Shown in pieces: positions 1 to 64,000 of a stretch of 64,000 bases of DNA. The notes below the pieces were generated by a model, which saw only the letters and a list, made by a program, of their open reading frames with translations, was not told where the DNA came from and did not search any database. Source of the DNA: Streptomyces sp. NBC_01750 (lineage in GTDB: Bacteria; Actinomycetota; Actinomycetes; Streptomycetales; Streptomycetaceae); contig NZ_CP109137.1 in NCBI RefSeq assembly GCF_035918095.1, positions 6,574,001 to 6,638,000 of the forward strand. Reading direction: 5' to 3'. The translations under genes were made by a program, and so were the position numbers. Each line of letters starts with the position of its first letter. The first letter of the stretch is position 1.

Positions 1-131
1 TGGGGGAGCGGAAGGTCGACACCAGGTATGCCTGCGCGGATCAGGGGCTTCCCGGTATGGAGCGCGATCAGTACGACGAGGACGCCCAGTTCGGCCAGGA
101 GGGCGAGATCAGCCCGTCCGACGCCCCGTGA
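1..131 (+). CDS. C-terminal tail of an unidentified gene (5'-truncated)
   Basis: An open frame enters from the left edge and stops at a TGA at 129-131, giving about 42 residues ending in an acidic tail (MERDQYDEDAQFGQEGEISP and a few more). The tail is hydrophilic and probably disordered. It carries no family signature, so no function can be given. A strong hairpin starts 25 bases downstream, which fits the end of a real transcription unit. The frame could still be chance, because only the last part lies in the window. Confidence 0.4.
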   Translation, partial: GERKVDTRYACADQGLPGMERDQYDEDAQFGQEGEISPSDAP

Positions 132-156
132 GATTCGCCGTTCAAGGAGGCTGAGA

Positions 157-187
157 TACGGGCCGTGCCCCCCGCGCACGGCCCGTA
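157..187. terminator. Bidirectional hairpin between converging genes
   Basis: A perfect 12-bp inverted repeat, TACGGGCCGTGC and GCACGGCCCGTA, with a 7-base C-rich loop. It lies between the end of the left-edge gene (+) and the end of the efflux pump gene (-), so it can serve both. There is no long T-run, as is common for Streptomyces terminators. Confidence 0.7.
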
Positions 188-208
188 CTCCGGATCGATG
201 CGGCGGAT

Positions 209-1765
209 TTACGCGGCCGGGCCACCTGCGCCCGCCGCCCCGCTGAGCGCCTCCAGGTCACTCTTGCGTACGCGGACGACGAACACCGCGGTCAGCACGG
301 CGAGTCCGACGAGACCGACTCCGGCCCAGAACGCCGTCGCGATGCCTTCGGCGAGCACCTGGTGCCCCCAGGGCGGCGGCAGTTCGTGCGTCCTGGCGAA
401 GTGTTCCTTCTGCGCGGGTGTCGAATCCGCGAGAAACGACGGCAGTTGCCGTTCGGCCTCGTTGCGGCTGGCGGTGCTGAAGACGGTCATGAGAATCGAC
501 AGGCCCAGGGAACCACCCACCATCTGTGTGGCGTTGAGCAAACTGGAGGCCGCGCCCGATTCGTGCTGCGCCACGCCCGAGACCGCCGTGAGTGTCGCCG
601 TCACGAACACCAGCCCCATGCCGAAGCCGAAGAGCAGCATCGGCCCCAGCACCCCGCCCGCATACGAGCTGCCGGGATCGAGCGCGGTCAGCCATGCCAT
701 GCCGCTGCCGGTGAACACCGCGCCGGCCGCCAGGAACGGCTTGGGTCCGAGCACCGGCAGCAGCTTCGAGGAGATTCCCGCCGCCGTGACGATCATCACC
801 GTGACCGGGAGGAAGGCGAGGCCGGAGTTGATAGGGCTGTAGTCCAGCACGTTCTGCACGAACAGGACGATGAAGAAGAACATGCCGAACATTGCCGCGG
901 CGAGGCTCATCATGATCAGATACGTGCCGGAGCGGTTACGGTCGGCGAACATCCGCAGCGGAGTGATCGGTTCCCGAGCCCGACGCTCGGTCAGTACGAA
1001 GGCGGTGAGGAGCACGATCGCCGCCGCGAACGCGGCGAGAGTGAGCCCGTCGCTCCAGCCGTCCTCGGAAGCCCGGATGAAGCCGTAGACCAGAGAGGCC
1101 ATACCCGCGGTCGAGGTGAGCGCGCCCGCGATGTCGAACCGGCCGGAGTGCTGTTCGGACTCGTTGATGAAGACCGGAGCGAGCACCGCGATCAGGATTC
1201 CGATCGGCAGGTTGACATAGAAGACCCAACGCCAGTTCAGCCACTCGGTGAGCATGCCGCCGGCGAGCAGGCCGATGGCCGCGCCGCTGGCCGAGACCGC
1301 GGCGAAGATGCCGAACGCGCGGTTGCGCTCGGGACCTTCGCGGAAGGTCGTGGTGATGAGAGCGAGCGCCGTGGGTGAGGCGATGGCGCCGCCGACGCCC
1401 TGGAGCGCGCGGGCCGCGAGCATCTGCCAGGGCTCCTGCGCAACGCCGCACAGCAGTGAGGCGAAGGTGAAGAGCAGCACACCGAAGACGAACACTCGCC
1501 GGCGGCCGAGAATGTCGCCCGCGCGGCCGCCGAGCAGCAGCAGCCCCCCGAAGGTGAGGGTGTACGCGTTGACCACCCAGGACAGCTGGGTCGTGGTGAA
1601 CTCGAGAGCCCCTTGGATGTGCGGGAGCGCGATATTCACAATCGTGGTGTCGAGGACCACCATGAGCTGGAGCGCGGCAATGACGGCCAGGGCAATCCCG
1701 GAGCGTCCCTGTCTGCGTGCCGCTCCTGGTTTGCTTGGAGCAGTTAATTGAGAGGTTGTCACCAT
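209..1765 (-). CDS. MFS drug efflux transporter, DHA2 (EmrB/QacA) family
   Basis: A proton-driven multidrug exporter of the inner membrane with 14 predicted transmembrane helices, 518 residues. Visible family features are the first helix ending in the VLDTTIVNIALPHIQ motif, a loop with GGRAGDILGRRR between helices 2 and 3, and the motif-C-like GVGGAIASPTALALI. The start chosen is the ATG at 1765, preceded by GGGGGA; an ATG 10 codons upstream lies inside the operator and is less likely. It is transcribed divergently from a TetR regulator, with two palindromes in the shared promoter. This suggests repression by TetR and release by the exported compound. The substrate cannot be told from sequence. 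Confidence 0.9.
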   Translation of the reverse strand: MVTTSQLTAPSKPGAARRQGRSGIALAVIAALQLMVVLDTTIVNIALPHIQGALEFTTTQLSWVVNAYTLTFGGLLLLGGRAGDILGRRRVFVFGVLLFTFASLLCGVAQEPWQMLAARALQGVGGAIASPTALALITTTFREGPERNRAFGIFAAVSASGAAIGLLAGGMLTEWLNWRWVFYVNLPIGILIAVLAPVFINESEQHSGRFDIAGALTSTAGMASLVYGFIRASEDGWSDGLTLAAFAAAIVLLTAFVLTERRAREPITPLRMFADRNRSGTYLIMMSLAAAMFGMFFFIVLFVQNVLDYSPINSGLAFLPVTVMIVTAAGISSKLLPVLGPKPFLAAGAVFTGSGMAWLTALDPGSSYAGGVLGPMLLFGFGMGLVFVTATLTAVSGVAQHESGAASSLLNATQMVGGSLGLSILMTVFSTASRNEAERQLPSFLADSTPAQKEHFARTHELPPPWGHQVLAEGIATAFWAGVGLVGLAVLTAVFVVRVRKSDLEALSGAAGAGGPAA

Positions 1766-1784
1766 CGTCCCCCACAAGTGAGTT

Positions 1785-1804
1785 AGTGAACGCATCCGTT
1801 CACT
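1785..1804. promoter_or_regulatory. Palindromic operator 1, probable TetR site
   Basis: AGTGAACG, four bases, CGTTCACT: a perfect 8-bp inverted repeat 20 bases upstream of the efflux pump start. It shares its half-site with the second palindrome at 1833-1852, at a centre-to-centre distance of 48 bp. The probable ligand is the adjacent TetR protein. Confidence 0.8.
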
Positions 1805-1831
1805 GTCCCGTCAACCGTAGAGAGTCCCCCT

Positions 1832-1853
1832 CAGTGAACGCAAGCGTTCACTG
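1832..1853. promoter_or_regulatory. Palindromic operator 2, probable TetR site
   Basis: A core of AGTGAACGCAAGCGTTCACT, with one more matching pair at each end, gives a perfect 10-bp inverted repeat around two A bases. It lies 30 bases upstream of the TetR start codon and repeats the AGTGAACG half-site of operator 1. It could therefore mediate autorepression as well as pump repression. Confidence 0.8.
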
Positions 1854-1882
1854 CAGCTCCTGTCCCCAACGGAGAGAAGAAG

Positions 1883-2509
1883 ATGGCCAATTCGCGCTGG
1901 ACTGCCGCCGCCGAGACGCCCCGGGTCTCGCTGCGCCGTCGGGGACCCGTGCTGGAGCGCGCGATCCTCGACGCCGCTCTGGAGCAGTTGAGTACGGTCG
2001 GCTGGAGTGGGCTCACCATGGAGGGTGTCGCCGCCGGGGCCCAGACCGGGAAGGCTGCCGTCTACCGGCGCTGGCCGTCGAAGGAGGACCTCGTCGCGGA
2101 CGCCCTGCAGGCCGGGCTGCCGGTACTCGACGAGGCCGCCGATCACGGCAGCATCCGCGAGGACCTCTTTCAGCTCTGCCGGCAGGTGCGCGATGCGATG
2201 TACTCCAGGTCCGGCTTTGCGCTCCGCTCCGTGCTTTACGAGTGCGACACCTCCACCGCCGAGCGCTTTCACGGGGTGATCGTGCGTCGTGTGATCGAGC
2301 CGTCGAACCAGCTCTACCGGGAGGTGGTACGGCGTGGTGTCACGCGCGGCGACGTCCGTTCCGACGTCACCAGTGAGCTGGTTTTCGATGTGATTCCGGG
2401 GCTGATGATGTACCGCTCCAAGGTGTGCGGCAGCGAATGGCCGGACGAGGATGTCGCCGAGATGATCGATCAGGTCATGGTGCCGCTGCTGCGCCCGGGA
2501 ACCGACTGA
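1883..2509 (+). CDS. TetR/AcrR-family repressor of the efflux pump
   Basis: A 208-residue DNA-binding regulator. The N-terminal helix-turn-helix spans about residues 20-70, with [20 protein letters not shown], then the recognition region [16 protein letters not shown], typical of TetR proteins. The rest would be the ligand-binding and dimer domain (the TetR_C type with [20 protein letters not shown]). The ATG at 1883 follows GGAGAGAAG. Divergent placement beside the pump and the two shared palindromes make it the probable local repressor. The inducing ligand is unknown. Confidence 0.9.
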
Positions 2510-2583
2510 CCGCGGGCCCCGCGGCCCCTGAGCGGAATCCGGTTGTCGCCCACGGGGTCCGGCGGCGTAACCTTGCTGGCGCC

Positions 2584-3285
2584 ATGCCGTACGAACCCCC
2601 CACCCACACAGTCGAGCGCTCGATCCGAGCCACCACCGGCGCCAAGATCGTCGCAGGTGTCGACGAGGTTGGACGCGGGGCGTGGGCCGGTCCGGTCACG
2701 GTGTGCGCGGCGGTCACCGGACTGCGCAGACCGCCCCCCGGGCTGACCGACTCCAAACTGATCAGCCCGAAGCGCCGTACAGAACTGGCCGGGCGGCTGG
2801 AACAGTGGGTCACGTCGCACGCCTTGGGGCACGCGTCGCCGGAGGAGATCGACGAACAGGGTATGACCGCGGCACTGCGGCTGGCTGCCGTCCGTGCGCT
2901 GGATGCGCTTCCGGTCCGGCCGGACGCCATCATCCTCGACGGCAAGCACAACTACCTGGGATTGCCCTGGCAGGTCCGTACGGTCATCAAGGGCGACCAG
3001 TCCTGTGTCGCCGTCGCGGCCGCTTCGGTGATCGCCAAGGTGCGCAGGGACGCGATGATGGCCGAACTGCAGGGGGAGTTCGCCGACTTCGGCTTCGCCG
3101 CCAACGCCGGCTATCCCTCGCCCGTGCACAAGGCGGCGCTCGAGGAGTGGGGTCCCACGCCTTACCACCGGCTCTCGTGGTCCTACCTGGACGCGCTGCC
3201 CCAGTGGCGGCACCTCAAGAAGGTCCGCGTCTCCGCCGAGGCGGCCGCACTGGAAAGCGGGGGCCAGCTCGGCTTCGAATTCTGA
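2584..3285 (+). CDS. rnhB: Ribonuclease HII
   Basis: Cleaves RNA in RNA-DNA hybrids, including single ribonucleotides built into DNA, in the cytoplasm. The product is 233 residues, normal for the family. The DEDD active site is visible: Asp27 and Glu28 in [14 protein letters not shown], Asp119 in ILDG, and Asp138 in KGDQS, followed by SVIAKVRRD. The ATG at 2584 was preferred over an upstream in-frame ATG because family similarity begins here. It lies 74 bases after the TetR gene and about 90 bases before a conserved hypothetical gene, near recQ, in a nucleic-acid maintenance cluster. Confidence 0.95.
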
Positions 3286-3373
3286 ACTCGCCCCCTCCGC
3301 AGCAGGGGCGCACATATGTGCCCACCCGCACCCGCCGATGCCATCCGCACCGGCGTTTGATAGACATCCATTC

Positions 3374-3991
3374 ATGCCTCTCATCCCCGAGGAGCCTCAG
3401 ATTCACGAGAGTGCCCAGGGTCCCCGCGCAACTCCGGCCGCAGGCCGCACCGCGCCGACCCCCCGTCCCGTACCCGGTCCGCGTTCCGCGGCCTCGCCGC
3501 GTCCCGGGCACCCGGGCTCCGGTACCGCCCGGCCCGCACCGCCGGCGCAGCGCACCCACACTTCTGCCGGACAGCCGCAGGCGCCCCGGCCGGAGAATCG
3601 CGCTGTGCCGCAGATCCAGCTGATCCCCGCCCCCGCCGATGGCGCGCTCGACGCCGCCGACGAGGCGGTCGACCTGCTGCTCGACTCCGGCCGCACCCCG
3701 GGCGACGTCCTGGTGCTCACCACTGGCGAGCAGCACCCGTGGGCCGCGCATGAGCTGTCCTTCGGCGAGGCCGCCTACTGGGCTCAGCACGACGCCCGAG
3801 ACGACGTCTTCTACGCCGACGCCGCCGCGGTGGGACGTGCCTCGGCCCGTCCCGTGGTGGTCGTCGCGATCAGCGGAGGCGCCGCCGACGCCGCCCGTTC
3901 GCTGCCGGCGGCCCTGGCGAAGGCGACCGCACTGCTGATTGTGTGCGGAGATCCCAAGCAGATCAACGCCGTGCTCGGCACGGACGTCTGA
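3374..3991 (+). CDS. Conserved actinobacterial protein with helicase C-terminal-like domain
   Basis: A 205-residue soluble protein. Residues about 15-75 are Pro/Ala/Arg-rich and look disordered. Residues about 95-205 form a compact alpha/beta part containing GDVLVLTTGEQHPW, a strand RPVVVVAISGG, and the end motif ALLIVCGDPKQI. The order (LVLT strand, PVVVV strand, then a helix and a LIVCGDP strand) resembles the last domain of superfamily 1 helicases, but no ATP-binding half is present. It could be an adaptor or a degenerate helicase fragment. It lies between rnhB and a hypothetical gene next to recQ. The ATG at 3374 was chosen; 3338 is a possible upstream start. The function is not established. 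Confidence 0.75.
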   Translation: MPLIPEEPQIHESAQGPRATPAAGRTAPTPRPVPGPRSAASPRPGHPGSGTARPAPPAQRTHTSAGQPQAPRPENRAVPQIQLIPAPADGALDAADEAVDLLLDSGRTPGDVLVLTTGEQHPWAAHELSFGEAAYWAQHDARDDVFYADAAAVGRASARPVVVVAISGGAADAARSLPAALAKATALLIVCGDPKQINAVLGTDV

Positions 3992-4030
3992 CCTGTACGG
4001 CCTGTACGGACCGCCTGGTCCGGTCGTGAC

Positions 4031-4057
4031 CCGGCTGCCCAGCACCTGGGCAGCCGG
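4031..4057. terminator. Hairpin between converging genes
   Basis: A perfect 12-bp stem, CCGGCTGCCCAG with CTGGGCAGCCGG, and a 3-base loop. It lies between the stop codons of the helicase-like gene (+) and the hypothetical gene at 4070-4699 (-), so it can end transcription from both sides. Confidence 0.7.
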
Positions 4058-4069
4058 AGAGTGGCACCT

Positions 4070-4699
4070 TCAGCGTGCCGCCGTGCGCCGAAGCGCCTCA
4101 GCCGCGCCGCTCGCCGTGCGCAGCGGCTGGAGCTCGGCCTCGGCCGCACCGTCGAGGAACGGGCCGGGCGACGACGTGGAGTTGGGTCGGCGCCCGCCCC
4201 GTCCCTCGCCCAGAACCTGCCAGCCGGCGCGTGTCAGCGTGATGTACGCACCACAGCGCAGCCCGTGCAGAGTGCAGGCGTCCCGCAGCCCCCACATCCA
4301 CGCCCCGTCCTCCTCCGTCCAACGCTCGTCGCCCTCACGGCAGTAGAGCAGCACGGCGGTACGCACGGGCGCGCGCAGACGCAGATCGTGCGGGATGACC
4401 CGGCGCAGATGCGCCAGCAGCACGTTGCGGAATTCCCAGCCGTCCACGGGCGTGGAACGCCGTGAGAATGACGCACTGGCAGCGAGCCGGTCCTCGTGGT
4501 CGAGCACGGCGACGACGGCTGTCGCAGGTGCCGGCGCATGCCGCGTGTGCAGTCCGCTGACCACCTCGCGGGGGTTGCGGAGCAGCGGGATCCCGGCTGA
4601 CGCCCACTCGGCGGGCTCGAGCATCCTGGCGAGGCGGTTGGCAGAGCCGGCTGACGTCGTGATCGAAGTGGCTGCGGACGGAGCGAATCCGAAGGTCAC
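4070..4699 (-). CDS. Conserved hypothetical protein downstream of recQ
   Basis: A 209-residue protein without transmembrane helices or a signal peptide. The start is the GTG at 4699, preceded by an excellent GGGAGGA ribosome site; the frame upstream only continues as an antisense-type shadow through recQ. Visible stretches are a core with AVVAVLDHEDRLAASASFSR, VLLYCREGDERWTEEDGAWM and GLRCGAYITLTRAGW, suggesting a small alpha/beta fold of unknown role. I do not recognise a family. It follows recQ on the same strand with about 218 bases between, so it may share its transcript or have its own promoter. Confidence 0.75.
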   Translation of the reverse strand: MTFGFAPSAATSITTSAGSANRLARMLEPAEWASAGIPLLRNPREVVSGLHTRHAPAPATAVVAVLDHEDRLAASASFSRRSTPVDGWEFRNVLLAHLRRVIPHDLRLRAPVRTAVLLYCREGDERWTEEDGAWMWGLRDACTLHGLRCGAYITLTRAGWQVLGEGRGGRRPNSTSSPGPFLDGAAEAELQPLRTASGAAEALRRTAAR

Positions 4700-4917
4700 G
4701 GTCCTCCCTTCACATTCGCGCCCAGGGTGCGGGCAGGGTGGGGTGAGGGCGCACCGCGGCACGGCCTTTCCGGACCGCGAACGGACCGTGCGGGGAGCAT
4801 TCCAATTCTTGCTGCCCTCGTGGGCATGCGGCAACGAGCAATTTGGCGCCACCGACAGGAATCGGCGGTTATGACGCTCATTATCCCTGCCCATTTGCGG
4901 CCCCGGTGACCCTCCTG

Positions 4918-7089
4918 TCACGTCTGAATTGCAAGGACCAGGGGAAACACCCCCCTCGCACCCGCCCTGCGCAGCAGTCGCGCCGCCACCGCGAGGGTCC
5001 AGCCACTGTCCGAGAGATCGTCCACCAGAAGCAAGGGCCCGTCGGTTTCGGCCAATGCCTCGGCCAGCTGGGGAGGCACCGTGAACGCCTCGTGCAGCGC
5101 CCGCACCCGCTGGGCGCTGTTGGTGCGCGCGATCCGTGCCTCCAACGCCTCGGGCACATACTCGACAGAGCCCAGCAGCGGCATCCTGCCGACCTCGGCG
5201 ATGCGGCTGCCCAGGGATCCGACCAGCTGGGGCCTGCTGCGGGAGGCGATGGTGACCACACCGACCGGCCGGGGCGGCGCGTCCGCCGCACCGGAGGCCC
5301 AGCCGCCGGGGCCCTTGGCCCAGTCGGCGAGCACGGTCACCACAGCCTTCACCACCTCGTCCGGCACGGGACCGTCGGGAGCCTGCGCCGCGAGCATCGG
5401 CCGCAGCCGATTGCCCCAGCCGATGTCGGAGAGGCGCCCCAGCGCACGTCCCGGGAAGGACTGCTCCCCTTCGGGGATACGCCCCTTGAGGCCGACCCCC
5501 ACCGCCGCCAGCCCGGTCGGCCACATCTTGCGCGGTTCCACGTCCACACCCGGCCTGCCCAGCTCCCCGCGCGCGGCATCCAGAGCCGCCACGGACACCT
5601 TGTCGCTGAACCGAGCTCCCGAGCAGTTGTCGCAGCGGCCGCACGGCGCCGCTTCCTCGTCGTCCAACTGCCGTCGCAGGAACTCCATCCGGCAGCCCGT
5701 CGAGGTCGCGTAGTCACGCATCGCCTGCTGCTCGGACTCCCGCTGCCGGGCGACCCACGCATACCGCTCGGCGTCGTACGACCAGGGTTGCCCGGTGGTC
5801 GTCCAGCCGCCTTTCACCCGGCGCACCGCACCGTCGACGTCGAGGACCTTGAGCATGGTCTCCAGCCGGGTGCGCCGCAGTTCGACCAGCGGCTCCAGCG
5901 CGGGCAGCGAGAGCGGACGGCCCGCTTGCGCCAGGACATCGAGAGTGCGTCGCACCAGCTCCTCCGGAGGGAAGGCGACCGAGGCGAAGTACTGCCAGAT
6001 CGCCTCGTCCTCCCTACCCGGCAGCAGCAGTACTTCCGCGTGCTCCACACCACGGCCCGCACGGCCCACCTGCTGGTAGTAGGCGATGGGGGAGGAGGGC
6101 GAACCCATGTGCACGACGAAACCGAGATCGGGCTTGTCGAAGCCCATCCCGAGCGCGGAGGTGGCGACCAGGGCCTTGACGCGGTTGGCGAGCAGGTCCT
6201 CCTCGGCCTGCTGCCGGTCGGCGTTCTCCGTACGGCCGGTGTACGAGGCCACTGTGTGCCCGCACTGGCGCAGATACGCCGTGACCTCTTCGGCGGCCGC
6301 GACGGTGAGGGTGTAGATGATCCCGGAGCCGGGCAGCTCGCCGAGATGATCGGCGAGCCAGGCCAGCCGGTTCGCGGCATCGGGCAGCTGGAGCACGCTC
6401 AGGCTGAGGCTCTCCCGGTCCAGTGCGCCCCGCAGTACGAGGGCGTCCGTGCCCGCCCCCGTACCCAGCTGTTCGGCGACGTCCGCGGTCACGCGGGCAT
6501 TGGCCGTGGCGGTGGTGGCGAGCACCGGGACCCCGGCCGGCAGCTCCGCGAGCATGGTGCGCAGCCGTCGGTAGTCGGGCCGGAAGTCATGGCCCCAGTC
6601 GGAGATGCAGTGCGCCTCGTCGACCACCAGCAGACCGGTGGCGGCGGCCAGCTTGGGCAGCACCTGGTCACGGAAATCGGGATTGTTCAACCGCTCGGGG
6701 CTCACCAGCAGCACATCCACCTCGCCGGCGGCCACTTCGGCCTGGACCGTGTCCCACTCGTCCGTGTTGGAGGAATTGATGGTCCGGGCGCTGATGCCGG
6801 CCCGCGCCGCGGCCTCCACCTGGTTGCGCATGAGCGCGAGCAGGGGAGAGACGATCACGGTCGGTCCGCTGCCGCGCTCGCGCAGCAGCGAGGTCGCGAC
6901 GAAATACACCGCGGACTTGCCCCACCCGGTCCGTTGCACGACCAGCGCCCGGCGCTTCTCCGCCACGAGCGCCTCGATCGCCCGCCACTGGTCCTCGCGC
7001 AGCCGGGCCGCGCCCGTCGGGTCCGATACGAGGCGGGCGAGTACGGAGTCGGCCGAGGCCCTGAGATCTGCGCGGTCTGCGTTGGTCAT
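4918..7089 (-). CDS. recQ: RecQ-family DNA helicase with phosphoribosyltransferase-like C-terminus
   Basis: A 3'-5' ATP-dependent DNA helicase acting in recombination and repair, 723 residues. Order of parts: the Q-motif-like REDQWRAIEAL (about 31-41), Walker A QRTGWGKSA (52-60), DEAHCISDWGHDFRPDYRRL, the helicase C domain with MGFDKPDLGFVVHMGSPSSP and QQVGRAGRG, and a zinc site with CGRCDNC. The last 40 residues contain LLLVDDLSDSGWT (about 686-698), which matches the PRPP-binding loop of type I phosphoribosyltransferases, and the preceding region has VGVVTIASRSRPQLVGSL. The start chosen is the ATG at 7089. Divergent from the DUF4192 gene; a facing DnaA-box pair lies between them. Confidence 0.92.
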   Translation of the reverse strand: MTNADRADLRASADSVLARLVSDPTGAARLREDQWRAIEALVAEKRRALVVQRTGWGKSAVYFVATSLLRERGSGPTVIVSPLLALMRNQVEAAARAGISARTINSSNTDEWDTVQAEVAAGEVDVLLVSPERLNNPDFRDQVLPKLAAATGLLVVDEAHCISDWGHDFRPDYRRLRTMLAELPAGVPVLATTATANARVTADVAEQLGTGAGTDALVLRGALDRESLSLSVLQLPDAANRLAWLADHLGELPGSGIIYTLTVAAAEEVTAYLRQCGHTVASYTGRTENADRQQAEEDLLANRVKALVATSALGMGFDKPDLGFVVHMGSPSSPIAYYQQVGRAGRGVEHAEVLLLPGREDEAIWQYFASVAFPPEELVRRTLDVLAQAGRPLSLPALEPLVELRRTRLETMLKVLDVDGAVRRVKGGWTTTGQPWSYDAERYAWVARQRESEQQAMRDYATSTGCRMEFLRRQLDDEEAAPCGRCDNCSGARFSDKVSVAALDAARGELGRPGVDVEPRKMWPTGLAAVGVGLKGRIPEGEQSFPGRALGRLSDIGWGNRLRPMLAAQAPDGPVPDEVVKAVVTVLADWAKGPGGWASGAADAPPRPVGVVTIASRSRPQLVGSLGSRIAEVGRMPLLGSVEYVPEALEARIARTNSAQRVRALHEAFTVPPQLAEALAETDGPLLLVDDLSDSGWTLAVAARLLRRAGARGVFPLVLAIQT

Positions 7090-7140
7090 GCCCCCATGCA
7101 ACCCGATCCCACTGACAAAGCGCGAACGAGGCCGCGGGCC

Positions 7141-7160
7141 TGTGGACAAAGTTATCCACA
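7141..7160. promoter_or_regulatory. Two facing DnaA boxes
   Basis: TGTGGACAA at 7141-7149 is the reverse complement of TTGTCCACA, the Streptomyces DnaA-box consensus. TTATCCACA at 7152-7160 matches the classical high-affinity DnaA box. The two face each other, two bases apart, in the 110-base divergent promoter between recQ and the DUF4192 gene. DnaA binding is inferred; no replication origin genes are nearby. Confidence 0.6.
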
Positions 7161-7199
7161 GGGGTCGCGGTGCCGGAGCCGTCACGAGACCGTCGTGCC

Positions 7200-8522
7200 A
7201 TGAACAAGCACCACGAACACACCAGTCCTACCGACGAGCAGCAGATCACCCTGCGTGGCCCCGGCGAACTGGCCGATGCCCTCCCGTACATGATGGGTTT
7301 CCATCCGAACGATTCGATCGTGCTCGTCGCGCTGCACGGCAGCCGCGGCCGCTTCGGCGGGCGACTGAGGCTCGGTATTCCACGCTCGCCGCGCGAATGG
7401 TCACCCGTGGCCGAGCAGCTCGCCCAGTGTCTGATCGAAGGCAGCGAACGTCGCGGTTCGCGCCCCGACGGCATCGTCGTCTTCCTCTGTCAGGATCCGG
7501 CGGACGGCGAGACGAGCGGCTCGGTGATGGAGCGGCTGCGCCCGCTCGCTCAACGACTGCGCACCGCCTGCGGCACCTTCGAGGTGCCGGTCTACGAGGC
7601 CCTCTGCATCTCCGACGGCCGTTACTGGTCCTACTGCTGCCCCGACGCGCGCTGCTGCCCTCCCGAAGGCAGCACGCTTGCCCTTCCCGGCACTTCGGTG
7701 ATGGCCGCGGCCGCCGCTTACGCGGGAGTCCAAGTGCGGGGCTCCCTGCGGGAGATGGAGGGGCGGCTCGCGCCTTGGACGACCCCGGCCGCGTCCGGCC
7801 AGGAGAAGGCCCTGGATACCGCGGGTTCCGCGCTGCTGCCCAGGATCCTGGACGGAACGGGGCGTGAGCAGGTCGCCGCGGAGACGCTCGCACTGGCCCG
7901 TCGGCTGATGAAACGCATCGGGGAGACATCACAGGATGGCGGCCGGGCCGAGTCGGATGCCGCGGACGACCGGCTCGTCACGCACGACGAGGCAGCCGCT
8001 GTGATTCTGGGCCTGCAGGACCGGGACACCCGTGACCGGGCCGCGGAGTGGATGGAGGGAGCCGACGCGGAACCGGCGCTACGGCTCTGGCGGACGCTGG
8101 CCCGCCGATGTGTCGGCCCGTACTCCGAGCACGCGGCGGCGCCGCTCACCCTCGCCGGCTGGGTCGCCTGGTCCACCGGCGACGAACCCGGCGCGCGGGT
8201 CGCCCTCGGACTCGCCCTGCGTGTCGACCCCGAGTACGTCTTCGCCCGGCTTCTGCACCAGGCCTGCAACGAGGGCCTGGATCCGGAGGCGCTGCGCAGC
8301 TGTCTGCGGCGCACGGAGCGCGCCACACCGGACTCCCCGGCGGGCCGCCCGGGCGCTCCACACCGTTCGCGCCCGCAGCAGGTCCGGCCGGCCACTCGCA
8401 AGCCGGGCGCCGACAGGAAGGATCTCCCGTCCGCCGGGACGCGCCCCGGCGGACGGGAGCCCGGGAACCGCAGCCGCGCGCGCAGGCGCAGCGGGCAGCG
8501 CGGCACCCGGAGCGGGCGGTGA
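7200..8522 (+). CDS. DUF4192 family protein
   Basis: A 440-residue soluble actinobacterial protein of unknown role. The family opening is clear: ITLRGPGELADALPYMMGFHPNDSIVLVAL (about residues 16-45), followed by LRLGIPRSP. A later conserved part contains GWVAWSTGDEPGARVALGLA and ALRVDPEYVFARLL. A cysteine-rich segment, YCCPDARCCPPEG, near residue 150 could bind metal. The tail after about residue 375 is Arg/Pro/Gly-rich and low in complexity, and a 15-bp hairpin lies within it. Start is the ATG at 7200. It is divergent from recQ; the next gene encodes an NrtR-type Nudix regulator. Confidence 0.85.
   Translation: MNKHHEHTSPTDEQQITLRGPGELADALPYMMGFHPNDSIVLVALHGSRGRFGGRLRLGIPRSPREWSPVAEQLAQCLIEGSERRGSRPDGIVVFLCQDPADGETSGSVMERLRPLAQRLRTACGTFEVPVYEALCISDGRYWSYCCPDARCCPPEGSTLALPGTSVMAAAAAYAGVQVRGSLREMEGRLAPWTTPAASGQEKALDTAGSALLPRILDGTGREQVAAETLALARRLMKRIGETSQDGGRAESDAADDRLVTHDEAAAVILGLQDRDTRDRAAEWMEGADAEPALRLWRTLARRCVGPYSEHAAAPLTLAGWVAWSTGDEPGARVALGLALRVDPEYVFARLLHQACNEGLDPEALRSCLRRTERATPDSPAGRPGAPHRSRPQQVRPATRKPGADRKDLPSAGTRPGGREPGNRSRARRRSGQRGTRSGR
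8424..8459. terminator. Strong hairpin inside the 3' end of the DUF4192 gene
   Basis: A perfect 15-bp inverted repeat, CTCCCGTCCGCCGGG with CCCGGCGGACGGGAG, around a 6-base loop. It lies about 60 bases before the stop codon. Its form is that of an intrinsic terminator, but it is inside the reading frame. Confidence 0.5.
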
Positions 8523-8667
8523 CGCCCTGCAACCTCGGTCTCGAGATGGTCGGGCTGGCCGCCGACGGCCCTCAGTTGGGGGTGTGATTGGGGGTGTGAG
8601 CCGGGCGGGTGCGCAGGGCGGGAGAGGCGGGTGAAGAAAGAGTCGGCGCAGGTGAAGAAGGGAGTGT

Positions 8668-8688
8668 TTATCGTCAGGCAGACGACTA
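8668..8688. promoter_or_regulatory. Candidate NrtR operator
   Basis: TTATCGTC, five bases, GACGACTA forms an imperfect palindrome with perfect TCGTC/GACGA half-sites, ending 10 bases before the start of the NrtR-like gene. The position over the promoter or ribosome site fits autoregulation. The assignment rests on position and resemblance to NrtR-type sites as I remember them. Confidence 0.45.
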
Positions 8689-8698
8689 TGATCACGGC

Positions 8699-9463
8699 AT
8701 GTCGCCCTACGACCCGTCGGCCTATCCGCCCTTTGCTGTCACCGTCGACCTGGTCGTGCTCACTGTGCGCCGCCATGCGCTCTGCGCGCTGGTCGTACGC
8801 CGCGGAGAGCCGCCGTTTCAGGGTCGGTGGGCGCTGCCGGGCGGCTTCGTCAGGGGCGACGAGGATCTGGCGGCGGCCGCGGCGCGCGAGCTCGCCGAGG
8901 AGACCGGTCTGTGCGCGCACGACCCCACTTCCCCGGCTCCCGGCAACGGCGCACATCTCGAGCAGCTGGCCACCTACGGTGACCCCAAGCGGGACCCTCG
9001 CATGCGGGTCGTCAGCGTCGCCCATCTGGTGCTGGCCCCCGACCTGCCCGCACCCCGCGCGGGCGGAGACGCGAACAGCGCCCGGTGGGCCCCCGTCGAG
9101 GAGCTGCTGGGCCAGGAGAACGGCTTCGGCCGCGAGGAGGATCAGCCCGCAGCGCTCGCCTTCGACCATGCGCGGATCCTGGCGGACGGGGTGGAGAGGG
9201 CACGCTCCAAGATCGAGTACTCCTCACTGGCGACTGCCTTCTGCCCGTCGGAGTTCACGGTCGGCGAGCTGCGGCGGGTGTACGAAGCGGTCTGGGGTGT
9301 CGCTCTCGATCCACGGAACTTCCACCGCAAGGTGACCGGCACCCCGGGCTTCCTGGTTCCGGCCGGCGGGACCACCACCCGACAGGGCGGTCGCCCGGCC
9401 CAGCTCTTCAGGGCAGGCGGCGCCACCGTGCTCAACCCGCCGATGCTGCGCCCCGAGGTCTGA
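8699..9463 (+). CDS. nrtR: Nudix hydrolase / NrtR-type transcriptional regulator
   Basis: A 254-residue protein with an N-terminal Nudix domain and a C-terminal winged helix, the layout of NrtR, which controls NAD biosynthesis or salvage genes by binding ADP-ribose. The Nudix box is intact, starting GGFVRGDEDL and ending RELAEETGL (about residues 45-67), so hydrolase activity may be retained. The winged helix is at about 180-245, with FTVGELRRVYEAVWG and LDPRNFHRKV. The ATG at 8699 fits the family start. A candidate operator sits just upstream. No NAD genes are in the window, so targets lie elsewhere or are limited to itself. It could instead be a plain Nudix hydrolase. Confidence 0.8.
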   Translation: MSPYDPSAYPPFAVTVDLVVLTVRRHALCALVVRRGEPPFQGRWALPGGFVRGDEDLAAAAARELAEETGLCAHDPTSPAPGNGAHLEQLATYGDPKRDPRMRVVSVAHLVLAPDLPAPRAGGDANSARWAPVEELLGQENGFGREEDQPAALAFDHARILADGVERARSKIEYSSLATAFCPSEFTVGELRRVYEAVWGVALDPRNFHRKVTGTPGFLVPAGGTTTRQGGRPAQLFRAGGATVLNPPMLRPEV

Positions 9464-9588
9464 GCGAGCTCTGAGCGAGGTCTGACACCCGGGGTCCTTG
9501 CGGCTGCGTAAAAAGTCGGAATTGTCGCGCTATCTTTCTGCGGTACCCGCCCTGCCGCCGAGCGGTCTCACCTACCGCGAGAGAAACG

Positions 9589-11349
9589 ATGCTCCAGGCC
9601 ATCGGACTCACCAGCATCCACCGCCGAGACCTACCGCCAGCCGTCGACGACCTCACCTTCGAAGCCAGGTCCGGCTCCGTCACGGCCCTCCTCGGCGCCC
9701 CCGGCTCCGGCAAGACGGCGGCGCTGCGCCTGATGCTCGAACTCGACTCCGGCCGGGGCGTCACGTACTTCCGCGGTAGCCCCCTCCACCGCATCGCCCA
9801 TCCCGCCCGTGAGGTCGGGGTGCTGCTCGGCGACGTACCGGGCCATCCCGCTCGGACCGCCAGGGGGCAGCTCCGCATGCTTTGCGCGGCCGCCGGAGTG
9901 TCCGCGTCCCGCGCCGAAGAGATGCTCGATGCCGTCGGTCTCGCCGCCCTCGGCGGCCAGCGCCTCGACATGCTCTCCCTGGGCATGGACCGCAGACTCG
10001 GGCTTGCCTCCGCCCTGTTGGGCGACCCGCAGACGCTGATCCTCGACGAGCCCTGCCGAGGCCTCTCGCCCGGTGAGAACAGCTGGCTGTACGGGCTGTT
10101 GCGCTCCCGCGCCTCGTGCGGCGGAACCGTTCTTCTCACCACCAGTGATCCCAAGGAGGCCGCCCGCCTCGCCGACCGTGTCATCACCCTCGACGAGGGG
10201 CGCCTCGTCGCCGACCAGGACGCCGCCGCCTTCGCCCGCACCAGGCTCCGCCCCCGCGTCGCCGTCCGCACCCCGCACGCCGTCCGTCTCGCCGCCGCCG
10301 TCGCCCGCGAGGCACGCGTCGCCCAGCGATCCGTCGAAGTGGTCACCGAGGAGGGCGGCCTCCTCTCCGTCTACGGCAGCAACTGCGCCGAGATCGGCGA
10401 AACCGCCTTCCGGCACGGTGTGCTCGTCCACCGGCTCAGCGACGAGGTCGGCGACACGGGCCCGGCGGTGGCGCCGACACCTGACCCCGCACCTGTCCCC
10501 GAGGCGCAGAAACGGCCCGTACCGGCCGCGGCGGAGCGCCCCGGCCCACTGTGCCCCCCACCCCCGCCGCGCCCGGTACGCAGCCCCCTGAGGCCGCTGC
10601 GCTATGAAATCCGCCGGCTCCTCGGAGTCCGCACCGCCGCGCTGATCGCTGCGGCCGCGCTCGTCGCGTCCCTCGCTCTCTGTGTTCTGCTCGCCCGCAT
10701 CAGCGACACCCCGCTACCGGCCCTGCTCGCCGCCTGGCCCGATTACCTCCCGCTCCCGCCCGCCGCCTTCGGCGCCGGCCTGGTCGGGGCGCTCTCCTAC
10801 GGTGAGGAGTTCCGCTACCCGGCGCTCGCCGCCGCCCGCGGCACCGTTCCCCGCCGCCTCGGCCTCCTCCTCGCCAAACTGACGGTGACCGCCGTGTTCG
10901 CGCTGCTGCTCGCCGTGCTTGTCGCTGTGGCCGACGCCCAGGCCCTCCATCTTGTGTACGGAACGGATATGACTCCGGCGCCGCGGAACTGGCCAGTCCT
11001 CGTGGCCAGTTGGGGCGGGCTCGCGGTCGGCTGCGCCTGGGCCGGGCTGCTCGCCGCCGGAGTCTTCCGGGTCGCGGCCGCCGGAGTGGCCGCGGTGCTC
11101 GCCGTACCGGTCCTCATCGCCCCCCTTGTGCAGGCGGCGCTCGTCGTCCCGTCAGCGCGTTCGATCGCCGGACTGCCCGGCAGGCTGCGTGAGCTGGCCT
11201 GGGTGCAGCTGCCGCAGCAGGCCGACCTTTGGCTGATGGTCGCCGTACGCCTCGTCGCCCAACCCTTCGGCGCGGCACTGGCGTTGTCACTCTCGGCCCT
11301 GATCTGCGCATATCTGTTCACGGGACTTCGCCGCAGGGCACGTTGGTGA
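9589..11349 (+). CDS. ABC transporter: ATP-binding domain fused to a membrane domain
   Basis: A 586-residue protein. Residues 1-210 are an ABC ATPase: Walker A LGAPGSGKTAA (about 35-45), a degenerate signature LSLGMDRRLGLASALLGDP (the usual LSGG is LSLG), and Walker B LILDEPCRGLSPGE. A Pro-rich linker follows at about 290-330. Then come about six hydrophobic segments, the first being TAALIAAAALVASLALCVLL, forming a membrane domain. The fusion of ATPase and permease in this order resembles ABC-2 type exporters. Walker A is intact, so ATPase activity is plausible. The substrate is unknown. It stands alone, 125 bases after nrtR and 159 bases before whiH. Confidence 0.82.
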   Translation: MLQAIGLTSIHRRDLPPAVDDLTFEARSGSVTALLGAPGSGKTAALRLMLELDSGRGVTYFRGSPLHRIAHPAREVGVLLGDVPGHPARTARGQLRMLCAAAGVSASRAEEMLDAVGLAALGGQRLDMLSLGMDRRLGLASALLGDPQTLILDEPCRGLSPGENSWLYGLLRSRASCGGTVLLTTSDPKEAARLADRVITLDEGRLVADQDAAAFARTRLRPRVAVRTPHAVRLAAAVAREARVAQRSVEVVTEEGGLLSVYGSNCAEIGETAFRHGVLVHRLSDEVGDTGPAVAPTPDPAPVPEAQKRPVPAAAERPGPLCPPPPPRPVRSPLRPLRYEIRRLLGVRTAALIAAAALVASLALCVLLARISDTPLPALLAAWPDYLPLPPAAFGAGLVGALSYGEEFRYPALAAARGTVPRRLGLLLAKLTVTAVFALLLAVLVAVADAQALHLVYGTDMTPAPRNWPVLVASWGGLAVGCAWAGLLAAGVFRVAAAGVAAVLAVPVLIAPLVQAALVVPSARSIAGLPGRLRELAWVQLPQQADLWLMVAVRLVAQPFGAALALSLSALICAYLFTGLRRRARW

Positions 11350-11508
11350 TCATGATCGACCGGGTCTCGGTGAAGTGTCCACAACTCCCTTGAAGACGCC
11401 CGTTTCTTTCCGATAAGGCGTCAATTGCGAGGCGAGCGCCGATCACCCTTTCGTGTGCTTTTCACCAAAGACCTCAAGGGCCGTGGGAGCCACGCCGACA
11501 AAGGATGC

Positions 11509-12396
11509 GTGAGTACCCTTGCGCACACCATGATGACCGCCGCCCGCCCCGCCGAGTCCGGCCTCGCCGGTCCGGGCGAACTCGACCGATACCCCTACGC
11601 GGAGTCGCCCGGCGCCGACCGCGTCAGCCCTCCCTCCTGGGACGGCGCCGACGCCGAGTTGGGCCGGGTCGGCCGCCGCGCGGCAGGCAGCCGGGGCCGC
11701 GGACTGCACGGCCAACTCGTTCAACAGCTTGGTCAGATGATCGTCTCGGGGGACCTCGGCGCCGACCGCCCGCTGGTCCCCGAGGAGATCGGCCAGCGTT
11801 TCGAGGTCTCCCGCACCGTCGTCCGTGAATCCCTGCGCGTTCTCGAGGCCAAGGGCCTGGTCAGCGCCCGCCCCAATGTCGGCACCCGGGTTCGTCCGGT
11901 CAGCGACTGGAATCTGCTGGATCCCGACATCATCGAATGGCGTGCCTTCGGCCCGCAGCGGGACGATCAGCGCCGGGAGCTGAGCGAGCTGCGGTGGACC
12001 ATCGAGCCGCTCGCCGCTCGCCTCGCCGCGGGTCACGGGCGCGAGGACGTCCAGCAGCGGCTCAGCGACATGGTCGAGATCATGGGCCATGCCCTCGCTC
12101 AGGGTGACGGAATCACCTTCTCGCGGGCTGACGCCGAGTTCCACTCCCTCCTCATCCAGCTCGCCGGCAATCGCATGCTCGAGCACCTCTCCGGCATCGT
12201 CTCCGCCGCCCTCCAGGTCTCGGGCGGCCCGGTCACCGGCTGTGACCGCCCTACCGAGGTCTCCATGGCCCATCACGCGCGGATCGCCGACGCACTCGGC
12301 ACCGGCGACGCGCACGCCGCCGAGTCGGCCATGCGTCAACTGCTCACCGTCCACCCCGAGGTGGAGCGAGTCGTGCCCGCGCCGCGCGAGCACTGA
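11509..12396 (+). CDS. whiH: Sporulation regulator WhiH (GntR/FadR family)
   Basis: A regulator needed for proper septation of aerial hyphae in Streptomyces. 295 residues from the GTG at 11509 (AAAGGA just upstream), the length I recall for WhiH. The GntR winged helix spans about 53-115 (GLHGQLVQQLGQMIVSGDLG, EEIGQRFEVSRTVVRESLRV). An FCD ligand-binding domain follows, with ELRWTIEPLAARLAA and the metal-site residues of RADAEFHSLLIQLAGN and MAHHARIADAL. Retained metal-binding residues suggest a carboxylate ligand, as in other FCD proteins. Its place directly before hrdB is the standard Streptomyces arrangement and strongly supports the name. Confidence 0.93.
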   Translation: MSTLAHTMMTAARPAESGLAGPGELDRYPYAESPGADRVSPPSWDGADAELGRVGRRAAGSRGRGLHGQLVQQLGQMIVSGDLGADRPLVPEEIGQRFEVSRTVVRESLRVLEAKGLVSARPNVGTRVRPVSDWNLLDPDIIEWRAFGPQRDDQRRELSELRWTIEPLAARLAAGHGREDVQQRLSDMVEIMGHALAQGDGITFSRADAEFHSLLIQLAGNRMLEHLSGIVSAALQVSGGPVTGCDRPTEVSMAHHARIADALGTGDAHAAESAMRQLLTVHPEVERVVPAPREH

Positions 12397-12437
12397 CCGC
12401 AGGGCGCGGGCAGGGAGTACGGAGGCGTACGCATCGC

Positions 12438-12470
12438 GTGTCGCCGGATTCCATGGGGATCCGGCGACAC
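12438..12470 (+). terminator. Hairpin after whiH
   Basis: A perfect 12-bp stem, GTGTCGCCGGAT with ATCCGGCGACAC, and a 9-base loop, 42 bases after the whiH stop. It separates whiH from the hrdB promoter. The rest of the 339-base gap (12471-12735) must hold the hrdB promoter(s), but I could not fix a -10/-35 pair with confidence. Confidence 0.75.
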
Positions 12471-12735
12471 GATTGCGTGGTGAACGCACCATATGTTTGT
12501 TTCGTCGCAAATGAGGTGTGACTCGGGCCACGCGGATTGGGCGTAACACTCCTCGAAACAGCGCGATGACCTAAGAGGTGACAGCCGAAGAGGGAATACA
12601 GCAGCCGTTCACGGCGCTGTCCAGCTCCCAGGTTCATCCCGCGCCACCGGCACATCCGCAGTCCGGTGGTCGTCGGCTCCGGCCCGATCATGGGTGGGGC
12701 CGGAAGCCGTTTTCCATCGTTCCGAGAGGTTGTTC

Positions 12736-14289
12736 GTGTCGGCCAGCACATCCCGTACGCTCCCGCCGGAGATCGCCGAGTCCGAGTCTGTGATGGCGCT
12801 CATCGAGCGGGGAAAGGCTGATGGGCAGATCGCCGGCGATGACGTGCGTCGGGCCTTCGAGGCTGACCAGATTCCGCCAACCCAGTGGAAGAATGTTCTG
12901 CGCAGCCTCAACCAGATCCTCGAGGAAGAGGGTGTGACGCTGATGGTCAGTGCCGCGGAGTCGCCGAAGCGCGCCCGCAAGAGCGTCGCAGCGAAGAGCC
13001 CGGCAAAGCGCACCGCCACCAAGACCGTCGCGGCCAAGACCGCCACGGCGAAGACCGTCGCGGCCACCGCGGCGCCGACGGCCGAGACCGTCGACGTCCC
13101 GGCCGACGAGGCCTCGGCGACAGCGCCTGCCAAGAAGGTGGCCGCCAAGAAGACGGTGGCCAAGAAGGCGGTGGCGAAGAAGACCGCCGCCAAGAAGACA
13201 GTGGCCAAGAAGACCGCGGGCAAGAAGGACGCCGACGAGGCCGAGGGCGAAGAGCTGCTCGATGAGGCCCAGCCCGGTGCAAAGGGCGAGGAGGAAGAGG
13301 CCGAGGGCGAGAACAAGGGCTTTGTCCTCTCCGACGACGACGAGGACGACGCGCCTGCCCAGCAGGTCGCCGTCGCCGGCGCCACGGCAGACCCGGTCAA
13401 GGACTACCTCAAGCAGATCGGCAAGGTCCCGCTCCTCAACGCCGAGCAGGAGGTCGAGCTCGCCAAGCGCATCGAGGCGGGTCTGTTCGCCGAGGACAAG
13501 CTGGCGAATTCCGACAAGCTCGCGCCGAAGCTCAAGCGTGAGCTGGAGATCATCGCCGAGGACGGGCGCCGTGCCAAGAACCACCTGCTGGAGGCCAACC
13601 TCCGACTGGTCGTCTCGCTGGCCAAGCGCTACACCGGTCGCGGCATGCTCTTCCTGGACCTGATCCAGGAGGGCAACCTCGGTCTGATCCGCGCGGTCGA
13701 GAAGTTCGACTACACCAAGGGCTACAAATTCTCCACGTACGCCACCTGGTGGATCCGTCAGGCGATCACCCGCGCCATGGCCGACCAGGCCCGCACCATC
13801 CGTATCCCGGTGCACATGGTCGAGGTCATCAACAAGCTCGCGCGCGTGCAGCGCCAGATGCTCCAGGACCTGGGCCGCGAGCCCACCCCGGAGGAGCTGG
13901 CCAAGGAACTCGACATGACCCCCGAGAAGGTCATCGAGGTCCAGAAGTACGGCCGCGAGCCGATTTCGCTGCACACCCCGCTCGGTGAGGACGGCGACAG
14001 CGAGTTCGGTGACCTGATCGAGGACTCCGAGGCGGTCGTGCCGGCCGACGCGGTCAGCTTCACGCTTCTGCAGGAGCAGCTGCACTCGGTGCTCGACACC
14101 CTGTCCGAGCGTGAGGCGGGCGTCGTCTCCATGCGCTTCGGTCTCACGGACGGCCAGCCGAAGACCCTGGACGAGATCGGCAAGGTCTACGGCGTGACGC
14201 GTGAGCGCATTCGTCAGATCGAGTCCAAGACCATGTCGAAGCTGCGTCACCCGTCGCGTTCGCAGGTTCTGCGCGACTACCTCGACTAG
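12736..14289 (+). CDS. hrdB: Principal RNA polymerase sigma factor HrdB
   Basis: The essential housekeeping sigma-70 factor, 517 residues, starting at the GTG at 12736 after GAGAGG. Layout: a region 1.1-like N-terminus ([20 protein letters not shown]), a Lys/Ala-rich linker (about 130-165), an acidic stretch, region 1.2 ([21 protein letters not shown]), region 2 with [20 protein letters not shown], regions 3.0-3.2 ([20 protein letters not shown]), and region 4.2 with [19 protein letters not shown]. All core regions look intact. The linker is the variable part between Streptomyces species. It is followed by a 19-bp terminator, so it is probably its own transcript. Confidence 0.98.
13129..13227 (+). 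repeat. Lys-Lys-Ala repeat in the HrdB linker
   Basis: Thirty-three codons encode six imperfect copies of a five-residue unit of the type [10 protein letters not shown], ending in GKK. The DNA is a chain of GCCAAGAAG-like units and could change in copy number by slippage. Histone H1-like basic repeats of this kind sit in the non-conserved linker, between region 1.1 and region 1.2. Confidence 0.8.
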
Positions 14290-14310
14290 GTCGTCACGGC
14301 AGTACGCAGT

Positions 14311-14354
14311 CGGCGAAGGGCCCGGTTCCTGTCAGGGAACCGGGCCCTTCGCCG
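14311..14354 (+). terminator. hrdB terminator
   Basis: A perfect 19-bp stem around a 6-base loop, 21 bases after the hrdB stop: the left arm begins CGGCGAAGGGCCC and the right arm is its exact complement, ending CCCTTCGCCG. This is one of the longest perfect stems in the window and should be very efficient. Confidence 0.9.
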
Positions 14355-14428
14355 TGTGGCGCGGGTGCGGGCGGCCGCTCACTGGCTGACTCTGAGTGGA
14401 CGGAATTCACACAGAGTCAGGAGGCCGT

Positions 14429-15247
14429 ATGCGTCGACCCATCATTCGAGCCCTGATCAGGGCGTCGGCCCTGATCGCAGCGGCGGCCGTGGCGCCGTTC
14501 GCTTCGTCCCCTCCCGCGGCTGCCGACAGCGTGGTCATCGGCGGCTACACGGCACAGGTCGCCGACAGTCCGTGGGTCGTGGCGTTGTCCAGCCGTGACC
14601 GGTTCGGCGGAACGCGCGCAGGTCAGTTCTGCGGCGGAGTGGTGGTGGCGCCGACGAAGGTCATGACGGCCGCCCACTGCGTGAGCCGGACCGTACTCGG
14701 AGGAGATGTGCGCGACGTGCGTGACCTGACGGTCGTCTCGGGGCGCGCGCAGCTGCTCGGCGCCGGGGGCCGGGAGATCCCGGTGAGCGCCACCTGGGTT
14801 GCGCCGGGGTACAACGCGCAGACCAACAGCCCGGACGTGGCGGTGCTGACGCTGGCCGAGGCGCTGCCCGCCTCCTACGTGATCCCCCTGGCCGGCGCCG
14901 GCGACCCGGCGTACCAGCCGGGTACGAGCGCCACCGTCTATGGCTGGGGCGATACGACAGGGAACGCCACCTATGCGTTCTCCCTTCGCGCCGCACCCGT
15001 GACGGTGCTGTCGGACGCGGCCTGTGGGCAGGCCTATCCGGGAGGACTGGGCGGGCAGTATCTGAAGTCCACGATGCTCTGCGCCGGAGACCCGCAGGGC
15101 GGGCACGACGCCTGTCAGGGGGACAGTGGAGGCCCGCTGGTGGCCGGCGGGCGGCTCATCGGACTGGTCTCCTGGGGTGGTGGCTGCGGCCGGGCCGACA
15201 GCCCCGGGGTGTACACGCGAATCTCGGCGGTGGCGGCGCCTTTGTAG
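14429..15247 (+). CDS. Secreted trypsin-like serine protease (S1 family)
   Basis: A 272-residue extracellular protease. The signal peptide has RR near the N-terminus, the hydrophobic core [12 protein letters not shown], and probable cleavage after about residue 32. The mature chain begins near VVIGGYTAQ, close to the classical IVGG activation sequence. Catalytic triad: His83 in TAAHC, Asp136 in NSPDVAVL, Ser233 in GDSGGP. Asp227, six residues before the serine, marks Lys/Arg (trypsin) specificity. Start is the ATG at 14429 after GGAGG. Flanked on both sides by terminators, so monocistronic. The native substrate is unknown. Confidence 0.93.
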
Positions 15248-15298
15248 GCCGTCTTGCGATTGGGTTCATCGGCCCCGTGGCGGTCACGCTACGAGAGC

Positions 15299-15333
15299 GG
15301 GCGGCCGCCCCTGGTATTCAGGGGCAGCCGCCC
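15299..15333. terminator. Hairpin between protease gene and DUF7455 gene
   Basis: A 15-bp stem (GGGCGGCCGCCCCTG with CAGGGGCAGCCGCCC, one mismatch) and a 5-base loop. It lies between two converging genes and can serve both. Confidence 0.75.
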
Positions 15334-15379
15334 GTCAGCCGATCCTGGACCGGCCATGGCTCGTCGTGGATGCGAGGTG

Positions 15380-15610
15380 TCAGTGTTCCTCTTCACCAAC
15401 GCTGGCCGGCACGGCCGTCAGTCGGTCGGTCTCATCCTGTATTTCCGCGGCGATCTTCTTGAGTTCCGGCTCGAACTTGCGCCCGTGGTGGGCACAGAAG
15501 AGCAGTTCACCGCCGCTGCTCAGGACGACGCGCAGATAAGCCTGGGCGCCGCAGCGGTCGCAGCGGTCAGCGGCCGTCAGTGGGCTCGCGGGGGTCAGAA
15601 CAGTAGTCAC
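15380..15610 (-). CDS. Small zinc-binding-type protein, DUF7455
   Basis: A 76-residue cytoplasmic protein conserved in actinomycetes. Two pairs of probable metal ligands are visible: CDRCG (residues 17-21) and FCAHHGRK (about 38-45), between beta strands carrying AYLRVVLSSGGELL. The C-terminal third is a charged helix. Its role is unknown. The ATG at 15610 follows a gap with a short palindrome (AGCTCG-A-CGAGCT at 15625-15637) that may belong to its promoter. It lies beside hrdB and parE, as in other streptomycetes as far as I recall. Confidence 0.8.
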   Translation of the reverse strand: MTTVLTPASPLTAADRCDRCGAQAYLRVVLSSGGELLFCAHHGRKFEPELKKIAAEIQDETDRLTAVPASVGEEEH

Positions 15611-16042
15611 GTCGCCTCTTCTCTAGCTCGACGAGCTGTCGTACCAGGGTCAACATCCAACCAGGCCGAAAACGTTCCCGCTCGTGGCTTCTCCTGGAAA
15701 CTTCTTTCCTAGGTGGCTGTCTGCTGCCGGTTGGCGGCGAATGAGCCGTATTGCTTCGCTCTACGGATTTCGCGTTGCTTGTCTCTATTGGCCCTCCCGG
15801 CTGGGTGCCGGTTGTTCATGAGGACGTGCCCGGAGCCTAAATGGTTCATGCCTGGAAGGGAACGTGATGTGCACGTCACTCCATCGAGGGATCGAACATG
15901 TATACGACGCTGGACTAGCATAAGAAATCATGAGGGTGGCGTTACATCGGCTCTACCAGGCCTCGGTACCCTCTGACCGTCGACCGACGCCGGGCCCTTA
16001 CCCCACTGGGCCACATCTCAAATTCAGCGAGGAGCGAACCGC
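15611..16042. other. 432-base divergent intergenic region upstream of parE
   Basis: Must contain the promoters of the DUF7455 gene (-) and parE (+). Visible are a 13-bp palindrome at 15625-15637 (AGCTCG, A, CGAGCT) and a ribosome site GAGGAG just before parE. The sequence has lower GC than its neighbours and short low-quality frames on the minus strand, with no RNA gene recognised. I could not fix a -10/-35 pair. Confidence 0.5.
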
Positions 16043-18160
16043 GTGACCGCCGAAACGTCCGCGCCGTCCACAGCGCTGCTGACAGCAGACCGTGACGGTT
16101 CCAACTACACAGCGCGGCACCTGCTCGTACTCGAAGGGCTCGAGGCGGTCCGCAAGCGCCCGGGCATGTACATCGGGTCCACCGACAGCCGCGGCCTGAT
16201 GCACTGCCTCTGGGAGATCATCGACAACTCCGTCGACGAAGCCCTCGGCGGCCACTGCGACCACATCGACGTGATCCTTCACGAGGACGGATCCGTCGAA
16301 GTCAAGGACAACGGCCGAGGCATCCCTGTCGACGTCGAGCCCAAGACCGGCCTGTCCGGTGTCGAGGTCGTGATGACCAAGCTGCACGCCGGCGGTAAGT
16401 TCGGCGGCGGCTCGTACGCCGCGTCGGGCGGACTGCACGGCGTGGGCGCCTCGGTCGTCAATGCCCTCTCCGCCCGCCTCGATGTCGAGGTCGACCGCAG
16501 CAGCGCGACCCACCTGATCAGCTTCCGCCGCGGTGTCCCCGGCATCTTCACCGAGTCGGGACCCGACGCTCCCTTCGACCCGGCGAGCGGGCTGCTCAAG
16601 GGCAAGCGGGTGCCCAAGGCCCGCACCGGCACGCGCGTGCGGTACTGGGCCGACCGGCAGATCTTCCTCAAGGACGCCAAGCTCTCACTGGACCACCTCC
16701 ACCAGCGCGCCCGCCAGACCGCCTTTCTGGTGCCCGGTCTCACGATCGTGGTCCGCGACGAGCGGGACCTGGCGGGTGAGGGCAAGAGCGAGGAGATCTT
16801 CCGCTTCGACGGCGGCATCAGCGAGTTCTGCGACTACCTGGCCCAGGACAAGGCCGTCTGCGACGTGCAGCGCCTGACCGGGCAGGGCACCTTCAAGGAG
16901 ACCGTCCCGGTCCTCGACGACCGCGGCCATATGACGCCCACCGAGGTCACCCGCGAGCTCGGCGTCGACATCGCCCTGCGCTGGGGCACGGGATACGACA
17001 CCGCGGTCAAGTCCTTCGTCAACATCATCGCCACCCCCAAGGGCGGCACCCATGTCACCGGCTTCGAGCGCTCCATCACCAAGACGATGAACGAGGTGCT
17101 GCGCTCCAGCAAGCTGCTGCGCGTCGCCGAGGACGACATCGTCAAGGACGACGCTCTGGAGGGCCTCACCGCGGTCGTCACGGTCCGGCTGGCGGAGCCG
17201 CAGTTCGAGGGCCAGACCAAGGAGGTGCTGGGCACCTCTGCGGCCAACAGGATCGTCGCCAATGTCGTCGCCAAGGAGCTCAAGGCATTCCTGACCTCCA
17301 CCAAGCGTGACGACAAGGCGCAGGCCCGCGCGGTGATGGAAAAGGCCGTCGCCGCCGCCCGTACGCGCATCGCGGCCCGTCAGCACAAGGACGCGCAGCG
17401 CCGCAAGACGGCGCTGGAGACCTCCTCGCTGCCGGCCAAGCTCGCCGACTGCCGCAGCGACGACGTGGAGCGCAGTGAGCTCTTCATCGTCGAGGGGGAC
17501 TCGGCACTCGGCACCGCCAAGCTCGCGCGGAACAGCGAGTTCCAGGCGCTGCTGCCGATCCGGGGCAAGATCTTGAACGTCCAGAAGGCGTCCGTGACGG
17601 ACATGCTCAAGAACGCCGAGTGCGGCGCGATCATCCAGGTCATAGGAGCGGGGTCCGGGCGGACCTTCGACATCGACGCCGCCCGCTACGGCAAGATCGT
17701 CCTGCTGGTCGACGCCGACGTCGACGGGGCCCACATCCGCATCCTGCTGCTCACGCTCTTCCAGCGCTATATGCGGCCGATGGTGGAGGCGGGCCGGGTG
17801 TTCGCCGCCGTGCCGCCGCTGCACCGGATCGAGCTGGTCCAGCCCAAGAAGGGCCAGGACAAGTACGTGTACACGTACTCCGACAGCGAGCTGCGGCAGA
17901 CACTGCTGGAGTACCAGCGCAAGGGGGTCCGTTTCAAGGACTCAATCCAGCGCTACAAGGGCCTTGGCGAGATGGACGCCGACCAGCTGGCGGAGACCAC
18001 GATGGACCCGCGCCATCGCACTCTGCGCCGGATCAACATCGGCGACCTGGACTCCTCCGAGCAGGTCTTCGACCTGCTGATGGGCAATGAGGTCGCGCCC
18101 CGCAAGGAGTTCATCACCAGCTCGGCGGCGACGCTGGACCGCTCGCGGATCGACGCCTGA
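16043..18160 (+). CDS. parE: Topoisomerase IV subunit B (GyrB/ParE family)
   Basis: The ATPase subunit of the type IIA topoisomerase that unlinks daughter chromosomes. 705 residues from the GTG at 16043 (GAGGAG upstream). The GHKL ATPase has VRKRPGMYIGS (about 36-46), WEIIDNSVDEA with the catalytic Glu, DNGRGIPVD, and the lid glycine loop GGLHGVGASVVN. The transducer domain follows. The TOPRIM domain has Glu484 in EGDSA and Asp557/559/561 in DADVDG, and the end motif is RYKGLGEMDADQL. Its partner parC lies 11 kb downstream on the other strand, separated by a metabolic block, so this is the second (non-gyrase) pair usual in Streptomyces. Confidence 0.95.
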   Translation: MTAETSAPSTALLTADRDGSNYTARHLLVLEGLEAVRKRPGMYIGSTDSRGLMHCLWEIIDNSVDEALGGHCDHIDVILHEDGSVEVKDNGRGIPVDVEPKTGLSGVEVVMTKLHAGGKFGGGSYAASGGLHGVGASVVNALSARLDVEVDRSSATHLISFRRGVPGIFTESGPDAPFDPASGLLKGKRVPKARTGTRVRYWADRQIFLKDAKLSLDHLHQRARQTAFLVPGLTIVVRDERDLAGEGKSEEIFRFDGGISEFCDYLAQDKAVCDVQRLTGQGTFKETVPVLDDRGHMTPTEVTRELGVDIALRWGTGYDTAVKSFVNIIATPKGGTHVTGFERSITKTMNEVLRSSKLLRVAEDDIVKDDALEGLTAVVTVRLAEPQFEGQTKEVLGTSAANRIVANVVAKELKAFLTSTKRDDKAQARAVMEKAVAAARTRIAARQHKDAQRRKTALETSSLPAKLADCRSDDVERSELFIVEGDSALGTAKLARNSEFQALLPIRGKILNVQKASVTDMLKNAECGAIIQVIGAGSGRTFDIDAARYGKIVLLVDADVDGAHIRILLLTLFQRYMRPMVEAGRVFAAVPPLHRIELVQPKKGQDKYVYTYSDSELRQTLLEYQRKGVRFKDSIQRYKGLGEMDADQLAETTMDPRHRTLRRINIGDLDSSEQVFDLLMGNEVAPRKEFITSSAATLDRSRIDA

Positions 18161-18176
18161 CGGCGGCCCCGCCCAC

Positions 18177-18207
18177 CCAGGGGTGGAGCCACATGCTCCA
18201 CCCCTGG
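18177..18207 (+). terminator. parE terminator
   Basis: A perfect 13-bp stem, CCAGGGGTGGAGC with GCTCCACCCCTGG, and a 5-base loop, 16 bases after the parE stop codon. Confidence 0.85.
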
Positions 18208-18265
18208 TCCGATCCCGGTCCGGCTCCTGCTCCGTAGCATCGGCGGCGACGGAGGAGGACGTGAC

Positions 18266-19426
18266 GTGCCCAGCAGCAAGTGGACCGCGTGGCCCACCCG
18301 GGAAGCGCTGTCCCGCCTCGGCATACCGCGCGTTCGAACGGCCCTCGACGTCACACTGCTCGCCGGGCTGTCGGCCTGGGCGGTGTACAGCGCGTACGAC
18401 GCGGATGTCTTCCACGGCCGGGGCGCGGTGCTCCCACCGCTGGGCCTGCTCTGCTGCGTCCTGGCTGCCCTGAGCTTCCAACGGACGACCCTCGCCAACA
18501 GGCTGCTGCCGTCGCTCGGACTGATCGGCGGCATCGTGGCTGTCGGCATGGGGGCGTACGCCGCAGGGACCGCGGTTCCCGCGATGGTGCCGTTGATCTC
18601 GGCTTCCCTCATGGCTACGGAGCGCCTGCCGCTCATGGCCGGCCTCGGTTCGGTCGCGGTGATGTCTCCAGGTTTCGCGCTGACCGCTGATAGTGACCTG
18701 GGGGCTGTTTGCGCCATCGCCGCCGTGCTGCTGGGCGGCTGCTCGCTGCGCCTGGACGCCCAGGCCCGAGGCGCCGGTTTCCGCCTGCTCGCTCAGGAAC
18801 GAGCAGCCCGCGAGGCCGAGGCCACCTCCGCCGCCCTCGCCGAACGGGCCCGTATCGCACGCGAGATCCACGACGTCCTCGCGCACAGCCTCTCCGCGCA
18901 ACTCGTGCATCTGGAAGCGGCTCGGCTGCAGATCGAGCGAGAACCCGAAGGGCCCTTCCGCGCACAGATCCTGGAGCGGGTGGTGGCGGCACGCTCAATG
19001 GCGCGCGAGGGCCTCGAGGAGACCCGGCAGGCGCTCTCCGCGCTGCGCGGCGAGATGGTCCCTGTCGAGGACTACCTGCGGGAGCTGGCCGTCGCGGACG
19101 GCGCGGAGACCGGGGTGAGGGGTGAGCGGCGGCAGCTGACCGCCGAGGCTTCGCAGGCCGTACGGCGGGTGGCCCAGGAGGCCCTGACGAATGTGCGCAA
19201 GCACGCGCCGGGCGCCAGGGTGCGCATGCTGCTCACGTACGCGGAGGCCGAAGTGGCCCTGGAGGTACGGGACTCCGGCACGACGACGAAGACCGGCGAG
19301 GTCGGTGCCACCGGCGCCGGGTACGGTCTGCTGGGGATGCGTGAGCGGGCGGAGCTGCTCGGCGGCACCCTGGAGGCGGGACCGGAGGGGGAGGGCTTCG
19401 TGGTACGGCTGCGGGTGCCGGCATGA
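18266..19426 (+). CDS. Sensor histidine kinase, NarL/HisKA_3 type
   Basis: A 386-residue membrane kinase starting at the GTG at 18266 (GGAGGAGG upstream). The N-terminal half has four or five hydrophobic segments (for example LDVTLLAGLSAWAVYSAY and LLPSLGLIGGIVAVGMGAYA) with very short loops, so sensing is likely within the membrane. The phospho-accepting His202 sits in REIHDVLAHSLSAQL. The ATPase domain has QEALTNVRKHAPGA and GYGLLGMRERAELLGG. Its stop overlaps the start of the response regulator by four bases (ATGA), so the two are coupled. The stimulus is unknown; the downstream symporter suggests a carboxylate link. Confidence 0.9.
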   Translation: MPSSKWTAWPTREALSRLGIPRVRTALDVTLLAGLSAWAVYSAYDADVFHGRGAVLPPLGLLCCVLAALSFQRTTLANRLLPSLGLIGGIVAVGMGAYAAGTAVPAMVPLISASLMATERLPLMAGLGSVAVMSPGFALTADSDLGAVCAIAAVLLGGCSLRLDAQARGAGFRLLAQERAAREAEATSAALAERARIAREIHDVLAHSLSAQLVHLEAARLQIEREPEGPFRAQILERVVAARSMAREGLEETRQALSALRGEMVPVEDYLRELAVADGAETGVRGERRQLTAEASQAVRRVAQEALTNVRKHAPGARVRMLLTYAEAEVALEVRDSGTTTKTGEVGATGAGYGLLGMRERAELLGGTLEAGPEGEGFVVRLRVPA

Positions 19427-20097
19427 CCGCGCACATTGCCAGAGTGGTCGTCGCCGACGATCAGGCGGTGGTGCGCGAGGGCATTGTGATGCTCCTGGGG
19501 CTGCTGCCCGGTATCGAGGTCATCGGTTCGGCGAAGGACGGCGAGGAGGCGGTCGCCCTTGTCGCCGAACTCGCCCCCGATGTCGTCCTGATGGATCTGC
19601 GTATGCCCCGATGCGACGGGGTGGAAGCGACCCGCCGCATCCGCAGCGAACACCCCGGCACCCAGGTGGTCGTGCTCACCACCTACGCCGACGACGACTC
19701 GCTCTTTCCCGCGCTGCGGGCCGGAGCGCGCGGGTATCTCACCAAGGACGCCGACGGCGACGAGATCGTACGGGCCATCCAGGAGGTCGTCGCAGGCCGG
19801 GCCGGGCTGTCACCGGTCGTACAGCGGCGGCTCCTTGAGCAGGTCACCTCCACGCCCGAACAGTCCGGGCCGAAGCTTCCGGACGGCCTGACCGCGCGCG
19901 AGGGCGAGGTGCTGACCCTGATCGCGGAGGGGCTCACCAACGTGGAGATCGCACGCCGGCTCCACATCTCCACGGCCACCGTGAAGACCCACATCAACAA
20001 CCTCTTCGCGAAAACCGGCATCCATGACCGCGCCCAGGCGGTGCGGTACGCCTACCGCGAGGGACTCGCGCAGCCACCCGGGACAAGTATCACCTGA
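19423..20097 (+). CDS. NarL/LuxR-family response regulator
   Basis: The 224-residue partner of the kinase encoded immediately upstream. The receiver domain has the acidic pair DDQ near residues 12-13, the phospho-accepting Asp58 in VVLMDLRMP, and the conserved Lys in YLTKDADGDE. The C-terminal LuxR helix-turn-helix (about 155-215) contains LTAREGEVLTLIAEGLTNVE and IARRLHISTATVKTHINNLF. It begins in an ATGA overlap with the kinase. Probable targets include the DUF485-symporter genes 100 bases downstream, but no repeated binding site was obvious. Confidence 0.92.
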   Translation: MTAHIARVVVADDQAVVREGIVMLLGLLPGIEVIGSAKDGEEAVALVAELAPDVVLMDLRMPRCDGVEATRRIRSEHPGTQVVVLTTYADDDSLFPALRAGARGYLTKDADGDEIVRAIQEVVAGRAGLSPVVQRRLLEQVTSTPEQSGPKLPDGLTAREGEVLTLIAEGLTNVEIARRLHISTATVKTHINNLFAKTGIHDRAQAVRYAYREGLAQPPGTSIT

Positions 20098-20196
20098 TGG
20101 GGTGAAGTCGGGCGGGAGAAGAGTCCGGGATCTTCCCGCTCTGTCCATCCTTGGGCATGCGAGCCGAAACGGTTCGCTGACAAGGAGAGTTGATCG

Positions 20197-20694
20197 GTGG
20201 AGAAGCAGGAAGGGCGCGACGCGGCTGCGGTGCGGCTCGACGACCCGTGGTACGACGCGCTGGCCTCCGGCTGGGGTGAACTGGACGGCACGGGCGCCCT
20301 CGCACCCGTCGTGCCGGACCCGCCCACGGACCGGGAGAACGCCGGACCCGGCGCGGCCGACATCTACGTGGAAGTGCAGCGCAGCGCCGCCTTCCAGGAG
20401 GTGCGCAGCCGCTACCGGAGGTTCGTCGGCCCCGCCGTTCTCGTCTTCCTCGTCTGGTACTTGGCGTACGTCGTCGCGGCGACCACGGCTCCCGGACTGA
20501 TGGCCAGGCCGGTGGCGGGAGCGGTGAATGTGGCGATGGTCGCGGGCCTCGGACAGTTCCTCACCACCTTCCTGCTGACCTGGGCGTACGCACGCCACGC
20601 CCGGCTGCGACGGGACCGCGCCGCCCTGGATCTGCGCTGGACCGTGTTCGATCAGACGAGGGCACAGGAGACGGCGCGGGGTGCCGGGCGTTGA
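20197..20694 (+). CDS. DUF485 family membrane protein
   Basis: A 165-residue protein starting at the GTG at 20197 (AAGGAGAG upstream). The N-terminal 65 residues are charged and cytoplasmic. A DUF485 domain follows, with FQEVRSRYRRFVGPAVLVFL, a second membrane segment at about 105-130 (MVAGLGQFLTTFLLTWAYA), and a C-terminal basic helix. DUF485 genes regularly precede acetate-type sodium/solute symporters, and this one does too: its stop TGA overlaps the TTG start of the symporter. It is probably a small accessory of the transporter. Confidence 0.88.
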   Translation: MEKQEGRDAAAVRLDDPWYDALASGWGELDGTGALAPVVPDPPTDRENAGPGAADIYVEVQRSAAFQEVRSRYRRFVGPAVLVFLVWYLAYVVAATTAPGLMARPVAGAVNVAMVAGLGQFLTTFLLTWAYARHARLRRDRAALDLRWTVFDQTRAQETARGAGR

Positions 20695-22283
20695 GCGGCG
20701 ACCACCAGACCCTGGCGCTGCTGCTTTTCAGCGCGTTCATCGCGGTCACTCTCGGCATCACCAGCTGGGTGAGCCACAACAGGCATGGCTCGGCGGAGGA
20801 GTTCTACGCCGGCGGGCGGCTCTTCTCCCCCATGGAGAACGGGTTCGCCATCGCAGGCGACTACATGTCCGCCGCCTCCTTCCTCGGAATCTCCGGCCTC
20901 ATCGCTCTCTTCGGCTACGACGGAATGCTCTACTCCGTGGGCTTCCTGGTCGCCTGGCTGGTTGTCCTGTTCCTCGTCGCCGAACTCGTACGCAACTGCG
21001 GCCGGTTCACCCTCGCCGATGTCATCGCCTCGAGGATGAGGGAGCGACCCGTTCGTATCGCCTCGGGAACTTCTTCGGTCACCGTGTCCGTTCTCTATCT
21101 GGTGGCGCAAATGGTGGGAGCCGGGAGCCTGGTCGCGCTGCTGCTCGGTGGTACGAGCGAGGCCGCGCGCTCGTGGACCGTGATCGGCGTGGGCGCCCTG
21201 ATGGTGATCTATGTGTCGTTGGGAGGGATGCGAGCCACCACCTGGATCCAGATCGTGAAGGCCGTGCTGCTGATGGCGGGCGCGATCGTGATGACGGTGC
21301 TCGTGCTGACGCGCTTCCACGGTGACTTCAACCAACTGCTCAACACCGCAGCCGAACGCAGCGGGCACGGCAAGGACTTCCTCTCGCCCGGCCTCAAGTA
21401 CGGCGGGAACTGGACCGCGCGCCTCGACTTCATCAGCCTCGGCCTGGCGCTGGTTCTGGGCACGGCCGGCCTGCCGCACATCCTTGCCCGCTTCTACACC
21501 GTGCCGACCGCGCGGGCCGCCCGCCGCTCGGTCGTCTGGTCGATCGGTCTCATCGGCAGCTTCTATCTGATGACGATCGTGCTCGGTTTCGGTGCGGCCG
21601 CGGTGGTCGGCACCGACGAGGTGCGGAAGTCGAACGCCGCGGGGAACACCGCGGTTCCGCTGCTCGCGCTGAACCTCGGCGGAGGAGCGGGATCCACCGG
21701 TGGCACGGTTCTCTTCGCAGTGGTCGCGGCCGTGGCCTTCGCGACCATCCTCGCCGTCGTCGCCGGAATTACCCTCGCTTCTTCCGCCTCCGTCGCCCAC
21801 GATCTGTACGCCTCGCTCCGCCGACGCCATGCCAGACAGCGCAGCGAGGTAGCGGTCGCCCGTCTCGCCGCGGCCGGCATCGGCGTGGCCGCCATCGCGC
21901 TCGGCCTGCTCGCCCGGGACCTGAACGTCGCGTTCCTGGTCGGCCTGGCCTTCGCGGTCGCCGCCTCCGCCAACCTGCCCGTACTGCTCTACTCGCTGTT
22001 CTGGCGGAACTTCACCACGCGCGGGGCGGTCTGGTCGGTGTACGGGGGGCTGATCCCAGCCATGCTCCTCGTGGTGCTTTCGCCGGTCGTCTCGGGCAGC
22101 CCGGAGGCGCTCTTCCCCGGCGTGGACTTCCACGTCTTCCCGCTGCAGAACCCCGGCCTGGTCTCCATCCCGCTTGGTTTCCTGGCGGGCTGGATCGGCA
22201 CCGTCACCTCGGCGGAGCCGCCGGACGCGGCCAGGCACGCCGAGACGGAGGTGCGGGCGCTGACGGGTGCGGGGGCGGCCTGA
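20691..22283 (+). CDS. Sodium/solute symporter, acetate/monocarboxylate (ActP/MctC) type
   Basis: A 530-residue membrane protein of the SSS family with about 13 transmembrane helices, importing acetate or a related short carboxylate with sodium or protons. Family marks: SAEEFYAGGRLFSPMENGFA, AGDYMSAASFLGISGLI, LVAQMVGAGSLVALLLG, and GTAGLPHILARFYTV. The start is a TTG at 20691 within a TTGA overlap with the DUF485 stop, so translation is coupled; no better start lies downstream before the conserved first helix. Neighbouring two-component systems and citrate synthases support a carboxylate substrate. Which carboxylate cannot be told. Confidence 0.9.
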   Translation: MSGDHQTLALLLFSAFIAVTLGITSWVSHNRHGSAEEFYAGGRLFSPMENGFAIAGDYMSAASFLGISGLIALFGYDGMLYSVGFLVAWLVVLFLVAELVRNCGRFTLADVIASRMRERPVRIASGTSSVTVSVLYLVAQMVGAGSLVALLLGGTSEAARSWTVIGVGALMVIYVSLGGMRATTWIQIVKAVLLMAGAIVMTVLVLTRFHGDFNQLLNTAAERSGHGKDFLSPGLKYGGNWTARLDFISLGLALVLGTAGLPHILARFYTVPTARAARRSVVWSIGLIGSFYLMTIVLGFGAAAVVGTDEVRKSNAAGNTAVPLLALNLGGGAGSTGGTVLFAVVAAVAFATILAVVAGITLASSASVAHDLYASLRRRHARQRSEVAVARLAAAGIGVAAIALGLLARDLNVAFLVGLAFAVAASANLPVLLYSLFWRNFTTRGAVWSVYGGLIPAMLLVVLSPVVSGSPEALFPGVDFHVFPLQNPGLVSIPLGFLAGWIGTVTSAEPPDAARHAETEVRALTGAGAA

Positions 22284-22334
22284 GGGCCCCCGAGGCGCGG
22301 CAGGAGGCCCGGGCCTCCGGCGGCGGGTCTGTCC

Positions 22335-23063
22335 TCAATCGCCGGACGGCCTTGAAAATCCCCAGAGGTAGCGGTGCTCCGGACGGCCGGTCTCGCCGTA
22401 CTTGAGACTGAGCCGCACCCTGCCCGTCCGCTCCAGCAGCTTCAGATAGCGCTGCGCGGTCTGCCGGCTCACGCCCGCCCGTTCCGCGATCTCCTGAGTG
22501 GAGAGCGGCCCCTCGGCGGCCAGCAGCACCTGGCGTATCAGCTCGGCGGTGGTCGGCGAGTGGCCTTTGGGCAGGTCGGGCGGGACGGAACCGGCCGACA
22601 GTGCCCCGAACATACGGTCCACCTCCGCCTGTTCCGCCTCGCCTCCGCCCTCCAGAGTGCGGCGCAGCGCGGAGTACGCCTCCAACTTGGTGCGCAGACC
22701 GGTGAAGTTGAACGGCTTCACCAGATACTGGAGCGCGCCATGGCGCATAGCCGCCTGGACGGTGGCGACATCACGCGCCGCCGTCACCATGATCACGTCG
22801 GTATGGTGGCCGAGCCGGCGCAGCTCCCGTACGACGGCAAGACCGTTCCCGTCCGGCAGATAGTGGTCGAGGAGGATCAGATCCACCGGCCTGTCGGCGA
22901 TCCGGGCGAGCGCCTCGGCGGCCGAATGCGCCGTCGCGGAGACCCGGAAGCCCGGCACTTTGGCCACATAGGCCGCGTTGATCTCCGCGACCCGGACGTC
23001 GTCGTCCACCACCAGTACGTCGACCTGCTCCATGGCCGCCTGTTCGGCACGTTCCTCAGTCAT
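22335..23063 (-). CDS. CitB/DcuR-type response regulator
   Basis: A 242-residue response regulator of the family paired with carboxylate-sensing kinases. Receiver domain: DDD at residues 20-22, phospho-accepting Asp66 in LILLDHYLPDGNG, and Lys in YLVKPFNF. The C-terminal part (about 165-235) carries a winged helix with STQEIAERAGVSRQTAQRYL. Start is the ATG at 23063, overlapping the kinase stop by four bases (ATGA). Likely target genes are the adjacent symporter or the citrate synthase pair. It converges with the symporter gene, with 51 bases between. Confidence 0.92.
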   Translation of the reverse strand: MTEERAEQAAMEQVDVLVVDDDVRVAEINAAYVAKVPGFRVSATAHSAAEALARIADRPVDLILLDHYLPDGNGLAVVRELRRLGHHTDVIMVTAARDVATVQAAMRHGALQYLVKPFNFTGLRTKLEAYSALRRTLEGGGEAEQAEVDRMFGALSAGSVPPDLPKGHSPTTAELIRQVLLAAEGPLSTQEIAERAGVSRQTAQRYLKLLERTGRVRLSLKYGETGRPEHRYLWGFSRPSGD

Positions 23064-24703
23064 CGTGCCTCCCCGGCGGTGGCCAGCCCCGGCTCGGTCA
23101 GCGCCTCCGGGAGCACGACGGTGAATTCGGCGCCCCCGCCCGCCGCGTCGCGTATTTGCGCGCTGCCGCCCTGCCGTTCCGCGAGCCTGCGCACCATCGC
23201 CAGCCCGAGACCGCGCTTGCCGTGGACCGGGGGTTCCTTGGTGGACCAGCCCTCAGTGAAGATCAACTCTCTCCGCTCGGACGGGACTCCGAGACCGCTG
23301 TCCGTGACCCGGAGCACGGCCGTACGGCCCTCTGTACGAAGTTCGATCTCGATCCTCGGATCGTCCGAGCCGCCGGCCGCGTCCAGAGCGTTGTCCACGA
23401 GATTGCCGACGACCGTCACCAGACCGCGCGGGTCCACCAGCCGGTCCGGCAACAGTGTGCCGGGCGCGATCCGCAGCGATACGCCCCGCTCCGCCGCCAC
23501 GGTCGCCTTGCCCACCAGCAGCGCGGCGAGCAGCGGGTCGTGGATCTTCTCGGTGATCTGTTCCGCGGTGGCCCGGTGCACCCCGACCACCTCGGTGACG
23601 AACTCCACCGCGTCCTCGTGCATCTCCAGCTCGAGGAGCCCGAGCAGGGTGTGCATCCGGTTGGCGTGCTCATGGTCCTGCGCCCGCAGGGCGTCGATCA
23701 GGCCGCGGGTGGAGTCCAGCTCGCGGCCCAGCTGCTCCAGCTCGGTGCGGTCGCGCAGCGTGGCGACTGCGCCGCCGTCGTCGGTCGGCATCCGGTTGGC
23801 GATCAGCACCCGGCTGCCCCGAACGGTCAGCAGATCCTCGCCGGTGACCCGGCCCGCCAGCACATCGGTGGTGCGGCCGTCGCCGAGTACCTCGTCGAGC
23901 GGCAGCCCCATCGCTTCGTCGCCGAGGCCGAGCAGCCGCTGTGCCTCGTCGTTCATCAGCCGGATCCTGCCCGCGGCGTCGAGCGCCACGACCCCTTCCC
24001 GGATGCCGTGCAACATCGCCTCGCGCTCCGCCAGCAGCGCGGAGATATCGGAGAAGGCCAGGTCGTGGGTCTGCCGCTGGAGCCTGCGGGAGATCAGATA
24101 GGCGGCCAGGGCTCCGACTGCCAGGGCCCCACCGGCGTATGCGAGCAAGCCCGGGATCGCCGCCAGCAGCCGGGCGCGCACGCTGTCGTACTCGATGCCT
24201 ACGGAGACCGCGCCGACGATCGTGCCGTTCTCCTCGCGCAGTGGCACCTTCCCGCGGGCGGATCGGCCCAGGGTTCCGCTGTCGATCTCCATCACCTTGT
24301 TGCCCGCGAGGGCGTCACTGGGGTCGGTGGAGACGACCCGGCCGATCTCCCCGGGGGCGGTGTGGGACCAGCGCACACCGCGCCTGTCCATGATCACGAC
24401 GTACTCGGCGCCGGTCGCCTGTCGTATCCGCTCGGCCTTGGCCTGAACCGGACCATCGGCCGTCGGCCGCGAGCCGAGCAGTTCGTCGGCGACCTCCGGA
24501 GATGCGGTGGTCTCGGCGATGGCGAGCGCGCGGCGCATCGCCTGATCGTCGAGCTGAGCGCTGAGGGGCGCGAGAAAGAGGCCGGTGGCGAGCACGGTGA
24601 CACCGGCGGCGATTGCCAGCTGCATCAGCAGGACCTGCGAGAAGACCCGCTGCGGCCAGCCGAACCGCCGGCGCCGGGCGGGGGTGGTCGGTACGGGGCT
24701 CAT
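23060..24703 (-). CDS. CitA/DcuS-type sensor histidine kinase
   Basis: A 547-residue membrane kinase. It has a first transmembrane helix at about 21-45 (VLLMQLAIAAGVTVLATGLF), then an extracellular PAS-type domain (about 46-175) with RGVRWSHTAPGEIGR and GTIVGAVSVGIEYD, as in citrate/C4-dicarboxylate sensors. A second helix (about 183-205), an inner PAS domain with DAAGRIRLMNDEAQRLLG, a His box with AQDHEHANRMHTLLGLLELE, and an ATPase domain with NLVDNALDAAGG and GLGLAMVRRLAE follow. Start is the ATG at 24703; the ribosome site is weak. It forms an operon with the regulator. The ligand is probably a di- or tricarboxylate, inferred from family and neighbours. Confidence 0.92.
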   Translation of the reverse strand: MSPVPTTPARRRRFGWPQRVFSQVLLMQLAIAAGVTVLATGLFLAPLSAQLDDQAMRRALAIAETTASPEVADELLGSRPTADGPVQAKAERIRQATGAEYVVIMDRRGVRWSHTAPGEIGRVVSTDPSDALAGNKVMEIDSGTLGRSARGKVPLREENGTIVGAVSVGIEYDSVRARLLAAIPGLLAYAGGALAVGALAAYLISRRLQRQTHDLAFSDISALLAEREAMLHGIREGVVALDAAGRIRLMNDEAQRLLGLGDEAMGLPLDEVLGDGRTTDVLAGRVTGEDLLTVRGSRVLIANRMPTDDGGAVATLRDRTELEQLGRELDSTRGLIDALRAQDHEHANRMHTLLGLLELEMHEDAVEFVTEVVGVHRATAEQITEKIHDPLLAALLVGKATVAAERGVSLRIAPGTLLPDRLVDPRGLVTVVGNLVDNALDAAGGSDDPRIEIELRTEGRTAVLRVTDSGLGVPSERRELIFTEGWSTKEPPVHGKRGLGLAMVRRLAERQGGSAQIRDAAGGGAEFTVVLPEALTEPGLATAGEAR

Positions 24704-24884
24704 GCCTAGGAACGGTAGAGGGCGGGCGGCCCTTTCTGAAATTTCCGGTCTACGTACATCGATGCCGGCCGGCACCACGACGCGGCATGCCCGGCTCACG
24801 GGCACGGCCGGCACTGGCCGGCCGGCGGCGCGGTTCAGCGAAGTGGAGGCCCACCACTCCTGATGTCCGGGCGCCTCCCCGCGA

Positions 24885-26120
24885 TCATGGCAACGGCCTG
24901 GGCGGGCGGGGACCGTTGTAGTGCCCGCTCGGCCGCATCCGCAGCGGGCGCTCCTCGTACTCCTCCAGTGCATGCGCGATCCAGCCGGCCGTCCGCGCCA
25001 CCGCGAAGACCGTCTCGCCCGCCTCGGCCGGCATTCCGGAAGCCACCGACAGCACCGCGAGCGCCAGGTCGACATTGGCGTGCAGCTCCACATGGCGGGC
25101 AGTCGTGGCCTCCACCTCACGCGCCGCCTCGAGAGCCGGACGGGCGCCGGGAAGCTCCTCGAGCGCGCCGAACAGCGCCACCGCACGCGGGTCCCGCCCC
25201 GGGTAGAGCCGGTGGCCGAGCCCCGGCACCCGCCGCCCCGCCCGCAGATGGTCCGCCACGACGGCCGCCGCGCTGCCCCGCTCCAGCACCTCGGCGAGCA
25301 TCCGGTGCGCGAGCCCGCTCGCGGCTCCGTGCAGCGGACCCTCCAGAGCGCCGAGTCCCGCGGACACCACGGCATACGGATGGGCGCGCGCCGAGGCCGC
25401 GACCCGTACGGCCAGCGTCGATGCGGCCAGATCGTGGTCGATCAGCAGGGAGAGCGCCATGTCCAGTACCCGAAGGGATGGTTCGTCCGGCTGTGCGGGA
25501 GTCAGCCGCGTCCAGAGCCGCTGGGCGAGCCGGGCCTCGCCGCGGTGCGGCCGGCCTGCCGCGGGTAGGGCGTCGACCAGGATGGGAATCAGGGTGCGGG
25601 CGCTGCCCAGCACCGCCTCCCGGTCGAGGTCGAAACGGAGCGGATCGGCGACGGCCGCGGCGATCGCGGCCACCCGCAGCCGGTCCGTCGAGCCGCTGTG
25701 CGCGGGCAGCGCATCGACCGCGCGGCGAGCGGCGGCCAGCGGCTCGGCGGGGGCGGTGAACCGGACGCCCGCGTGCATGGTGCCGGTCCACAGCCAGTCG
25801 GCGATCTCCTCGTAGCCGTAATGGCGGGCGAGTTCGGTCGCGTCCACACCGCGGAAGTAGTAGCGGTCCTTGTCGATGAGCGTGATGCCGGTGCGGATCC
25901 GCTGGGTGACATCTCTCCCCGCGGAGGGCTCTCGGCGGCCCTTGCGGACGAGCGCGTCGACCTCTTTCGCGTCGAAGGTGCTGCCGCGCCCGGCGGGATC
26001 GCGTCGGCTGGAGAGCTGTCCGCGGCTGACATACGCGTACACCGTCTCCGGCTTCACGCCCAGCCGCTCGGCTGCTTCCCGGGTGGTCAGCCGCTCTCCG
26101 TCCGCTTCCTGGTCCGTCAT
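24885..26120 (-). CDS. Citrate synthase-like protein with N-terminal helix-turn-helix
   Basis: A 411-residue fusion. Residues about 10-60 form an excisionase/MerR-type DNA-binding domain (LTTREAAERLGVKPETVYAY, then STFDAKEVDALVRK). Residues about 70-411 are a citrate synthase fold. The catalytic triad is present: His264 in GPLHGAAS, His303 in GLGHRLYPG, Asp351 in NVDLALAVL, plus WIAHALEEYEERPLRMRPSG for substrate binding. Whether it is an enzyme, a metabolite-sensing regulator or both is unknown. Start is the ATG at 26120. It is divergent from a second citrate synthase-family gene across an AT-rich perfect palindrome, which is the likely site for its DNA-binding domain. Confidence 0.88.
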   Translation of the reverse strand: MTDQEADGERLTTREAAERLGVKPETVYAYVSRGQLSSRRDPAGRGSTFDAKEVDALVRKGRREPSAGRDVTQRIRTGITLIDKDRYYFRGVDATELARHYGYEEIADWLWTGTMHAGVRFTAPAEPLAAARRAVDALPAHSGSTDRLRVAAIAAAVADPLRFDLDREAVLGSARTLIPILVDALPAAGRPHRGEARLAQRLWTRLTPAQPDEPSLRVLDMALSLLIDHDLAASTLAVRVAASARAHPYAVVSAGLGALEGPLHGAASGLAHRMLAEVLERGSAAAVVADHLRAGRRVPGLGHRLYPGRDPRAVALFGALEELPGARPALEAAREVEATTARHVELHANVDLALAVLSVASGMPAEAGETVFAVARTAGWIAHALEEYEERPLRMRPSGHYNGPRPPRPLP

Positions 26121-26135
26121 GAGGTCACCGTACAC

Positions 26136-26154
26136 ATATTGATCTAATCAATAT
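26136..26154. promoter_or_regulatory. AT-rich palindrome between the two citrate synthase genes
   Basis: ATATTGAT, CTA, ATCAATAT: a perfect 8-bp inverted repeat. It sits 15 bases from the start of the helix-turn-helix citrate synthase gene (-). A possible -35 (TTGACA at 26154-26159) for the plus-strand gene touches its right edge. A second inverted repeat, TTGAC/GTCAA, lies at about 26154-26172. Such AT-rich sequence is rare in this GC-rich DNA. Confidence 0.75.
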
Positions 26155-26207
26155 TGACAGTGATTGAGTCAAGCATGGACAGTCGAATCAAGTTCAGGGA
26201 GGACACC

Positions 26208-27371
26208 ATGCAGAGCACCGGGACCACCACACCCCTCGACATACCGCGCGGACTCGCGGGCGTCGTCGTCACCGACACCGCGCTCGGGGACGTCAGGGGG
26301 CGCGAGGGCTTCTATCACTACCGTCAGTACTCGGCCGTCGAGCTCGCGGAGAGCCGCGGCTTCGAGGACGTCTGGCACCTGATGTTCCACGGCGAACTGC
26401 CGGACGCCGCGCAGCGGACCGAATTCCTGGCGCGCACCGCGTTGCTGCGTCATCTGCCCGGCGACGTACGCGCTGCGCTGCCCGCCATCGCCCGCTCATG
26501 CGCCCTGTCAGGCCCGCTGGCCGGACTGCGTACCGCGCTCTCCCTGCTGGGGGCGTCCATGGGTATGCGTCCGGTGTACGACCTCGACGCCGGGCGCCGC
26601 AAGGCGGACGCGCTCGCTGTCTGCGCGGCGGTTCCAACACTTCTGACGGCGCTGCACCGGCTGGGTCAGGGGCTCGATCCGGTCGAGCCGCGCGACGACC
26701 TGCCGTACGCCGCCAACTACCTCTACATGCTGACCGGTTCGGAGCCGGAACCCGCCCGCGCCCGGGCGATCGAGCAGTACCTCGTCTCCACGATCGACCA
26801 TGGCTTCAATGCGTCCACGTTCACTGCCCGGGTGATCACCTCCACCGGAGCCGACGTCGCGGCCTGCCTGGTCGGCGCGATCGGCGCACTCTCGGGCCCG
26901 CTGCACGGCGGCGCTCCCAGCCGCGCCCTCGACACGCTGGATGCGATCGGCACTGAGGACCGCATCGACTCCTGGATCAGGGAACGGGTCCTGGCGGGGG
27001 AGCGGATCATGGGCTTCGGGCATCCCGTGTACCGCACCGAGGACCCACGCTCGCGCATGCTGCGCCAGATCGCCGAGAGCTTCGGCGGACCGCTGGTGGA
27101 GTTCGCGGTCCAGGTGGAGGCACACGTCGAGGCGATCCTCGCGGAGCTGAAGCCGGGGCGTGAGCTGCACACCAATGTGGAGTTCTATGCGGGCGTCGTC
27201 ATGGAGCAGTGCGGTCTGCCGCGCGAGATGTTCACCCCGACGTTCTGCGCTGCGAGGGTGGTCGGCTGGAGCGCCAACATTCTGGAGCAGGCGGAGGACT
27301 CCAAGATCATCCGCCCGGCGGCGCGGTATGTGGGACCGCCGCCGCCTCAGCCGCTGCCGGTGGTGTCCTGA
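26208..27371 (+). CDS. Citrate synthase/2-methylcitrate synthase family protein
   Basis: A 387-residue enzyme of the family condensing acetyl-CoA or propionyl-CoA with oxaloacetate. Start is the ATG at 26208 after GGGAGGA; upstream in-frame ATGs lie in the promoter. Motifs: GFNASTFTARV, His233 in GPLHGGAPSRA, His272 in MGFGHPVYRTEDPR, and ARVVGWSANILEQAED. The third catalytic residue, normally Asp in NVDFY, is Glu325 (NVEFYAG). This might alter or lower activity. It is divergent from the helix-turn-helix paralogue and likely controlled through the shared palindrome. It could be a citrate, methylcitrate or unrelated acyl-CoA condensing enzyme. Confidence 0.88.
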   Translation: MQSTGTTTPLDIPRGLAGVVVTDTALGDVRGREGFYHYRQYSAVELAESRGFEDVWHLMFHGELPDAAQRTEFLARTALLRHLPGDVRAALPAIARSCALSGPLAGLRTALSLLGASMGMRPVYDLDAGRRKADALAVCAAVPTLLTALHRLGQGLDPVEPRDDLPYAANYLYMLTGSEPEPARARAIEQYLVSTIDHGFNASTFTARVITSTGADVAACLVGAIGALSGPLHGGAPSRALDTLDAIGTEDRIDSWIRERVLAGERIMGFGHPVYRTEDPRSRMLRQIAESFGGPLVEFAVQVEAHVEAILAELKPGRELHTNVEFYAGVVMEQCGLPREMFTPTFCAARVVGWSANILEQAEDSKIIRPAARYVGPPPPQPLPVVS

Positions 27372-27380
27372 CACAGGTAT

Positions 27381-27405
27381 GCCCGGCACCTCACCGGTGC
27401 CGGGC
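27381..27405. terminator. Hairpin after citrate synthase gene
   Basis: A perfect 10-bp stem, GCCCGGCACC with GGTGCCGGGC, and a 5-base loop, 9 bases after the stop codon. It lies between converging genes. Confidence 0.85.
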
Positions 27406-27500
27406 TGTGGCCGCCTGCGGCTGGGCGTCGGGGACACCGGCTTGTTCACGCCGCCGCGCTCGCGTGGGGCTGCACCGACTCGCCGCACCATTGTCGTGCG

Positions 27501-28178
27501 TCACGGCGCCGGACGCGTGGCCGTGATCGCGGCGTCCATGATCTCGGCCAGCCTGCGTTCGTGGCTGTCCTCCGGCAAGGTCAGCTTCCGTGCGCGGGAG
27601 AGGTCCCAGTAGCGCCGGAACGGCTCGCTGGACTGCAAGGACCGCGCGTGGTGCATGAGTTCCTCGTCGGTGTACCGGTTCCAGTCGTGTGCGAGCACGA
27701 AGTGCGCGTAGATGAGATTGGCGTAGAGGTTCTGCCGGGTCTCTTCGACGGAAACACCCGGGTAGTCGTTCCAGACAGCCGCAAGGTCCGGGTCGTCCAT
27801 GGCCATCCGCATCAGTTGCATGTGCAGCGAGCGCAGGCCTGCCTCCGCGTTGCGGTGCAACGCCTCCCTGGACCTCGTCAGCTCGTCGCGCTGGTCCGCC
27901 AGCTCCCTGCGCTGCATCCGCAGTTCCTGGTACTGCAGGAGCAGAGCAACCACCAGGCTCAGGAACGCCAGCCCGGAGAAGATCGCGTTCGCGCCGCCGA
28001 AGTAATTGCCCACCTGGCTGCGCGCCGCGGCGTCGGCCAGTCCGCCCTCTCGGCTCTCCACAGCCTGGATGAGCCACGTGCTGACCGCTATGGCGGCCAG
28101 GGTGATGAGCGCTGTCCCGCCGAGCGCGGCGGTGGCCCATAAGGCAAGTCGTCCGGTCCTGCCTGAGTGTGCCGTCAT
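27501..28178 (-). CDS. DUF6082 family membrane protein
   Basis: A 225-residue protein with two transmembrane segments, at about 13-35 (LALWATAALGGTALITLAAI) and about 60-85 (GANAIFSGLAFLSLVVALLL). A predicted coiled coil follows (YQELRMQRRELADQRDELTR). The soluble C-terminal domain has MRMAMDDPDLAAVWNDYPGV and NLYANLIYAHFVLAHDWN, which mark DUF6082, a family abundant in Streptomyces and without known function. Start is the ATG at 28178, with GGGAGG upstream. It shows no link to the citrate synthase genes other than position. Confidence 0.82.
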   Translation of the reverse strand: MTAHSGRTGRLALWATAALGGTALITLAAIAVSTWLIQAVESREGGLADAAARSQVGNYFGGANAIFSGLAFLSLVVALLLQYQELRMQRRELADQRDELTRSREALHRNAEAGLRSLHMQLMRMAMDDPDLAAVWNDYPGVSVEETRQNLYANLIYAHFVLAHDWNRYTDEELMHHARSLQSSEPFRRYWDLSRARKLTLPEDSHERRLAEIMDAAITATRPAP

Positions 28179-28291
28179 CGTGTCCTCCCTGAGGTATGGA
28201 CACGTACCCTTCCCATGTAGAGGGACCATGACGCGGTGTCGCCACCCGCTCATGAATGACGCGCGCCGGCAGGGGGCTAGGCTCGGCGCTC

Positions 28292-29386
28292 ATGGCCGGC
28301 AAACCCGTACCCGTCGTCGTCCTCGCGGGCTTTCTGGGATCCGGCAAGACCACCCTCCTCAACCACCTGCTCCGGCGCAACGGCGGCACCCGCATCGGCG
28401 TTGTCGTCAATGACTTCGGCTCCATCGAAATCGACGCCATGACCGTCGCAGGACAGGTCGGCTCCACCGTGTCCCTCGGGAACGGCTGTCTGTGCTGCGC
28501 CGTCGACGCGAGCGAGTTGGACGACTATCTGGAGAAGCTCATCCGGCCCGCCACGCGCATCGACGTCATCGTCATCGAGGCCAGTGGGCTTGCCGAGCCG
28601 CAGGAGCTCGTACGGATGCTGCTGGCCGGCGACAATCCGCGCATCGTGTACGGGGGACTGGTCGAGATCGTCGACGCTGCCGAGTTCGACGCGACCAGGG
28701 CGCGGCACCCCGAGATCGACCGGCATCTCGCGATCGCCGATCTGATCGTTCTGAACAAGGCGGACCGGGTGGAGCCGGACGCTCTGGAACGGGTGCTCGG
28801 GACGCTCGGCGAGTTCGGCGCGGGCACGCCCACGATCACCGTGGAACATGGGCGGGTCGACCCGCAGATGCTCTTCGACCCCGCCGTGCGGCCGGAGCGG
28901 GAGGAGAAGGTACGCCAGCTGTCCTTCGAGGATCTGTACGCGGACGAGTACGACCACGATCACGGCCATGCGGACCATCTGCACACCGCGTACGAGAGCC
29001 TCGCCTTCATGGCGGATGCGCCCATGCACCCGCACCGGCTCATGGACTTCCTCGACTCCAGGCCCGAAGGGCTCTACCGGATCAAGGGATTCGTCGACTT
29101 CGGGGCCGCCGATCCGGGCAATCGGTACGCCGTCCACGCCGTCGGCCGGTTCCTGCGGTTCTACCCGTCACGCTGGGCGCCCGGGGAGGAGCGGCTGACG
29201 CAGCTCGTGCTGATCGGCTCGGGCATCGACGCCGGGGCGCTGCGCAAGCAGTTGGAGTCCTGCGCGCGGACCGGTCCGCAGGACGCCCCCGACGAGCGGA
29301 GCATGTGGGGCGTCCTGCGGTACGTACCGGCCGAATCGGATGGGGCAGGGGAGACAGCGGAGAAGGCCGAGCCCGCGCTCGACTAG
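28292..29386 (+). CDS. CobW/G3E-family GTPase, metal chaperone
   Basis: A 364-residue GTP-binding protein of the CobW/ZNG1 group that delivers or handles metal ions. P-loop GFLGSGKT at residues 13-20, Walker B-like IDVIVIEASGLAEP, base-recognition NKAD in LIVLNKADRV, and the metal motif GNGCLCC with Cys66, Cys68, Cys69. A His/Asp-rich loop, YDHDHGHADHLH, near residue 225 supports zinc or nickel/cobalt handling. The C-terminal CobW_C domain has GLYRIKGFVDFG. Start is the ATG at 28292. Its stop codon overlaps that of parC on the other strand. No zinc-uptake repressor site was recognised upstream. Confidence 0.9.
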   Translation: MAGKPVPVVVLAGFLGSGKTTLLNHLLRRNGGTRIGVVVNDFGSIEIDAMTVAGQVGSTVSLGNGCLCCAVDASELDDYLEKLIRPATRIDVIVIEASGLAEPQELVRMLLAGDNPRIVYGGLVEIVDAAEFDATRARHPEIDRHLAIADLIVLNKADRVEPDALERVLGTLGEFGAGTPTITVEHGRVDPQMLFDPAVRPEREEKVRQLSFEDLYADEYDHDHGHADHLHTAYESLAFMADAPMHPHRLMDFLDSRPEGLYRIKGFVDFGAADPGNRYAVHAVGRFLRFYPSRWAPGEERLTQLVLIGSGIDAGALRKQLESCARTGPQDAPDERSMWGVLRYVPAESDGAGETAEKAEPALD

Positions 29387-31833
29387 CTCGACGGGCCCGC
29401 CAGCACCGCCACCTTCGACGTCACCGGCGTACCCGAGCCGTCACGCCGCGGATCCGGCTCCGGAAGCTCGGCCGGTGTGCCGTTCTTCTGCGCCGCATGG
29501 GCCGGTGCCGCGCCCGCCCATGCGAGTACCAGCACGTCCTCGCCCTTGAGGAAGCGCTGGCAACGCACGCCGCCCGTGGCCCGTCCCTTGCGCGGGTACT
29601 GGTCGAAGGGCGTGAGCTTCGCCGTCGTCACCGAGTCGTCCAGCGTGCCGTGCGAGCCCGCGATGGTGAAGACCACCGCGTCCCCGGCCGGATCGACCGC
29701 CGTGAACGAGATGACCTCGGCGCCCTCCGTCAGCTTGATCCCGGCCATGCCGCCGGCCGCCCGGCCCTGCGGCCGCACCTGCGAAGCCTGATAGCGCAGC
29801 AACTGGGCGTCGGAGGTGATGAAGACCAGGTCCTCCTCGCCCGTACGCAGCTCGGCACCGCCGACGATCCGGTCACCTTCCTTGAGGGTGATGACCTCCA
29901 ACTCGTCCTTGTTCGCCGGGTAGTCGGGTACGACGCGCTTGACGACACCCTGCAGCGTGCCGAGTGCGAGGCCCGGCGAGGACTCGTCGAGCGTGGTGAG
30001 GCAGATGACCGTCTCGTCCGGCTCCAGCGACAGGAACTCCGCGACCGGCGCACCGCCCGACAGATTGGGCGCGGACACCGTGTCCGGAAGCTGCGGAAGG
30101 TCGATCACCGCGAGCCGCAGCAAGCGCCCGGACGAGGTCACAGCGCCCACGTCGCCGCGCTGTGTCGCAGGCACCGCCGAAACGATCACATCGTGCTTGG
30201 CGCGCTTTCCGCCCTCGTGCGCCAGGGGCTCGCCATTGGCGGTACGGGCCAGCAGGCCGGTCGAGGACAGCAGCACCCGGCACGGGTCGTCCGCGACCTC
30301 CAGCGAGGCCGCGGCGACCGGCGTACCCGCCGACTCCAGCAGCACCGTGCGCCGCTCGGTGCCGAACTTCTTCGCCACCGCGGCCAGTTCGGTCGAGACC
30401 AGCTTGCGCAGCTCGGTGTCCGAATCCAGGATCCCGGTCAGCTCGTCGATCTCGCCGTTGAGCCGGTCGCGCTCGCTCTCCAGCTCGATCTTGTCGAACT
30501 TGGTCAGTCGGCGGAGCGGAGTGTCCAGAATGTACTGAGTCTGGATTTCGCTCAGCGAGAAGCGCTCGATCAGCCGCTCTTTCGCCTGCGCGGAATTGTC
30601 ACTCGACCGGATGAGCCGGATGACCTCGTCGATGTCGAGAAGTGCGACAAGCAGGCCCTCGACCAGGTGCAGCCGGTCGCGCCGTTTGGTCCGCCGGAAC
30701 TCGCTGCGCCGCCGTACGACCTCGAAGCGGTGATCGAGATAGACCTCGAGCAGCTCCTTGAGCCCCAGGGTGAGCGGCTGCCCGTCCACCAGCGCCACAT
30801 TGTTGATACCGAAGGACTCCTCCATCGGCGTCAGCTTGTAGAGCTGCTCCAGCACGGCCTCGGGGATGAAGCCGTTCTTGACCTCGATGACCAGTCGCAG
30901 ACCGTGCTGCCGGTCGGTGAGGTCCTTGACGTCCGCGATGCCCTGGAGCTTCTTCGCCGAGACCAGGTCCTTGATCTTCGCGATCACCTTTTCCGGGCCG
31001 ACGGTGAAGGGCAACTCGGTGATCACCAGCCCCTTGCGGCGCGCCGTGACGTCCTCCACGGAGGCCGTCGCGCGGATCTTGAAGGTGCCGCGGCCGGCCT
31101 CGTACGCGTCCTTGATGCCTCCGAGACCCACGATCCGGCCGCCGGTCGGCAGGTCGGGCCCGGGGATGAAACGCATCAGCGTGTCGAGGTCCGCGCCGGG
31201 GTGCTTGATCAGATGTCGGGCGGCGGCGATGACCTCGCCGAGATTGTGCGGCGGCATGTTCGTCGCCATGCCCACGGCGATCCCGGACGCGCCGTTGACC
31301 AGCAGATTCGGATAGGCGGCGGGGAGCGCGACCGGCTCCCGCTCCTGACCGTCGTAGTTCGACTGGAAGTCGACGGTGTCCTCGTCGATCGACTCCGTCA
31401 TCAGGCTGGTGGCGTCCGCCATCCGGCACTCGGTGTACCGCATGGCGGCCGGCGGGTCGTCGTTGCCGAGGGAGCCGAAGTTTCCGTGGCCGTCGACCAG
31501 CGGCAGGCGCATCGAGAACGGCTGCGCCATCCGCACCAGGGCGTCGTAGATCGACGCGTCGCCGTGCGGGTGCAACTTACCCATGACCTCGCCGACGACG
31601 CGGGCGCACTTCACATAGCCGCGGTCGGGGCGCAGGCCCATCTCGTTCATCTGGTAGACGATGCGTCGGTGCACCGGCTTCATACCGTCGCGGGCGTCCG
31701 GCAGGGCCCGGGAGTAGATCACCGAGTACGCGTACTCGAGGAAGGAGCCCTGCATTTCGTCGACGACGTCGATGTCGAGGATCTTCTCCTCGAAGTCGTC
31801 CGGCGGCGGGGTCTTCGTGCTGCGGCGGGCCAT
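29383..31833 (-). CDS. parC: Topoisomerase IV subunit A (GyrA/ParC family)
   Basis: The DNA-cutting subunit of the decatenating topoisomerase, partner of parE at 16043. 816 residues. Catalytic Tyr133 in [10 protein letters not shown], winged-helix [17 protein letters not shown] (residues 88-104), and an [18 protein letters not shown] primase-like region are intact. A long coiled coil follows (about 400-470), then a C-terminal beta-pinwheel with degenerate blades. The residue equal to GyrA Ser83 is Ala93, with Asp97 at the Asp87 position. Ala at this place, as in mycobacterial GyrA, lowers quinolone sensitivity. The start ATG at 31833 precedes [10 protein letters not shown]. Convergent with the CobW gene. 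Confidence 0.95.
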
Positions 31834-32025
31834 CGCTGCTGCGGCTCCTTCTCGCTCTTGTGCGGGGCAGGACTCAGGTTCTGACGCGGACCATTGTGGA
31901 CCGAGCCACTGACAAGGCTGACCTCGACCCGTCGTTGGGCCGTTCTCGGCCGGGAACTTCGCCAGGTGTCAGATGGCTTGCATACAGTGGCAGGACTTCT
32001 CCATATCGCGATCGAAGGGACGTAC

Positions 32026-33387
32026 ATGCCCATGGGTCACACGGCCACAGCGCAGGCCGGTTCCGGCGGCCTGACAGCGACCGAGCACCGCCTGGCGAAC
32101 GGCCTGCGCGTGGTGCTCTCCGAGGACCACCTGACCCCGGTCGCCGCGGTCTGCCTCTGGTACGACGTCGGCTCGCGCCACGAGGTCAAGGGCCGTACCG
32201 GCCTTGCTCACCTTTTCGAGCATCTGATGTTCCAGGGCTCGGGCCAGGTGAAGGGCAACGGCCACTTCGAGCTGGTTCAGGGAGCCGGCGGCTCGCTGAA
32301 CGGCACCACCAGCTTCGAGCGCACCAATTACTTCGAGACCATGCCCACCCACCAGCTGGAGCTCGCCCTCTGGCTGGAAGCCGACCGGATGGGCTCGCTG
32401 CTCGCGGCTCTCGACGACGAGTCGATGGAGAACCAGCGCGATGTCGTCAAGAACGAGCGCCGCCAGCGGTACGACAACGTCCCGTACGGTACGGCCTTCG
32501 AGCGGCTGACCGCGCTCGCCTACCCGGAGGGCCATCCGTACCACCACACACCGATCGGCTCGATGACCGATCTGGACGCGGCGACCCTCGAGGACGCGCG
32601 CACCTTCTTCCGTACGTACTACGCGCCGAACAACGCCGTGCTTTCGGTCGTCGGTGACATCGACCCGAAGCAGACGCTCGCCTGGATCGAGAATTACTTC
32701 GGCTCCATCCCGGCCCACGACGGCAAGCAGCCCCCGCGCGACGGCTCCCTTCCGGAGACCATCGGCGAGCAGCTGCGCGAGGAGATCGTCGAGGAGGTCC
32801 CGGCCCGGGCGCTGATGGCCGCCTACCGCCTGCCGCACGACGGCACGCGCGAGTGCGATGCCGCTGACCTGGCGCTCACCGTCCTCGGCGGCGGTGAGTC
32901 CTCGAGGCTGCACAACCGCCTGGTGCGCCGTGACCAGACGGCCGTCGCGGCCGGCTTCGGTCTGCTGCGGCTGGCCGGTGCCCCCTCGCTGGGCTGGCTG
33001 GACGTCAAGACGTCCGGCGGTGTCGAGGTGCCGCAGATCGAGGCCGCGGTCGACGAGGAGCTGGCACGGTTCGCCGCGGAAGGCCCCACGCCCGAGGAGA
33101 TGGAGCGGGCGCAGGCCCAGTTGGAGCGCGAGTGGCTGGACCGGCTCGGCACGGTCGCAGGCCGCGCCGATGAACTGTGCCGGTACGCCGTGCTCTTCGG
33201 CGACCCGCAGCTGGCGCTGAGCGCCGTACAGCGGGTGCTGGACGTCACCGCCGAAGAGGTGCAGGCGGTCGCCAAGGCCCGGTTGCGCCCGGACAACAGG
33301 GCGGTGCTGGTCTACGAGCCCCTCTCCGCGGACAACGGCGACAGCGACAGCGACGAGAACGACGAGCACGAAGGGGCGGACCAGTGA
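32026..33387 (+). CDS. M16-family zinc metallopeptidase (catalytic subunit)
   Basis: A 453-residue pitrilysin-type peptidase. The inverted zinc motif HLFEH has His62, Glu65 and His66, and a further acidic ligand lies in MENQRDVVKNERRQ (about 134-147). The C-terminal half is the usual second M16 domain. No signal peptide is visible, so it probably acts in the cytoplasm or is exported by another way. Start is the ATG at 32026 after GAAGGGA. Its TGA overlaps the GTG of a non-catalytic partner (GTGA), giving coupled production of a two-subunit enzyme. The substrate is unknown. Confidence 0.92.
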   Translation: MPMGHTATAQAGSGGLTATEHRLANGLRVVLSEDHLTPVAAVCLWYDVGSRHEVKGRTGLAHLFEHLMFQGSGQVKGNGHFELVQGAGGSLNGTTSFERTNYFETMPTHQLELALWLEADRMGSLLAALDDESMENQRDVVKNERRQRYDNVPYGTAFERLTALAYPEGHPYHHTPIGSMTDLDAATLEDARTFFRTYYAPNNAVLSVVGDIDPKQTLAWIENYFGSIPAHDGKQPPRDGSLPETIGEQLREEIVEEVPARALMAAYRLPHDGTRECDAADLALTVLGGGESSRLHNRLVRRDQTAVAAGFGLLRLAGAPSLGWLDVKTSGGVEVPQIEAAVDEELARFAAEGPTPEEMERAQAQLEREWLDRLGTVAGRADELCRYAVLFGDPQLALSAVQRVLDVTAEEVQAVAKARLRPDNRAVLVYEPLSADNGDSDSDENDEHEGADQ

Positions 33388-34772
33388 GCGACGCTGCCGT
33401 GACCATGGAGTTCCACCCGCAGCCGACGGCCGGCCCCGCCCGCCCCTGGGCGTTCCCGGCCCCCGAGCGCGGCACGCTGGACAACGGCCTCACCGTGCTG
33501 CGCTGCCATCGCCCCGGCCAGCAGGTGGTGGCCGTCGAGATCTGCCTCGACGCCCCGCTGGAGGCCGAGCCCGAGGGCATCGACGGCGTCGCCACGATCA
33601 TGGCGCGCGCCCTGTCGGAAGGCACCGACAAGCACACCGCCGAGGAGTTCGCCGCCGAGCTGGAGCGCTGCGGCGCCACTCTCGACGCGCACGCCGACCA
33701 CCCGGGTGTCCGCGTCTCCCTGGAGGTGCCGGTCTCCCGGCTGCCGAAGGCGCTCGGCCTGCTCGCCGAGGCGCTGCGCGCGCCCGCCTTCGCCGACAAC
33801 GAGGTGGAGCGGCTGGTACGCAACCGGCTGGACGAGATCCCGCACGAGACGGCCAACCCGGCCCGCCGTGCGGCCAAGGAGCTCTCCAAGCAGCTCTTCC
33901 CGGCCTCCCTGCGTATGTCGCGCCCCCGCCAGGGCACGGAGGAGTCCGTGGCCCGGATCGACTCCGCGGCCGTGCGCGCCTTCTACGAGGCGTATGTCCG
34001 GCCGGCCACGGCCACCACGGTAATCGTCGGCGACCTCACCGGAGTCGACCTTGACGCCGTGCTCGCCGAGACTCTCGGTACCTGGACCGGCAACAGCGCC
34101 GAGGCCCGTCCCGTACCGCCGATCACCGCCGACGACACCGGCCGTGTGGTCATCGTGGACCGCCCCGGCGCCGTCCAGACGCAGCTGCTGATCGGCCGTA
34201 TCGGCCCGGACCGCCACGACCGCGTCTGGCCGGCCCAGGTGCTCGGGGCGTATTGCCTGGGCGGCACCCTCACCTCGCGTCTCGACCGCGTGCTGCGCGA
34301 GGAGAAGGGCTACACCTACGGCGTACGGGCCTTCGGCCAGGTGCTGCGCTCCGCTCCCGACGGGTCGGGCGCGGCGATGCTCGCCATCAGCGGTTCCGTG
34401 GACACCCCGAACACCGGACCGGCGCTGGACGACCTCTGGAAGGTGCTGCGTACGCTCGCGGCCGAGGGCCTGACCGACGCCGAGCGCGATGTTGCCGTGC
34501 AGAACCTGGTGGGTGTCGCCCCGCTGAAGTTCGAGACGGCCGCCTCCGTCGCGGGCACGCTCGCCGACCAAGTCGAGCAGTTCCTCCCGGACGACTACCA
34601 GGCGCAGTTGTACGTGCGCCTGGCCGATACCGGCACCGTTGAGGCGACGGCCGCGGCCGTCAGCGCCTTCCCGGTGGACCGACTTGTCACGGTGCTCGTC
34701 GGCGATGCCTCGCAGATCGAGGAGCCGGTCAGGGCGCTCGGCATCGGCGAAGTGACGGTTGTCACAGGCTGA
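33384..34772 (+). CDS. M16-family peptidase-like protein (non-catalytic subunit)
   Basis: A 462-residue paralogue of the upstream peptidase, starting at a GTG within a GTGA overlap. The zinc motif is missing: the place of HLFEH is taken by GVATIMARAL (near residue 75). The pair RLDRVLREEKGYTYGV, near residue 320, is the Arg/Tyr signature of the partner subunit in heterodimeric M16B enzymes and should complete the active site of the catalytic subunit. A GTG/ATG alternative lies nearby (ATG at 33405). Confidence 0.9.
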   Translation: MSDAAVTMEFHPQPTAGPARPWAFPAPERGTLDNGLTVLRCHRPGQQVVAVEICLDAPLEAEPEGIDGVATIMARALSEGTDKHTAEEFAAELERCGATLDAHADHPGVRVSLEVPVSRLPKALGLLAEALRAPAFADNEVERLVRNRLDEIPHETANPARRAAKELSKQLFPASLRMSRPRQGTEESVARIDSAAVRAFYEAYVRPATATTVIVGDLTGVDLDAVLAETLGTWTGNSAEARPVPPITADDTGRVVIVDRPGAVQTQLLIGRIGPDRHDRVWPAQVLGAYCLGGTLTSRLDRVLREEKGYTYGVRAFGQVLRSAPDGSGAAMLAISGSVDTPNTGPALDDLWKVLRTLAAEGLTDAERDVAVQNLVGVAPLKFETAASVAGTLADQVEQFLPDDYQAQLYVRLADTGTVEATAAAVSAFPVDRLVTVLVGDASQIEEPVRALGIGEVTVVTG

Positions 34773-34810
34773 TTGGGTCAATCCGGCAAACAATTCAAAA
34801 CAGGCAAACG

Positions 34811-34842
34811 GAACCCCGGCCTCCCTGGTGATGCCGGGGTTC
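34811..34842 (+). terminator. Terminator of the M16 pair
   Basis: A perfect 10-bp stem, GAACCCCGGC with GCCGGGGTTC, and a 12-base loop, followed by TGTCTTAT. It lies 38 bases after the second peptidase gene. Confidence 0.8.
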
Positions 34843-34914
34843 TGTCTTATGCCCGTTTTATTGCAGAGCCTGCCTGTCTGGCCTGTGGCATGCGCTACAA
34901 AAAGAGCTGTCTGT

Positions 34915-34944
34915 TTGGTGATTGAAAGACGGCCCGCCTAGCGT
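34915..34944 (+). promoter_or_regulatory. Candidate HrdB-type promoter of the M23 peptidase transcript
   Basis: TTGGTG (34915-34920), 18 bases, TAGCGT (34939-34944). Spacing and position fit a housekeeping promoter starting transcription near 34951, about 45 bases before the riboswitch. The hexamers are imperfect. Confidence 0.45.
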
Positions 34945-34993
34945 CGGTCCGGCTGTCCGCCAGTAGCCCGCCGCATCCGCGGCATCGGACAGT

Positions 34994-35137
34994 CATCGCC
35001 GAGTCCCCGTCAGGCGCGAGCCTGGGGAGCCGGGGACCCACTCAGTCCCTGGGGTGAATCGGGCGCCTTCGCACCTGCGGAGGGGCCTGTAGGAGACCTT
35101 CCTGCTCCGAACCCGTCAGCTAACCCGGTAGGCGAGA
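34994..35137 (+). ncRNA. c-di-AMP (ydaO/yuaA-type) riboswitch
   Basis: A leader RNA ending about 25 bases before the M23 peptidase gene. Its closing stem pairs TCGCC (34996-35000) with GGCGA (35131-35135). Inside are the class hallmarks: GAGCCGGGGACCCA (35027-35040), then GGGGTGAATC (35051-35060), a variable hairpin, and AGGAGACCTTCCTGCTCCGA followed by ACCCGTCAGCTAACCCGGTA. Cyclic di-AMP binding normally turns the downstream gene off. In actinobacteria this class is found before cell-wall hydrolases, which fits. Assigned from sequence pattern; the fold was not computed. Confidence 0.88.
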
Positions 35138-35161
35138 AGGAAGGAAAGGATCAGCCACTTC

Positions 35162-35932
35162 ATGGCGTTCACCCGTGCCACCGGGAAGCACCGTGCCCCG
35201 AGCCGAATGACGCGCAAGAAGGCGAACATCGCCGCCGTCGCCGCTCTCGCCACCACCGGCGTCATCGGAACCCTCGCTTCCCCGGCACTCGCCGCCGACA
35301 CCGGCGCGGCCACCGTCGAGGACACCGGCCTGACCCAGATCGTGGCCGCCGACTCCCTCGCCGAGCAGATCGCCGACCAGGCCGCCGCTCAGAAGGAGGA
35401 GGCCGCCGAGGCCGTCGCCAAGGCGAAGGCCGAGGCCGAGGCGAAGCGGAAGGCCGAGGCCCGCGCCAAGGAGGCCCGTGAGGCCAAGGAGCGCGCCGCG
35501 CGCGCCGCCGAGCGCAAGCGCCTCAACTCCTTCGTGGCCCCGATCTCGCACTCGTACGTCTCCACGGGCTACAAGTCCGGCGGCGCCATCTGGTCCTCCG
35601 GCAGCCACACCGGCATCGACTTCCACGCCGCGTCCGGCACGACCGTGCACGCGGTCGGCTCCGGCACTGTCGTCGAGGCCGGCTGGGGCGGCGCGTACGG
35701 GAACAACATCGTGATCAAGATGAAGGACGGCTCGTACACGCAGTACGGCCACCTCTCGTCCATCGGCGTCTCGGTCGGCCAGTCGGTGACCCCGGGCCAG
35801 CAGATCGGCCTCTCCGGCGCGACCGGCAACACCACTGGACCGCACCTCCACTTCGAGGCCCGCACCAGCCCCGAGTACGGCTCCGACATCAACCCGGTCG
35901 CGTACCTGCGCGCGCACGGCGTCAGCGTCTGA
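35162..35932 (+). CDS. Secreted M23-family peptidoglycan endopeptidase
   Basis: A 256-residue cell-wall hydrolase. Signal peptide: basic residues to about 20, hydrophobic IAAVAALATTGVIGTLA, cleavage after ALA at about residue 44. A Lys/Glu/Ala-rich coiled coil spans about 66-120. The LytM domain (about 125-250) has zinc ligands His149 and Asp153 in SHTGIDFH and His230 in GPHLHFE, with catalytic His197 and His228. Start is the ATG at 35162. Expression is probably governed by the c-di-AMP riboswitch upstream, tying wall cutting to the osmotic signal. A strong terminator follows. Confidence 0.93.
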   Translation: MAFTRATGKHRAPSRMTRKKANIAAVAALATTGVIGTLASPALAADTGAATVEDTGLTQIVAADSLAEQIADQAAAQKEEAAEAVAKAKAEAEAKRKAEARAKEAREAKERAARAAERKRLNSFVAPISHSYVSTGYKSGGAIWSSGSHTGIDFHAASGTTVHAVGSGTVVEAGWGGAYGNNIVIKMKDGSYTQYGHLSSIGVSVGQSVTPGQQIGLSGATGNTTGPHLHFEARTSPEYGSDINPVAYLRAHGVSV

Positions 35933-35968
35933 TCAGACGGCGGGCCGCTGTCCGGCCCCGCGTGCTTC

Positions 35969-36001
35969 CCGAAGGCCCCGGCTCACCGCCGGGGCCTTCG
36001 G
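35969..36001 (+). terminator. Terminator of the M23 peptidase gene
   Basis: A perfect 14-bp stem, CCGAAGGCCCCGGC with GCCGGGGCCTTCGG, and a 5-base loop, 36 bases after the stop codon. Confidence 0.85.
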
Positions 36002-36144
36002 CGTTTGCCCGCTCCGCCGGCGTTCTGGCCAAAAGATATCCATGGATTCCGGTCTCCCATCGGAAAATCCCGAGCATTGCAATAGAGTCACTGAACAGAC
36101 GTCAGTCGGCTGCGTTTCGCGCGGATTAAAGCGGAGGTTCGGTC

Positions 36145-36822
36145 ATGCGCATTCCCGCGCACTCGGTATGCACGGCGATCCGCGACGACATCGTCTCCGG
36201 TGTATTCGAGCGCGGCAGCCGGCTCACCGAGGAGCAGCTGGCGCGCCGCTACGGCGTCTCCCGGGTCCCGGTGCGCGAAGCTCTGCGCACCCTGGAGTCC
36301 GAGGGTTTCGTCACCACCCGCCGCCACGCCGGCGCCTGTGTCGCCGAGCCCACCGAGCAGGAGGCCGCCGACCTCCTGGAGATCCGGATGCTGCTGGAGC
36401 CCATGGGTGCGGCGCGCGCCGCCCAGCGGCGCACCGAGGCGCATCTGAAGGTGCTGCGTGGCCTGGTCAGGCTGGGTCAGGAGCGGGCCCGCCGTGGTCA
36501 GGGCGAGGACCTGCGTTCACTGGGCGGCTGGTTCCACGAGACGCTCGCCCAGGCCTCCGGCAGTCCGGGCCTGATCGCTCTGCTCACCCAGCTGCGGCAC
36601 AAGATCGCCTGGATGTACACCGTCGAGCAGCCGGCCACGCCCGTCGAGTCCTGGATCGAGCACGGCGCGATCGTGGACGCGGTGGCGCGCGGCGACGCGG
36701 AACGGGCGCGAGGGCTGACGGCCGTGCACACCGAACGGGCCGCCGCCGCGCACCGGCTGCGCCGTCCCGAGCGGGTGAGGACTTCGCAACATGCCGTAAA
36801 CATCGCGAGCGCCCGCCATTAA
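36145..36822 (+). CDS. GntR/FadR-family transcriptional regulator (FCD domain)
   Basis: A 225-residue regulator. Winged helix at about 5-70: VCTAIRDDIVSGVFERGSRL, then EEQLARRYGVSRVPVREALR. FCD ligand-binding domain at about 75-210 with EIRMLLEPMGAARAAQ, GGWFHETLAQASGSPGLIAL and EHGAIVDAVARGDAERA. His at the metal-site positions suggests a small carboxylate ligand. Start is the ATG at 36145 after GGAGG. The target is not evident; the gene stands alone and converges with ptsH. The upstream sequence is AT-richer, with no clear palindrome. Confidence 0.9.
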   Translation: MRIPAHSVCTAIRDDIVSGVFERGSRLTEEQLARRYGVSRVPVREALRTLESEGFVTTRRHAGACVAEPTEQEAADLLEIRMLLEPMGAARAAQRRTEAHLKVLRGLVRLGQERARRGQGEDLRSLGGWFHETLAQASGSPGLIALLTQLRHKIAWMYTVEQPATPVESWIEHGAIVDAVARGDAERARGLTAVHTERAAAAHRLRRPERVRTSQHAVNIASARH

Positions 36823-36935
36823 CAGGCGCACCGTATACAAAGGATAGATATTCGCAGGGCCTCTTTTCTGCTGCCCATATTCAAGCGTCGGGCCGGGGAA
36901 ATCAACGGCCGGAAAAACTGCGTCCGGAAAAGACG

Positions 36936-36972
36936 AAGCCGCGATGTCCGGGAATCTGGGACACCGCGGCTT
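36936..36972. terminator. Bidirectional hairpin between GntR gene and ptsH
   Basis: A 14-bp stem, AAGCCGCGATGTCC with GGACACCGCGGCTT (one mismatch), and a 9-base loop. It lies 26 bases downstream of the ptsH stop, on the 3' side of both converging genes. Confidence 0.75.
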
Positions 36973-36998
36973 TGCCGTGGGTAATGGGCCTGTTCGGC

Positions 36999-37280
36999 TC
37001 AGACGGTTTCGGGAAGCTCTTCGAGACCCTCGGCGACGAGCCGGGCGAGACGGTCCAGAGCGGCGTCGGAGTCCTCGGCCTCGGAAGCGAGCACGATCTC
37101 CTCGCCACCCTGGGCGCCCAGGCCGAGCACCGCGAGCATCGAGCCGGCGTTGACCGGGGTGCCGTCCGCCTTGGCGATCGTCACGGGGACGCCGGCGGCC
37201 GTGGCGGCACGGACGAAGATGGAAGCGGGGCGGGCGTGAAGGCCCTCGGCCCAGCCGACATTGACGCGGCGCTCAGCCAT
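36999..37280 (-). CDS. ptsH: Phosphocarrier protein HPr
   Basis: The 93-residue energy-coupling protein of the phosphotransferase sugar uptake system; it passes phosphate from enzyme I to sugar-specific EIIA. The phosphorylated His15 is in EGLHARPASIF. Ser47, in NAGSMLAVLGLGA, sits at the regulatory serine position. Start is the ATG at 37280 (GAAGGG upstream), five codons after a less likely ATG. It stands alone, divergent from the Pat-type gene. The other PTS genes are not in the window. Confidence 0.95.
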   Translation of the reverse strand: MAERRVNVGWAEGLHARPASIFVRAATAAGVPVTIAKADGTPVNAGSMLAVLGLGAQGGEEIVLASEAEDSDAALDRLARLVAEGLEELPETV

Positions 37281-37442
37281 GGTGTTGCCCTTCAAGTCTT
37301 AGCGGTTGTCTAGACCAGTCTCTCATGTGTTGCTGCGTTGCCCGCACCGGCCCCGGACCCGGGATCGGCCGCTGGTCGGCTTCCCCAGACTGCCCCGCGG
37401 CAACCTCCTCCGCGACCCGTGAGTGAGCCGTACGCTTTCCCC

Positions 37443-40328
37443 ATGCAGACCTCGTCGGATCACGCCTACCCCGACCACTGGGAAGCGGACGTGGTGCTGC
37501 GCGACGGCGGCATCGCGCGCATCAGGCCCATCACCACCGAGGACGCCGACCGTCTGGTCAGCTTCTACGAGCAGGTCTCCGACGAGTCGAAGTACTACCG
37601 CTTCTTCGCGCCCTACCCCCGGCTCTCCGCCAAGGACGTACATCACTTCACCCATCACGACTACGTGGACCGGGTGGGCCTCGCGGTCACGGTGGGCGGC
37701 GAGTTCATCGCCACCGTCCGCTACGACCGGATCAATGGAGAGGGCCGGCCCGCGAGCGCCCCCGCCGACGAGGCCGAGGTCGCCTTTCTCGTCCAGGACG
37801 CCCACCAGGGGCGCGGCGTGGCATCCGCCCTGCTCGAGCACATCGCCGAGGTCGCCCGCGAACGCGGTATCAGGCGCTTCGCCGCCGAGGTGCTGCCCGC
37901 CAACAACAAGATGATCAAGGTGTTCCGGGACGCCGGCTATACCCAGAAGCGCAGCTTCGAGGACGGCTCCGTCCATCTCACCCTCGACCTCGAACCGACC
38001 GAGGAGTCCCTGGCCGTCCAGCGCGGCCGCGAGCAGCGCGCGGAGGCCCGCTCTGTGCAGCGCCTCCTCGCGCCCGGTTCGGTCGCAGTCATCGGCACCG
38101 GCCGCACGCCCGGCGGCGTGGGCCGCACCGTCCTGCGCAACCTCCTCGACGCCGGATACACGGGACGTACCTACGCCGTGAACCGCGCCTTTCCCGAGGA
38201 CCAGACCGAGGTGGACGGGGTCCCGGCCCACCGCTCCGTCGGCGAGACAGGGGAGACCGTCGACCTGGCGGTCGTGGCCGTCCCGGCGGAGCGGGTGCCC
38301 GAAGTGGTCGCCGACTGCGGCGAGCACGGCGTCCAGGGCCTGGTCGTACTCACCGCCGGATACGCCGAGAGCGGGGCCGCCGGACGGGAGCGACAGCGCG
38401 AACTGGTGCGGCAGGCCCGCTCGTACGGGATGCGCATCATCGGCCCGAACTCCTTCGGCATCATCAGCACCAGCGACAGCGTCCGCCTCAATGCCTCGCT
38501 GGCCCCCCAGTCCCCGGCGGCCGGCCGCATCGGCCTGTTCACCCAGTCCGGCGCCATCGGTATCGCACTGCTCGCCGGCCTGCACCGGCGCGGGGCCGGG
38601 CTCTCCTCCTTCATCTCGTCGGGCAACCGCGCGGATGTTTCCGGCAACGACTTTCTGCAGTACTGGTACGAGGACCCGGACACCGATGTGGTCCTGCTGT
38701 ACCTCGAATCGATCGGCAACCCGCGCAAGTTCACCCGCCTGGCCCGGCGTACGGCGGCGGTGAAACCGGTGGTCGTGGTGAAGGGCGCCCGGCACAGCGG
38801 CAGCGCGCCGCCCGGACACGCGGTGCCGGTCACCGGGATCCCCGACACCACGGTCGGGGCGCTGCTCCGCCAGGCCGGTGTGATCCGCGTCGACACCGTC
38901 ACCGAACTCGTGGACGCGGGCCTGCTGCTGGCCGGCCAGCCGCTGCCCGCCGGACCGCGCGTGGCGATCCTCGGCAACTCCGAGTCGCTCGGCCTGCTCA
39001 CGTACGACGCCTGTCTCGCCGACGGCCTCCGTCCCCTGCGGCCGCGCGACCTCACGACGGCCGCCACACCCGCGGACTTCCGTGCCGCCCTCGCCGAGGC
39101 CCTGGTGGACGACGCCTGCGATGCGGTGGTGGTGACGGCGATCCCGTGGGTCGGCGAGAACGGCGTCACGGAGTCGGGTGACGGCGAGGTCCTGGCAGCA
39201 GCGCTGCGCGACGCGGTCACGACGGCCCCGGCCAAACCGGTCGCGGTGGTGCATGTGGAAATGGGCGGTCTGGCGGAGGCGCTGGCGGCGGCGGCGAGCA
39301 CGCGTACGGTCCCGGCCCCCGAGACCGACGGCGGGGGACCGGGCCCCGGCCGCGAAGCGCCGCGGACCGTCCGCACCCGTCCGCCCGCCCCGAGCTCGTC
39401 CGCCGTCTCCGCGGCTGTCCGTTACGCGGCCCCGGCCCCCGCGACCGCCCCGCACGCCTCCCGTATCCCCGCCTACCCCGCCGCCGAGAGGGCCGTCCGA
39501 GCCCTTTCCGAGGCGGTCAAGTACGCCCAGTGGCGCCGGCAGGCCGCCGAGCCCGGCAAGGTGCCGCAGTACGAGGACATCGACGAGGCGGGTGCCGCCA
39601 GGCAGATCGAGGGGCTGCTCGGCGGGGTCACAGACCCTCGCGGCAGCACCCTCGGACCCGGTGCCACCCAGGAGCTCCTCGGCCAGTACGGCATCTCCGT
39701 ACGTTCTGCCCTCCCCGCGCCCGGCCCGGACGATGCCGTGGCCGCCGCCACCCGCCTCGGCTACCCCGTCGCCCTCAAGACCACCGCCCCGCACCTGCGC
39801 CACCGCGCCGACCTCGGCGGCGTACGGCTGGATCTGGCCAACGAGGCGCAACTGCGGCAGGCCTACCGCGAATTGACCGACGTTCTCGGCAAGCCCGAGG
39901 AGCTGCAGCCCGTCGTCCAGGCGATGGCCCCGCGCGGCGTCGACACCGTCGTACGCGCCGCCATCGACCCCGCCGCCGGCGCTGTGCTCTCCTTCGGGCT
40001 GGCCGGAGCCGCCTCCGAGCTGCTCGGTGACACGGCCCACCGACTCGTGCCCGTCACCGACCGGGACGCCGCCGAGTTGATCAGGACCATCCGGACGGCC
40101 CCACTCCTCTTCGGCTGGCGCGGCTCGGCACCCGTCGACACCCCGGCCCTCGAAGAGCTGCTGCTCCGGGTGTCACGTTTGGTCGACGATCACCCGGAAG
40201 TAGTCGGAATCAGCCTCGAACCGGTCGTCGTCGCTCAGCGTGGCCTCTCCGTGCTCGGCGCGTCCGTACGGCTCGCCCCGCCGCCCACCCGCACCGACCT
40301 GGGCCCCCGCCGACTCCCCAGCTACTGA
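37443..40328 (+). CDS. Pat-type protein acetyltransferase: GNAT domain fused to acyl-CoA synthetase-like region
   Basis: A 961-residue fusion. Residues about 15-185 are a GNAT acetyltransferase (DGGIARIRPITTEDADRLVS, EVAFLVQDAHQGRGVASALL). Then come a CoA-binding Rossmann domain (SVAVIGTGRTPGGVGRTVLR), a succinyl-CoA-ligase-like domain (GLFTQSGAIGIALL), a Pro-rich linker (about 625-680), and an ATP-grasp-like domain (GATQELLGQYGISV, YPVALKTTAPHLRHRADLGG). This is the layout of the Pat enzymes that acetylate acyl-CoA synthetases, with GNAT at the N-terminus rather than the C-terminus. Start is the ATG at 37443; a GTG at 37419 is possible. Divergent from ptsH. Confidence 0.88.
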   Translation: MQTSSDHAYPDHWEADVVLRDGGIARIRPITTEDADRLVSFYEQVSDESKYYRFFAPYPRLSAKDVHHFTHHDYVDRVGLAVTVGGEFIATVRYDRINGEGRPASAPADEAEVAFLVQDAHQGRGVASALLEHIAEVARERGIRRFAAEVLPANNKMIKVFRDAGYTQKRSFEDGSVHLTLDLEPTEESLAVQRGREQRAEARSVQRLLAPGSVAVIGTGRTPGGVGRTVLRNLLDAGYTGRTYAVNRAFPEDQTEVDGVPAHRSVGETGETVDLAVVAVPAERVPEVVADCGEHGVQGLVVLTAGYAESGAAGRERQRELVRQARSYGMRIIGPNSFGIISTSDSVRLNASLAPQSPAAGRIGLFTQSGAIGIALLAGLHRRGAGLSSFISSGNRADVSGNDFLQYWYEDPDTDVVLLYLESIGNPRKFTRLARRTAAVKPVVVVKGARHSGSAPPGHAVPVTGIPDTTVGALLRQAGVIRVDTVTELVDAGLLLAGQPLPAGPRVAILGNSESLGLLTYDACLADGLRPLRPRDLTTAATPADFRAALAEALVDDACDAVVVTAIPWVGENGVTESGDGEVLAAALRDAVTTAPAKPVAVVHVEMGGLAEALAAAASTRTVPAPETDGGGPGPGREAPRTVRTRPPAPSSSAVSAAVRYAAPAPATAPHASRIPAYPAAERAVRALSEAVKYAQWRRQAAEPGKVPQYEDIDEAGAARQIEGLLGGVTDPRGSTLGPGATQELLGQYGISVRSALPAPGPDDAVAAATRLGYPVALKTTAPHLRHRADLGGVRLDLANEAQLRQAYRELTDVLGKPEELQPVVQAMAPRGVDTVVRAAIDPAAGAVLSFGLAGAASELLGDTAHRLVPVTDRDAAELIRTIRTAPLLFGWRGSAPVDTPALEELLLRVSRLVDDHPEVVGISLEPVVVAQRGLSVLGASVRLAPPPTRTDLGPRRLPSY

Positions 40329-40367
40329 GCGCTCGCCGCCCCCCGTGAGCCCCGTAGGATGGACCGC

Positions 40368-40952
40368 ATGGCGAAGACCGGTACGACGACCCAGGGGCTG
40401 CGTTCGGCGATCGAGCGCAGCGGCTACTACCCGGCCCTTGTGGCCGAGGCGGTGGAGGCCGCTGTCGGTGGCGAGCAGATTGCGTCGTATCTGGTGCACC
40501 AAGAGACCACGTTCGACGCCAACGAGGTGCGCCGCCATGTCACCGTCCTCGTTCTGACGGCCAACCGCTTCATCGTCAGCCACACCGACGAGCAGGCCGC
40601 CGACTCCAGCTCCCCGACGCCGTACGCCACCACCTCGACCGAATCGGTCAAGCTCGGCCGGATCTCGTCGGTCGTGCTCAGCCGCGTCGTCGCCAACCCG
40701 GAGTCGTACACCCCCGGCACCCTGCCCCGCGAGGTCGTCCTCACCATCGGCTGGGGCGCCGTCTCCCGCATCGACCTGGAGCCCGCGGCCTGCGGCGACC
40801 CCAACTGCGAGGCGGACCACGGCTACACCGGCAGCTCCACAGCGGACGACCTGAGCCTGCGCGTCAGCGAGGCCGGCGACGGCCCGGACGCGGTCCGGCA
40901 GACGCTCGCCTTCGCGCAGGCGCTCTCCGAAGCCACGGCAGCCACGCGCTGA
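40368..40952 (+). CDS. DUF5998 family protein
   Basis: A 194-residue cytoplasmic protein conserved in actinomycetes, of unknown role. It has the family features LRSAIERSGYYPALVAEAVE near the start, HVTVLVLTANRFIVSHTDEQ, and a Cys/His cluster, CGDPNCEADHGYTG (about 143-156), that could bind zinc. The ATG at 40368 was chosen because AGGA lies nine bases upstream; an ATG three codons earlier is possible. Its TGA shares a base with the start of the phosphodiesterase gene, so the two are coupled. Confidence 0.85.
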   Translation: MAKTGTTTQGLRSAIERSGYYPALVAEAVEAAVGGEQIASYLVHQETTFDANEVRRHVTVLVLTANRFIVSHTDEQAADSSSPTPYATTSTESVKLGRISSVVLSRVVANPESYTPGTLPREVVLTIGWGAVSRIDLEPAACGDPNCEADHGYTGSSTADDLSLRVSEAGDGPDAVRQTLAFAQALSEATAATR

Positions 40953-42145
40953 TGGCTCAGCCCGCAGTCTGGCCGGACGAGCCCGTCCCGCTCGCCCTCT
41001 CCACCGCGCCCGTCCCCGAGTACGGCACCGGATCGCTCGCCGATCTGCTCCCGACGCTCGCCGCCGGCCAGGGCGTACCGGGCCTGACGCAGAGCATCCC
41101 CGAGCTGACCCCCGCCGACCGGAACTGCGTCTTCCTGATCGACGGCCTCGGCTGGGAGCAGATCAAGAACCACCCCGAGGAGGCCCCGTACCTCACCTCG
41201 CTGCTCGCCACCTCGCGCGGCGGCACGGGGCGGCCCATAACCGCCGGTTTCCCGGCCACCACAGCCACCTCGCTGGCCTCCGTGGGCACCGGCCTGCCGC
41301 CCGGTGCCCACGGTCTGCCCGGCTACACCGCGCGCAATCCGGAGACCGGCGAGCTGATGAACCAGCTGCGCTGGAAGCCCTGGACGCCTCCGCACATCTG
41401 GCAGCCCTACCCCACGGTCTTCCAGCTCGCCGACGCGGCGGGTGTGCACACCGCGCAGGTGTCGTCGCCGACCTTCCAGCACACCCCGCTGACCAAGATC
41501 GCACTCAGCGGTGGCAGCTTCCTCGGCCGGCTCTCGGGCGAGGAACGTATGGACCTGGCGGCCGAGCAACTGGCGCTGGGGGACCGGTCGCTGGTCTACA
41601 CGTACTACAGCGATGTGGACGGCAAGGGCCACCGCTTCGGTGTGGATTCCGACGCCTGGCGCGGCCAGCTGATGTACGTCGACCGGCTGGTGCAGCGCCT
41701 CGCCGAGCAACTCCCGCCCCGCGCCGCCCTGTACGTCACCGCCGACCACGGCATGATCGACATCCCCTTCGACGAGCAGTCGCGCATCGACTTCGACGAG
41801 GACTGGGAGCTGCGCGCCGGCGTCGCCCTGCTGGGCGGCGAGGGCCGCGCCCGCCACGTCTACGCCGTGCCGGGTGCCGCGTCCGATGTGCTCGCGGTCT
41901 GGCGCGAGGTCCTCGGCGAGCAGTTCTGGGTGGCGAGCCGGGATGAGGCGATCGCCGCGGGATGGTTCGGCGACCGGGTGGACGAGCGGGTGTACGCGCG
42001 GATCGGCGATGTCGTCGCCGCGGCCTGCGACGACGTGGTGATCACCGCCTCCGTCAATGAGCCGAACGAGTCGGCGATGGTCGGGATGCACGGCTCCATG
42101 ACCCCCGTCGAGCAGCTCGTCCCGCTCTTCGAAGTACGCTCATAA
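40952..42145 (+). CDS. Nucleotide pyrophosphatase/alkaline phosphatase-superfamily phosphodiesterase
   Basis: A 397-residue two-metal hydrolase of the NPP branch. Metal and active-site motifs: Asp in VFLIDGLGW (about 64), the nucleophile Thr in AGFPATTATSLASVGTG, Asp/His in YYSDVDGKGHRFG, Asp-His in TADHGM, and His in VGMHGSMTP. No signal peptide is visible, so it appears cytoplasmic, acting on a nucleotide or phosphodiester; the substrate is unknown. The start overlaps the DUF5998 stop in TGATG. The thymidine kinase gene follows 40 bases on. Confidence 0.9.
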   Translation: MAQPAVWPDEPVPLALSTAPVPEYGTGSLADLLPTLAAGQGVPGLTQSIPELTPADRNCVFLIDGLGWEQIKNHPEEAPYLTSLLATSRGGTGRPITAGFPATTATSLASVGTGLPPGAHGLPGYTARNPETGELMNQLRWKPWTPPHIWQPYPTVFQLADAAGVHTAQVSSPTFQHTPLTKIALSGGSFLGRLSGEERMDLAAEQLALGDRSLVYTYYSDVDGKGHRFGVDSDAWRGQLMYVDRLVQRLAEQLPPRAALYVTADHGMIDIPFDEQSRIDFDEDWELRAGVALLGGEGRARHVYAVPGAASDVLAVWREVLGEQFWVASRDEAIAAGWFGDRVDERVYARIGDVVAAACDDVVITASVNEPNESAMVGMHGSMTPVEQLVPLFEVRS

Positions 42146-42185
42146 CAGCCTCCCTCGTCCAGACCCGAAAGGTCCTCAACTCCCC

Positions 42186-42857
42186 ATGCCCGAGCTGGTG
42201 TTCTTCTCCGGAACCATGGACTGCGGAAAGAGCACCCTCGCTCTTCAGATCGAGCACAACCGGTCCGCGCGCGGCCTCCAGGGCATGATCTTCACCCGCG
42301 ACGACCGCGCCGGTGAGGGCAAGCTGTCCTCCCGGCTCGGCCTGGTCACCGACGCGGTCGAGGCGGCGGAGGGCTTCGACTTCTACGCGTATCTCGTCGC
42401 CCATCTCTCCCAGGGCGGCCGCTGCGACTATGTGATCGCCGACGAGGCGCAGTTCCTTGCGCCCGAGCAGATCGACCAGCTCGCCCGTGTTGTCGACGAC
42501 CTCGACCTGGACGTCTTCGCCTTCGGTATCACCACCGACTTCCGCTCCAAGCTCTTCCCCGGCTCGCAGCGGCTCGTCGAGCTCGCCGACCGGGTCGAGG
42601 TACTGCAGGTCGAGGCGCTGTGCTGGTGCGGTGCGCGGGCCACGCACAACGCCCGTACCGTCGGCGGGATCATGGTCCTCGAGGGCGCGCAGGTCGTCGT
42701 GGGCGACGTCGACCAGTCGCCGGACGAGATCGGCTACGAGGTGCTCTGCCGGCGCCACCACCGGCGGCGGATGACGGCGGCCACCGCTCGCGCGGCCGCT
42801 CTCTCCCCGGACGTCCTGCCCGTCGAGGTCAGCGAGAGGCCGTCCGTACGATCGTGA
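42186..42857 (+). CDS. tdk: Thymidine kinase (type II)
   Basis: Salvages thymidine by phosphorylating it to dTMP. 223 residues. P-loop GTMDCGKST (residues 9-17), DEAQFL with the catalytic base Glu (about 88-93), lasso and zinc region CWCGARATHNAR and the paired CRRHHRRR, and the substrate-binding VVGDVDQSPDEIGYEVLC. These are the features of the bacterial/eukaryotic TK1-type tetrameric enzyme. Start is the ATG at 42186. Its last 29 bases overlap the 3' end of the VOC gene on the other strand. dUTPase, another dTTP-pathway enzyme, lies 14 kb away. Confidence 0.93.
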   Translation: MPELVFFSGTMDCGKSTLALQIEHNRSARGLQGMIFTRDDRAGEGKLSSRLGLVTDAVEAAEGFDFYAYLVAHLSQGGRCDYVIADEAQFLAPEQIDQLARVVDDLDLDVFAFGITTDFRSKLFPGSQRLVELADRVEVLQVEALCWCGARATHNARTVGGIMVLEGAQVVVGDVDQSPDEIGYEVLCRRHHRRRMTAATARAAALSPDVLPVEVSERPSVRS

Positions 42858-43599
42858 AGACCGCGCCCTCCGGGTCCGCGACGGTCGCGAGCCGGCCGCT
42901 GCTGCCGTCCCTCGGCGGCTGCAGCACATGCCCGCCGAGCTCCACCACCTGGCGTGCGGCCTCTTCGGTGTCCTCGACCTCGAAGTGGGTCATCCAGTGC
43001 GTGCCCCTGCGCGGAAGGGCCTGACCCACGCCGTGGAGGGCGGCCACCGGGCGCCCTGCCAGGTGCAGCGTCAGATAGTCGAAGTCGGCCGAGACGACCG
43101 CCTCCACCTCATAGCCGAAGACCGCCTCGTAGAACTTGCCGACGAACGACGTCTCCGGGGTCACCAGCTCGTTCCAGACGGGCGTGCCATGCGTGCCGTA
43201 CACGGCGGTGCCGCGGTGGGCTGCCGTCTGCCAGATGCCGAAGACCGCGCCCCCGGGGTCGGTCGCGATGGCCAGCCGGCCCGCGGCGCCCGCGTCCAGC
43301 GGGCCTACACCGACCGTCCCGCCGCGGCTTCTGATCGTCTCGGCGGTCACATCCGCGTCGTCGGTCGCCAGATAGGGCGTCCAGGCGATCGGCAGTTGCC
43401 GGCTGCTCGGGATCCGGCCGATGCCTGCGACCTCCTTGCCGTCGATCAGCGCGCGGACGTACGGACCCAACTGCTGGGGGCCGGGGGAGAACTCCCAGCC
43501 GAACAGAGCTCCGTAGAAATCCTGCGTCGCGTCAAGGCCGTGCACCATCAAGCTCACCCAGCAGGGTGTGCCGGGTGTGTGCCGAGTCGCCTCGGTCAT
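42829..43599 (-). CDS. VOC/glyoxalase-fold protein with two domains
   Basis: A 256-residue protein of two repeated vicinal-oxygen-chelate modules (about 10-125 and 135-255). Each has the beta-alpha-beta core: CWVSLMVHGLDATQDFYGAL with ATDPGGAVFGIWQ, and WNELVTPETSFVGKFYEAVF with VADPEGAVFTIVRT. Such two-domain proteins range from hydroxylase-like enzymes to antibiotic-binding proteins; the function here is unknown. The ATG at 43599 was preferred over the GTG two codons earlier for ribosome-site spacing (AGGAGAG). The end overlaps tdk by 29 bases. Confidence 0.85.
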   Translation of the reverse strand: MTEATRHTPGTPCWVSLMVHGLDATQDFYGALFGWEFSPGPQQLGPYVRALIDGKEVAGIGRIPSSRQLPIAWTPYLATDDADVTAETIRSRGGTVGVGPLDAGAAGRLAIATDPGGAVFGIWQTAAHRGTAVYGTHGTPVWNELVTPETSFVGKFYEAVFGYEVEAVVSADFDYLTLHLAGRPVAALHGVGQALPRRGTHWMTHFEVEDTEEAARQVVELGGHVLQPPRDGSSGRLATVADPEGAVFTIVRTASR

Positions 43600-43820
43600 C
43601 GTCACTCTCTCCTCGGACCATCGTGGTGGCCGTGCGGGGGGACCGGGATCCGTTGTGCGGAATGGCTGTGCCCCGTGCAGATGCTTGCACCACAGGGCGG
43701 CCTGCGTGCCCCGGCCGCGCCGGATTTGGCGGGTTCCCGCCGGAGGATGCCCTTTTTGGCACGTCTCATCCGCTCCGGCGGCGTTACGGGCCGGCCGGTC
43801 ACTGCGCGAGGATGGCTCTC

Positions 43821-44651
43821 ATGAACCCCACCATCTCCGCCACGGAACTCGCGAGCGAGCTGACCGGATCCCGCCGTCCGGTTCTTCTGGACGTCCGCTG
43901 GCAGCTCGGCGGACCGCACGGGCGGCCCGCGTACGAGGCCGGGCACATCCCCGGAGCGGTCTTCGTCGACCTGGATGCGGAACTGGCCGGTCCGCCCGGT
44001 GCGGGAGGCCGCCACCCGCTGCCCGAGCCGGATGCCTTCGGCGCGGTGATGCGCCGCGCCGGAGTATCGCCCGGTTCGCCGGTGGTGGCGTACGACGGCG
44101 GCCAGGGCTGGGCGGCGGCCCGCGCCTGGTGGCTGCTGCGCTGGACGGGCCACGAGGATGTGCGGGTCCTGGACGGCGGCCTCGCCGCCTGGACCGGGCC
44201 GTTGGAGACCGGGATTCCCTCTCCCGAGGAGGGCACGTTCGCCCCGAAGCCGGGGGCGCTCCCGCTGCTGGACGCGGACGCCGCCGCGGCACACGCCCGC
44301 TCCGGCCTGCTGCTCGACGCGCGCGCGGCGGAGCGCTATCGCGGCGACGTGGAGCCGATCGACCGCATCGGCGGTCACATCCCGGGCGCGGTCTCGGCCC
44401 CGACAGCCGAGAACGTGGCCGCGGACGGTCGCTTCCTTCCGCCCGAGACTCTTGCTGCCCGCTTCTCCGCACTGGGAGCCTCCGCGCAGGGGGATCCGGT
44501 CGGCGTCTACTGCGGCTCGGGCGTTTCCGCCGCACATGAGGCCCTGGCCCTGGAGATCGCGGGCTTCGAGCCGGCCCTGTACGCAGGCTCCTGGTCCGAG
44601 TGGTCCAACGACCCCCACCGCCCCGTGGCGAAGGGCCCACAACCGGCCTGA
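43821..44651 (+). CDS. Rhodanese-type thiosulfate/mercaptopyruvate sulfurtransferase
   Basis: A 276-residue two-domain sulfurtransferase that moves sulfane sulfur to cyanide or thiols. The N-terminal rhodanese domain (about 5-130) has VLLDVRWQLGG and YEAGHIPGAVFVDLD, with Asp instead of Cys at the active position (AYDGGQGWAA), as is normal. The C-terminal domain (about 150-270) has LLLDARAAERYRGD and the active Cys in VYCGSGVSAAH. The CGSGVSA loop fits the family. Start is the ATG at 43821 with GAGGA upstream. Convergent with sepH. Confidence 0.92.
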   Translation: MNPTISATELASELTGSRRPVLLDVRWQLGGPHGRPAYEAGHIPGAVFVDLDAELAGPPGAGGRHPLPEPDAFGAVMRRAGVSPGSPVVAYDGGQGWAAARAWWLLRWTGHEDVRVLDGGLAAWTGPLETGIPSPEEGTFAPKPGALPLLDADAAAAHARSGLLLDARAAERYRGDVEPIDRIGGHIPGAVSAPTAENVAADGRFLPPETLAARFSALGASAQGDPVGVYCGSGVSAAHEALALEIAGFEPALYAGSWSEWSNDPHRPVAKGPQPA

Positions 44652-44748
44652 CGGGCCCGACGGGAGGGGTGAGGCCCGGCCGGGGGCACGCCGCACACCT
44701 GCTTCGGGGGCGGGCGGGTGGAAGGGACCCCTGAGCGCGCGCAAGAAG

Positions 44749-44778
44749 GGGTCCGGCACGGGATACCGTGCCGGACCC
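44749..44778. terminator. Bidirectional terminator between rhodanese gene and sepH
   Basis: A perfect 13-bp stem, GGGTCCGGCACGG with CCGTGCCGGACCC, and a tetraloop, between converging genes. Confidence 0.85.
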
Positions 44779-44819
44779 TCTGGGTAACCGGAGCCTCCGG
44801 GCAATGGGACGTGTGCCCG

Positions 44820-45869
44820 CTAGTCCTGCTTCTTGCGCCGGGTGCCGAAGACGATCTCGTCCCAGCTCGGTACCGCCGCCCGGCGGCCGGGGCGGACACC
44901 GTCCGCCTCCGCCTGGCGGTCCGTGGTGCCCGTCAGGCGGTCGCGGTGACCGGCCACCGAACGCGGCATCAGCACATCCGCGTACGCCGACCCCGCACCC
45001 GCCGAGGCCGCAGGGGCCACCGGCTCCTCCGCCTCGGGCTCCTGGACGGGCTCGGTGGCCGACGGCTCCGGTGGTGCCGGGCGCTCGGGGACGACCATGT
45101 CGCCGCGGAAACTCGGCACCGCTTCCAGCAGACTCGTCAGGGAGTCCCGCTCCCCGCCGCTCTCCTCCGGTTCGGCCGACGGCGCGGTCGGCCGCTCCAA
45201 CTGCCGGTCGAGGGCGCGGTCCAGCGGCCTGTCACGCGGCAGCCGTGCGATGCGCGGTACGAACGGAAAGCTCGGCTCCTGCGTCGCCGCGATCGTGTCG
45301 TCGGTCTCGCCGATCAGCGCACGCGCCTCGTCGTCGACGGCCTGGACGAGCCGCCGCGGCGGGTCGTACGTCCAGCTCGCCGAGTGCGGCTCACCCGCCA
45401 CCCGGTAGACCAGCAGCACCTCCCAGGTGCCGTCGTCGCGGCGCCAGGAGTCCCACAGCACGGTGTCCTTCTCGGCGCCGCGCAGCGTCAGCCGCTCCTG
45501 CACCGCCTCGCCGAGCTGAGGCCCGGTGTTCTCGCCGGGACGGCGTACGGGCGTCTTGCGGGCCCGCTCCGCCATGAAAGCGCGCTCCGCGAGCACAGGC
45601 CCCTCGAAGCGGCGCACCCGGTCGACCGGAATTCCGGCAAACTGGGCGACCTCTTCCGCGGAGGCGCCGGCACGTATACGGGCCTGGATGTCGCGGGGAC
45701 GGAGATGGCTCTCCACCTCGATCTCGATCTGGCCGAGGCGGGCGCGGTCATTGCGTACGGCAGCGCGCAGCCGCTCATCGATCGGAAGCGTGTATTCCGT
45801 GCTGTCCGCAGCCTTGAGCACCAGTCGTGTGCCGTCGTTGGAGACGGCCACGACACGCAGTTCGGGCAT
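44820..45869 (-). CDS. sepH: Septation protein SepH (DUF3071)
   Basis: An actinobacterial cell-division protein that binds FtsZ and stimulates its assembly at septa. 349 residues. The N-terminal DUF3071 domain (about 1-165) begins MPELRVVAVSNDGTRLVLKA and contains a helix-turn-helix-like part, RPRDIQARIRAGASAEEVAQ. A conserved WDSWRRDDGTWEVLLVYRVA segment follows near residue 148. The rest is acidic/Pro-rich and disordered, ending in a short conserved tail, VPSWDEIVFGTRRKKQD. Start is the ATG at 45869 after GGGAGG. Stand-alone gene with a strong terminator. Confidence 0.93.
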   Translation of the reverse strand: MPELRVVAVSNDGTRLVLKAADSTEYTLPIDERLRAAVRNDRARLGQIEIEVESHLRPRDIQARIRAGASAEEVAQFAGIPVDRVRRFEGPVLAERAFMAERARKTPVRRPGENTGPQLGEAVQERLTLRGAEKDTVLWDSWRRDDGTWEVLLVYRVAGEPHSASWTYDPPRRLVQAVDDEARALIGETDDTIAATQEPSFPFVPRIARLPRDRPLDRALDRQLERPTAPSAEPEESGGERDSLTSLLEAVPSFRGDMVVPERPAPPEPSATEPVQEPEAEEPVAPAASAGAGSAYADVLMPRSVAGHRDRLTGTTDRQAEADGVRPGRRAAVPSWDEIVFGTRRKKQD

Positions 45870-46358
45870 GGGGACCTCCCGGGTGGTGCCTGCCGACGTC
45901 ACGTGCGTCGCTGCTTCCGCTAGTCGAGTGTGGCCTGCCCGGGTGCAGCCTGCCACAACCTTGCCGAGTTGCCCGGCGTGTCGGGCACAGGCCCTGGAAC
46001 GCCGTTATGGCACGGTTACCTGTTTGCGACTCTGAGTGACTGGCCTGTCACTCTCCGCATCGGGTACCCGTGCGGTGCCGCGGCGCCGCCGGATCGAGCG
46101 CCGCTTTCGGCCCCCTACCTGGGGTCCCACCACCCGAGAGGGAGGCCGGGCCCAGGGCTCGCCACAGTACTCCATTCGGGCCACGGGGGTGGACCGCCGC
46201 GCCGCCGAACTTCTCCAGGGGTGCGGGGGGTTGGGCCTCCGGGGCATGCGTGACCAGGTGTTCTGATTCACGGAATCTGCCCAAAGGGAACTATTCGCTT
46301 CGCTCAAATGTCCCTACTGGGTGCACGGCGGGTCAGATGGGCGAGCATGGGTGGAAAG
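45870..46358. other. 489-base gap upstream of sepH
   Basis: Should contain the sepH promoter (-) and the remnant's promoter (+). Several frames stay open because of the high GC, but none has codon use or similarity of a real gene. No RNA gene, strong hairpin or repeat was recognised. The gap may be partly derived from the deletion seen in the adjacent broken gene. Confidence 0.45.
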
Positions 46359-46743
46359 ATGGATCAGAAGCGTGGCAGCGCGACAAAGCAGAAGGAACTG
46401 AGCGAAGCAAAGGAAAAGAGCGGAAAGCGGCTGGATCTGAACCTCCCTCAGGTCGCGGGCAGTGCGCTGGCGGCGATCGCGGCGGCGGTGCCGGCAGGAA
46501 TCCGGCCAGGGCCGGAGCCAGGACAACGACCAGACCCCCAACACCCGTACCGGCAAAGGCCGGTCCGCGGACCCCGGCTCCGGGCAGGGCGACGGCGGCA
46601 CATCCGCAGCCCCCACGCCCGACCCTTCGAAGTCCAGCGGCGGCGACCCGACGCCGGCACCCACCCCGACGCCGTCCGGCTCCGTCGGCACGACCCCGGT
46701 CCCTCGGCCCGGCGCCGGAGCCGGTACGACGGCCGGACAGTGA
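46359..46743 (+). pseudogene. Remnant of a membrane protein gene, deleted and frameshifted
   Basis: The first about 45 codons read MDQKRGSATKQKELSEAKEK and on to LNLPQVAGSALAAIAAAV, which I recognise as the start of a conserved Streptomyces membrane protein. Directly after, near 46490, the sense moves to another frame, which runs to a stop at 46743 with a Gly/Ser/Thr/Pro-rich tail (PNTRTGKGRSADPGSGQGDG, PTPAPTPTPSG). The hydrophobic middle expected between them is missing. The simplest reading is an internal deletion that also broke the frame. An assembly or sequencing fault is possible. Start is the ATG at 46359. Confidence 0.6.
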
Positions 46744-46750
46744 ACGGTCG

Positions 46751-48070
46751 TCAGTCGCCCAGCACCCGGCGGAGGTAGTCGTTGCCGAACAGCCGTTCCG
46801 GATCCAGCCGGTCCCGCAGTGCCGTGAACTCACCGAACCGCGGATACACCCCGGCGAAGTACTCCGCGTCCCGCGTGTGCACCTTGCCCCAGTGCGGCCG
46901 GCCGCCGTGCGAGGTCATGATCCTCTCCACCGCCGTGAAGTACGACCGGTACGGCGTGCCCCTGTAGAGGTGCACGGCGATGTACGCGGTCTCCCGGCCC
47001 GACGCCGTGGAGAGCGCGATGTCGTCCGCCGGGGCTGTACGCACCTCAACCGGGAAGCTCACACGCAGCGGTGAGCTCTCGATCATCGCCTTGACCTCGC
47101 GCAGCGCCCCGACCGCCGCCTCACGCGGAAGCGCGTACTCCATCTCCACGAACCGCACCCGGCGCGGAGAGGTGAAAACCTTGTACGGGATGTCCGTGTA
47201 CGTACGGGCGGAGAGGGCGCGGCTGGAGATCTTGGCGATTGTCGGAATCGTCAAGGGCGCGGCCCGGCCGAGCGAACAGGCAAGCTGGAACACGCCGTTG
47301 GAGAGCAGCTCGTCCTCGATCCAGCCGCTGATCTGTCCGGGCGGAGCGGCGGGACCCGCGCTGCGGTTGTTGCGCTTGGTATTGCAGTTGCCAGTGTGCG
47401 GGAACCAGTAGAACTCGAAGTGCTCGTTCTCCGCGAAGAGCGCGTCGAATTCGGCCGTGACCTTGTCGAAGGTCATCGGTTCCTCACGAGCCGTCAGCAA
47501 GAAGACCGGCTCCACGGCGAAGGTGATCGCGGCGATGACGCCCAGTGCGCCGAGCCCGATCCGGGCCGCCGCGAAGATCTCCGGATTCTCCTTCTCGGAG
47601 CAGGTCAGCAGCGAGCCGTCCGCCGTGACCAGCTCAAGTGCCTTGATCTGCGCCGCGATCGAGGCCGATTCGCGGCCTGTGCCGTGCGTGCCGGTCGATG
47701 TCGCGCCCGCGACCGTCTGATCCATGATGTCGCCCATATTCGTGAGCGACAGGCCCTCGCGGGCGAGGGCCGCGTTCAGCCGCTTGAGCGGAGTGCCGGC
47801 CTCGACGGTCACGGTCATCGCCGTGCGGTCGATCTCCCGGATCCCGGTCAGCAGATCCGGCCGTATCAGCACCCCGTCGGTGGCGGCAGTGGCGGTGAAG
47901 GAGTGTCCCGTGCCGACGGCCTTCACCCTCAGCCCGTCCCCGGCCGCCTGACGGACGGCGTCGGCGAGCTCCCGGGCGGAGGCGGGCGAGACCTCCCGTA
48001 CCGGACGGGCGGTGACATTCCCCGCCCAGTTACGCCACGTGCTGCGCCCCGTCCTCGTAATCCCGCTCAC
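46751..48070 (-). CDS. FAD-linked sugar-lactone oxidase (D-arabinono-1,4-lactone oxidase family)
   Basis: A 439-residue flavoenzyme of the aldonolactone/alditol oxidase family. The FAD domain (about 15-190) has the His-flavin motif VGTGHSFTATAATDG and GDIMDQTVAGATSTGTHGTG, then LGALGVIAAITFAVEP. The ALO domain carries HWGKVHTRD near the C-terminus, with the active-site HWGK. The sugar or polyol substrate is uncertain. Start is the GTG at 48070 after GGGAGGGG. Its first 41 bases lie inside the end of the upstream MFS gene, so the pair is likely one transcript. It converges with the remnant gene. Confidence 0.9.
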   Translation of the reverse strand: MSGITRTGRSTWRNWAGNVTARPVREVSPASARELADAVRQAAGDGLRVKAVGTGHSFTATAATDGVLIRPDLLTGIREIDRTAMTVTVEAGTPLKRLNAALAREGLSLTNMGDIMDQTVAGATSTGTHGTGRESASIAAQIKALELVTADGSLLTCSEKENPEIFAAARIGLGALGVIAAITFAVEPVFLLTAREEPMTFDKVTAEFDALFAENEHFEFYWFPHTGNCNTKRNNRSAGPAAPPGQISGWIEDELLSNGVFQLACSLGRAAPLTIPTIAKISSRALSARTYTDIPYKVFTSPRRVRFVEMEYALPREAAVGALREVKAMIESSPLRVSFPVEVRTAPADDIALSTASGRETAYIAVHLYRGTPYRSYFTAVERIMTSHGGRPHWGKVHTRDAEYFAGVYPRFGEFTALRDRLDPERLFGNDYLRRVLGD

Positions 48071-49271
48071 GCTGCCCCTCCCGCGTCGGCACCGGCTTGG
48101 CCAGCCGGCGGTACCCCAGGAACGCCACCACGGCCGCGATTGCTCCCGCCACGGCGGGCACCACGTAACCCGCGCCCGCCCCGGACGCGTCGACCGTCCA
48201 GCCTGCGGCCGACGAGCCGAGCGCCACACCGACCGCGAGCCCGGTACTGGTCCAGGTCATGCCCTCGGTCAGCTTGGTGCGCGGTACGTGCGCTTCGACG
48301 AGGGCCATCGTGGTCACCATCGTGGGTGCGATGGACAGGCCCGCGACAAAGAGCGCCACGGCCAGGAAGGGAAGGTTCCCGGCCAGTTGGAGGGGGATCA
48401 TACTCACGGCCATCGCACACACTCCCACCAGCCACCTTCGGGAGGCCGGGCCCTGGAGGTGCAGCAGTCCGAACACAGCGCCGGCGAGGCAGGACCCGAG
48501 CGCGTACACCGCGAGGACCAGGCTCGCCGCGGCCTTGTGACCCTGCTCCTCGGCGAAGGCGACCGTGACGACGTCGACCGCGCCGAAGATCGCGCCGGTG
48601 GCGACGAAGGTGGCCACCAGGACCTGCAGTCCGGGGGAGCGGAGGGCGGAGCCGCCGGTGTGGTGGTCGCGCGGATGCGGCACAGGCTCGGTGGCGCGCT
48701 GAGCGGTCAGCCAGAAGACGCCGACGAGCAGGAACGCGGCGGCGAGCAGCGGGCCCGCCTCAGGGAACCAGGCGGTGGAGAGCCCGATGGAGATGATCGG
48801 TCCGATGATGAAGCAGATCTCGTCGACGATCGACTCCCACGAGTACGCGGTGTGCAGCGCACGCGGCAGCCCCCGGTAGATCTCGGCCCAGCGGGCCCGG
48901 ATCATCGAGCCCACGCTCGGCACACAGCCGGCGGCCGCGGCGAAGACGAACAGCGTCCAGTCCGGGGCCTCTTGGTGGGCGCAGATCAGCAGACCGGTGA
49001 CCGCCGCCACCGAGACGAGCGTGGCGGGGCGCAGCACGCGCGCCTGACCGTGCCGGTCGACGAGCCGGGAGATCTGCGGACCGACCGCCGCGGCCGACAT
49101 CGCCAGGGTCGCGGAGAGCGCGCCCGCAAGCCCGTAACGCCCAGTGAGCTGCGAAACCATCGTCACAATCCCGATGGCCATCATCGACAGCGGCATACGA
49201 CCGAAGAAGCCGGCGGCGGAGAACCCCTTGCTGCCGGGGGCGGCGAAGATGGCGCGGTACGGACTGGGCAA
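48030..49271 (-). CDS. Major facilitator superfamily transporter
   Basis: A 413-residue membrane protein with about 12 transmembrane helices and a short central loop (TEPVPHPRDHHTGG near residue 200). Marks include GPQISRLVDRHGQARVL, the MFS loop 2-3 motif, and GSMIRARWAEIYRGLPRALH. The start is the TTG at 49271 with GGAG upstream; no ATG/GTG start fits the first helix better. It overlaps the oxidase gene by 41 bases, so the two are likely cotranscribed and might serve the same compound. The substrate is unknown. Confidence 0.85.
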   Translation of the reverse strand: MPSPYRAIFAAPGSKGFSAAGFFGRMPLSMMAIGIVTMVSQLTGRYGLAGALSATLAMSAAAVGPQISRLVDRHGQARVLRPATLVSVAAVTGLLICAHQEAPDWTLFVFAAAAGCVPSVGSMIRARWAEIYRGLPRALHTAYSWESIVDEICFIIGPIISIGLSTAWFPEAGPLLAAAFLLVGVFWLTAQRATEPVPHPRDHHTGGSALRSPGLQVLVATFVATGAIFGAVDVVTVAFAEEQGHKAAASLVLAVYALGSCLAGAVFGLLHLQGPASRRWLVGVCAMAVSMIPLQLAGNLPFLAVALFVAGLSIAPTMVTTMALVEAHVPRTKLTEGMTWTSTGLAVGVALGSSAAGWTVDASGAGAGYVVPAVAGAIAAVVAFLGYRRLAKPVPTREGQRERDYEDGAQHVA

Positions 49272-49379
49272 GGGGCGCTCCGGTAAGGCGTACGAGTGGC
49301 GTTCACAGATTACGTCCGTAGGGCGGTCCGGCGCACGGCGGTTTTTCCGCGGTCAGAGGCGGGTGGCAGGATCGGTCCC

Positions 49380-50507
49380 ATGTCCGATCAGCGCGATCCA
49401 GCCCCTTACGACGCCCTGCTGCTCCTCTCCTTCGGCGGCCCAGAAGGCCCGGACGACGTCGTCCCGTTCCTGGAGAACGTGACGCGCGGCCGCGGCATCC
49501 CCAAGGAACGGCTCAAGGAGGTGGGTCAGCACTACTTCCTGTTCGGCGGGGTCAGCCCCATCAACGAACAGAACCGCGCTCTGCTGGACGCCCTGCGCAA
49601 GGACTTCGCCGAGCACGGCCTGGACCTGCCTGTGCACTGGGGCAACCGGAACTGGGCGCCGTATCTGACCGACACCCTGCGCGAGATGGTCGTGCAGGGC
49701 CACCGGCGCATCGCCGTACTCGCCACCAGTGCGTACGCCTCGTACTCGGGCTGCCGGCAGTACCGCGAGAACCTCGCGGACGCGCTGGCCACGCTGGAGG
49801 CGGAAGGCCTCGAGCTGCCGCGCGTGGACAAGCTGCGGCACTACTTCAACCACCCCGGTTTTGTACGGCCCATGATGGAAGGCGTCCTGGAGTCCCTCGC
49901 GGATCTCCCCGACGAGGTGCGGGCAGGCGCCCGGCTGGCCTTCACCACCCACTCCATCCCGATGTCCGCCGCCGACGCGTCGGGCACGGCGGAGGAGCAC
50001 GGCGAGGGCGGTGCGTACGTACGACAGCACCTGGACGTGGCCCGGCTGATCGCGGACGCCGTGCGCGAGGAGACGGGTGTCGAGCACCCCTGGGAGCTCG
50101 TCTATCAGTCCCGCAGTGGCGCCCCGCACATCCCGTGGCTGGAGCCGGACATCGGCGAGCACCTGGAGGAGTTGCATGCCGCGGGCGCGCCTGCCGTGGT
50201 GATGGTGCCCATCGGCTTCGTCTCGGACCATATGGAGGTCCTCTACGACCTCGACACGGAGGCCACCGCCAAGGCCGCCGAGCTGGGTCTGCCCGTGCGG
50301 CGGGCGTCGACGGTGGGCGCCGACCCGCGCTTCGCCGCGGCCGTACGGGACCTGGTCCTGGAGCGTGCGGCGACCGAACGGGGCGTGCGCGCCGAACGGT
50401 GCGCGCTGGGAAGCCTCGGCCCCTCCCACGACCTCTGTCCGGTCGGCTGCTGTCCGGCCCGGACGCCGAAGCCCGCGGCCGCCGGTGCCGACAGCCCCTA
50501 CGCGTAA
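49380..50507 (+). CDS. hemH: Ferrochelatase (coproporphyrin III type in actinobacteria)
   Basis: Inserts ferrous iron into the porphyrin late in heme synthesis. In actinobacteria the substrate is coproporphyrin III (also named cpfC). 375 residues from the ATG at 49380. Motifs: [20 protein letters not shown] (N-terminal), GRGIPKERL, the metal-site His in [32 protein letters not shown], and [16 protein letters not shown] with the acidic residues. Cysteines at YSGC and in [19 protein letters not shown] near the C-terminus fit a [2Fe-2S] cluster. Inositol monophosphatase follows 9 bases on, a probable operon. Confidence 0.93.
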
Positions 50508-50516
50508 GGAATACCT

Positions 50517-51317
50517 GTGACCGACCCCCTCCTGTCCGAACTTCTCGACCTGGCTCTCGAGGCCGCCCGCCGGGCCGGGGAGCTGCTGCGCGACGGCCGC
50601 CCCGCCGACCTGGGCGTCGCCGCGGTCAAGTCCAGCCCCATCGACATCGTCACCGAGATGGACATCGCGGCGGAGAAGCTCATCACGGGGTTCCTGGCCG
50701 ATCGCCGCCCGGAAGACGGGATCCTCGGCGAGGAAGGCGCCTCCACCACCGGCACCAGCGGTGTGCGCTGGGTCATCGACCCGCTCGACGGCACTGTCAA
50801 CTACCTCTACGGGCTGCCGACCTGGGCGGTCTCCATCGGTGTCGAGCGCGAGGGCGAGACGGTCGTCGCGGTCGTCGAGGCCCCGATGCGCCGCGAGACC
50901 TACCGTGCGGTGCTCGGCGGCGGCGCGTACGCCAACGACAGGCCCCTGCGCTGCCGTCCCGCGCCTCCGCTGGACCAGGCCCTGGTCTCCACCGGCTTCA
51001 ACTACGTCGCGACCGTACGCACCCACCAGGCGGACGTCGCCCGGCAGCTCATCCCGCGACTGCGCGACATCCGCCGCAGCGGCTCCGCGGCAGTCGACCT
51101 CTGTGACGTCGCCGCCGGCCGCCTGGACGGCTACTACGAGCGCGGCCTCAGCCCCTGGGACCTGTCGGCGGGCGACCTGATCGCGCGCGAGGCGGGGGCG
51201 CTGACCGGTGGCAGGCCGGGCGATACGGCGAACGGCGATCTGGCGGTCGCGGCGAGCCCTGGCGTATTCGAGCCGCTGCAGTCCCTGCTGGAGGAGTTCG
51301 GCGCCTGGCACGACTAG
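50517..51317 (+). CDS. Inositol monophosphatase family protein
   Basis: A 266-residue Mg/Li-type phosphatase. Metal-binding motif DPLDGTVNYLYGLPTWA (about 86-102), preceded by the Glu of LGEEGAS, and a C-terminal SPWDLSAGDLIAREAGALTG (about 203-222). The substrate is likely inositol phosphate, or a histidinol phosphate or nucleotide; this is not resolved. Start is the GTG at 50517 (AAGGA upstream), 9 bases after hemH. A strong hairpin follows. Confidence 0.92.
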   Translation: MTDPLLSELLDLALEAARRAGELLRDGRPADLGVAAVKSSPIDIVTEMDIAAEKLITGFLADRRPEDGILGEEGASTTGTSGVRWVIDPLDGTVNYLYGLPTWAVSIGVEREGETVVAVVEAPMRRETYRAVLGGGAYANDRPLRCRPAPPLDQALVSTGFNYVATVRTHQADVARQLIPRLRDIRRSGSAAVDLCDVAAGRLDGYYERGLSPWDLSAGDLIAREAGALTGGRPGDTANGDLAVAASPGVFEPLQSLLEEFGAWHD

Positions 51318-51335
51318 ATCGGCCCGGCACCGCGC

Positions 51336-51380
51336 ACAAGTGGGCCCCGACACCGTCCTGCGGCGTCGGGGCCCACTTGT
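51336..51380. terminator. Bidirectional terminator after the phosphatase gene
   Basis: A perfect 16-bp stem, ACAAGTGGGCCCCGAC with GTCGGGGCCCACTTGT, and a 13-base loop. It lies between converging genes. Confidence 0.88.
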
Positions 51381-51402
51381 ATCGGAGGTTGTACGGCTCG
51401 CG

Positions 51403-51570
51403 TCAGGCGGCGCTGACCTCCACGCCGTGCTCTGCCGCCAGGCGGCGCAGGTCGTCCAGCTCTGCCTGCTCGACATCCGCGAGGAAGTCGTCGCCCGTCT
51501 CACGAGCCAGCGTGAGGTCGGTCTCGGCGGCCTTTATGCGCTGCAGCAATCCTGTGGTGAATGCGTCCAT
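51403..51570 (-). CDS. Small conserved protein (55 residues)
   Basis: A short acidic, helix-rich cytoplasmic protein beginning MDAFTTGLLQRIKAAETDLT and ending HGVEVSAA. Two helices with heptad-like Leu/Ala spacing (LARETGDDFLADVEQAELDD) suggest a coiled coil or helical pair. The family and function are not recognised. The ATG at 51570 was chosen because the frame upstream lacks coding character. It is flanked by the phosphatase terminator and divergent from cutR. It might be a CutRS-linked small protein, but only its position suggests this. Confidence 0.7.
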   Translation of the reverse strand: MDAFTTGLLQRIKAAETDLTLARETGDDFLADVEQAELDDLRRLAAEHGVEVSAA

Positions 51571-51875
51571 GGTGCGCCCCCTCGTCGTGGGTCGGTGGCA
51601 CGGGGGTGTGCCGACGGTGGGTGGATCAACCCGGAAACAGGTCGTGATATGCCACAAACAGGGCGTGATCTCTGGGTGTGCAGTCGTCCTCCCCCGGCCT
51701 TCCCTCAGAGAAACCTCAACTGGCCGGGGAATCCGGTGAATTCCTGGGGCCGGTGATCCCCGCGATCCGCCTTACAGCCGGTTTACGCGCGTAACGGGCA
51801 GGATGGAGGCGCACAGTCAGTGCTCACACACCTGCCCTGATCAACGCTTGACGGGCACAGAGGAAGGACAGCGAC
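51571..51875. other. 305-base divergent region upstream of cutR
   Basis: Holds the promoters of the small protein gene (-) and cutR (+). A ribosome site, GAGGAAGGA, precedes the cutR GTG. No clear repeat or palindrome was found that would mark a CutR autoregulatory site. Confidence 0.5.
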
Positions 51876-52529
51876 GTGCGCGTACTCGTCGTCGAGGACG
51901 AGCAGCTGCTCGCCGATGCGGTGGCCACCGGACTGCGCCGGGAGGCCATGGCGGTCGACGTCGTGTACGACGGCGCTTCCGCTCTGGAACGTATCGGGGT
52001 CAATGACTACGACGTGGTCGTGCTGGACCGTGACCTTCCTCTGGTCCACGGCGACGATGTCTGCCGCAAGATCGTCGAGCTGGGCATGCCCACCCGGGTG
52101 CTGATGCTGACCGCCTCCGGAGACGTCAGCGACCGCGTCGAAGGGCTCGAGCTGGGCGCGGACGACTACCTTCCCAAGCCCTTCGCCTTCAGCGAGCTCA
52201 CCGCCCGGGTGCGGGCGCTCGGCCGCCGTACGACCGTGCCGCTGCCGCCCGTCCTCGAGCGCGCCGGCATCAAGCTCGACCCCAACCGCCGCGAGGTCTT
52301 CCGCGACGGCAAGGAGATCCAGCTCGCGCCCAAGGAGTTCGCGGTGCTGGAGGTGCTGATGCGCAGCGAGGGCGCGGTCGTGTCGGCCGAGCAGCTCCTC
52401 GAGAAGGCGTGGGACGAGAACACCGACCCGTTCACCAATGTTGTCCGCGTGACGGTGATGACTCTGCGCCGCAAGCTCGGCGAGCCGCCAGTGATCGTCA
52501 CCGTGCCCGGCTCCGGCTACCGGATCTGA
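51876..52529 (+). CDS. cutR: Response regulator CutR
   Basis: The OmpR-family regulator of the CutRS two-component system, conserved in Streptomyces and linked to envelope/secretion stress and antibiotic production. 217 residues from the GTG at 51876, the size I recall. Receiver: acidic EDE at 7-9, phospho-accepting Asp51 in VVVLDRDLP, Lys in YLPKPFAF. The winged helix (about 125-215) ends VTVPGSGYRI. cutS starts 3 bases after the stop. Identity rests on layout and length; it is distant from any other cutRS copy that may exist. Confidence 0.9.
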   Translation: MRVLVVEDEQLLADAVATGLRREAMAVDVVYDGASALERIGVNDYDVVVLDRDLPLVHGDDVCRKIVELGMPTRVLMLTASGDVSDRVEGLELGADDYLPKPFAFSELTARVRALGRRTTVPLPPVLERAGIKLDPNRREVFRDGKEIQLAPKEFAVLEVLMRSEGAVVSAEQLLEKAWDENTDPFTNVVRVTVMTLRRKLGEPPVIVTVPGSGYRI

Positions 52530-52532
52530 CTC

Positions 52533-53768
52533 ATGGCCACTGCCCCGGCGCCACCGCAAGCGCCTCCGAAGCCGACGTGGGATCCGCGCGATCCCGTACG
52601 CCCCTGGCTGCGTCCGACGATCCGGATACGGCTGACCCTGCTGTACGGAGGCATGTTCCTGATCGCGGGCATCCTGCTGCTCTCGATCATCTATCTGCTC
52701 GCAGCGCAGGCCATCCACCAGGGCAGTGAGCTGGTCCTGAAGGTCACGGGTGTGAACGTGAACCTCGACAGCCCCACCTGCCCGGAGCTCAACGGCGCGA
52801 TCAACAACGAACAGCTCAACGCGGCGCTCAAGACGTGCATGTCCGTGCAGCGCCAGCACGCCCTGGACGATCTCCTGCGCCGCTCGCTCTTCGCACTGCT
52901 CGGCCTCAGCATCATCGCGTTCGCCTTCGGTTACGCGATGGCGGGACGCGTCCTCTCGCCGCTCGGAAAGATCACCCGCACCGCCCGTCAGGTGGCCGGC
53001 TCCGATCTCTCCCGGCGGATCGAGCTGGACGGTCCCGACGACGAGCTCAAGGAGCTCGCGGACACCTTCGACGAGATGCTGGACCGTCTGGAGCGGGCCT
53101 TCACCGCTCAGCAGCGGTTCGTGGCGAACGCCTCGCACGAGCTGCGTACGCCGCTGGCGATCAACCGCACGCTGCTGGAGGTCCATCTCTCCGACCCCGG
53201 GGTGCCCGCGGAGCTCCAGCAGCTCGGCAAGACGCTCCTGACCACCAATGAACGCAGCGAGCAGCTGGTCGAAGGCCTGCTGCTGCTGGCGCGCAGCGAC
53301 AACCAGATCGTCGAGCGGAAACCGGTGGACCTCGCCGAGGTCGCCACGCGTGCCGTCGACCAGACCCGGGCCGAGGCAGAGGCGAGCGGCGTGGAGATCC
53401 GCGGTGAGCGCGCGCTCGCCGTCGTGCAGGGCAATGGCGTCCTGCTGGAACGGATCGCCCTGAACCTGGTGCAGAACGGCGTGCGGTACAACATCCCGGA
53501 AGGCGGGTGGGTGGATGTCGCCACCGAGGTCCGGCAGGGCGAGGCGGTCCTGGTGGTATCGAACACGGGACCGGTGGTTCCCGCCTACGAGATCGACAAT
53601 CTCTTCGAGCCATTCCGGCGGCTGCGGCAGGAGCGGACCGGCAGCGACAAGGGTGTCGGACTGGGGCTTTCGATCGCCCGCTCGGTCGCCCGGGCCCACG
53701 GAGGCCGTATCATCGCGGAGCCTCGTGAGGGCGGTGGTCTCGTGATGCGTGTCACCCTCCCGGTCTGA
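52533..53768 (+). CDS. cutS: Sensor histidine kinase CutS
   Basis: The 411-residue partner of CutR. A Pro-rich N-terminus, then a transmembrane helix at about 36-58, an extracellular loop of about 55 residues with two cysteines (Cys83 and Cys102), a second helix at about 117-137, and a HAMP domain. The His box FVANASHELRTPLA has His202, and the ATPase domain has NLVQNGVRYNIPEGG and GVGLGLSIARSVARAHGG. The cysteine pair is of the kind reported to act as a redox or folding sensor in CutS. It is 3 bases behind cutR, one operon. Confidence 0.9.
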   Translation: MATAPAPPQAPPKPTWDPRDPVRPWLRPTIRIRLTLLYGGMFLIAGILLLSIIYLLAAQAIHQGSELVLKVTGVNVNLDSPTCPELNGAINNEQLNAALKTCMSVQRQHALDDLLRRSLFALLGLSIIAFAFGYAMAGRVLSPLGKITRTARQVAGSDLSRRIELDGPDDELKELADTFDEMLDRLERAFTAQQRFVANASHELRTPLAINRTLLEVHLSDPGVPAELQQLGKTLLTTNERSEQLVEGLLLLARSDNQIVERKPVDLAEVATRAVDQTRAEAEASGVEIRGERALAVVQGNGVLLERIALNLVQNGVRYNIPEGGWVDVATEVRQGEAVLVVSNTGPVVPAYEIDNLFEPFRRLRQERTGSDKGVGLGLSIARSVARAHGGRIIAEPREGGGLVMRVTLPV

Positions 53769-53908
53769 GATGCTGATCGACGCGAATCGTTTCTCTCGCT
53801 GCGTTCGCTTTACGCTGAATTTTCGGGACCCGTGCCCGAGGGGTCGGTGTGCGATCGATCACAGAGGCGAATTTCAGGCCATCTACTCTCCGTGATCAAG
53901 ACTCTTGC

Positions 53909-53939
53909 CGGAAAGCCGGGAAAAGTCCGGGTTTCCGGG
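53909..53939 (+). terminator. Hairpin downstream of cutS
   Basis: A 12-bp stem, CCGGAAAGCCGG with CCGGGTTTCCGG (one mismatch), and a 7-base loop, 140 bases after the cutS stop. It may be the operon terminator or a leader element for the DUF4193 gene. Most of the rest of the 404-base gap (53769-54172) shows nothing I can name. Confidence 0.45.
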
Positions 53940-54172
53940 GGGTGAGATCACGGGAAGTACACGGGGTGGCGCCCGTGCAGTGCGACATTCGGACCGTGTA
54001 CGGTCCCGATCGCCACCCAACCCCAGCACTCTTGAGGGATCCGGTTGGGTGTCGATTGAGTAACAGACCTTGATGTGAGGCAAAATCTCCGCCTCAGGTC
54101 GGGCACAAGTCCGGCCTCTCGCGCGTTACGTGCGCTGAGACACCGAAGACACCCAGAGGGGGAGAGGCACAC

Positions 54173-54469
54173 ATGGCAACGGACTACGACACCCCACGCA
54201 AGACCGATGACGACGTCGACTCGGACAGCCTTGAGGAACTGAAGGCCCGCCGGAACGACAAGACGACCTCGGCCGTCGACGTTGACGAGTTCGAGCAGGC
54301 TGAAGGCCTGGAGCTGCCCGGAGCGGACCTTTCCAACGAGGAACTGTCCGTCCGCGTGCTGCCCCGGCAGGCCGACGAGTTCACCTGCATGAGCTGCTTC
54401 CTCGTGCACCACCGGAGCCAGCTGGCGCGCGAGAAGAACGGTCAGCCGATCTGCCGCGACTGCGACTGA
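54173..54469 (+). CDS. DUF4193 zinc-ribbon-like protein
   Basis: A 98-residue acidic protein conserved across actinobacteria. The C-terminal third has a zinc-binding pattern, CMSCFLVHH and ICRDCD. The N-terminal half (DDVDSDSLEELKARRNDKTT) is acidic and likely unfolded or protein-binding. Its exact role is unknown. Start is the ATG at 54173 behind GGGGGAGAGG. The next gene starts 13 bases after its stop, so they are probably cotranscribed. Confidence 0.88.
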   Translation: MATDYDTPRKTDDDVDSDSLEELKARRNDKTTSAVDVDEFEQAEGLELPGADLSNEELSVRVLPRQADEFTCMSCFLVHHRSQLAREKNGQPICRDCD

Positions 54470-54482
54470 GGTCCGGCCGGCC

Positions 54483-55409
54483 GTGGCAGGCGAAACACCG
54501 TCCAGGAAGCGGCGCTTTCGGCGTCAGAAGCCGCCGGAGGCGCTCCAGGGCGGTACGGGTCCGGCAGAAGGCGCCACGGCGTCTGCCGAGCACTCGGCCG
54601 CGCTCCTGCCCCACGGCGCAGGAGACGACGACGAGCGGGGCCCGAGGGCCTCGCTCGAAGGACTCGGAACCGCGGATCAGGCGGGGCCCCCGACCAGGGC
54701 CTCGCGCCTGGCCGCGGTCAGGAACGGCGTCCGCAGGAGCGGCGCGAACGCCAAAGCGGCGCTCGCGTACGTCGCCGACCGGCTCATCGAGAACGCACCA
54801 CGCGTTCCGGTGCGCGATCTCGCCACGCTGCGCAAGCAGTTCCCCGGCCTCGCTCCCGAGCAGCTGGCGGACAAGCTGGTCGCGGGTGCGGCGAACGCCA
54901 CTTCCACAGTGGGGGCGGGCATCGGCGCGGCCGCGATGCTGCCCGTACCGCCCGCGATGCCGGCCGAGCTGGCCACAGAGATCGTCAGCGTCGCCGCGAT
55001 CGAGCTCAAGCTCATCGCCGAGCTCCACGAGGTCTACGGGATACGGCCGCCCGGCTCCCTCAAGGACCGCAGTACCGCCTATCTGACCTCCTGGTCGGAG
55101 GAGCGCGGGATCCAGGCGACCAAACCGGCGACGATCGACGCCGCACTCGGCGGCCAGCTCAAACGCGAGCTGCGGCAGCAGATCATGAAGCGCACGGTCC
55201 GCAATCTGCCGAATCTCATGCCGTTCCTGGTCGGCGCGGCCGTCGGCGCGGTGATGAACCGCCGGGACACCAGAAAGCTCGCGCACCGGATCCGCAAGGA
55301 CTTGAGAAGCCGGCAGGTCCCCTGGGACGCCCTGCCCGCGCTACCGCCGCTGGAACAGCCCAAGGAGCCCCTGGAGACGACGTTCATCCCCAGAGAGCTC
55401 GGGCGCTGA
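54483..55409 (+). CDS. Conserved actinobacterial protein, possibly EcsC-like
   Basis: A 308-residue protein starting at the GTG at 54483 (GAGG upstream). The first 70 residues are basic, Gly/Ser-rich and disordered. The core (about 85-270) contains NAPRVPVRDLATLRKQFPGL, GIGAAAMLPVPPAMPAELAT (a long hydrophobic stretch), EIVSVAAIELKLIAELHEVY and RNLPNLMPFLVGAAVGAVMN, which suggests membrane association of EcsC type. The C-terminal tail holds RKLAHRIRKDLRSRQ. No enzyme motif is visible. Together with DUF4193 it probably forms a two-gene unit. Confidence 0.78.
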   Translation: MAGETPSRKRRFRRQKPPEALQGGTGPAEGATASAEHSAALLPHGAGDDDERGPRASLEGLGTADQAGPPTRASRLAAVRNGVRRSGANAKAALAYVADRLIENAPRVPVRDLATLRKQFPGLAPEQLADKLVAGAANATSTVGAGIGAAAMLPVPPAMPAELATEIVSVAAIELKLIAELHEVYGIRPPGSLKDRSTAYLTSWSEERGIQATKPATIDAALGGQLKRELRQQIMKRTVRNLPNLMPFLVGAAVGAVMNRRDTRKLAHRIRKDLRSRQVPWDALPALPPLEQPKEPLETTFIPRELGR

Positions 55410-55421
55410 GGCAAGTCCCCG

Positions 55422-55880
55422 TCAGGCCGCGCGAACGGCCGCGAGAGCGGCAGCCAGCGCCTTCGGGTTCCGGGTCGAGAGGTAGAGATACGGCGTCGGG
55501 TCGGCCGGGTCCGTGACCTCGACCCGCAGGGCCGTCGGCACATAGCTCCGCAGCAGCATGAATGCCCGTGTATCGGCTTTGTACGAGCGCCAGGCGCGCG
55601 CTTCCTCCGCGTCCAGCACCTCGGCCTCGCCGAGCGCGGACAGCGGGATCCGCGCGTCGCCCGCGACCAGTGAGCCGGCCACCACCCGGATACGGGCCGA
55701 GCCGTACGAACTCACCACGACCGCCGCGACCGCGGTGGCGGCGATCAGGCCCCCGAGCAGCGCCGGCGGACCGAACGGCAGCAGGATGAGGCCGCCCGCG
55801 ACACCCACGAGGGCAGCGATGAGCCACCACGAACGGGGCGCGGTGAGACGTTCTTCGTAGTGCGGGGCGGAAGGCTGCAT
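55422..55880 (-). CDS. DUF3093 family membrane protein
   Basis: A 152-residue protein with two close transmembrane helices at about 17-60 (WWLIAALVGVAGGLILLPFG, GLIAATAVAAVVVSSYG), then a soluble domain with RIPLSALGEAEVLDAEEARA and YLYLSTRNPKALAAALA. The family is actinobacterial and of unknown function. Start is the ATG at 55880. Its end lies 12 bases from that of the EcsC-like gene (converging), and its start 58 bases from the thioesterase start (divergent). Confidence 0.88.
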   Translation of the reverse strand: MQPSAPHYEERLTAPRSWWLIAALVGVAGGLILLPFGPPALLGGLIAATAVAAVVVSSYGSARIRVVAGSLVAGDARIPLSALGEAEVLDAEEARAWRSYKADTRAFMLLRSYVPTALRVEVTDPADPTPYLYLSTRNPKALAAALAAVRAA

Positions 55881-55938
55881 GAAACCAAGCTTGGCACGGT
55901 GCGACCTGCGGGTACCCGCGCGGGTAAGGTCAGCGCCT

Positions 55939-56559
55939 GTGAGTACTGCGAAATCCCGGGGGGCGGCCCCCGGTTCCCCGGCCCGCGCTGCGGCTCTGAC
56001 CCCTCCGGCCGACGCCATACCGCCGGTTCGGCACCCCGACGCCCCGGCCCCAGGTGAGCTCCTCGGCTCGCACTACGAGCACTGCTTCGGCTGCGGCGAG
56101 GGCCAGCCCCACGGGCTGCACCTCCAGGCACGGGCCGGGGAGGGTGTCCGCATCACCGCCGAATTCACCGTCAAGCCGGCCCACCAGGGCGCGCCCGGCC
56201 TCGCGCACGGCGGCGTCCTCGCCACGGCTCTGGACGAGACCCTCGGCTCGCTGAACTGGCTGCTGCGGGTGATCGCGGTGACCGGCCGGCTCGAGACCGA
56301 TTTCGTACGGCCCGTGCCCGTGGACACCGTGCTGCATCTGGAGGCCGAGGTGACCGCGGTCGCCGGCCGCAAGATCTACTCCACCGCCGTGGGCCGGATC
56401 GGCGACCCCGGCGGCCCCGTCGCCGTCCGTGCCGATGCCCTTTTCATCGAGGTCAAGGTCGACCACTTCATCGACAACGGCCGCCCGGAGGAGATCCAGG
56501 CAGCCATGGCCGACCCCGACCGGATCAGGCGCACCCGCGCCTTCGAGGTGAACCCCTGA
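55939..56559 (+). CDS. Hotdog-fold thioesterase (PaaI-like)
   Basis: A 206-residue protein. The first about 40 residues are a low-complexity extension; then comes HYEHCFGCGEGQPHGLHL with a possible metal/substrate Cys pair, and the hotdog core with GLAHGGVLATALDETLGSL, whose HGG and downstream Asp-Glu are the usual catalytic set. It likely hydrolyses an acyl-CoA thioester, not identified. Start is the GTG at 55939 (TAAGG upstream). Its stop TGA shares a base with the dUTPase ATG (TGATG), so the two are coupled. Confidence 0.85.
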   Translation: MSTAKSRGAAPGSPARAAALTPPADAIPPVRHPDAPAPGELLGSHYEHCFGCGEGQPHGLHLQARAGEGVRITAEFTVKPAHQGAPGLAHGGVLATALDETLGSLNWLLRVIAVTGRLETDFVRPVPVDTVLHLEAEVTAVAGRKIYSTAVGRIGDPGGPVAVRADALFIEVKVDHFIDNGRPEEIQAAMADPDRIRRTRAFEVNP

Positions 56560-57071
56560 TGCGTACCCCTGTCGATGTCCTCATCCGCCGGGTCGACCCG
56601 GAGGTACCGCTGCCGGCGTACGCGCACGCCGGCGACGCCGGAGCCGATCTGGTCACCTGCGAGGCTGCCGAACTCGCCCCGGGCGAGCGGGCTGTGCTGC
56701 CCACCGGAGTGTCCATCGCCCTCCCCGACGGTTACGCCGCCTTCGTGCACCCCCGCTCCGGTCTCGCGGCCCGCTGCGGAGTGGCCCTCGTGAATGCCCC
56801 GGGGACGGTGGATGCCGGGTACCGTGGGGAGATCAAGGTGATCGTGGTCAATCTCGACCCGCGCGAGAGTGTGCGGTTCGATCGGTTCGACCGGATTGCC
56901 CAACTGGTCGTCCAGCAGGTCGAGAAGGTGCGCTTCCACGAGGTGGCGGAGCTTCCCGGCTCGGCGCGGGCCGAGGGGGGCTTCGGGTCCACCGGCGGTC
57001 ATGCCGCTGTGGACGGCTCAACGGGTGGGAATCGATACGCTTCGGTCGTATCCGACCGGGAAGGACAGTGA
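56559..57071 (+). CDS. dut: dUTPase (deoxyuridine 5'-triphosphate nucleotidohydrolase)
   Basis: Hydrolyses dUTP to dUMP, keeping uracil out of DNA and feeding dTMP synthesis. 170 residues; functional as a trimer. All five motifs are present: AGDAGADL (I), PRSGLA (II), GTVDAGYRGEI with the catalytic Asp/Tyr (III), RIAQLVV (IV), and RAEGGFGSTGGH (V), the last on the swapped C-terminal arm. A further tail, GNRYASVVSDREGQ, is added beyond motif V. Start is coupled to the thioesterase stop. Confidence 0.95.
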   Translation: MRTPVDVLIRRVDPEVPLPAYAHAGDAGADLVTCEAAELAPGERAVLPTGVSIALPDGYAAFVHPRSGLAARCGVALVNAPGTVDAGYRGEIKVIVVNLDPRESVRFDRFDRIAQLVVQQVEKVRFHEVAELPGSARAEGGFGSTGGHAAVDGSTGGNRYASVVSDREGQ

Positions 57072-57072
57072 C

Positions 57073-57849
57073 GTGTTCGGACGTCGCAAGAAGAGTGGTT
57101 CCGCCGAGGACGCGGCGGACGCAGCGGGCGAGGCCGAGCAGGTCGTCGACGAGCGCGACACGGAGTACGCCGAAGAGGAAGGCTCGCCTCGCCGGGTGAA
57201 CCTTCCGCCGGAGCCGCGGCCCGACGGCCCCTGGGACGTCTCCGAGGTATCCAAGCCCGGCGAGGGCCGGGTCGACCTGGGCGGACTTTTCGTGCCCGGA
57301 GTCGACGGCATGGAGCTGCGCGTCGAGGTCGCGGGTGACGCGATCGTCGCCGCCACCGTCGTACTGCGCGACAGCGCCGTACAGCTGCAGGCCTTCGCAG
57401 CGCCCAAGAAGGAAGGCATCTGGAGCGAGGTCCGCGAGGAGATCGCTTCCGGCATCACCCAGCAGGGCGGCATCATCGACGAGGTCGAGGGTCCGCTGGG
57501 CTGGGAGCTGCGAGCTCAGGTGCCCGTGCAGCTTCCGGACGGCACCGGCGGCGTGCAGCTGGTGCGATTCATCGGCGTCGACGGGCCGCGGTGGTTCCTG
57601 CGCGGAGTGATCTCCGGACAGGGCGCGGTGCAGCCGGAGGCCGCCGGGCTTCTGGAGACGATCTTCCGGGACACCGTCGTCGTACGAGGCGAAGGGCCGA
57701 TGGCGCCGCGCGACCCGATCGTCCTCAAGCTGCCGGAAGACGCCCAGATGGTGCCCGAGGGCGTGCAGCAGGAGGAGCAGGAAGGCTCGCGCTTCTCCGG
57801 AGGCATGGGCCAGTTGCAGCGCGGACCTGAGATCACCGAGGTGCGCTGA
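57073..57849 (+). CDS. DUF3710 family protein
   Basis: A 258-residue cytoplasmic protein starting at the GTG at 57073, one base after the dUTPase stop. An acidic N-terminus (GEAEQVVDERDTEYAEEEGS) precedes the conserved domain (about 45-235) with GPWDVSEV, RVDLGGLFVPGVDGMELRVE, GIWSEVREEIASGI and VDGPRWFLRGVISGQ. The function is unknown, but the gene stands beside dut in actinobacteria generally, as far as I recall. It ends with a very strong terminator. Confidence 0.88.
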   Translation: MFGRRKKSGSAEDAADAAGEAEQVVDERDTEYAEEEGSPRRVNLPPEPRPDGPWDVSEVSKPGEGRVDLGGLFVPGVDGMELRVEVAGDAIVAATVVLRDSAVQLQAFAAPKKEGIWSEVREEIASGITQQGGIIDEVEGPLGWELRAQVPVQLPDGTGGVQLVRFIGVDGPRWFLRGVISGQGAVQPEAAGLLETIFRDTVVVRGEGPMAPRDPIVLKLPEDAQMVPEGVQQEEQEGSRFSGGMGQLQRGPEITEVR

Positions 57850-57873
57850 CTCCTCGACCTGAAATCGACCCGG

Positions 57874-57921
57874 CCGGTGGGCCGTACTCCCCTGAAGGGA
57901 GTACGGCCCACCGGTCTTTTT
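57874..57921 (+). terminator. Terminator of the thioesterase-dut-DUF3710 operon
   Basis: A perfect 18-bp stem (left arm beginning CCGGTGGGCCGTAC, right arm ending GTACGGCCCACCGG), a 5-base loop and a run of T bases at 57917-57921. The best intrinsic terminator in the window. It isolates the kdp operon from this unit. Confidence 0.95.
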
Positions 57922-58073
57922 GCAGGTCAGCGCCGGGCCGGCGCAGATTCCGTATGGGAGTCGTCAAGGAGACGCCCATGGCCGTAAGGGAGCCGTCAAC
58001 GGTGGCCGAAAAGCGGTCAGGAGGAGGTTTGCTCGAGAGGTCCGAGAATCCGTACCTCATCTAGGAGCACACG

Positions 58074-58157
58074 ATGGCCGACGTGGCCTTCGTCGTCACC
58101 ACGATCGCGGTTTTCGCGCTGGTGGCGTTCATCGCCAGGGGGGTGGCGAAGCTGTGA
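58074..58157 (+). CDS. 27-residue membrane peptide preceding kdpF
   Basis: A complete short gene: an ATG at 58074 (AGGAGCAC upstream, a good ribosome site) encoding [19 protein letters not shown] and ending IARGVAKL, one transmembrane helix with a positive C-terminus. Its TGA overlaps the GTG start of kdpF (GTGA), so it is translationally coupled to the potassium pump. Gene finders would probably miss it for its length. It may be a second small subunit or a leader peptide. Too short for family assignment. Confidence 0.75.
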
Positions 58158-58243
58158 CTGCCGAGAACATTGTCGGCCTGGTCGTGGCCGTAGCCCTGCT
58201 GGGTTACCTCGTCCTCGCCCTTGTGTACCCGGAGAGGTTCTGA
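58154..58243 (+). CDS. kdpF: KdpF, small subunit of the Kdp potassium pump
   Basis: A 29-residue single-helix membrane protein that stabilises the KdpFABC complex. Starts at GTG 58154 in the GTGA overlap with the upstream mini-gene and reads (M)[19 protein letters not shown], ending LALVYPERF, typical for KdpF. kdpA starts 8 bases after its stop. Confidence 0.93.
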
Positions 58244-58251
58244 GTACAGCT

Positions 58252-59916
58252 ATGAGCCCCCTCCTCGCCGGTGTGCTCCAGATGCTTGCGCTGATCGCCG
58301 CGCTCGCTCTCGCATACCGTCCGCTCGGCGACTACATGGCCGGCGTCTACTCCTCGACCAAGCATCTGCGGGTGGAGAAGTGGATCTACAAGGCCATCGG
58401 CGCCAACCCCAACGCCGAGATGCGCTGGCCCGCGTACCTGCGCGGTGTCCTCGCCTTCTCGGCGGTGAGTGTTCTCTTCCTCTATCTGCTGCAGCGGCTG
58501 CAGGGCAGTCTGCCCGGCTCGCTGGGATTCTCCTCGATCGACCCGGACCAGGCGTTCAACACCGCCGCGTCGTTCGTGTCGAACACCAACTGGCAGTCGT
58601 ACTACGGCGAGCAGGCCATGGGCCACGTCGTGCAGACCGGCGGCCTGGCGGTACAGAACTTCGTCTCCGCCGCCGTCGGTATCGCCGTCGCGGTGGCCCT
58701 TGTGCGGGGCTTCGCCCGCTCCCGCACCGGTGAGCTGGGCAACTTCTGGGCCGACCTGGTCCGCGGCACCGTCCGGATCCTGATCCCGCTCTCCGTGATC
58801 GGCGCGATCGTGCTGGTCGCGTGCGGCGCGATCCAGAACTTCGCCGGGATCCACGAGGTCGGCCAGTTCATGGGCGGCTCGCAGCAGTGGAACGGCGGCG
58901 CGGTGGCCTCCCAGGAGGCGATCAAGGAGATCGGCACCAACGGTGGCGGTTACTTCAACGCCAACTCGGCCCACCCGTTCGAGAACCCCAACCCGCTCTC
59001 GAACCTCTTCGAGATCTTCCTGATCCTGCTCATCCCGTTCTCGCTGACCCGCACCTTCGGCAAGATGGTCGGCTCGATCAAGCAGGGTTACGCGATCCTC
59101 GCCACGATGGCCACCATCTGGCTGGGCTTCGTTCTCCTCATGATGTGGACCGAGTTCGCACACCACGGTCCGGCGTTCGAGGTCGCGGGCGGCGCGATGG
59201 AGGGCAAGGAGACCCGCTTCGGTATCAGCACCTCGGCGATCTTCTCGGTCTCCACCACGCTCACCTCCACCGGCGCGGTCAACTCCTTCCACTCGTCGAA
59301 CACCGGTCTGGGCGGCGGCATCAACCTGCTGGGTATGCAGCTGGGTGAGATCGCTCCCGGTGGTGTGGGCTCCGGCCTCTACGGCATGCTGATCCTCGCG
59401 ATCATCGCGGTGTTCATCGCGGGCCTGATGGTGGGGCGTACGCCCGAGTATCTCGGCAAGAAGATCGGCACCCGCGAGATCAAGCTGGCGGCCTGCTACA
59501 TCCTCATCACGCCGGCGCTGGTGCTCTGCTTCACCGCCGCCGCGATGGCCCTGCCCACCCCGGTCAACTCGATGACCAACTCGGGTGCGCACGGCTTCTC
59601 CGAGATCCTCTACGCCTACACCTCGGGCGCCAACAACAACGGCAGCGCGTTTGCCGGCCTGAACGCGGACACGCAGTGGTTCAACACCACCATCGGTCTC
59701 GCGATGCTGCTCGGCCGCTTCCTGCCGATGGTGTTCGTGCTGGCGCTGGCCGGCTCGCTCGCCGAGCAGAAGCCGGTCCCGGCCACCGCTGGCACGCTGC
59801 GGACCGAGAAGCCGCTCTTCACCGGTCTGCTGGTCGGCACGATCCTGATCATCACCGGTCTGACCTACTTCCCGGCCCTGGCGCTGGGCCCGCTCGCCGA
59901 AGGGCTGGCGTCATGA
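58252..59916 (+). CDS. kdpA: KdpA, potassium channel subunit of the Kdp ATPase
   Basis: The 554-residue potassium-selective subunit with about 10 transmembrane helices, related to SKT channels. Pore-loop signatures [11 protein letters not shown] (about 110) and [19 protein letters not shown] (about 227-245), plus [18 protein letters not shown] and [11 protein letters not shown], line the four selectivity filters. Start is the ATG at 58252. Its TGA overlaps the kdpB ATG (ATGA). Confidence 0.97.
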
Positions 59917-62057
59917 CCATCGACGTAAAGAAGCAAGACGACTCCATGTCCACTACAACGCCCACGCCCGCACCGCACTCGGACGTGCCCACGGGCCACA
60001 AGACGGACGCCGGCCGGGTCGGCGGGGGTCTCTTCGACCCCAAGCAGCTGATCAAGTCCTTCCCGGACGCCGTCCGCAAGCTCGACCCGCGGGTGATGAT
60101 CAAGTCCCCGGTGATGTTCGTGGTCCTGGTCGGCTCCGTGCTGACCACGATCTTCGCGTGTCTGGACCCGACCGACTGGTTCGGCTGGGCGATAGCCGCC
60201 TGGCTCTGGCTGACCACGATCTTCGCCAATCTGGCGGAGGCGGTGGCCGAGGGCCGCGGCAAGGCGCAGGCAGACACCCTGCGCAAGGCGAAGACCGACA
60301 CGGTCGCGCGGCGGCTCGTCGGCAGGACCGAGGAGCGGGTGCCCGGCACCGAGCTGAGTATCGGCGATCTGGTGGTCTGCGAGGCCGGCGACACCATTCC
60401 CGGCGACGGAGACGTCGTCGAAGGTGTGGCGTCGGTGGACGAGTCGGCCATCACCGGTGAATCGGCCCCGGTCATTCGCGAGTCGGGCGGCGACCGGTCC
60501 GCGGTCACCGGCGGCACCAAGGTGCTCTCCGACCGGATCGTCATCAAGATCACGACGAAGCCGGGCGAGACGTTCATCGACCGGATGATCGCCCTGGTCG
60601 AGGGCGCTGCCCGGCAGAAGACGCCCAACGAGATCGCGCTGAACATCCTGCTCGCCTCGTTGACCATCGTCTTTCTGCTCGCCGTCGTCACGCTGCAGCC
60701 GTTCGCCAAGTACGCGCACGCCGAGCAGACCATGATCGTGCTGACCGCCCTGCTGGTCTGCCTGATCCCGACCACGATCGGCGCGTTGCTCTCCGCGATC
60801 GGCATCGCCGGTATGGACCGGCTGGTGCAGCGCAACGTGCTCGCGATGTCCGGCCGTGCGGTCGAGGCCGCCGGCGATGTCTCCACGCTGCTGCTCGACA
60901 AGACCGGCACGATCACCCTCGGCAACCGGCAGGCCGCCGAGTTCGTCCCGGTCAGGGGAGTCACCGAGGCAGAGCTGGCGGACGCCGCCCAGCTCTCCTC
61001 GCTCGCCGACGAGACCCCCGAGGGCCGCTCCATCGTCGTCCTGGCGAAGGAGAAGTACGGCCTGCGCGAGCGACACCAGGGCGAGCTGAGCGGCGCCGAG
61101 TGGGTCGCCTTCACCGCGCAGACCCGTATGTCCGGCGTCGACCTCGTCGAGAACGGCACGGGCCGCAAGGTCCGCAAGGGCGCGGCCGGCTCGGTCATCA
61201 CCTGGGTCACCGAGCACGGTGGCCGGGTGGCCGAGGACGCCGACGTCACCGCCAACAAGATCTCGCAAGCGGGCGGTACGCCGCTGCTGGTCGCCGTCGA
61301 GGACGACAAGGGCGCCCGGGTACTGGGCGTCATCCACCTCAAGGACGTCGTCAAGGAAGGCATGCGGGAGCGGTTCGACGAGCTGCGCCGTATGGGCATC
61401 AAGACGGTCATGATCACGGGCGACAACCCGCTGACCGCGAAGGCGATCGCCGAGGAGGCCGGTGTCGACGACTTCCTCGCCGAGGCCACCCCCGAGGACA
61501 AGATGGCGCTGATCAAGCGGGAGCAGGCCGGCGGCAAACTCGTCGCGATGACCGGCGACGGCACCAATGACGCCCCGGCGCTGGCCCAGGCGGACGTCGG
61601 GGTGGCCATGAACACCGGTACCTCGGCCGCCAAGGAGGCCGGGAACATGGTGGACCTGGATTCCAACCCGACCAAGCTGATCGAGATCGTGGAGATCGGC
61701 AAGCAGCTCCTCATCACCCGGGGCGCGCTCACCACGTTCTCGATCGCCAACGACGTCGCGAAGTACTTCGCGATCATCCCGGCGATGTTCGCGGTGGTCT
61801 ACCCGGGCCTGGACAAGCTCAACATCATGAACCTGTCCTCTCCGGAGTCGGCGATCCTGTCGGCCGTCATCTTCAACGCGCTGATCATCATCGCGCTGGT
61901 GCCGCTCGCCCTGAAGGGCGTGCGGTACAGGCCGACCAGCGCGGACCGGATGCTCCGCCGCAACCTGGGGATCTACGGCCTCGGCGGCCTGATGGCGCCC
62001 TTCATCGGCATCAAGATCATCGACGTGCTCATCTCCCTCATCCCTGGCATCGGGTGA
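59913..62057 (+). CDS. kdpB: KdpB, P-type ATPase subunit
   Basis: The 714-residue ATP-driven subunit of the potassium pump. Motifs: TGES in the actuator domain ([13 protein letters not shown]), the phosphorylated Asp329 in [13 protein letters not shown], nucleotide-binding [10 protein letters not shown], and hinge [16 protein letters not shown]. The N-terminal 50 residues are a low-complexity extension ([11 protein letters not shown]); an alternative ATG at 59946 would shorten it. Starts within ATGA of kdpA and overlaps the next gene's possible GTG start. Confidence 0.97.
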
Positions 62058-62062
62058 CGACC

Positions 62063-62731
62063 ATGAACAACTCTGTAGGAAACACAGCACGGTTGATCTG
62101 GGCCGGGCTGCGCGCCCTGCTCGTCCTGACCGTCGTCTGCGGCGTCATCTACCCGCTCGCCGTCACCGGGGTGGCCCAAGCCCTGTTCCACGACAAGGCC
62201 AACGGTTCCGAGATCAAGTCCGGCGGCAAGGTCGTCGGCTCCGAGCTGATCGGGCAGACCTACAACCTGCCGCTGAAGAAGGGCGAGGAGACCCCCGAGC
62301 CCGACCTGAAGTGGTTCCAGCCCCGCCCCTCCAACGGTCTCGGCGTCAACAGCGTCAACACCCAGTACAAGCTCATCCTCTCCGGCGCGACCAACCGCTC
62401 CGGCGACAACCCGGAACTCATCAAGTGGGTCACCGACGCCAAGGCCGCCGTCGTCAAGGACAACTCGGTGGGTGGCTACAAGGTCAAGCCCTCGGACGTG
62501 CCGGCCGACGCCGTCACGTCCTCGGGGTCCGGTCTGGACCCGCAGATCTCACCCGAGTACGCAGAGCTCCAGGTGCACCGGGTCGCCGAGAAGAACAACC
62601 TCTCCGTGGCCCAGGTGGACAAGCTCGTCCAGGACCACACCGACGGCCGCACCCTCGGCTTCATCGGCGAGCCCGGCGTCAACGTCCTCACCCTCAACAT
62701 CGCACTGAAGGAGCTCGCCGCGAAGGGCTGA
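62063..62731 (+). CDS. kdpC: KdpC, accessory subunit of the Kdp ATPase
   Basis: A 222-residue subunit with one transmembrane helix (about 10-35: AGLRALLVLTVVCGVIYPLA) and a large outer domain containing SELIGQTYNLPL, FQPRPSNG, SSGSGLDPQISPEYAELQVH and RVAEKNNLSVAQVDKLV, the family marks. It helps assemble the complex. The ATG at 62063 was chosen; a GTG at 62054, overlapping the kdpB stop by GTGA, is an equally possible start three codons earlier. A 180-base gap separates it from kdpD. Confidence 0.95.
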   Translation: MNNSVGNTARLIWAGLRALLVLTVVCGVIYPLAVTGVAQALFHDKANGSEIKSGGKVVGSELIGQTYNLPLKKGEETPEPDLKWFQPRPSNGLGVNSVNTQYKLILSGATNRSGDNPELIKWVTDAKAAVVKDNSVGGYKVKPSDVPADAVTSSGSGLDPQISPEYAELQVHRVAEKNNLSVAQVDKLVQDHTDGRTLGFIGEPGVNVLTLNIALKELAAKG

Positions 62732-62911
62732 TCCGCGGGCAACACGGCTGCGGCCCGCTCCATCCGGCGGACCGTGCCCCCGAAACGCCGGGGGTGGGCG
62801 TCAGAATCGCGTCAATACGCGGCTGAGGCCCGTCCCCGGCCCGATGTGACCGGATCTCCGGCCGTAAGGTCGACGCAGCGTATACAGCTGTTCCTGAAAG
62901 ACAATGAGGCC

Positions 62912-64000
62912 ATGGGACGCGGCAAGCTACGGATATATCTCGGGGCTGCACCGGGCGTCGGCAAGACGTACTCGATGCTGTCGGAGGCGCACCGCCGTGT
63001 GGAGCGTGGCACGGACTGCGTCGTCGCCTTCGTGGAGCACCACGGACGATCCCGCACCGAAGTGATGCTGCACGGCCTGGAGCAGATCCAGCGCCGCGAG
63101 ATCGAGTACCGGAGCACCGTCTTCACCGAGATGGATGTCGACGCCGTCCTGGAACGGCATCCCACCGTCGCCCTCGTGGACGAATTGGCCCATACCAATG
63201 TGCCCGGCTCGCGCAACGCCAAGCGCTGGCAGGACATCGAGGAACTGATCGGGGCCGGTATCGATGTCATTTCCACTGTCAACATCCAGCACCTCGAGTC
63301 CCTCGGCGACGTCGTCGAGTCGATCACCGGCGTACGCCAGCGGGAGACCGTCCCCGACGAGGTCGTCCGCCGCGCGGACCAGATCGAGCTCGTCGACATG
63401 TCCCCACAGGCGCTGCGCCGCCGCATGGCCCACGGCAACATCTACACGTCCGACAAGGTCGACGCGGCCCTCTCCAACTACTTCCGCCCCGGAAACCTCA
63501 CCGCCCTGCGTGAGCTCGCCCTGCTCTGGGTCGCTGACCGGGTCGACGAATACCTCCAGCAGTACCGCGGTGAGCACGACATACGCTCCACCTGGCAGGC
63601 CCGCGAGCGCATCGTGGTCGGCCTCACGGGCGGGCCCGAGGGACGCACCCTCATCCGCCGCGCGTCCCGGATGGCCGCCAAGGGCTCCGGCAGCGAGATC
63701 CTCGCCGTCTACATCGCCCGCAGCGACGGTCTGACCTCCGCCTCGCCCAAGGAGCTGGCCGCCCAGAGGACCCTGGTCGAAGATCTCGGCGGAACCTTCC
63801 ACCACGTCATCGGCGACGACGTCCCGTCCTCGCTGCTGGAGTTCGCGCGCGGAGTCAATGCCACGCAGATCGTCCTCGGCTCCAGCCGCCGCAAGGCCTG
63901 GCAGTACATCTTCGGCCCCGGCGTCGGCGCGACCGTCGCCCGCGAATCCGGCCCCGACCTCGACGTCCACATCGTCACTCACGACGAGGCCGGCAAGGGC
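62912..64000 (+). CDS. kdpD: KdpD, osmosensing histidine kinase (3'-truncated by window end)
   Basis: The N-terminal 363 residues of the turgor/potassium sensor kinase; the frame is open to the last base. It starts at the ATG at 62912, GAGG just upstream. Residues about 1-215 form the KdpD domain with the P-loop-like GAAPGVGKTYSML (about 8-20), HPTVALVDELAHTNVPGSRN (Walker-B type) and STVNIQHLESLGD. A Usp-like domain (about 233-363) has RIVVGLTGGPEGRTLIRRAS and QIVLGSSRRKAWQYI. The membrane and kinase parts lie beyond the window. The 180-base gap before it may hold its own promoter. Confidence 0.95.
   Translation, partial: MGRGKLRIYLGAAPGVGKTYSMLSEAHRRVERGTDCVVAFVEHHGRSRTEVMLHGLEQIQRREIEYRSTVFTEMDVDAVLERHPTVALVDELAHTNVPGSRNAKRWQDIEELIGAGIDVISTVNIQHLESLGDVVESITGVRQRETVPDEVVRRADQIELVDMSPQALRRRMAHGNIYTSDKVDAALSNYFRPGNLTALRELALLWVADRVDEYLQQYRGEHDIRSTWQARERIVVGLTGGPEGRTLIRRASRMAAKGSGSEILAVYIARSDGLTSASPKELAAQRTLVEDLGGTFHHVIGDDVPSSLLEFARGVNATQIVLGSSRRKAWQYIFGPGVGATVARESGPDLDVHIVTHDEAGKG

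Follow-up and report, generated by a model that had tools for sequence, protein, structure and literature searches.

A winged helix-turn-helix fused to a citrate synthase domain: a candidate transcription factor family with a conserved operator in Actinomycetota and Pseudomonadota

We identified a gene of Streptomyces sp. NBC_01750 that codes for a winged helix-turn-helix (HTH) fused to a citrate synthase (CS) domain, and propose, with a probability of roughly 0.8, that the protein (designated HTH-CS) is a local, autoregulating one-component transcription factor with a CS-fold sensor. Comparison of related loci establishes the domain make-up, the single clade formed by the sampled proteins, the co-occurrence of the gene with a predicted operator, and the presence of that operator at both genes of the HTH-CS/CS pair where these have become separated. 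A wider reading, to which we give somewhat better than even chances, is that HTH-CS represents an ancient, cross-phylum transcription factor family in which the open-to-closed movement of CS would be the switch for oxaloacetate or other 2-oxo acids (possibly also acyl-CoA) and would drive neighbouring carbon-acid genes, the protein being catalytically dead in several lineages. The starting point was a stretch of 64,000 nucleotides (contig NZ_CP109137.1, positions 6,574,001 to 6,638,000), hereafter called the window.

The HTH-CS gene (24885-26120, minus strand) is an open reading frame of 411 amino acids, which probably begins at the ATG at 26120; the frame can also be read, uninterrupted, from a GTG at 26135. 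Pfam assigned HTH_17 to residues 11-61 (33.9 bits, cut-off 27), which are coded by 25938-26090 on the minus strand and include the recognition-helix signature YxYVSRG, and MerR to residues 12-45 (28.6 bits, cut-off 28.2). TIGR01764 also scored above its cut-off (30.3 versus 28.8 bits). The Citrate_synt domain (PF00285) occupied residues 75-397 (24930-25898, minus strand) and profile positions 8-356/357 with 211 bits against a cut-off of 27, whereas none of the NCBIfam CS models listed for HTH-CS attained its cut-off (top score 159.7 versus 332). An AlphaFold2 model based on 62 sequences had a mean pLDDT of 91.4, with ten-residue means of 89 to 95 over residues 11-60, where the HTH was modelled with high confidence as helix-helix-wing-helix. 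Values fell below 50 at residues 63-72, suggesting two folded domains joined by a loose linker. These data bear out the preliminary description, which had placed an HTH ahead of a complete CS domain and noted that His264, His303 and Asp351 are kept; the alignment showed that the substrate-binding Arg residues are present too. The second, divergent citrate synthase gene that it reported is also there (26208-27371, plus strand). The perfect palindrome that it saw between the two genes is present, but belongs to a bigger conserved operator, GTCAATATTGATTAGATCAAT (26138-26158, minus strand), which is the predicted HTH-CS binding site on the basis of the upstream alignment, genome scans and co-occurrence.

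The fusion is old, as judged from the grouping of the CS domains in the tree described below. Loss of the N-terminal domain from orthologues, which the preliminary description had considered damaging to its proposal, was not what we observed, as HTH_17 was listed for each of the best 120 homologues of HTH-CS, for 113 of the best 120 matches to an Acidimicrobiia query, and for 97 of the best 120 matches to a distant paralogue, including proteins of Duganella and of a deltaproteobacterial MAG. A protein search found HTH-CS in 21 of 37 genomes of the same genus; in genome G019 the match was split in two, yet a frame of 477 codons is open and contains the HTH. In a class sample of 296 genomes, 49 matched a non-Streptomyces query at an E value of 1e-45 or better, and these represented 13 of 114 genera. 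Named carriers include Actinomadura, Amycolatopsis, Actinoplanes, Kitasatospora and Acidimicrobiia MAGs. In a FastTree phylogeny of the CS domain only, built on 95 hand-picked sequences, all 65 sampled HTH-CS proteins from Actinomycetota and Pseudomonadota formed one clade with modest support (0.866), and the 30 other CS sequences all fell outside it. Multiple alignment of 142 actinobacterial HTH-CS proteins (at least 330 residues long) showed that Y, Y and SRG of the YxYVSRG signature are invariant, and that the HTH is less variable than the CS domain (mean column entropy 1.06 versus 1.34 bits). A stray or recent fusion is ruled out by the HTH_17 listings and the CS-domain tree.

An alignment of the regions upstream of Streptomyces HTH-CS genes revealed the conserved blocks TTGATT, CGACTGTCCATGCTTGACT and CTGTCAATATTGATTnAATCAAT, followed by TACGGT near the start codon. 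The third block, CTGTCAATATTGATTnAATCAAT, was seen again in further families and in Acidimicrobiia, where its spacing depends on the clade and some variants occur. The general form of the operator may be written as GTCAAYNTTGAT-N(4 to 8)-TCAAY, the distance between half-sites being clade-dependent (4 or 5 versus 8). This pattern occurred once in the window and in none of 100 shuffles, and the Streptomyces form, TGTCAATATTGATTNNATCAAT, had a single occurrence in the 8.98 Mb genome even when up to three mismatches were allowed; a chance palindrome is excluded by these two results. We then counted sites in 143 unique actinobacterial loci, which remained after removal of duplicates (the search for related loci covered the best 80 of 483), and which are mostly from Streptomyces, related by descent and not independent. 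The core TCAAYRTTGA was found within 330 bp upstream of HTH-CS in 120 of them, and the strong full pattern GTCAAYNTTGAT-N4..8-TCAAY in 100. The density of the core was 127 matches in 47 kb of upstream sequence versus 2 in the remaining 940 kb of these loci. The exact 10-base core was absent from 24 of 162 loci, and most of those shown had variants with the same half-sites. A shortened variant was seen in family f21, genus g41, and a degenerate site in genome G031.

Within the genus, the operator follows the gene. The Streptomyces form (no more than one mismatch) was detected in 19 of 21 HTH-CS genomes and in 1 of 16 non-carriers (Fisher 2e-7); the sole positive non-carrier, G021, had a one-mismatch hit, and no HTH-CS was found in its genome. 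The general form gave a similar picture in the genus part of the class sample (15/17 carriers versus 0/11, Fisher 4e-6), the two counts sharing genomes G000 and G013. No Streptomyces form was found in 24 genomes of other genera, at least two of which (G058 and G039) carry HTH-CS with a different operator spacing. The general form was less specific in the class sample as a whole than in the genus, occurring in 36 of 49 HTH-CS genomes and in 45 of 247 others, but many of these 45 are small genomes in which a reversed control pattern also matches, and one, G301, does hold an HTH-CS that was missed by the protein search. An operator search of the class sample returned 30 loci, 19 of them with HTH-CS; the strong form was present in 15 of these 19 and in none of the 11 loci lacking the gene. 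Operator-like sites were also noted in three stretches in which no HTH-CS was read, L260 (G212), L261 (G326) and L263 (G181). All three genomes have HTH-CS elsewhere, and the lone sites could be extra targets or chance occurrences.

Rearranged loci provide additional examples of the association between operator and gene pair. An inversion of the CS gene in G032 has left both genes pointing in the same direction, and each has its own operator copy, that of HTH-CS with one mismatch. In G258 the CS gene lies 20 kb away from HTH-CS, and a copy of the operator is present at both genes. G151 kept the operator, and no CS gene was found in the 12 kb read. G013 and G162 kept HTH-CS, while both the neighbouring CS gene and the operator are missing; together with the degenerate site of G031, this suggests that the operator in Streptomyces may serve the partner gene more than autoregulation.

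For Pseudomonadota, a tblastn search with a Duganella protein returned 243 plasmid records, and 19 loci were hand-picked for genus spread from the 40 listed. The unwidened core TCAAYRTTGA was found upstream of HTH-CS in 6 of the 19 loci, and a core widened by one base, TCAAYNTTGA, in 16 of the 19 versus 0.02 expected from shuffled upstream stretches; only the 6/19 figure is a blind test, because the pattern was relaxed at position 6 and in its spacing once these loci had been seen. Outside the upstream stretches, 148 kb contained one TCAAYNTTGA match per strand reading, and the match of the plus reading, at L218, is the HTH-CS gene cluster's own operator. At L210 a variant of the operator was found, and at L217 and L218 HTH-CS follows other genes in a cluster on the same strand. 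A strong site precedes the first gene of the cluster at L218, and the only strong site of the L217 replicon lies near the origin of the record, beside a divergent D-glycerate dehydrogenase gene. We scanned 18 of the 19 replicons (15.93 Mb, that of L219 being left out) with the strong pattern, which was written with the Pseudomonadota loci in view, so that its hits are partly fitted, while the absence of others is not: 17 replicons contained it, and all 18 distinct sites were beside HTH-CS or its cluster. In Comamonas antarctica, a strong site led to a second HTH-CS, annotated as citrate synthase, with a 2-hydroxyacid dehydrogenase operon running divergently; the HTH of this protein scored below the Pfam cut-off (19.6 versus 27 bits, E value 0.001). 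The second site in Chelatococcus belongs to a repeat of the locus: in the plasmid of Chelatococcus sp. CO-6, the HTH-CS/CS locus and its operator occur twice (L211 and L288), near both ends of the circular record, which reflects either a duplication or an assembly artefact. At L202 (3893-3977), the annotated start of ATU_RS25370 precedes the operator, which thus falls inside the annotated frame; the start codon is probably misplaced.

The type of neighbour differs between the proteobacterial loci, but the operator does not. A citrate synthase or methylcitrate synthase gene neighbours HTH-CS in Agrobacterium, Ensifer, Pararhizobium and Chelatococcus, a CoA transferase gene in two Azospirillum and in Comamonas antarctica (with a degenerate operator in the latter), and in Thioclava and Caballeronia an MFS transporter gene together with one for a 2-hydroxyacid dehydrogenase. 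The neighbours in Comamonas endophytica and a Comamonadaceae strain are a 2-hydroxyacid dehydrogenase, an FAH hydrolase, an SDR and a tricarboxylate transporter protein, and Pseudoroseomonas has a DUF2332 gene. The recurrence of 2-hydroxyacid dehydrogenases suggests a 2-oxo acid ligand. A position beside genes other than CS, seen in several of these Pseudomonadota, is what one would expect of an ordinary local regulator.

The geometry of the intergenic region differs on its two sides. TACGGT (26127-26132, minus strand), six bases before the start codon, is the likely -10 element of a leaderless HTH-CS transcript. On the plus strand, TTGACA (26154-26159), which overlaps the operator, may be the -35 element of the divergent gene, and GACAGT (26178-26183; conserved on the other strand as GACTGTC) its -10 element. 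A consensus promoter scan of 26100-26230 found nothing, so these roles are assigned from conservation. All four elements were present in 61 of the 143 loci, and in 57 of these the start of the operator was 18 nt from GACTGTC, whereas the distance from the operator to the HTH-CS TACGGT ranged from 5 to 42 nt, with 6-8 nt from TACGGT to the start codon. The operator thus appears to be phased with the divergent side and loosely set before its own leaderless-type start. From the end of the operator to the first possible in-frame HTH-CS start codon, the median was 18 nt in Actinomycetota and 12 nt in Pseudomonadota, and the distance was 0 in four of 15 proteobacterial loci. Classical MerR operators lie within a long promoter spacer of 19-20 bp, fixed relative to the -10 element of the regulated gene. 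The proximity of the operator to the HTH-CS start makes it likely that HTH-CS occludes its own promoter.

These features can be combined into a model. The MerR/excisionase-like HTH would bind GTCAAYNTTGAT-N4..8-TCAAY at the promoters of its own gene and of the divergent gene. The CS fold forms dimers in citrate synthases, and in HTH-CS it may pair the DNA-binding domains in the same way. Citrate synthase undergoes a large closing movement upon oxaloacetate binding, a natural switch; in HTH-CS, oxaloacetate or a similar 2-oxo acid, perhaps in combination with an acyl-CoA, could act as a CS-type ligand that closes the CS domains and alters DNA binding. At its own start region HTH-CS would most likely act as a repressor, and the divergent gene might be repressed or activated depending on the ligand. 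On present evidence, the ligand is probably a 2-oxo acid such as oxaloacetate.

An alternative that we regard as possible but doubtful is that HTH-CS is a bifunctional enzyme-regulator of the PutA type, that is, an active citrate or methylcitrate synthase which senses its own substrates during turnover. In favour of this, the CS domain is complete, and 130 of 142 HTH-CS proteins from Actinomycetota and 17 of 19 from Pseudomonadota retain all seven active-site residues inspected. However, active-site residues were partly lost in the other 12 actinobacterial sequences, one of which is merely a cut-off sequence end. The second catalytic His was replaced in six proteins (by E, E, A, M, I and Q) in at least three separate lineages, one of the proteins being the Amycolatopsis-type L110, and all six retained the operator, the HTH and the substrate-binding Arg. 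Four other HTH-CS proteins have Glu at the position of the catalytic Asp, and the Thioclava and Caballeronia proteins (L206 and L207) have Gln at the position of E. coli H229. In contrast, the substrate Arg is present at two positions in all 142 proteins and at a third in 141, with one gap. This persistence of ligand-binding residues while catalytic ones disappear fits the sensor reading. Additionally, a second, distant HTH-CS paralogue (L037, G003:C22, 6225-7517, minus strand; 35% identical) has lost two active-site His residues (replaced by N and P) and kept the Arg residues and the HTH; no operator of the HTH-CS kind was detected in the stretch read. A better-matching citrate synthase, according to the NCBIfam comparison, is encoded next door in the window, and a CS gene adjoins HTH-CS in most actinobacterial loci. 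As a lead only, in the accessible part of a Caulobacter study CitB (CCNA_03757) complemented E. coli gltA, whereas CitC (CCNA_03758), next in numbering, did not (PMC7083601). Because of the His losses and the non-CS neighbours in several Pseudomonadota, we favour a transcription factor with a CS-fold sensor over a moonlighting enzyme. Regarding the enzyme-regulator suggested in the preliminary description, the regulatory half is strongly supported by an HTH conserved over phyla and an operator that travels with it; the enzyme half, like the sensing of oxaloacetate or acetyl-CoA, is hypothetical.

The divergent gene (26208-27371, plus strand), the predicted target, had no listed Pfam domain besides citrate synthase, and the pair accounts for two of four genes above the CS cut-off in the genome. 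Its product has Glu at the catalytic Asp position, where most citrate synthases have Asp. Across the loci, Glu was seen in 126 of 134 aligned non-HTH CS sequences and Asp in 138 of 142 HTH-CS proteins. Active sites of citrate synthases are built from two subunits, and this difference in residue might be taken to mean that HTH-CS forms mixed dimers with the divergent CS and tethers or tunes that enzyme, DNA binding being secondary. We consider this improbable. Glu is likewise aligned at the catalytic Asp position in B. subtilis CS 1 (2c6x), and the operator or a variant of it is kept where no CS neighbour was found in the stretch read, as in Actinomadura-type loci, Thioclava, Caballeronia, Comamonas and Azospirillum. 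The surroundings of the pair suggest an organic acid setting: a response regulator resembling DcuR/DpiA, which scored below the NCBIfam cut-offs and adjoins a sensor kinase frame (22335-24700, minus strand), lies 1.8 kb away, and a monocarboxylic acid transporter gene (20691-22283, plus strand; NCBIfam MctC, above cut-off) is also close by.

By gene context (the SCO5829/5828 two-component system) and by the wording 'citrate synthase-like', the pair corresponds to SCO5831/SCO5832 of S. coelicolor, which share a common intergenic region. The available part of PMC12323332 describes these genes as citA3/citA4, putative citrate synthases, with no mention there of an HTH, such an operator or a regulatory role. 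In the same text, MtrA bound a probe of the intergenic region with the predicted site TTGACTTAACTGTCCA, indicating that other regulators act at this region. It is nevertheless very improbable that the intergenic site is that of MtrA, GlnR or the nearby DcuR-like response regulator, with the HTH used otherwise, for example in protein contact, since in the genus the site occurs at one locus in most HTH-CS carriers and in only 1/16 (0/11) non-carriers, reappears next to HTH-CS in Pseudomonadota, where the neighbours differ and some loci have no CS neighbour, and by eye is unlike the MtrA consensus GTAACC-N5-GTAACC quoted in the available part of PMC12323332. We rejected a site serving another regulator only, in view of this gene-following in the genus and the recurrence in Pseudomonadota replicons. 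Excerpts of other reports describe SCO5831 as citrate synthase-like and as more abundant at ample phosphate (PMC9739823, PMC8981147), and its value was lowered in RNA-Seq data tabulated for SCO3201 over-expression (PMC7324645). We found no description of a DNA-binding citrate synthase family in the open-licence literature searched, and HTH-CS is apparently a widespread and so far undescribed regulator family. Citrate synthase is the gatekeeper of TCA cycle entry. If our reading is correct, levels of oxaloacetate or other 2-oxo acids would be linked directly to gene expression through the enzyme's own fold, which would help to explain the 'spare' citrate synthase gene pair in many bacteria and would correct the annotation of proteins that now carry the label 'citrate synthase family protein' or plain 'citrate synthase'. 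The conserved operator could serve for target prediction, and HTH-CS may offer a natural biosensor.

Several known regulators combine a metabolic enzyme fold with a DNA-binding domain to make a sensor, including MocR/GabR, ROK repressors, BirA and PutA. HTH-CS resembles them in the fusion of an enzyme fold to a DNA-binding domain, and to our knowledge none of them is built on the citrate synthase fold. Caulobacter CitA is a moonlighting citrate synthase, 65% identical to E. coli GltA, whose regulatory function does not depend on catalysis and targets the CtrA cell-cycle pathway; the accessible part of that report describes no DNA-binding fusion or operator for CitA, which sets it apart from HTH-CS (PMC7083601). 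The HTH of HTH-CS belongs to the same domain family as the BldC/MerR-like winged HTH (PF12728, PF00376). It matched 6amk and 6ama ('Putative DNA-binding protein', which we take to be BldC) weakly, with an E value of about 0.5, and the NCBIfam BldC model matched HTH-CS below its cut-off. Unlike BldC, which according to the available part of PMC5859096 is without an effector-binding domain, HTH-CS carries a complete CS domain, and its operator is of another, dyad-rich type.
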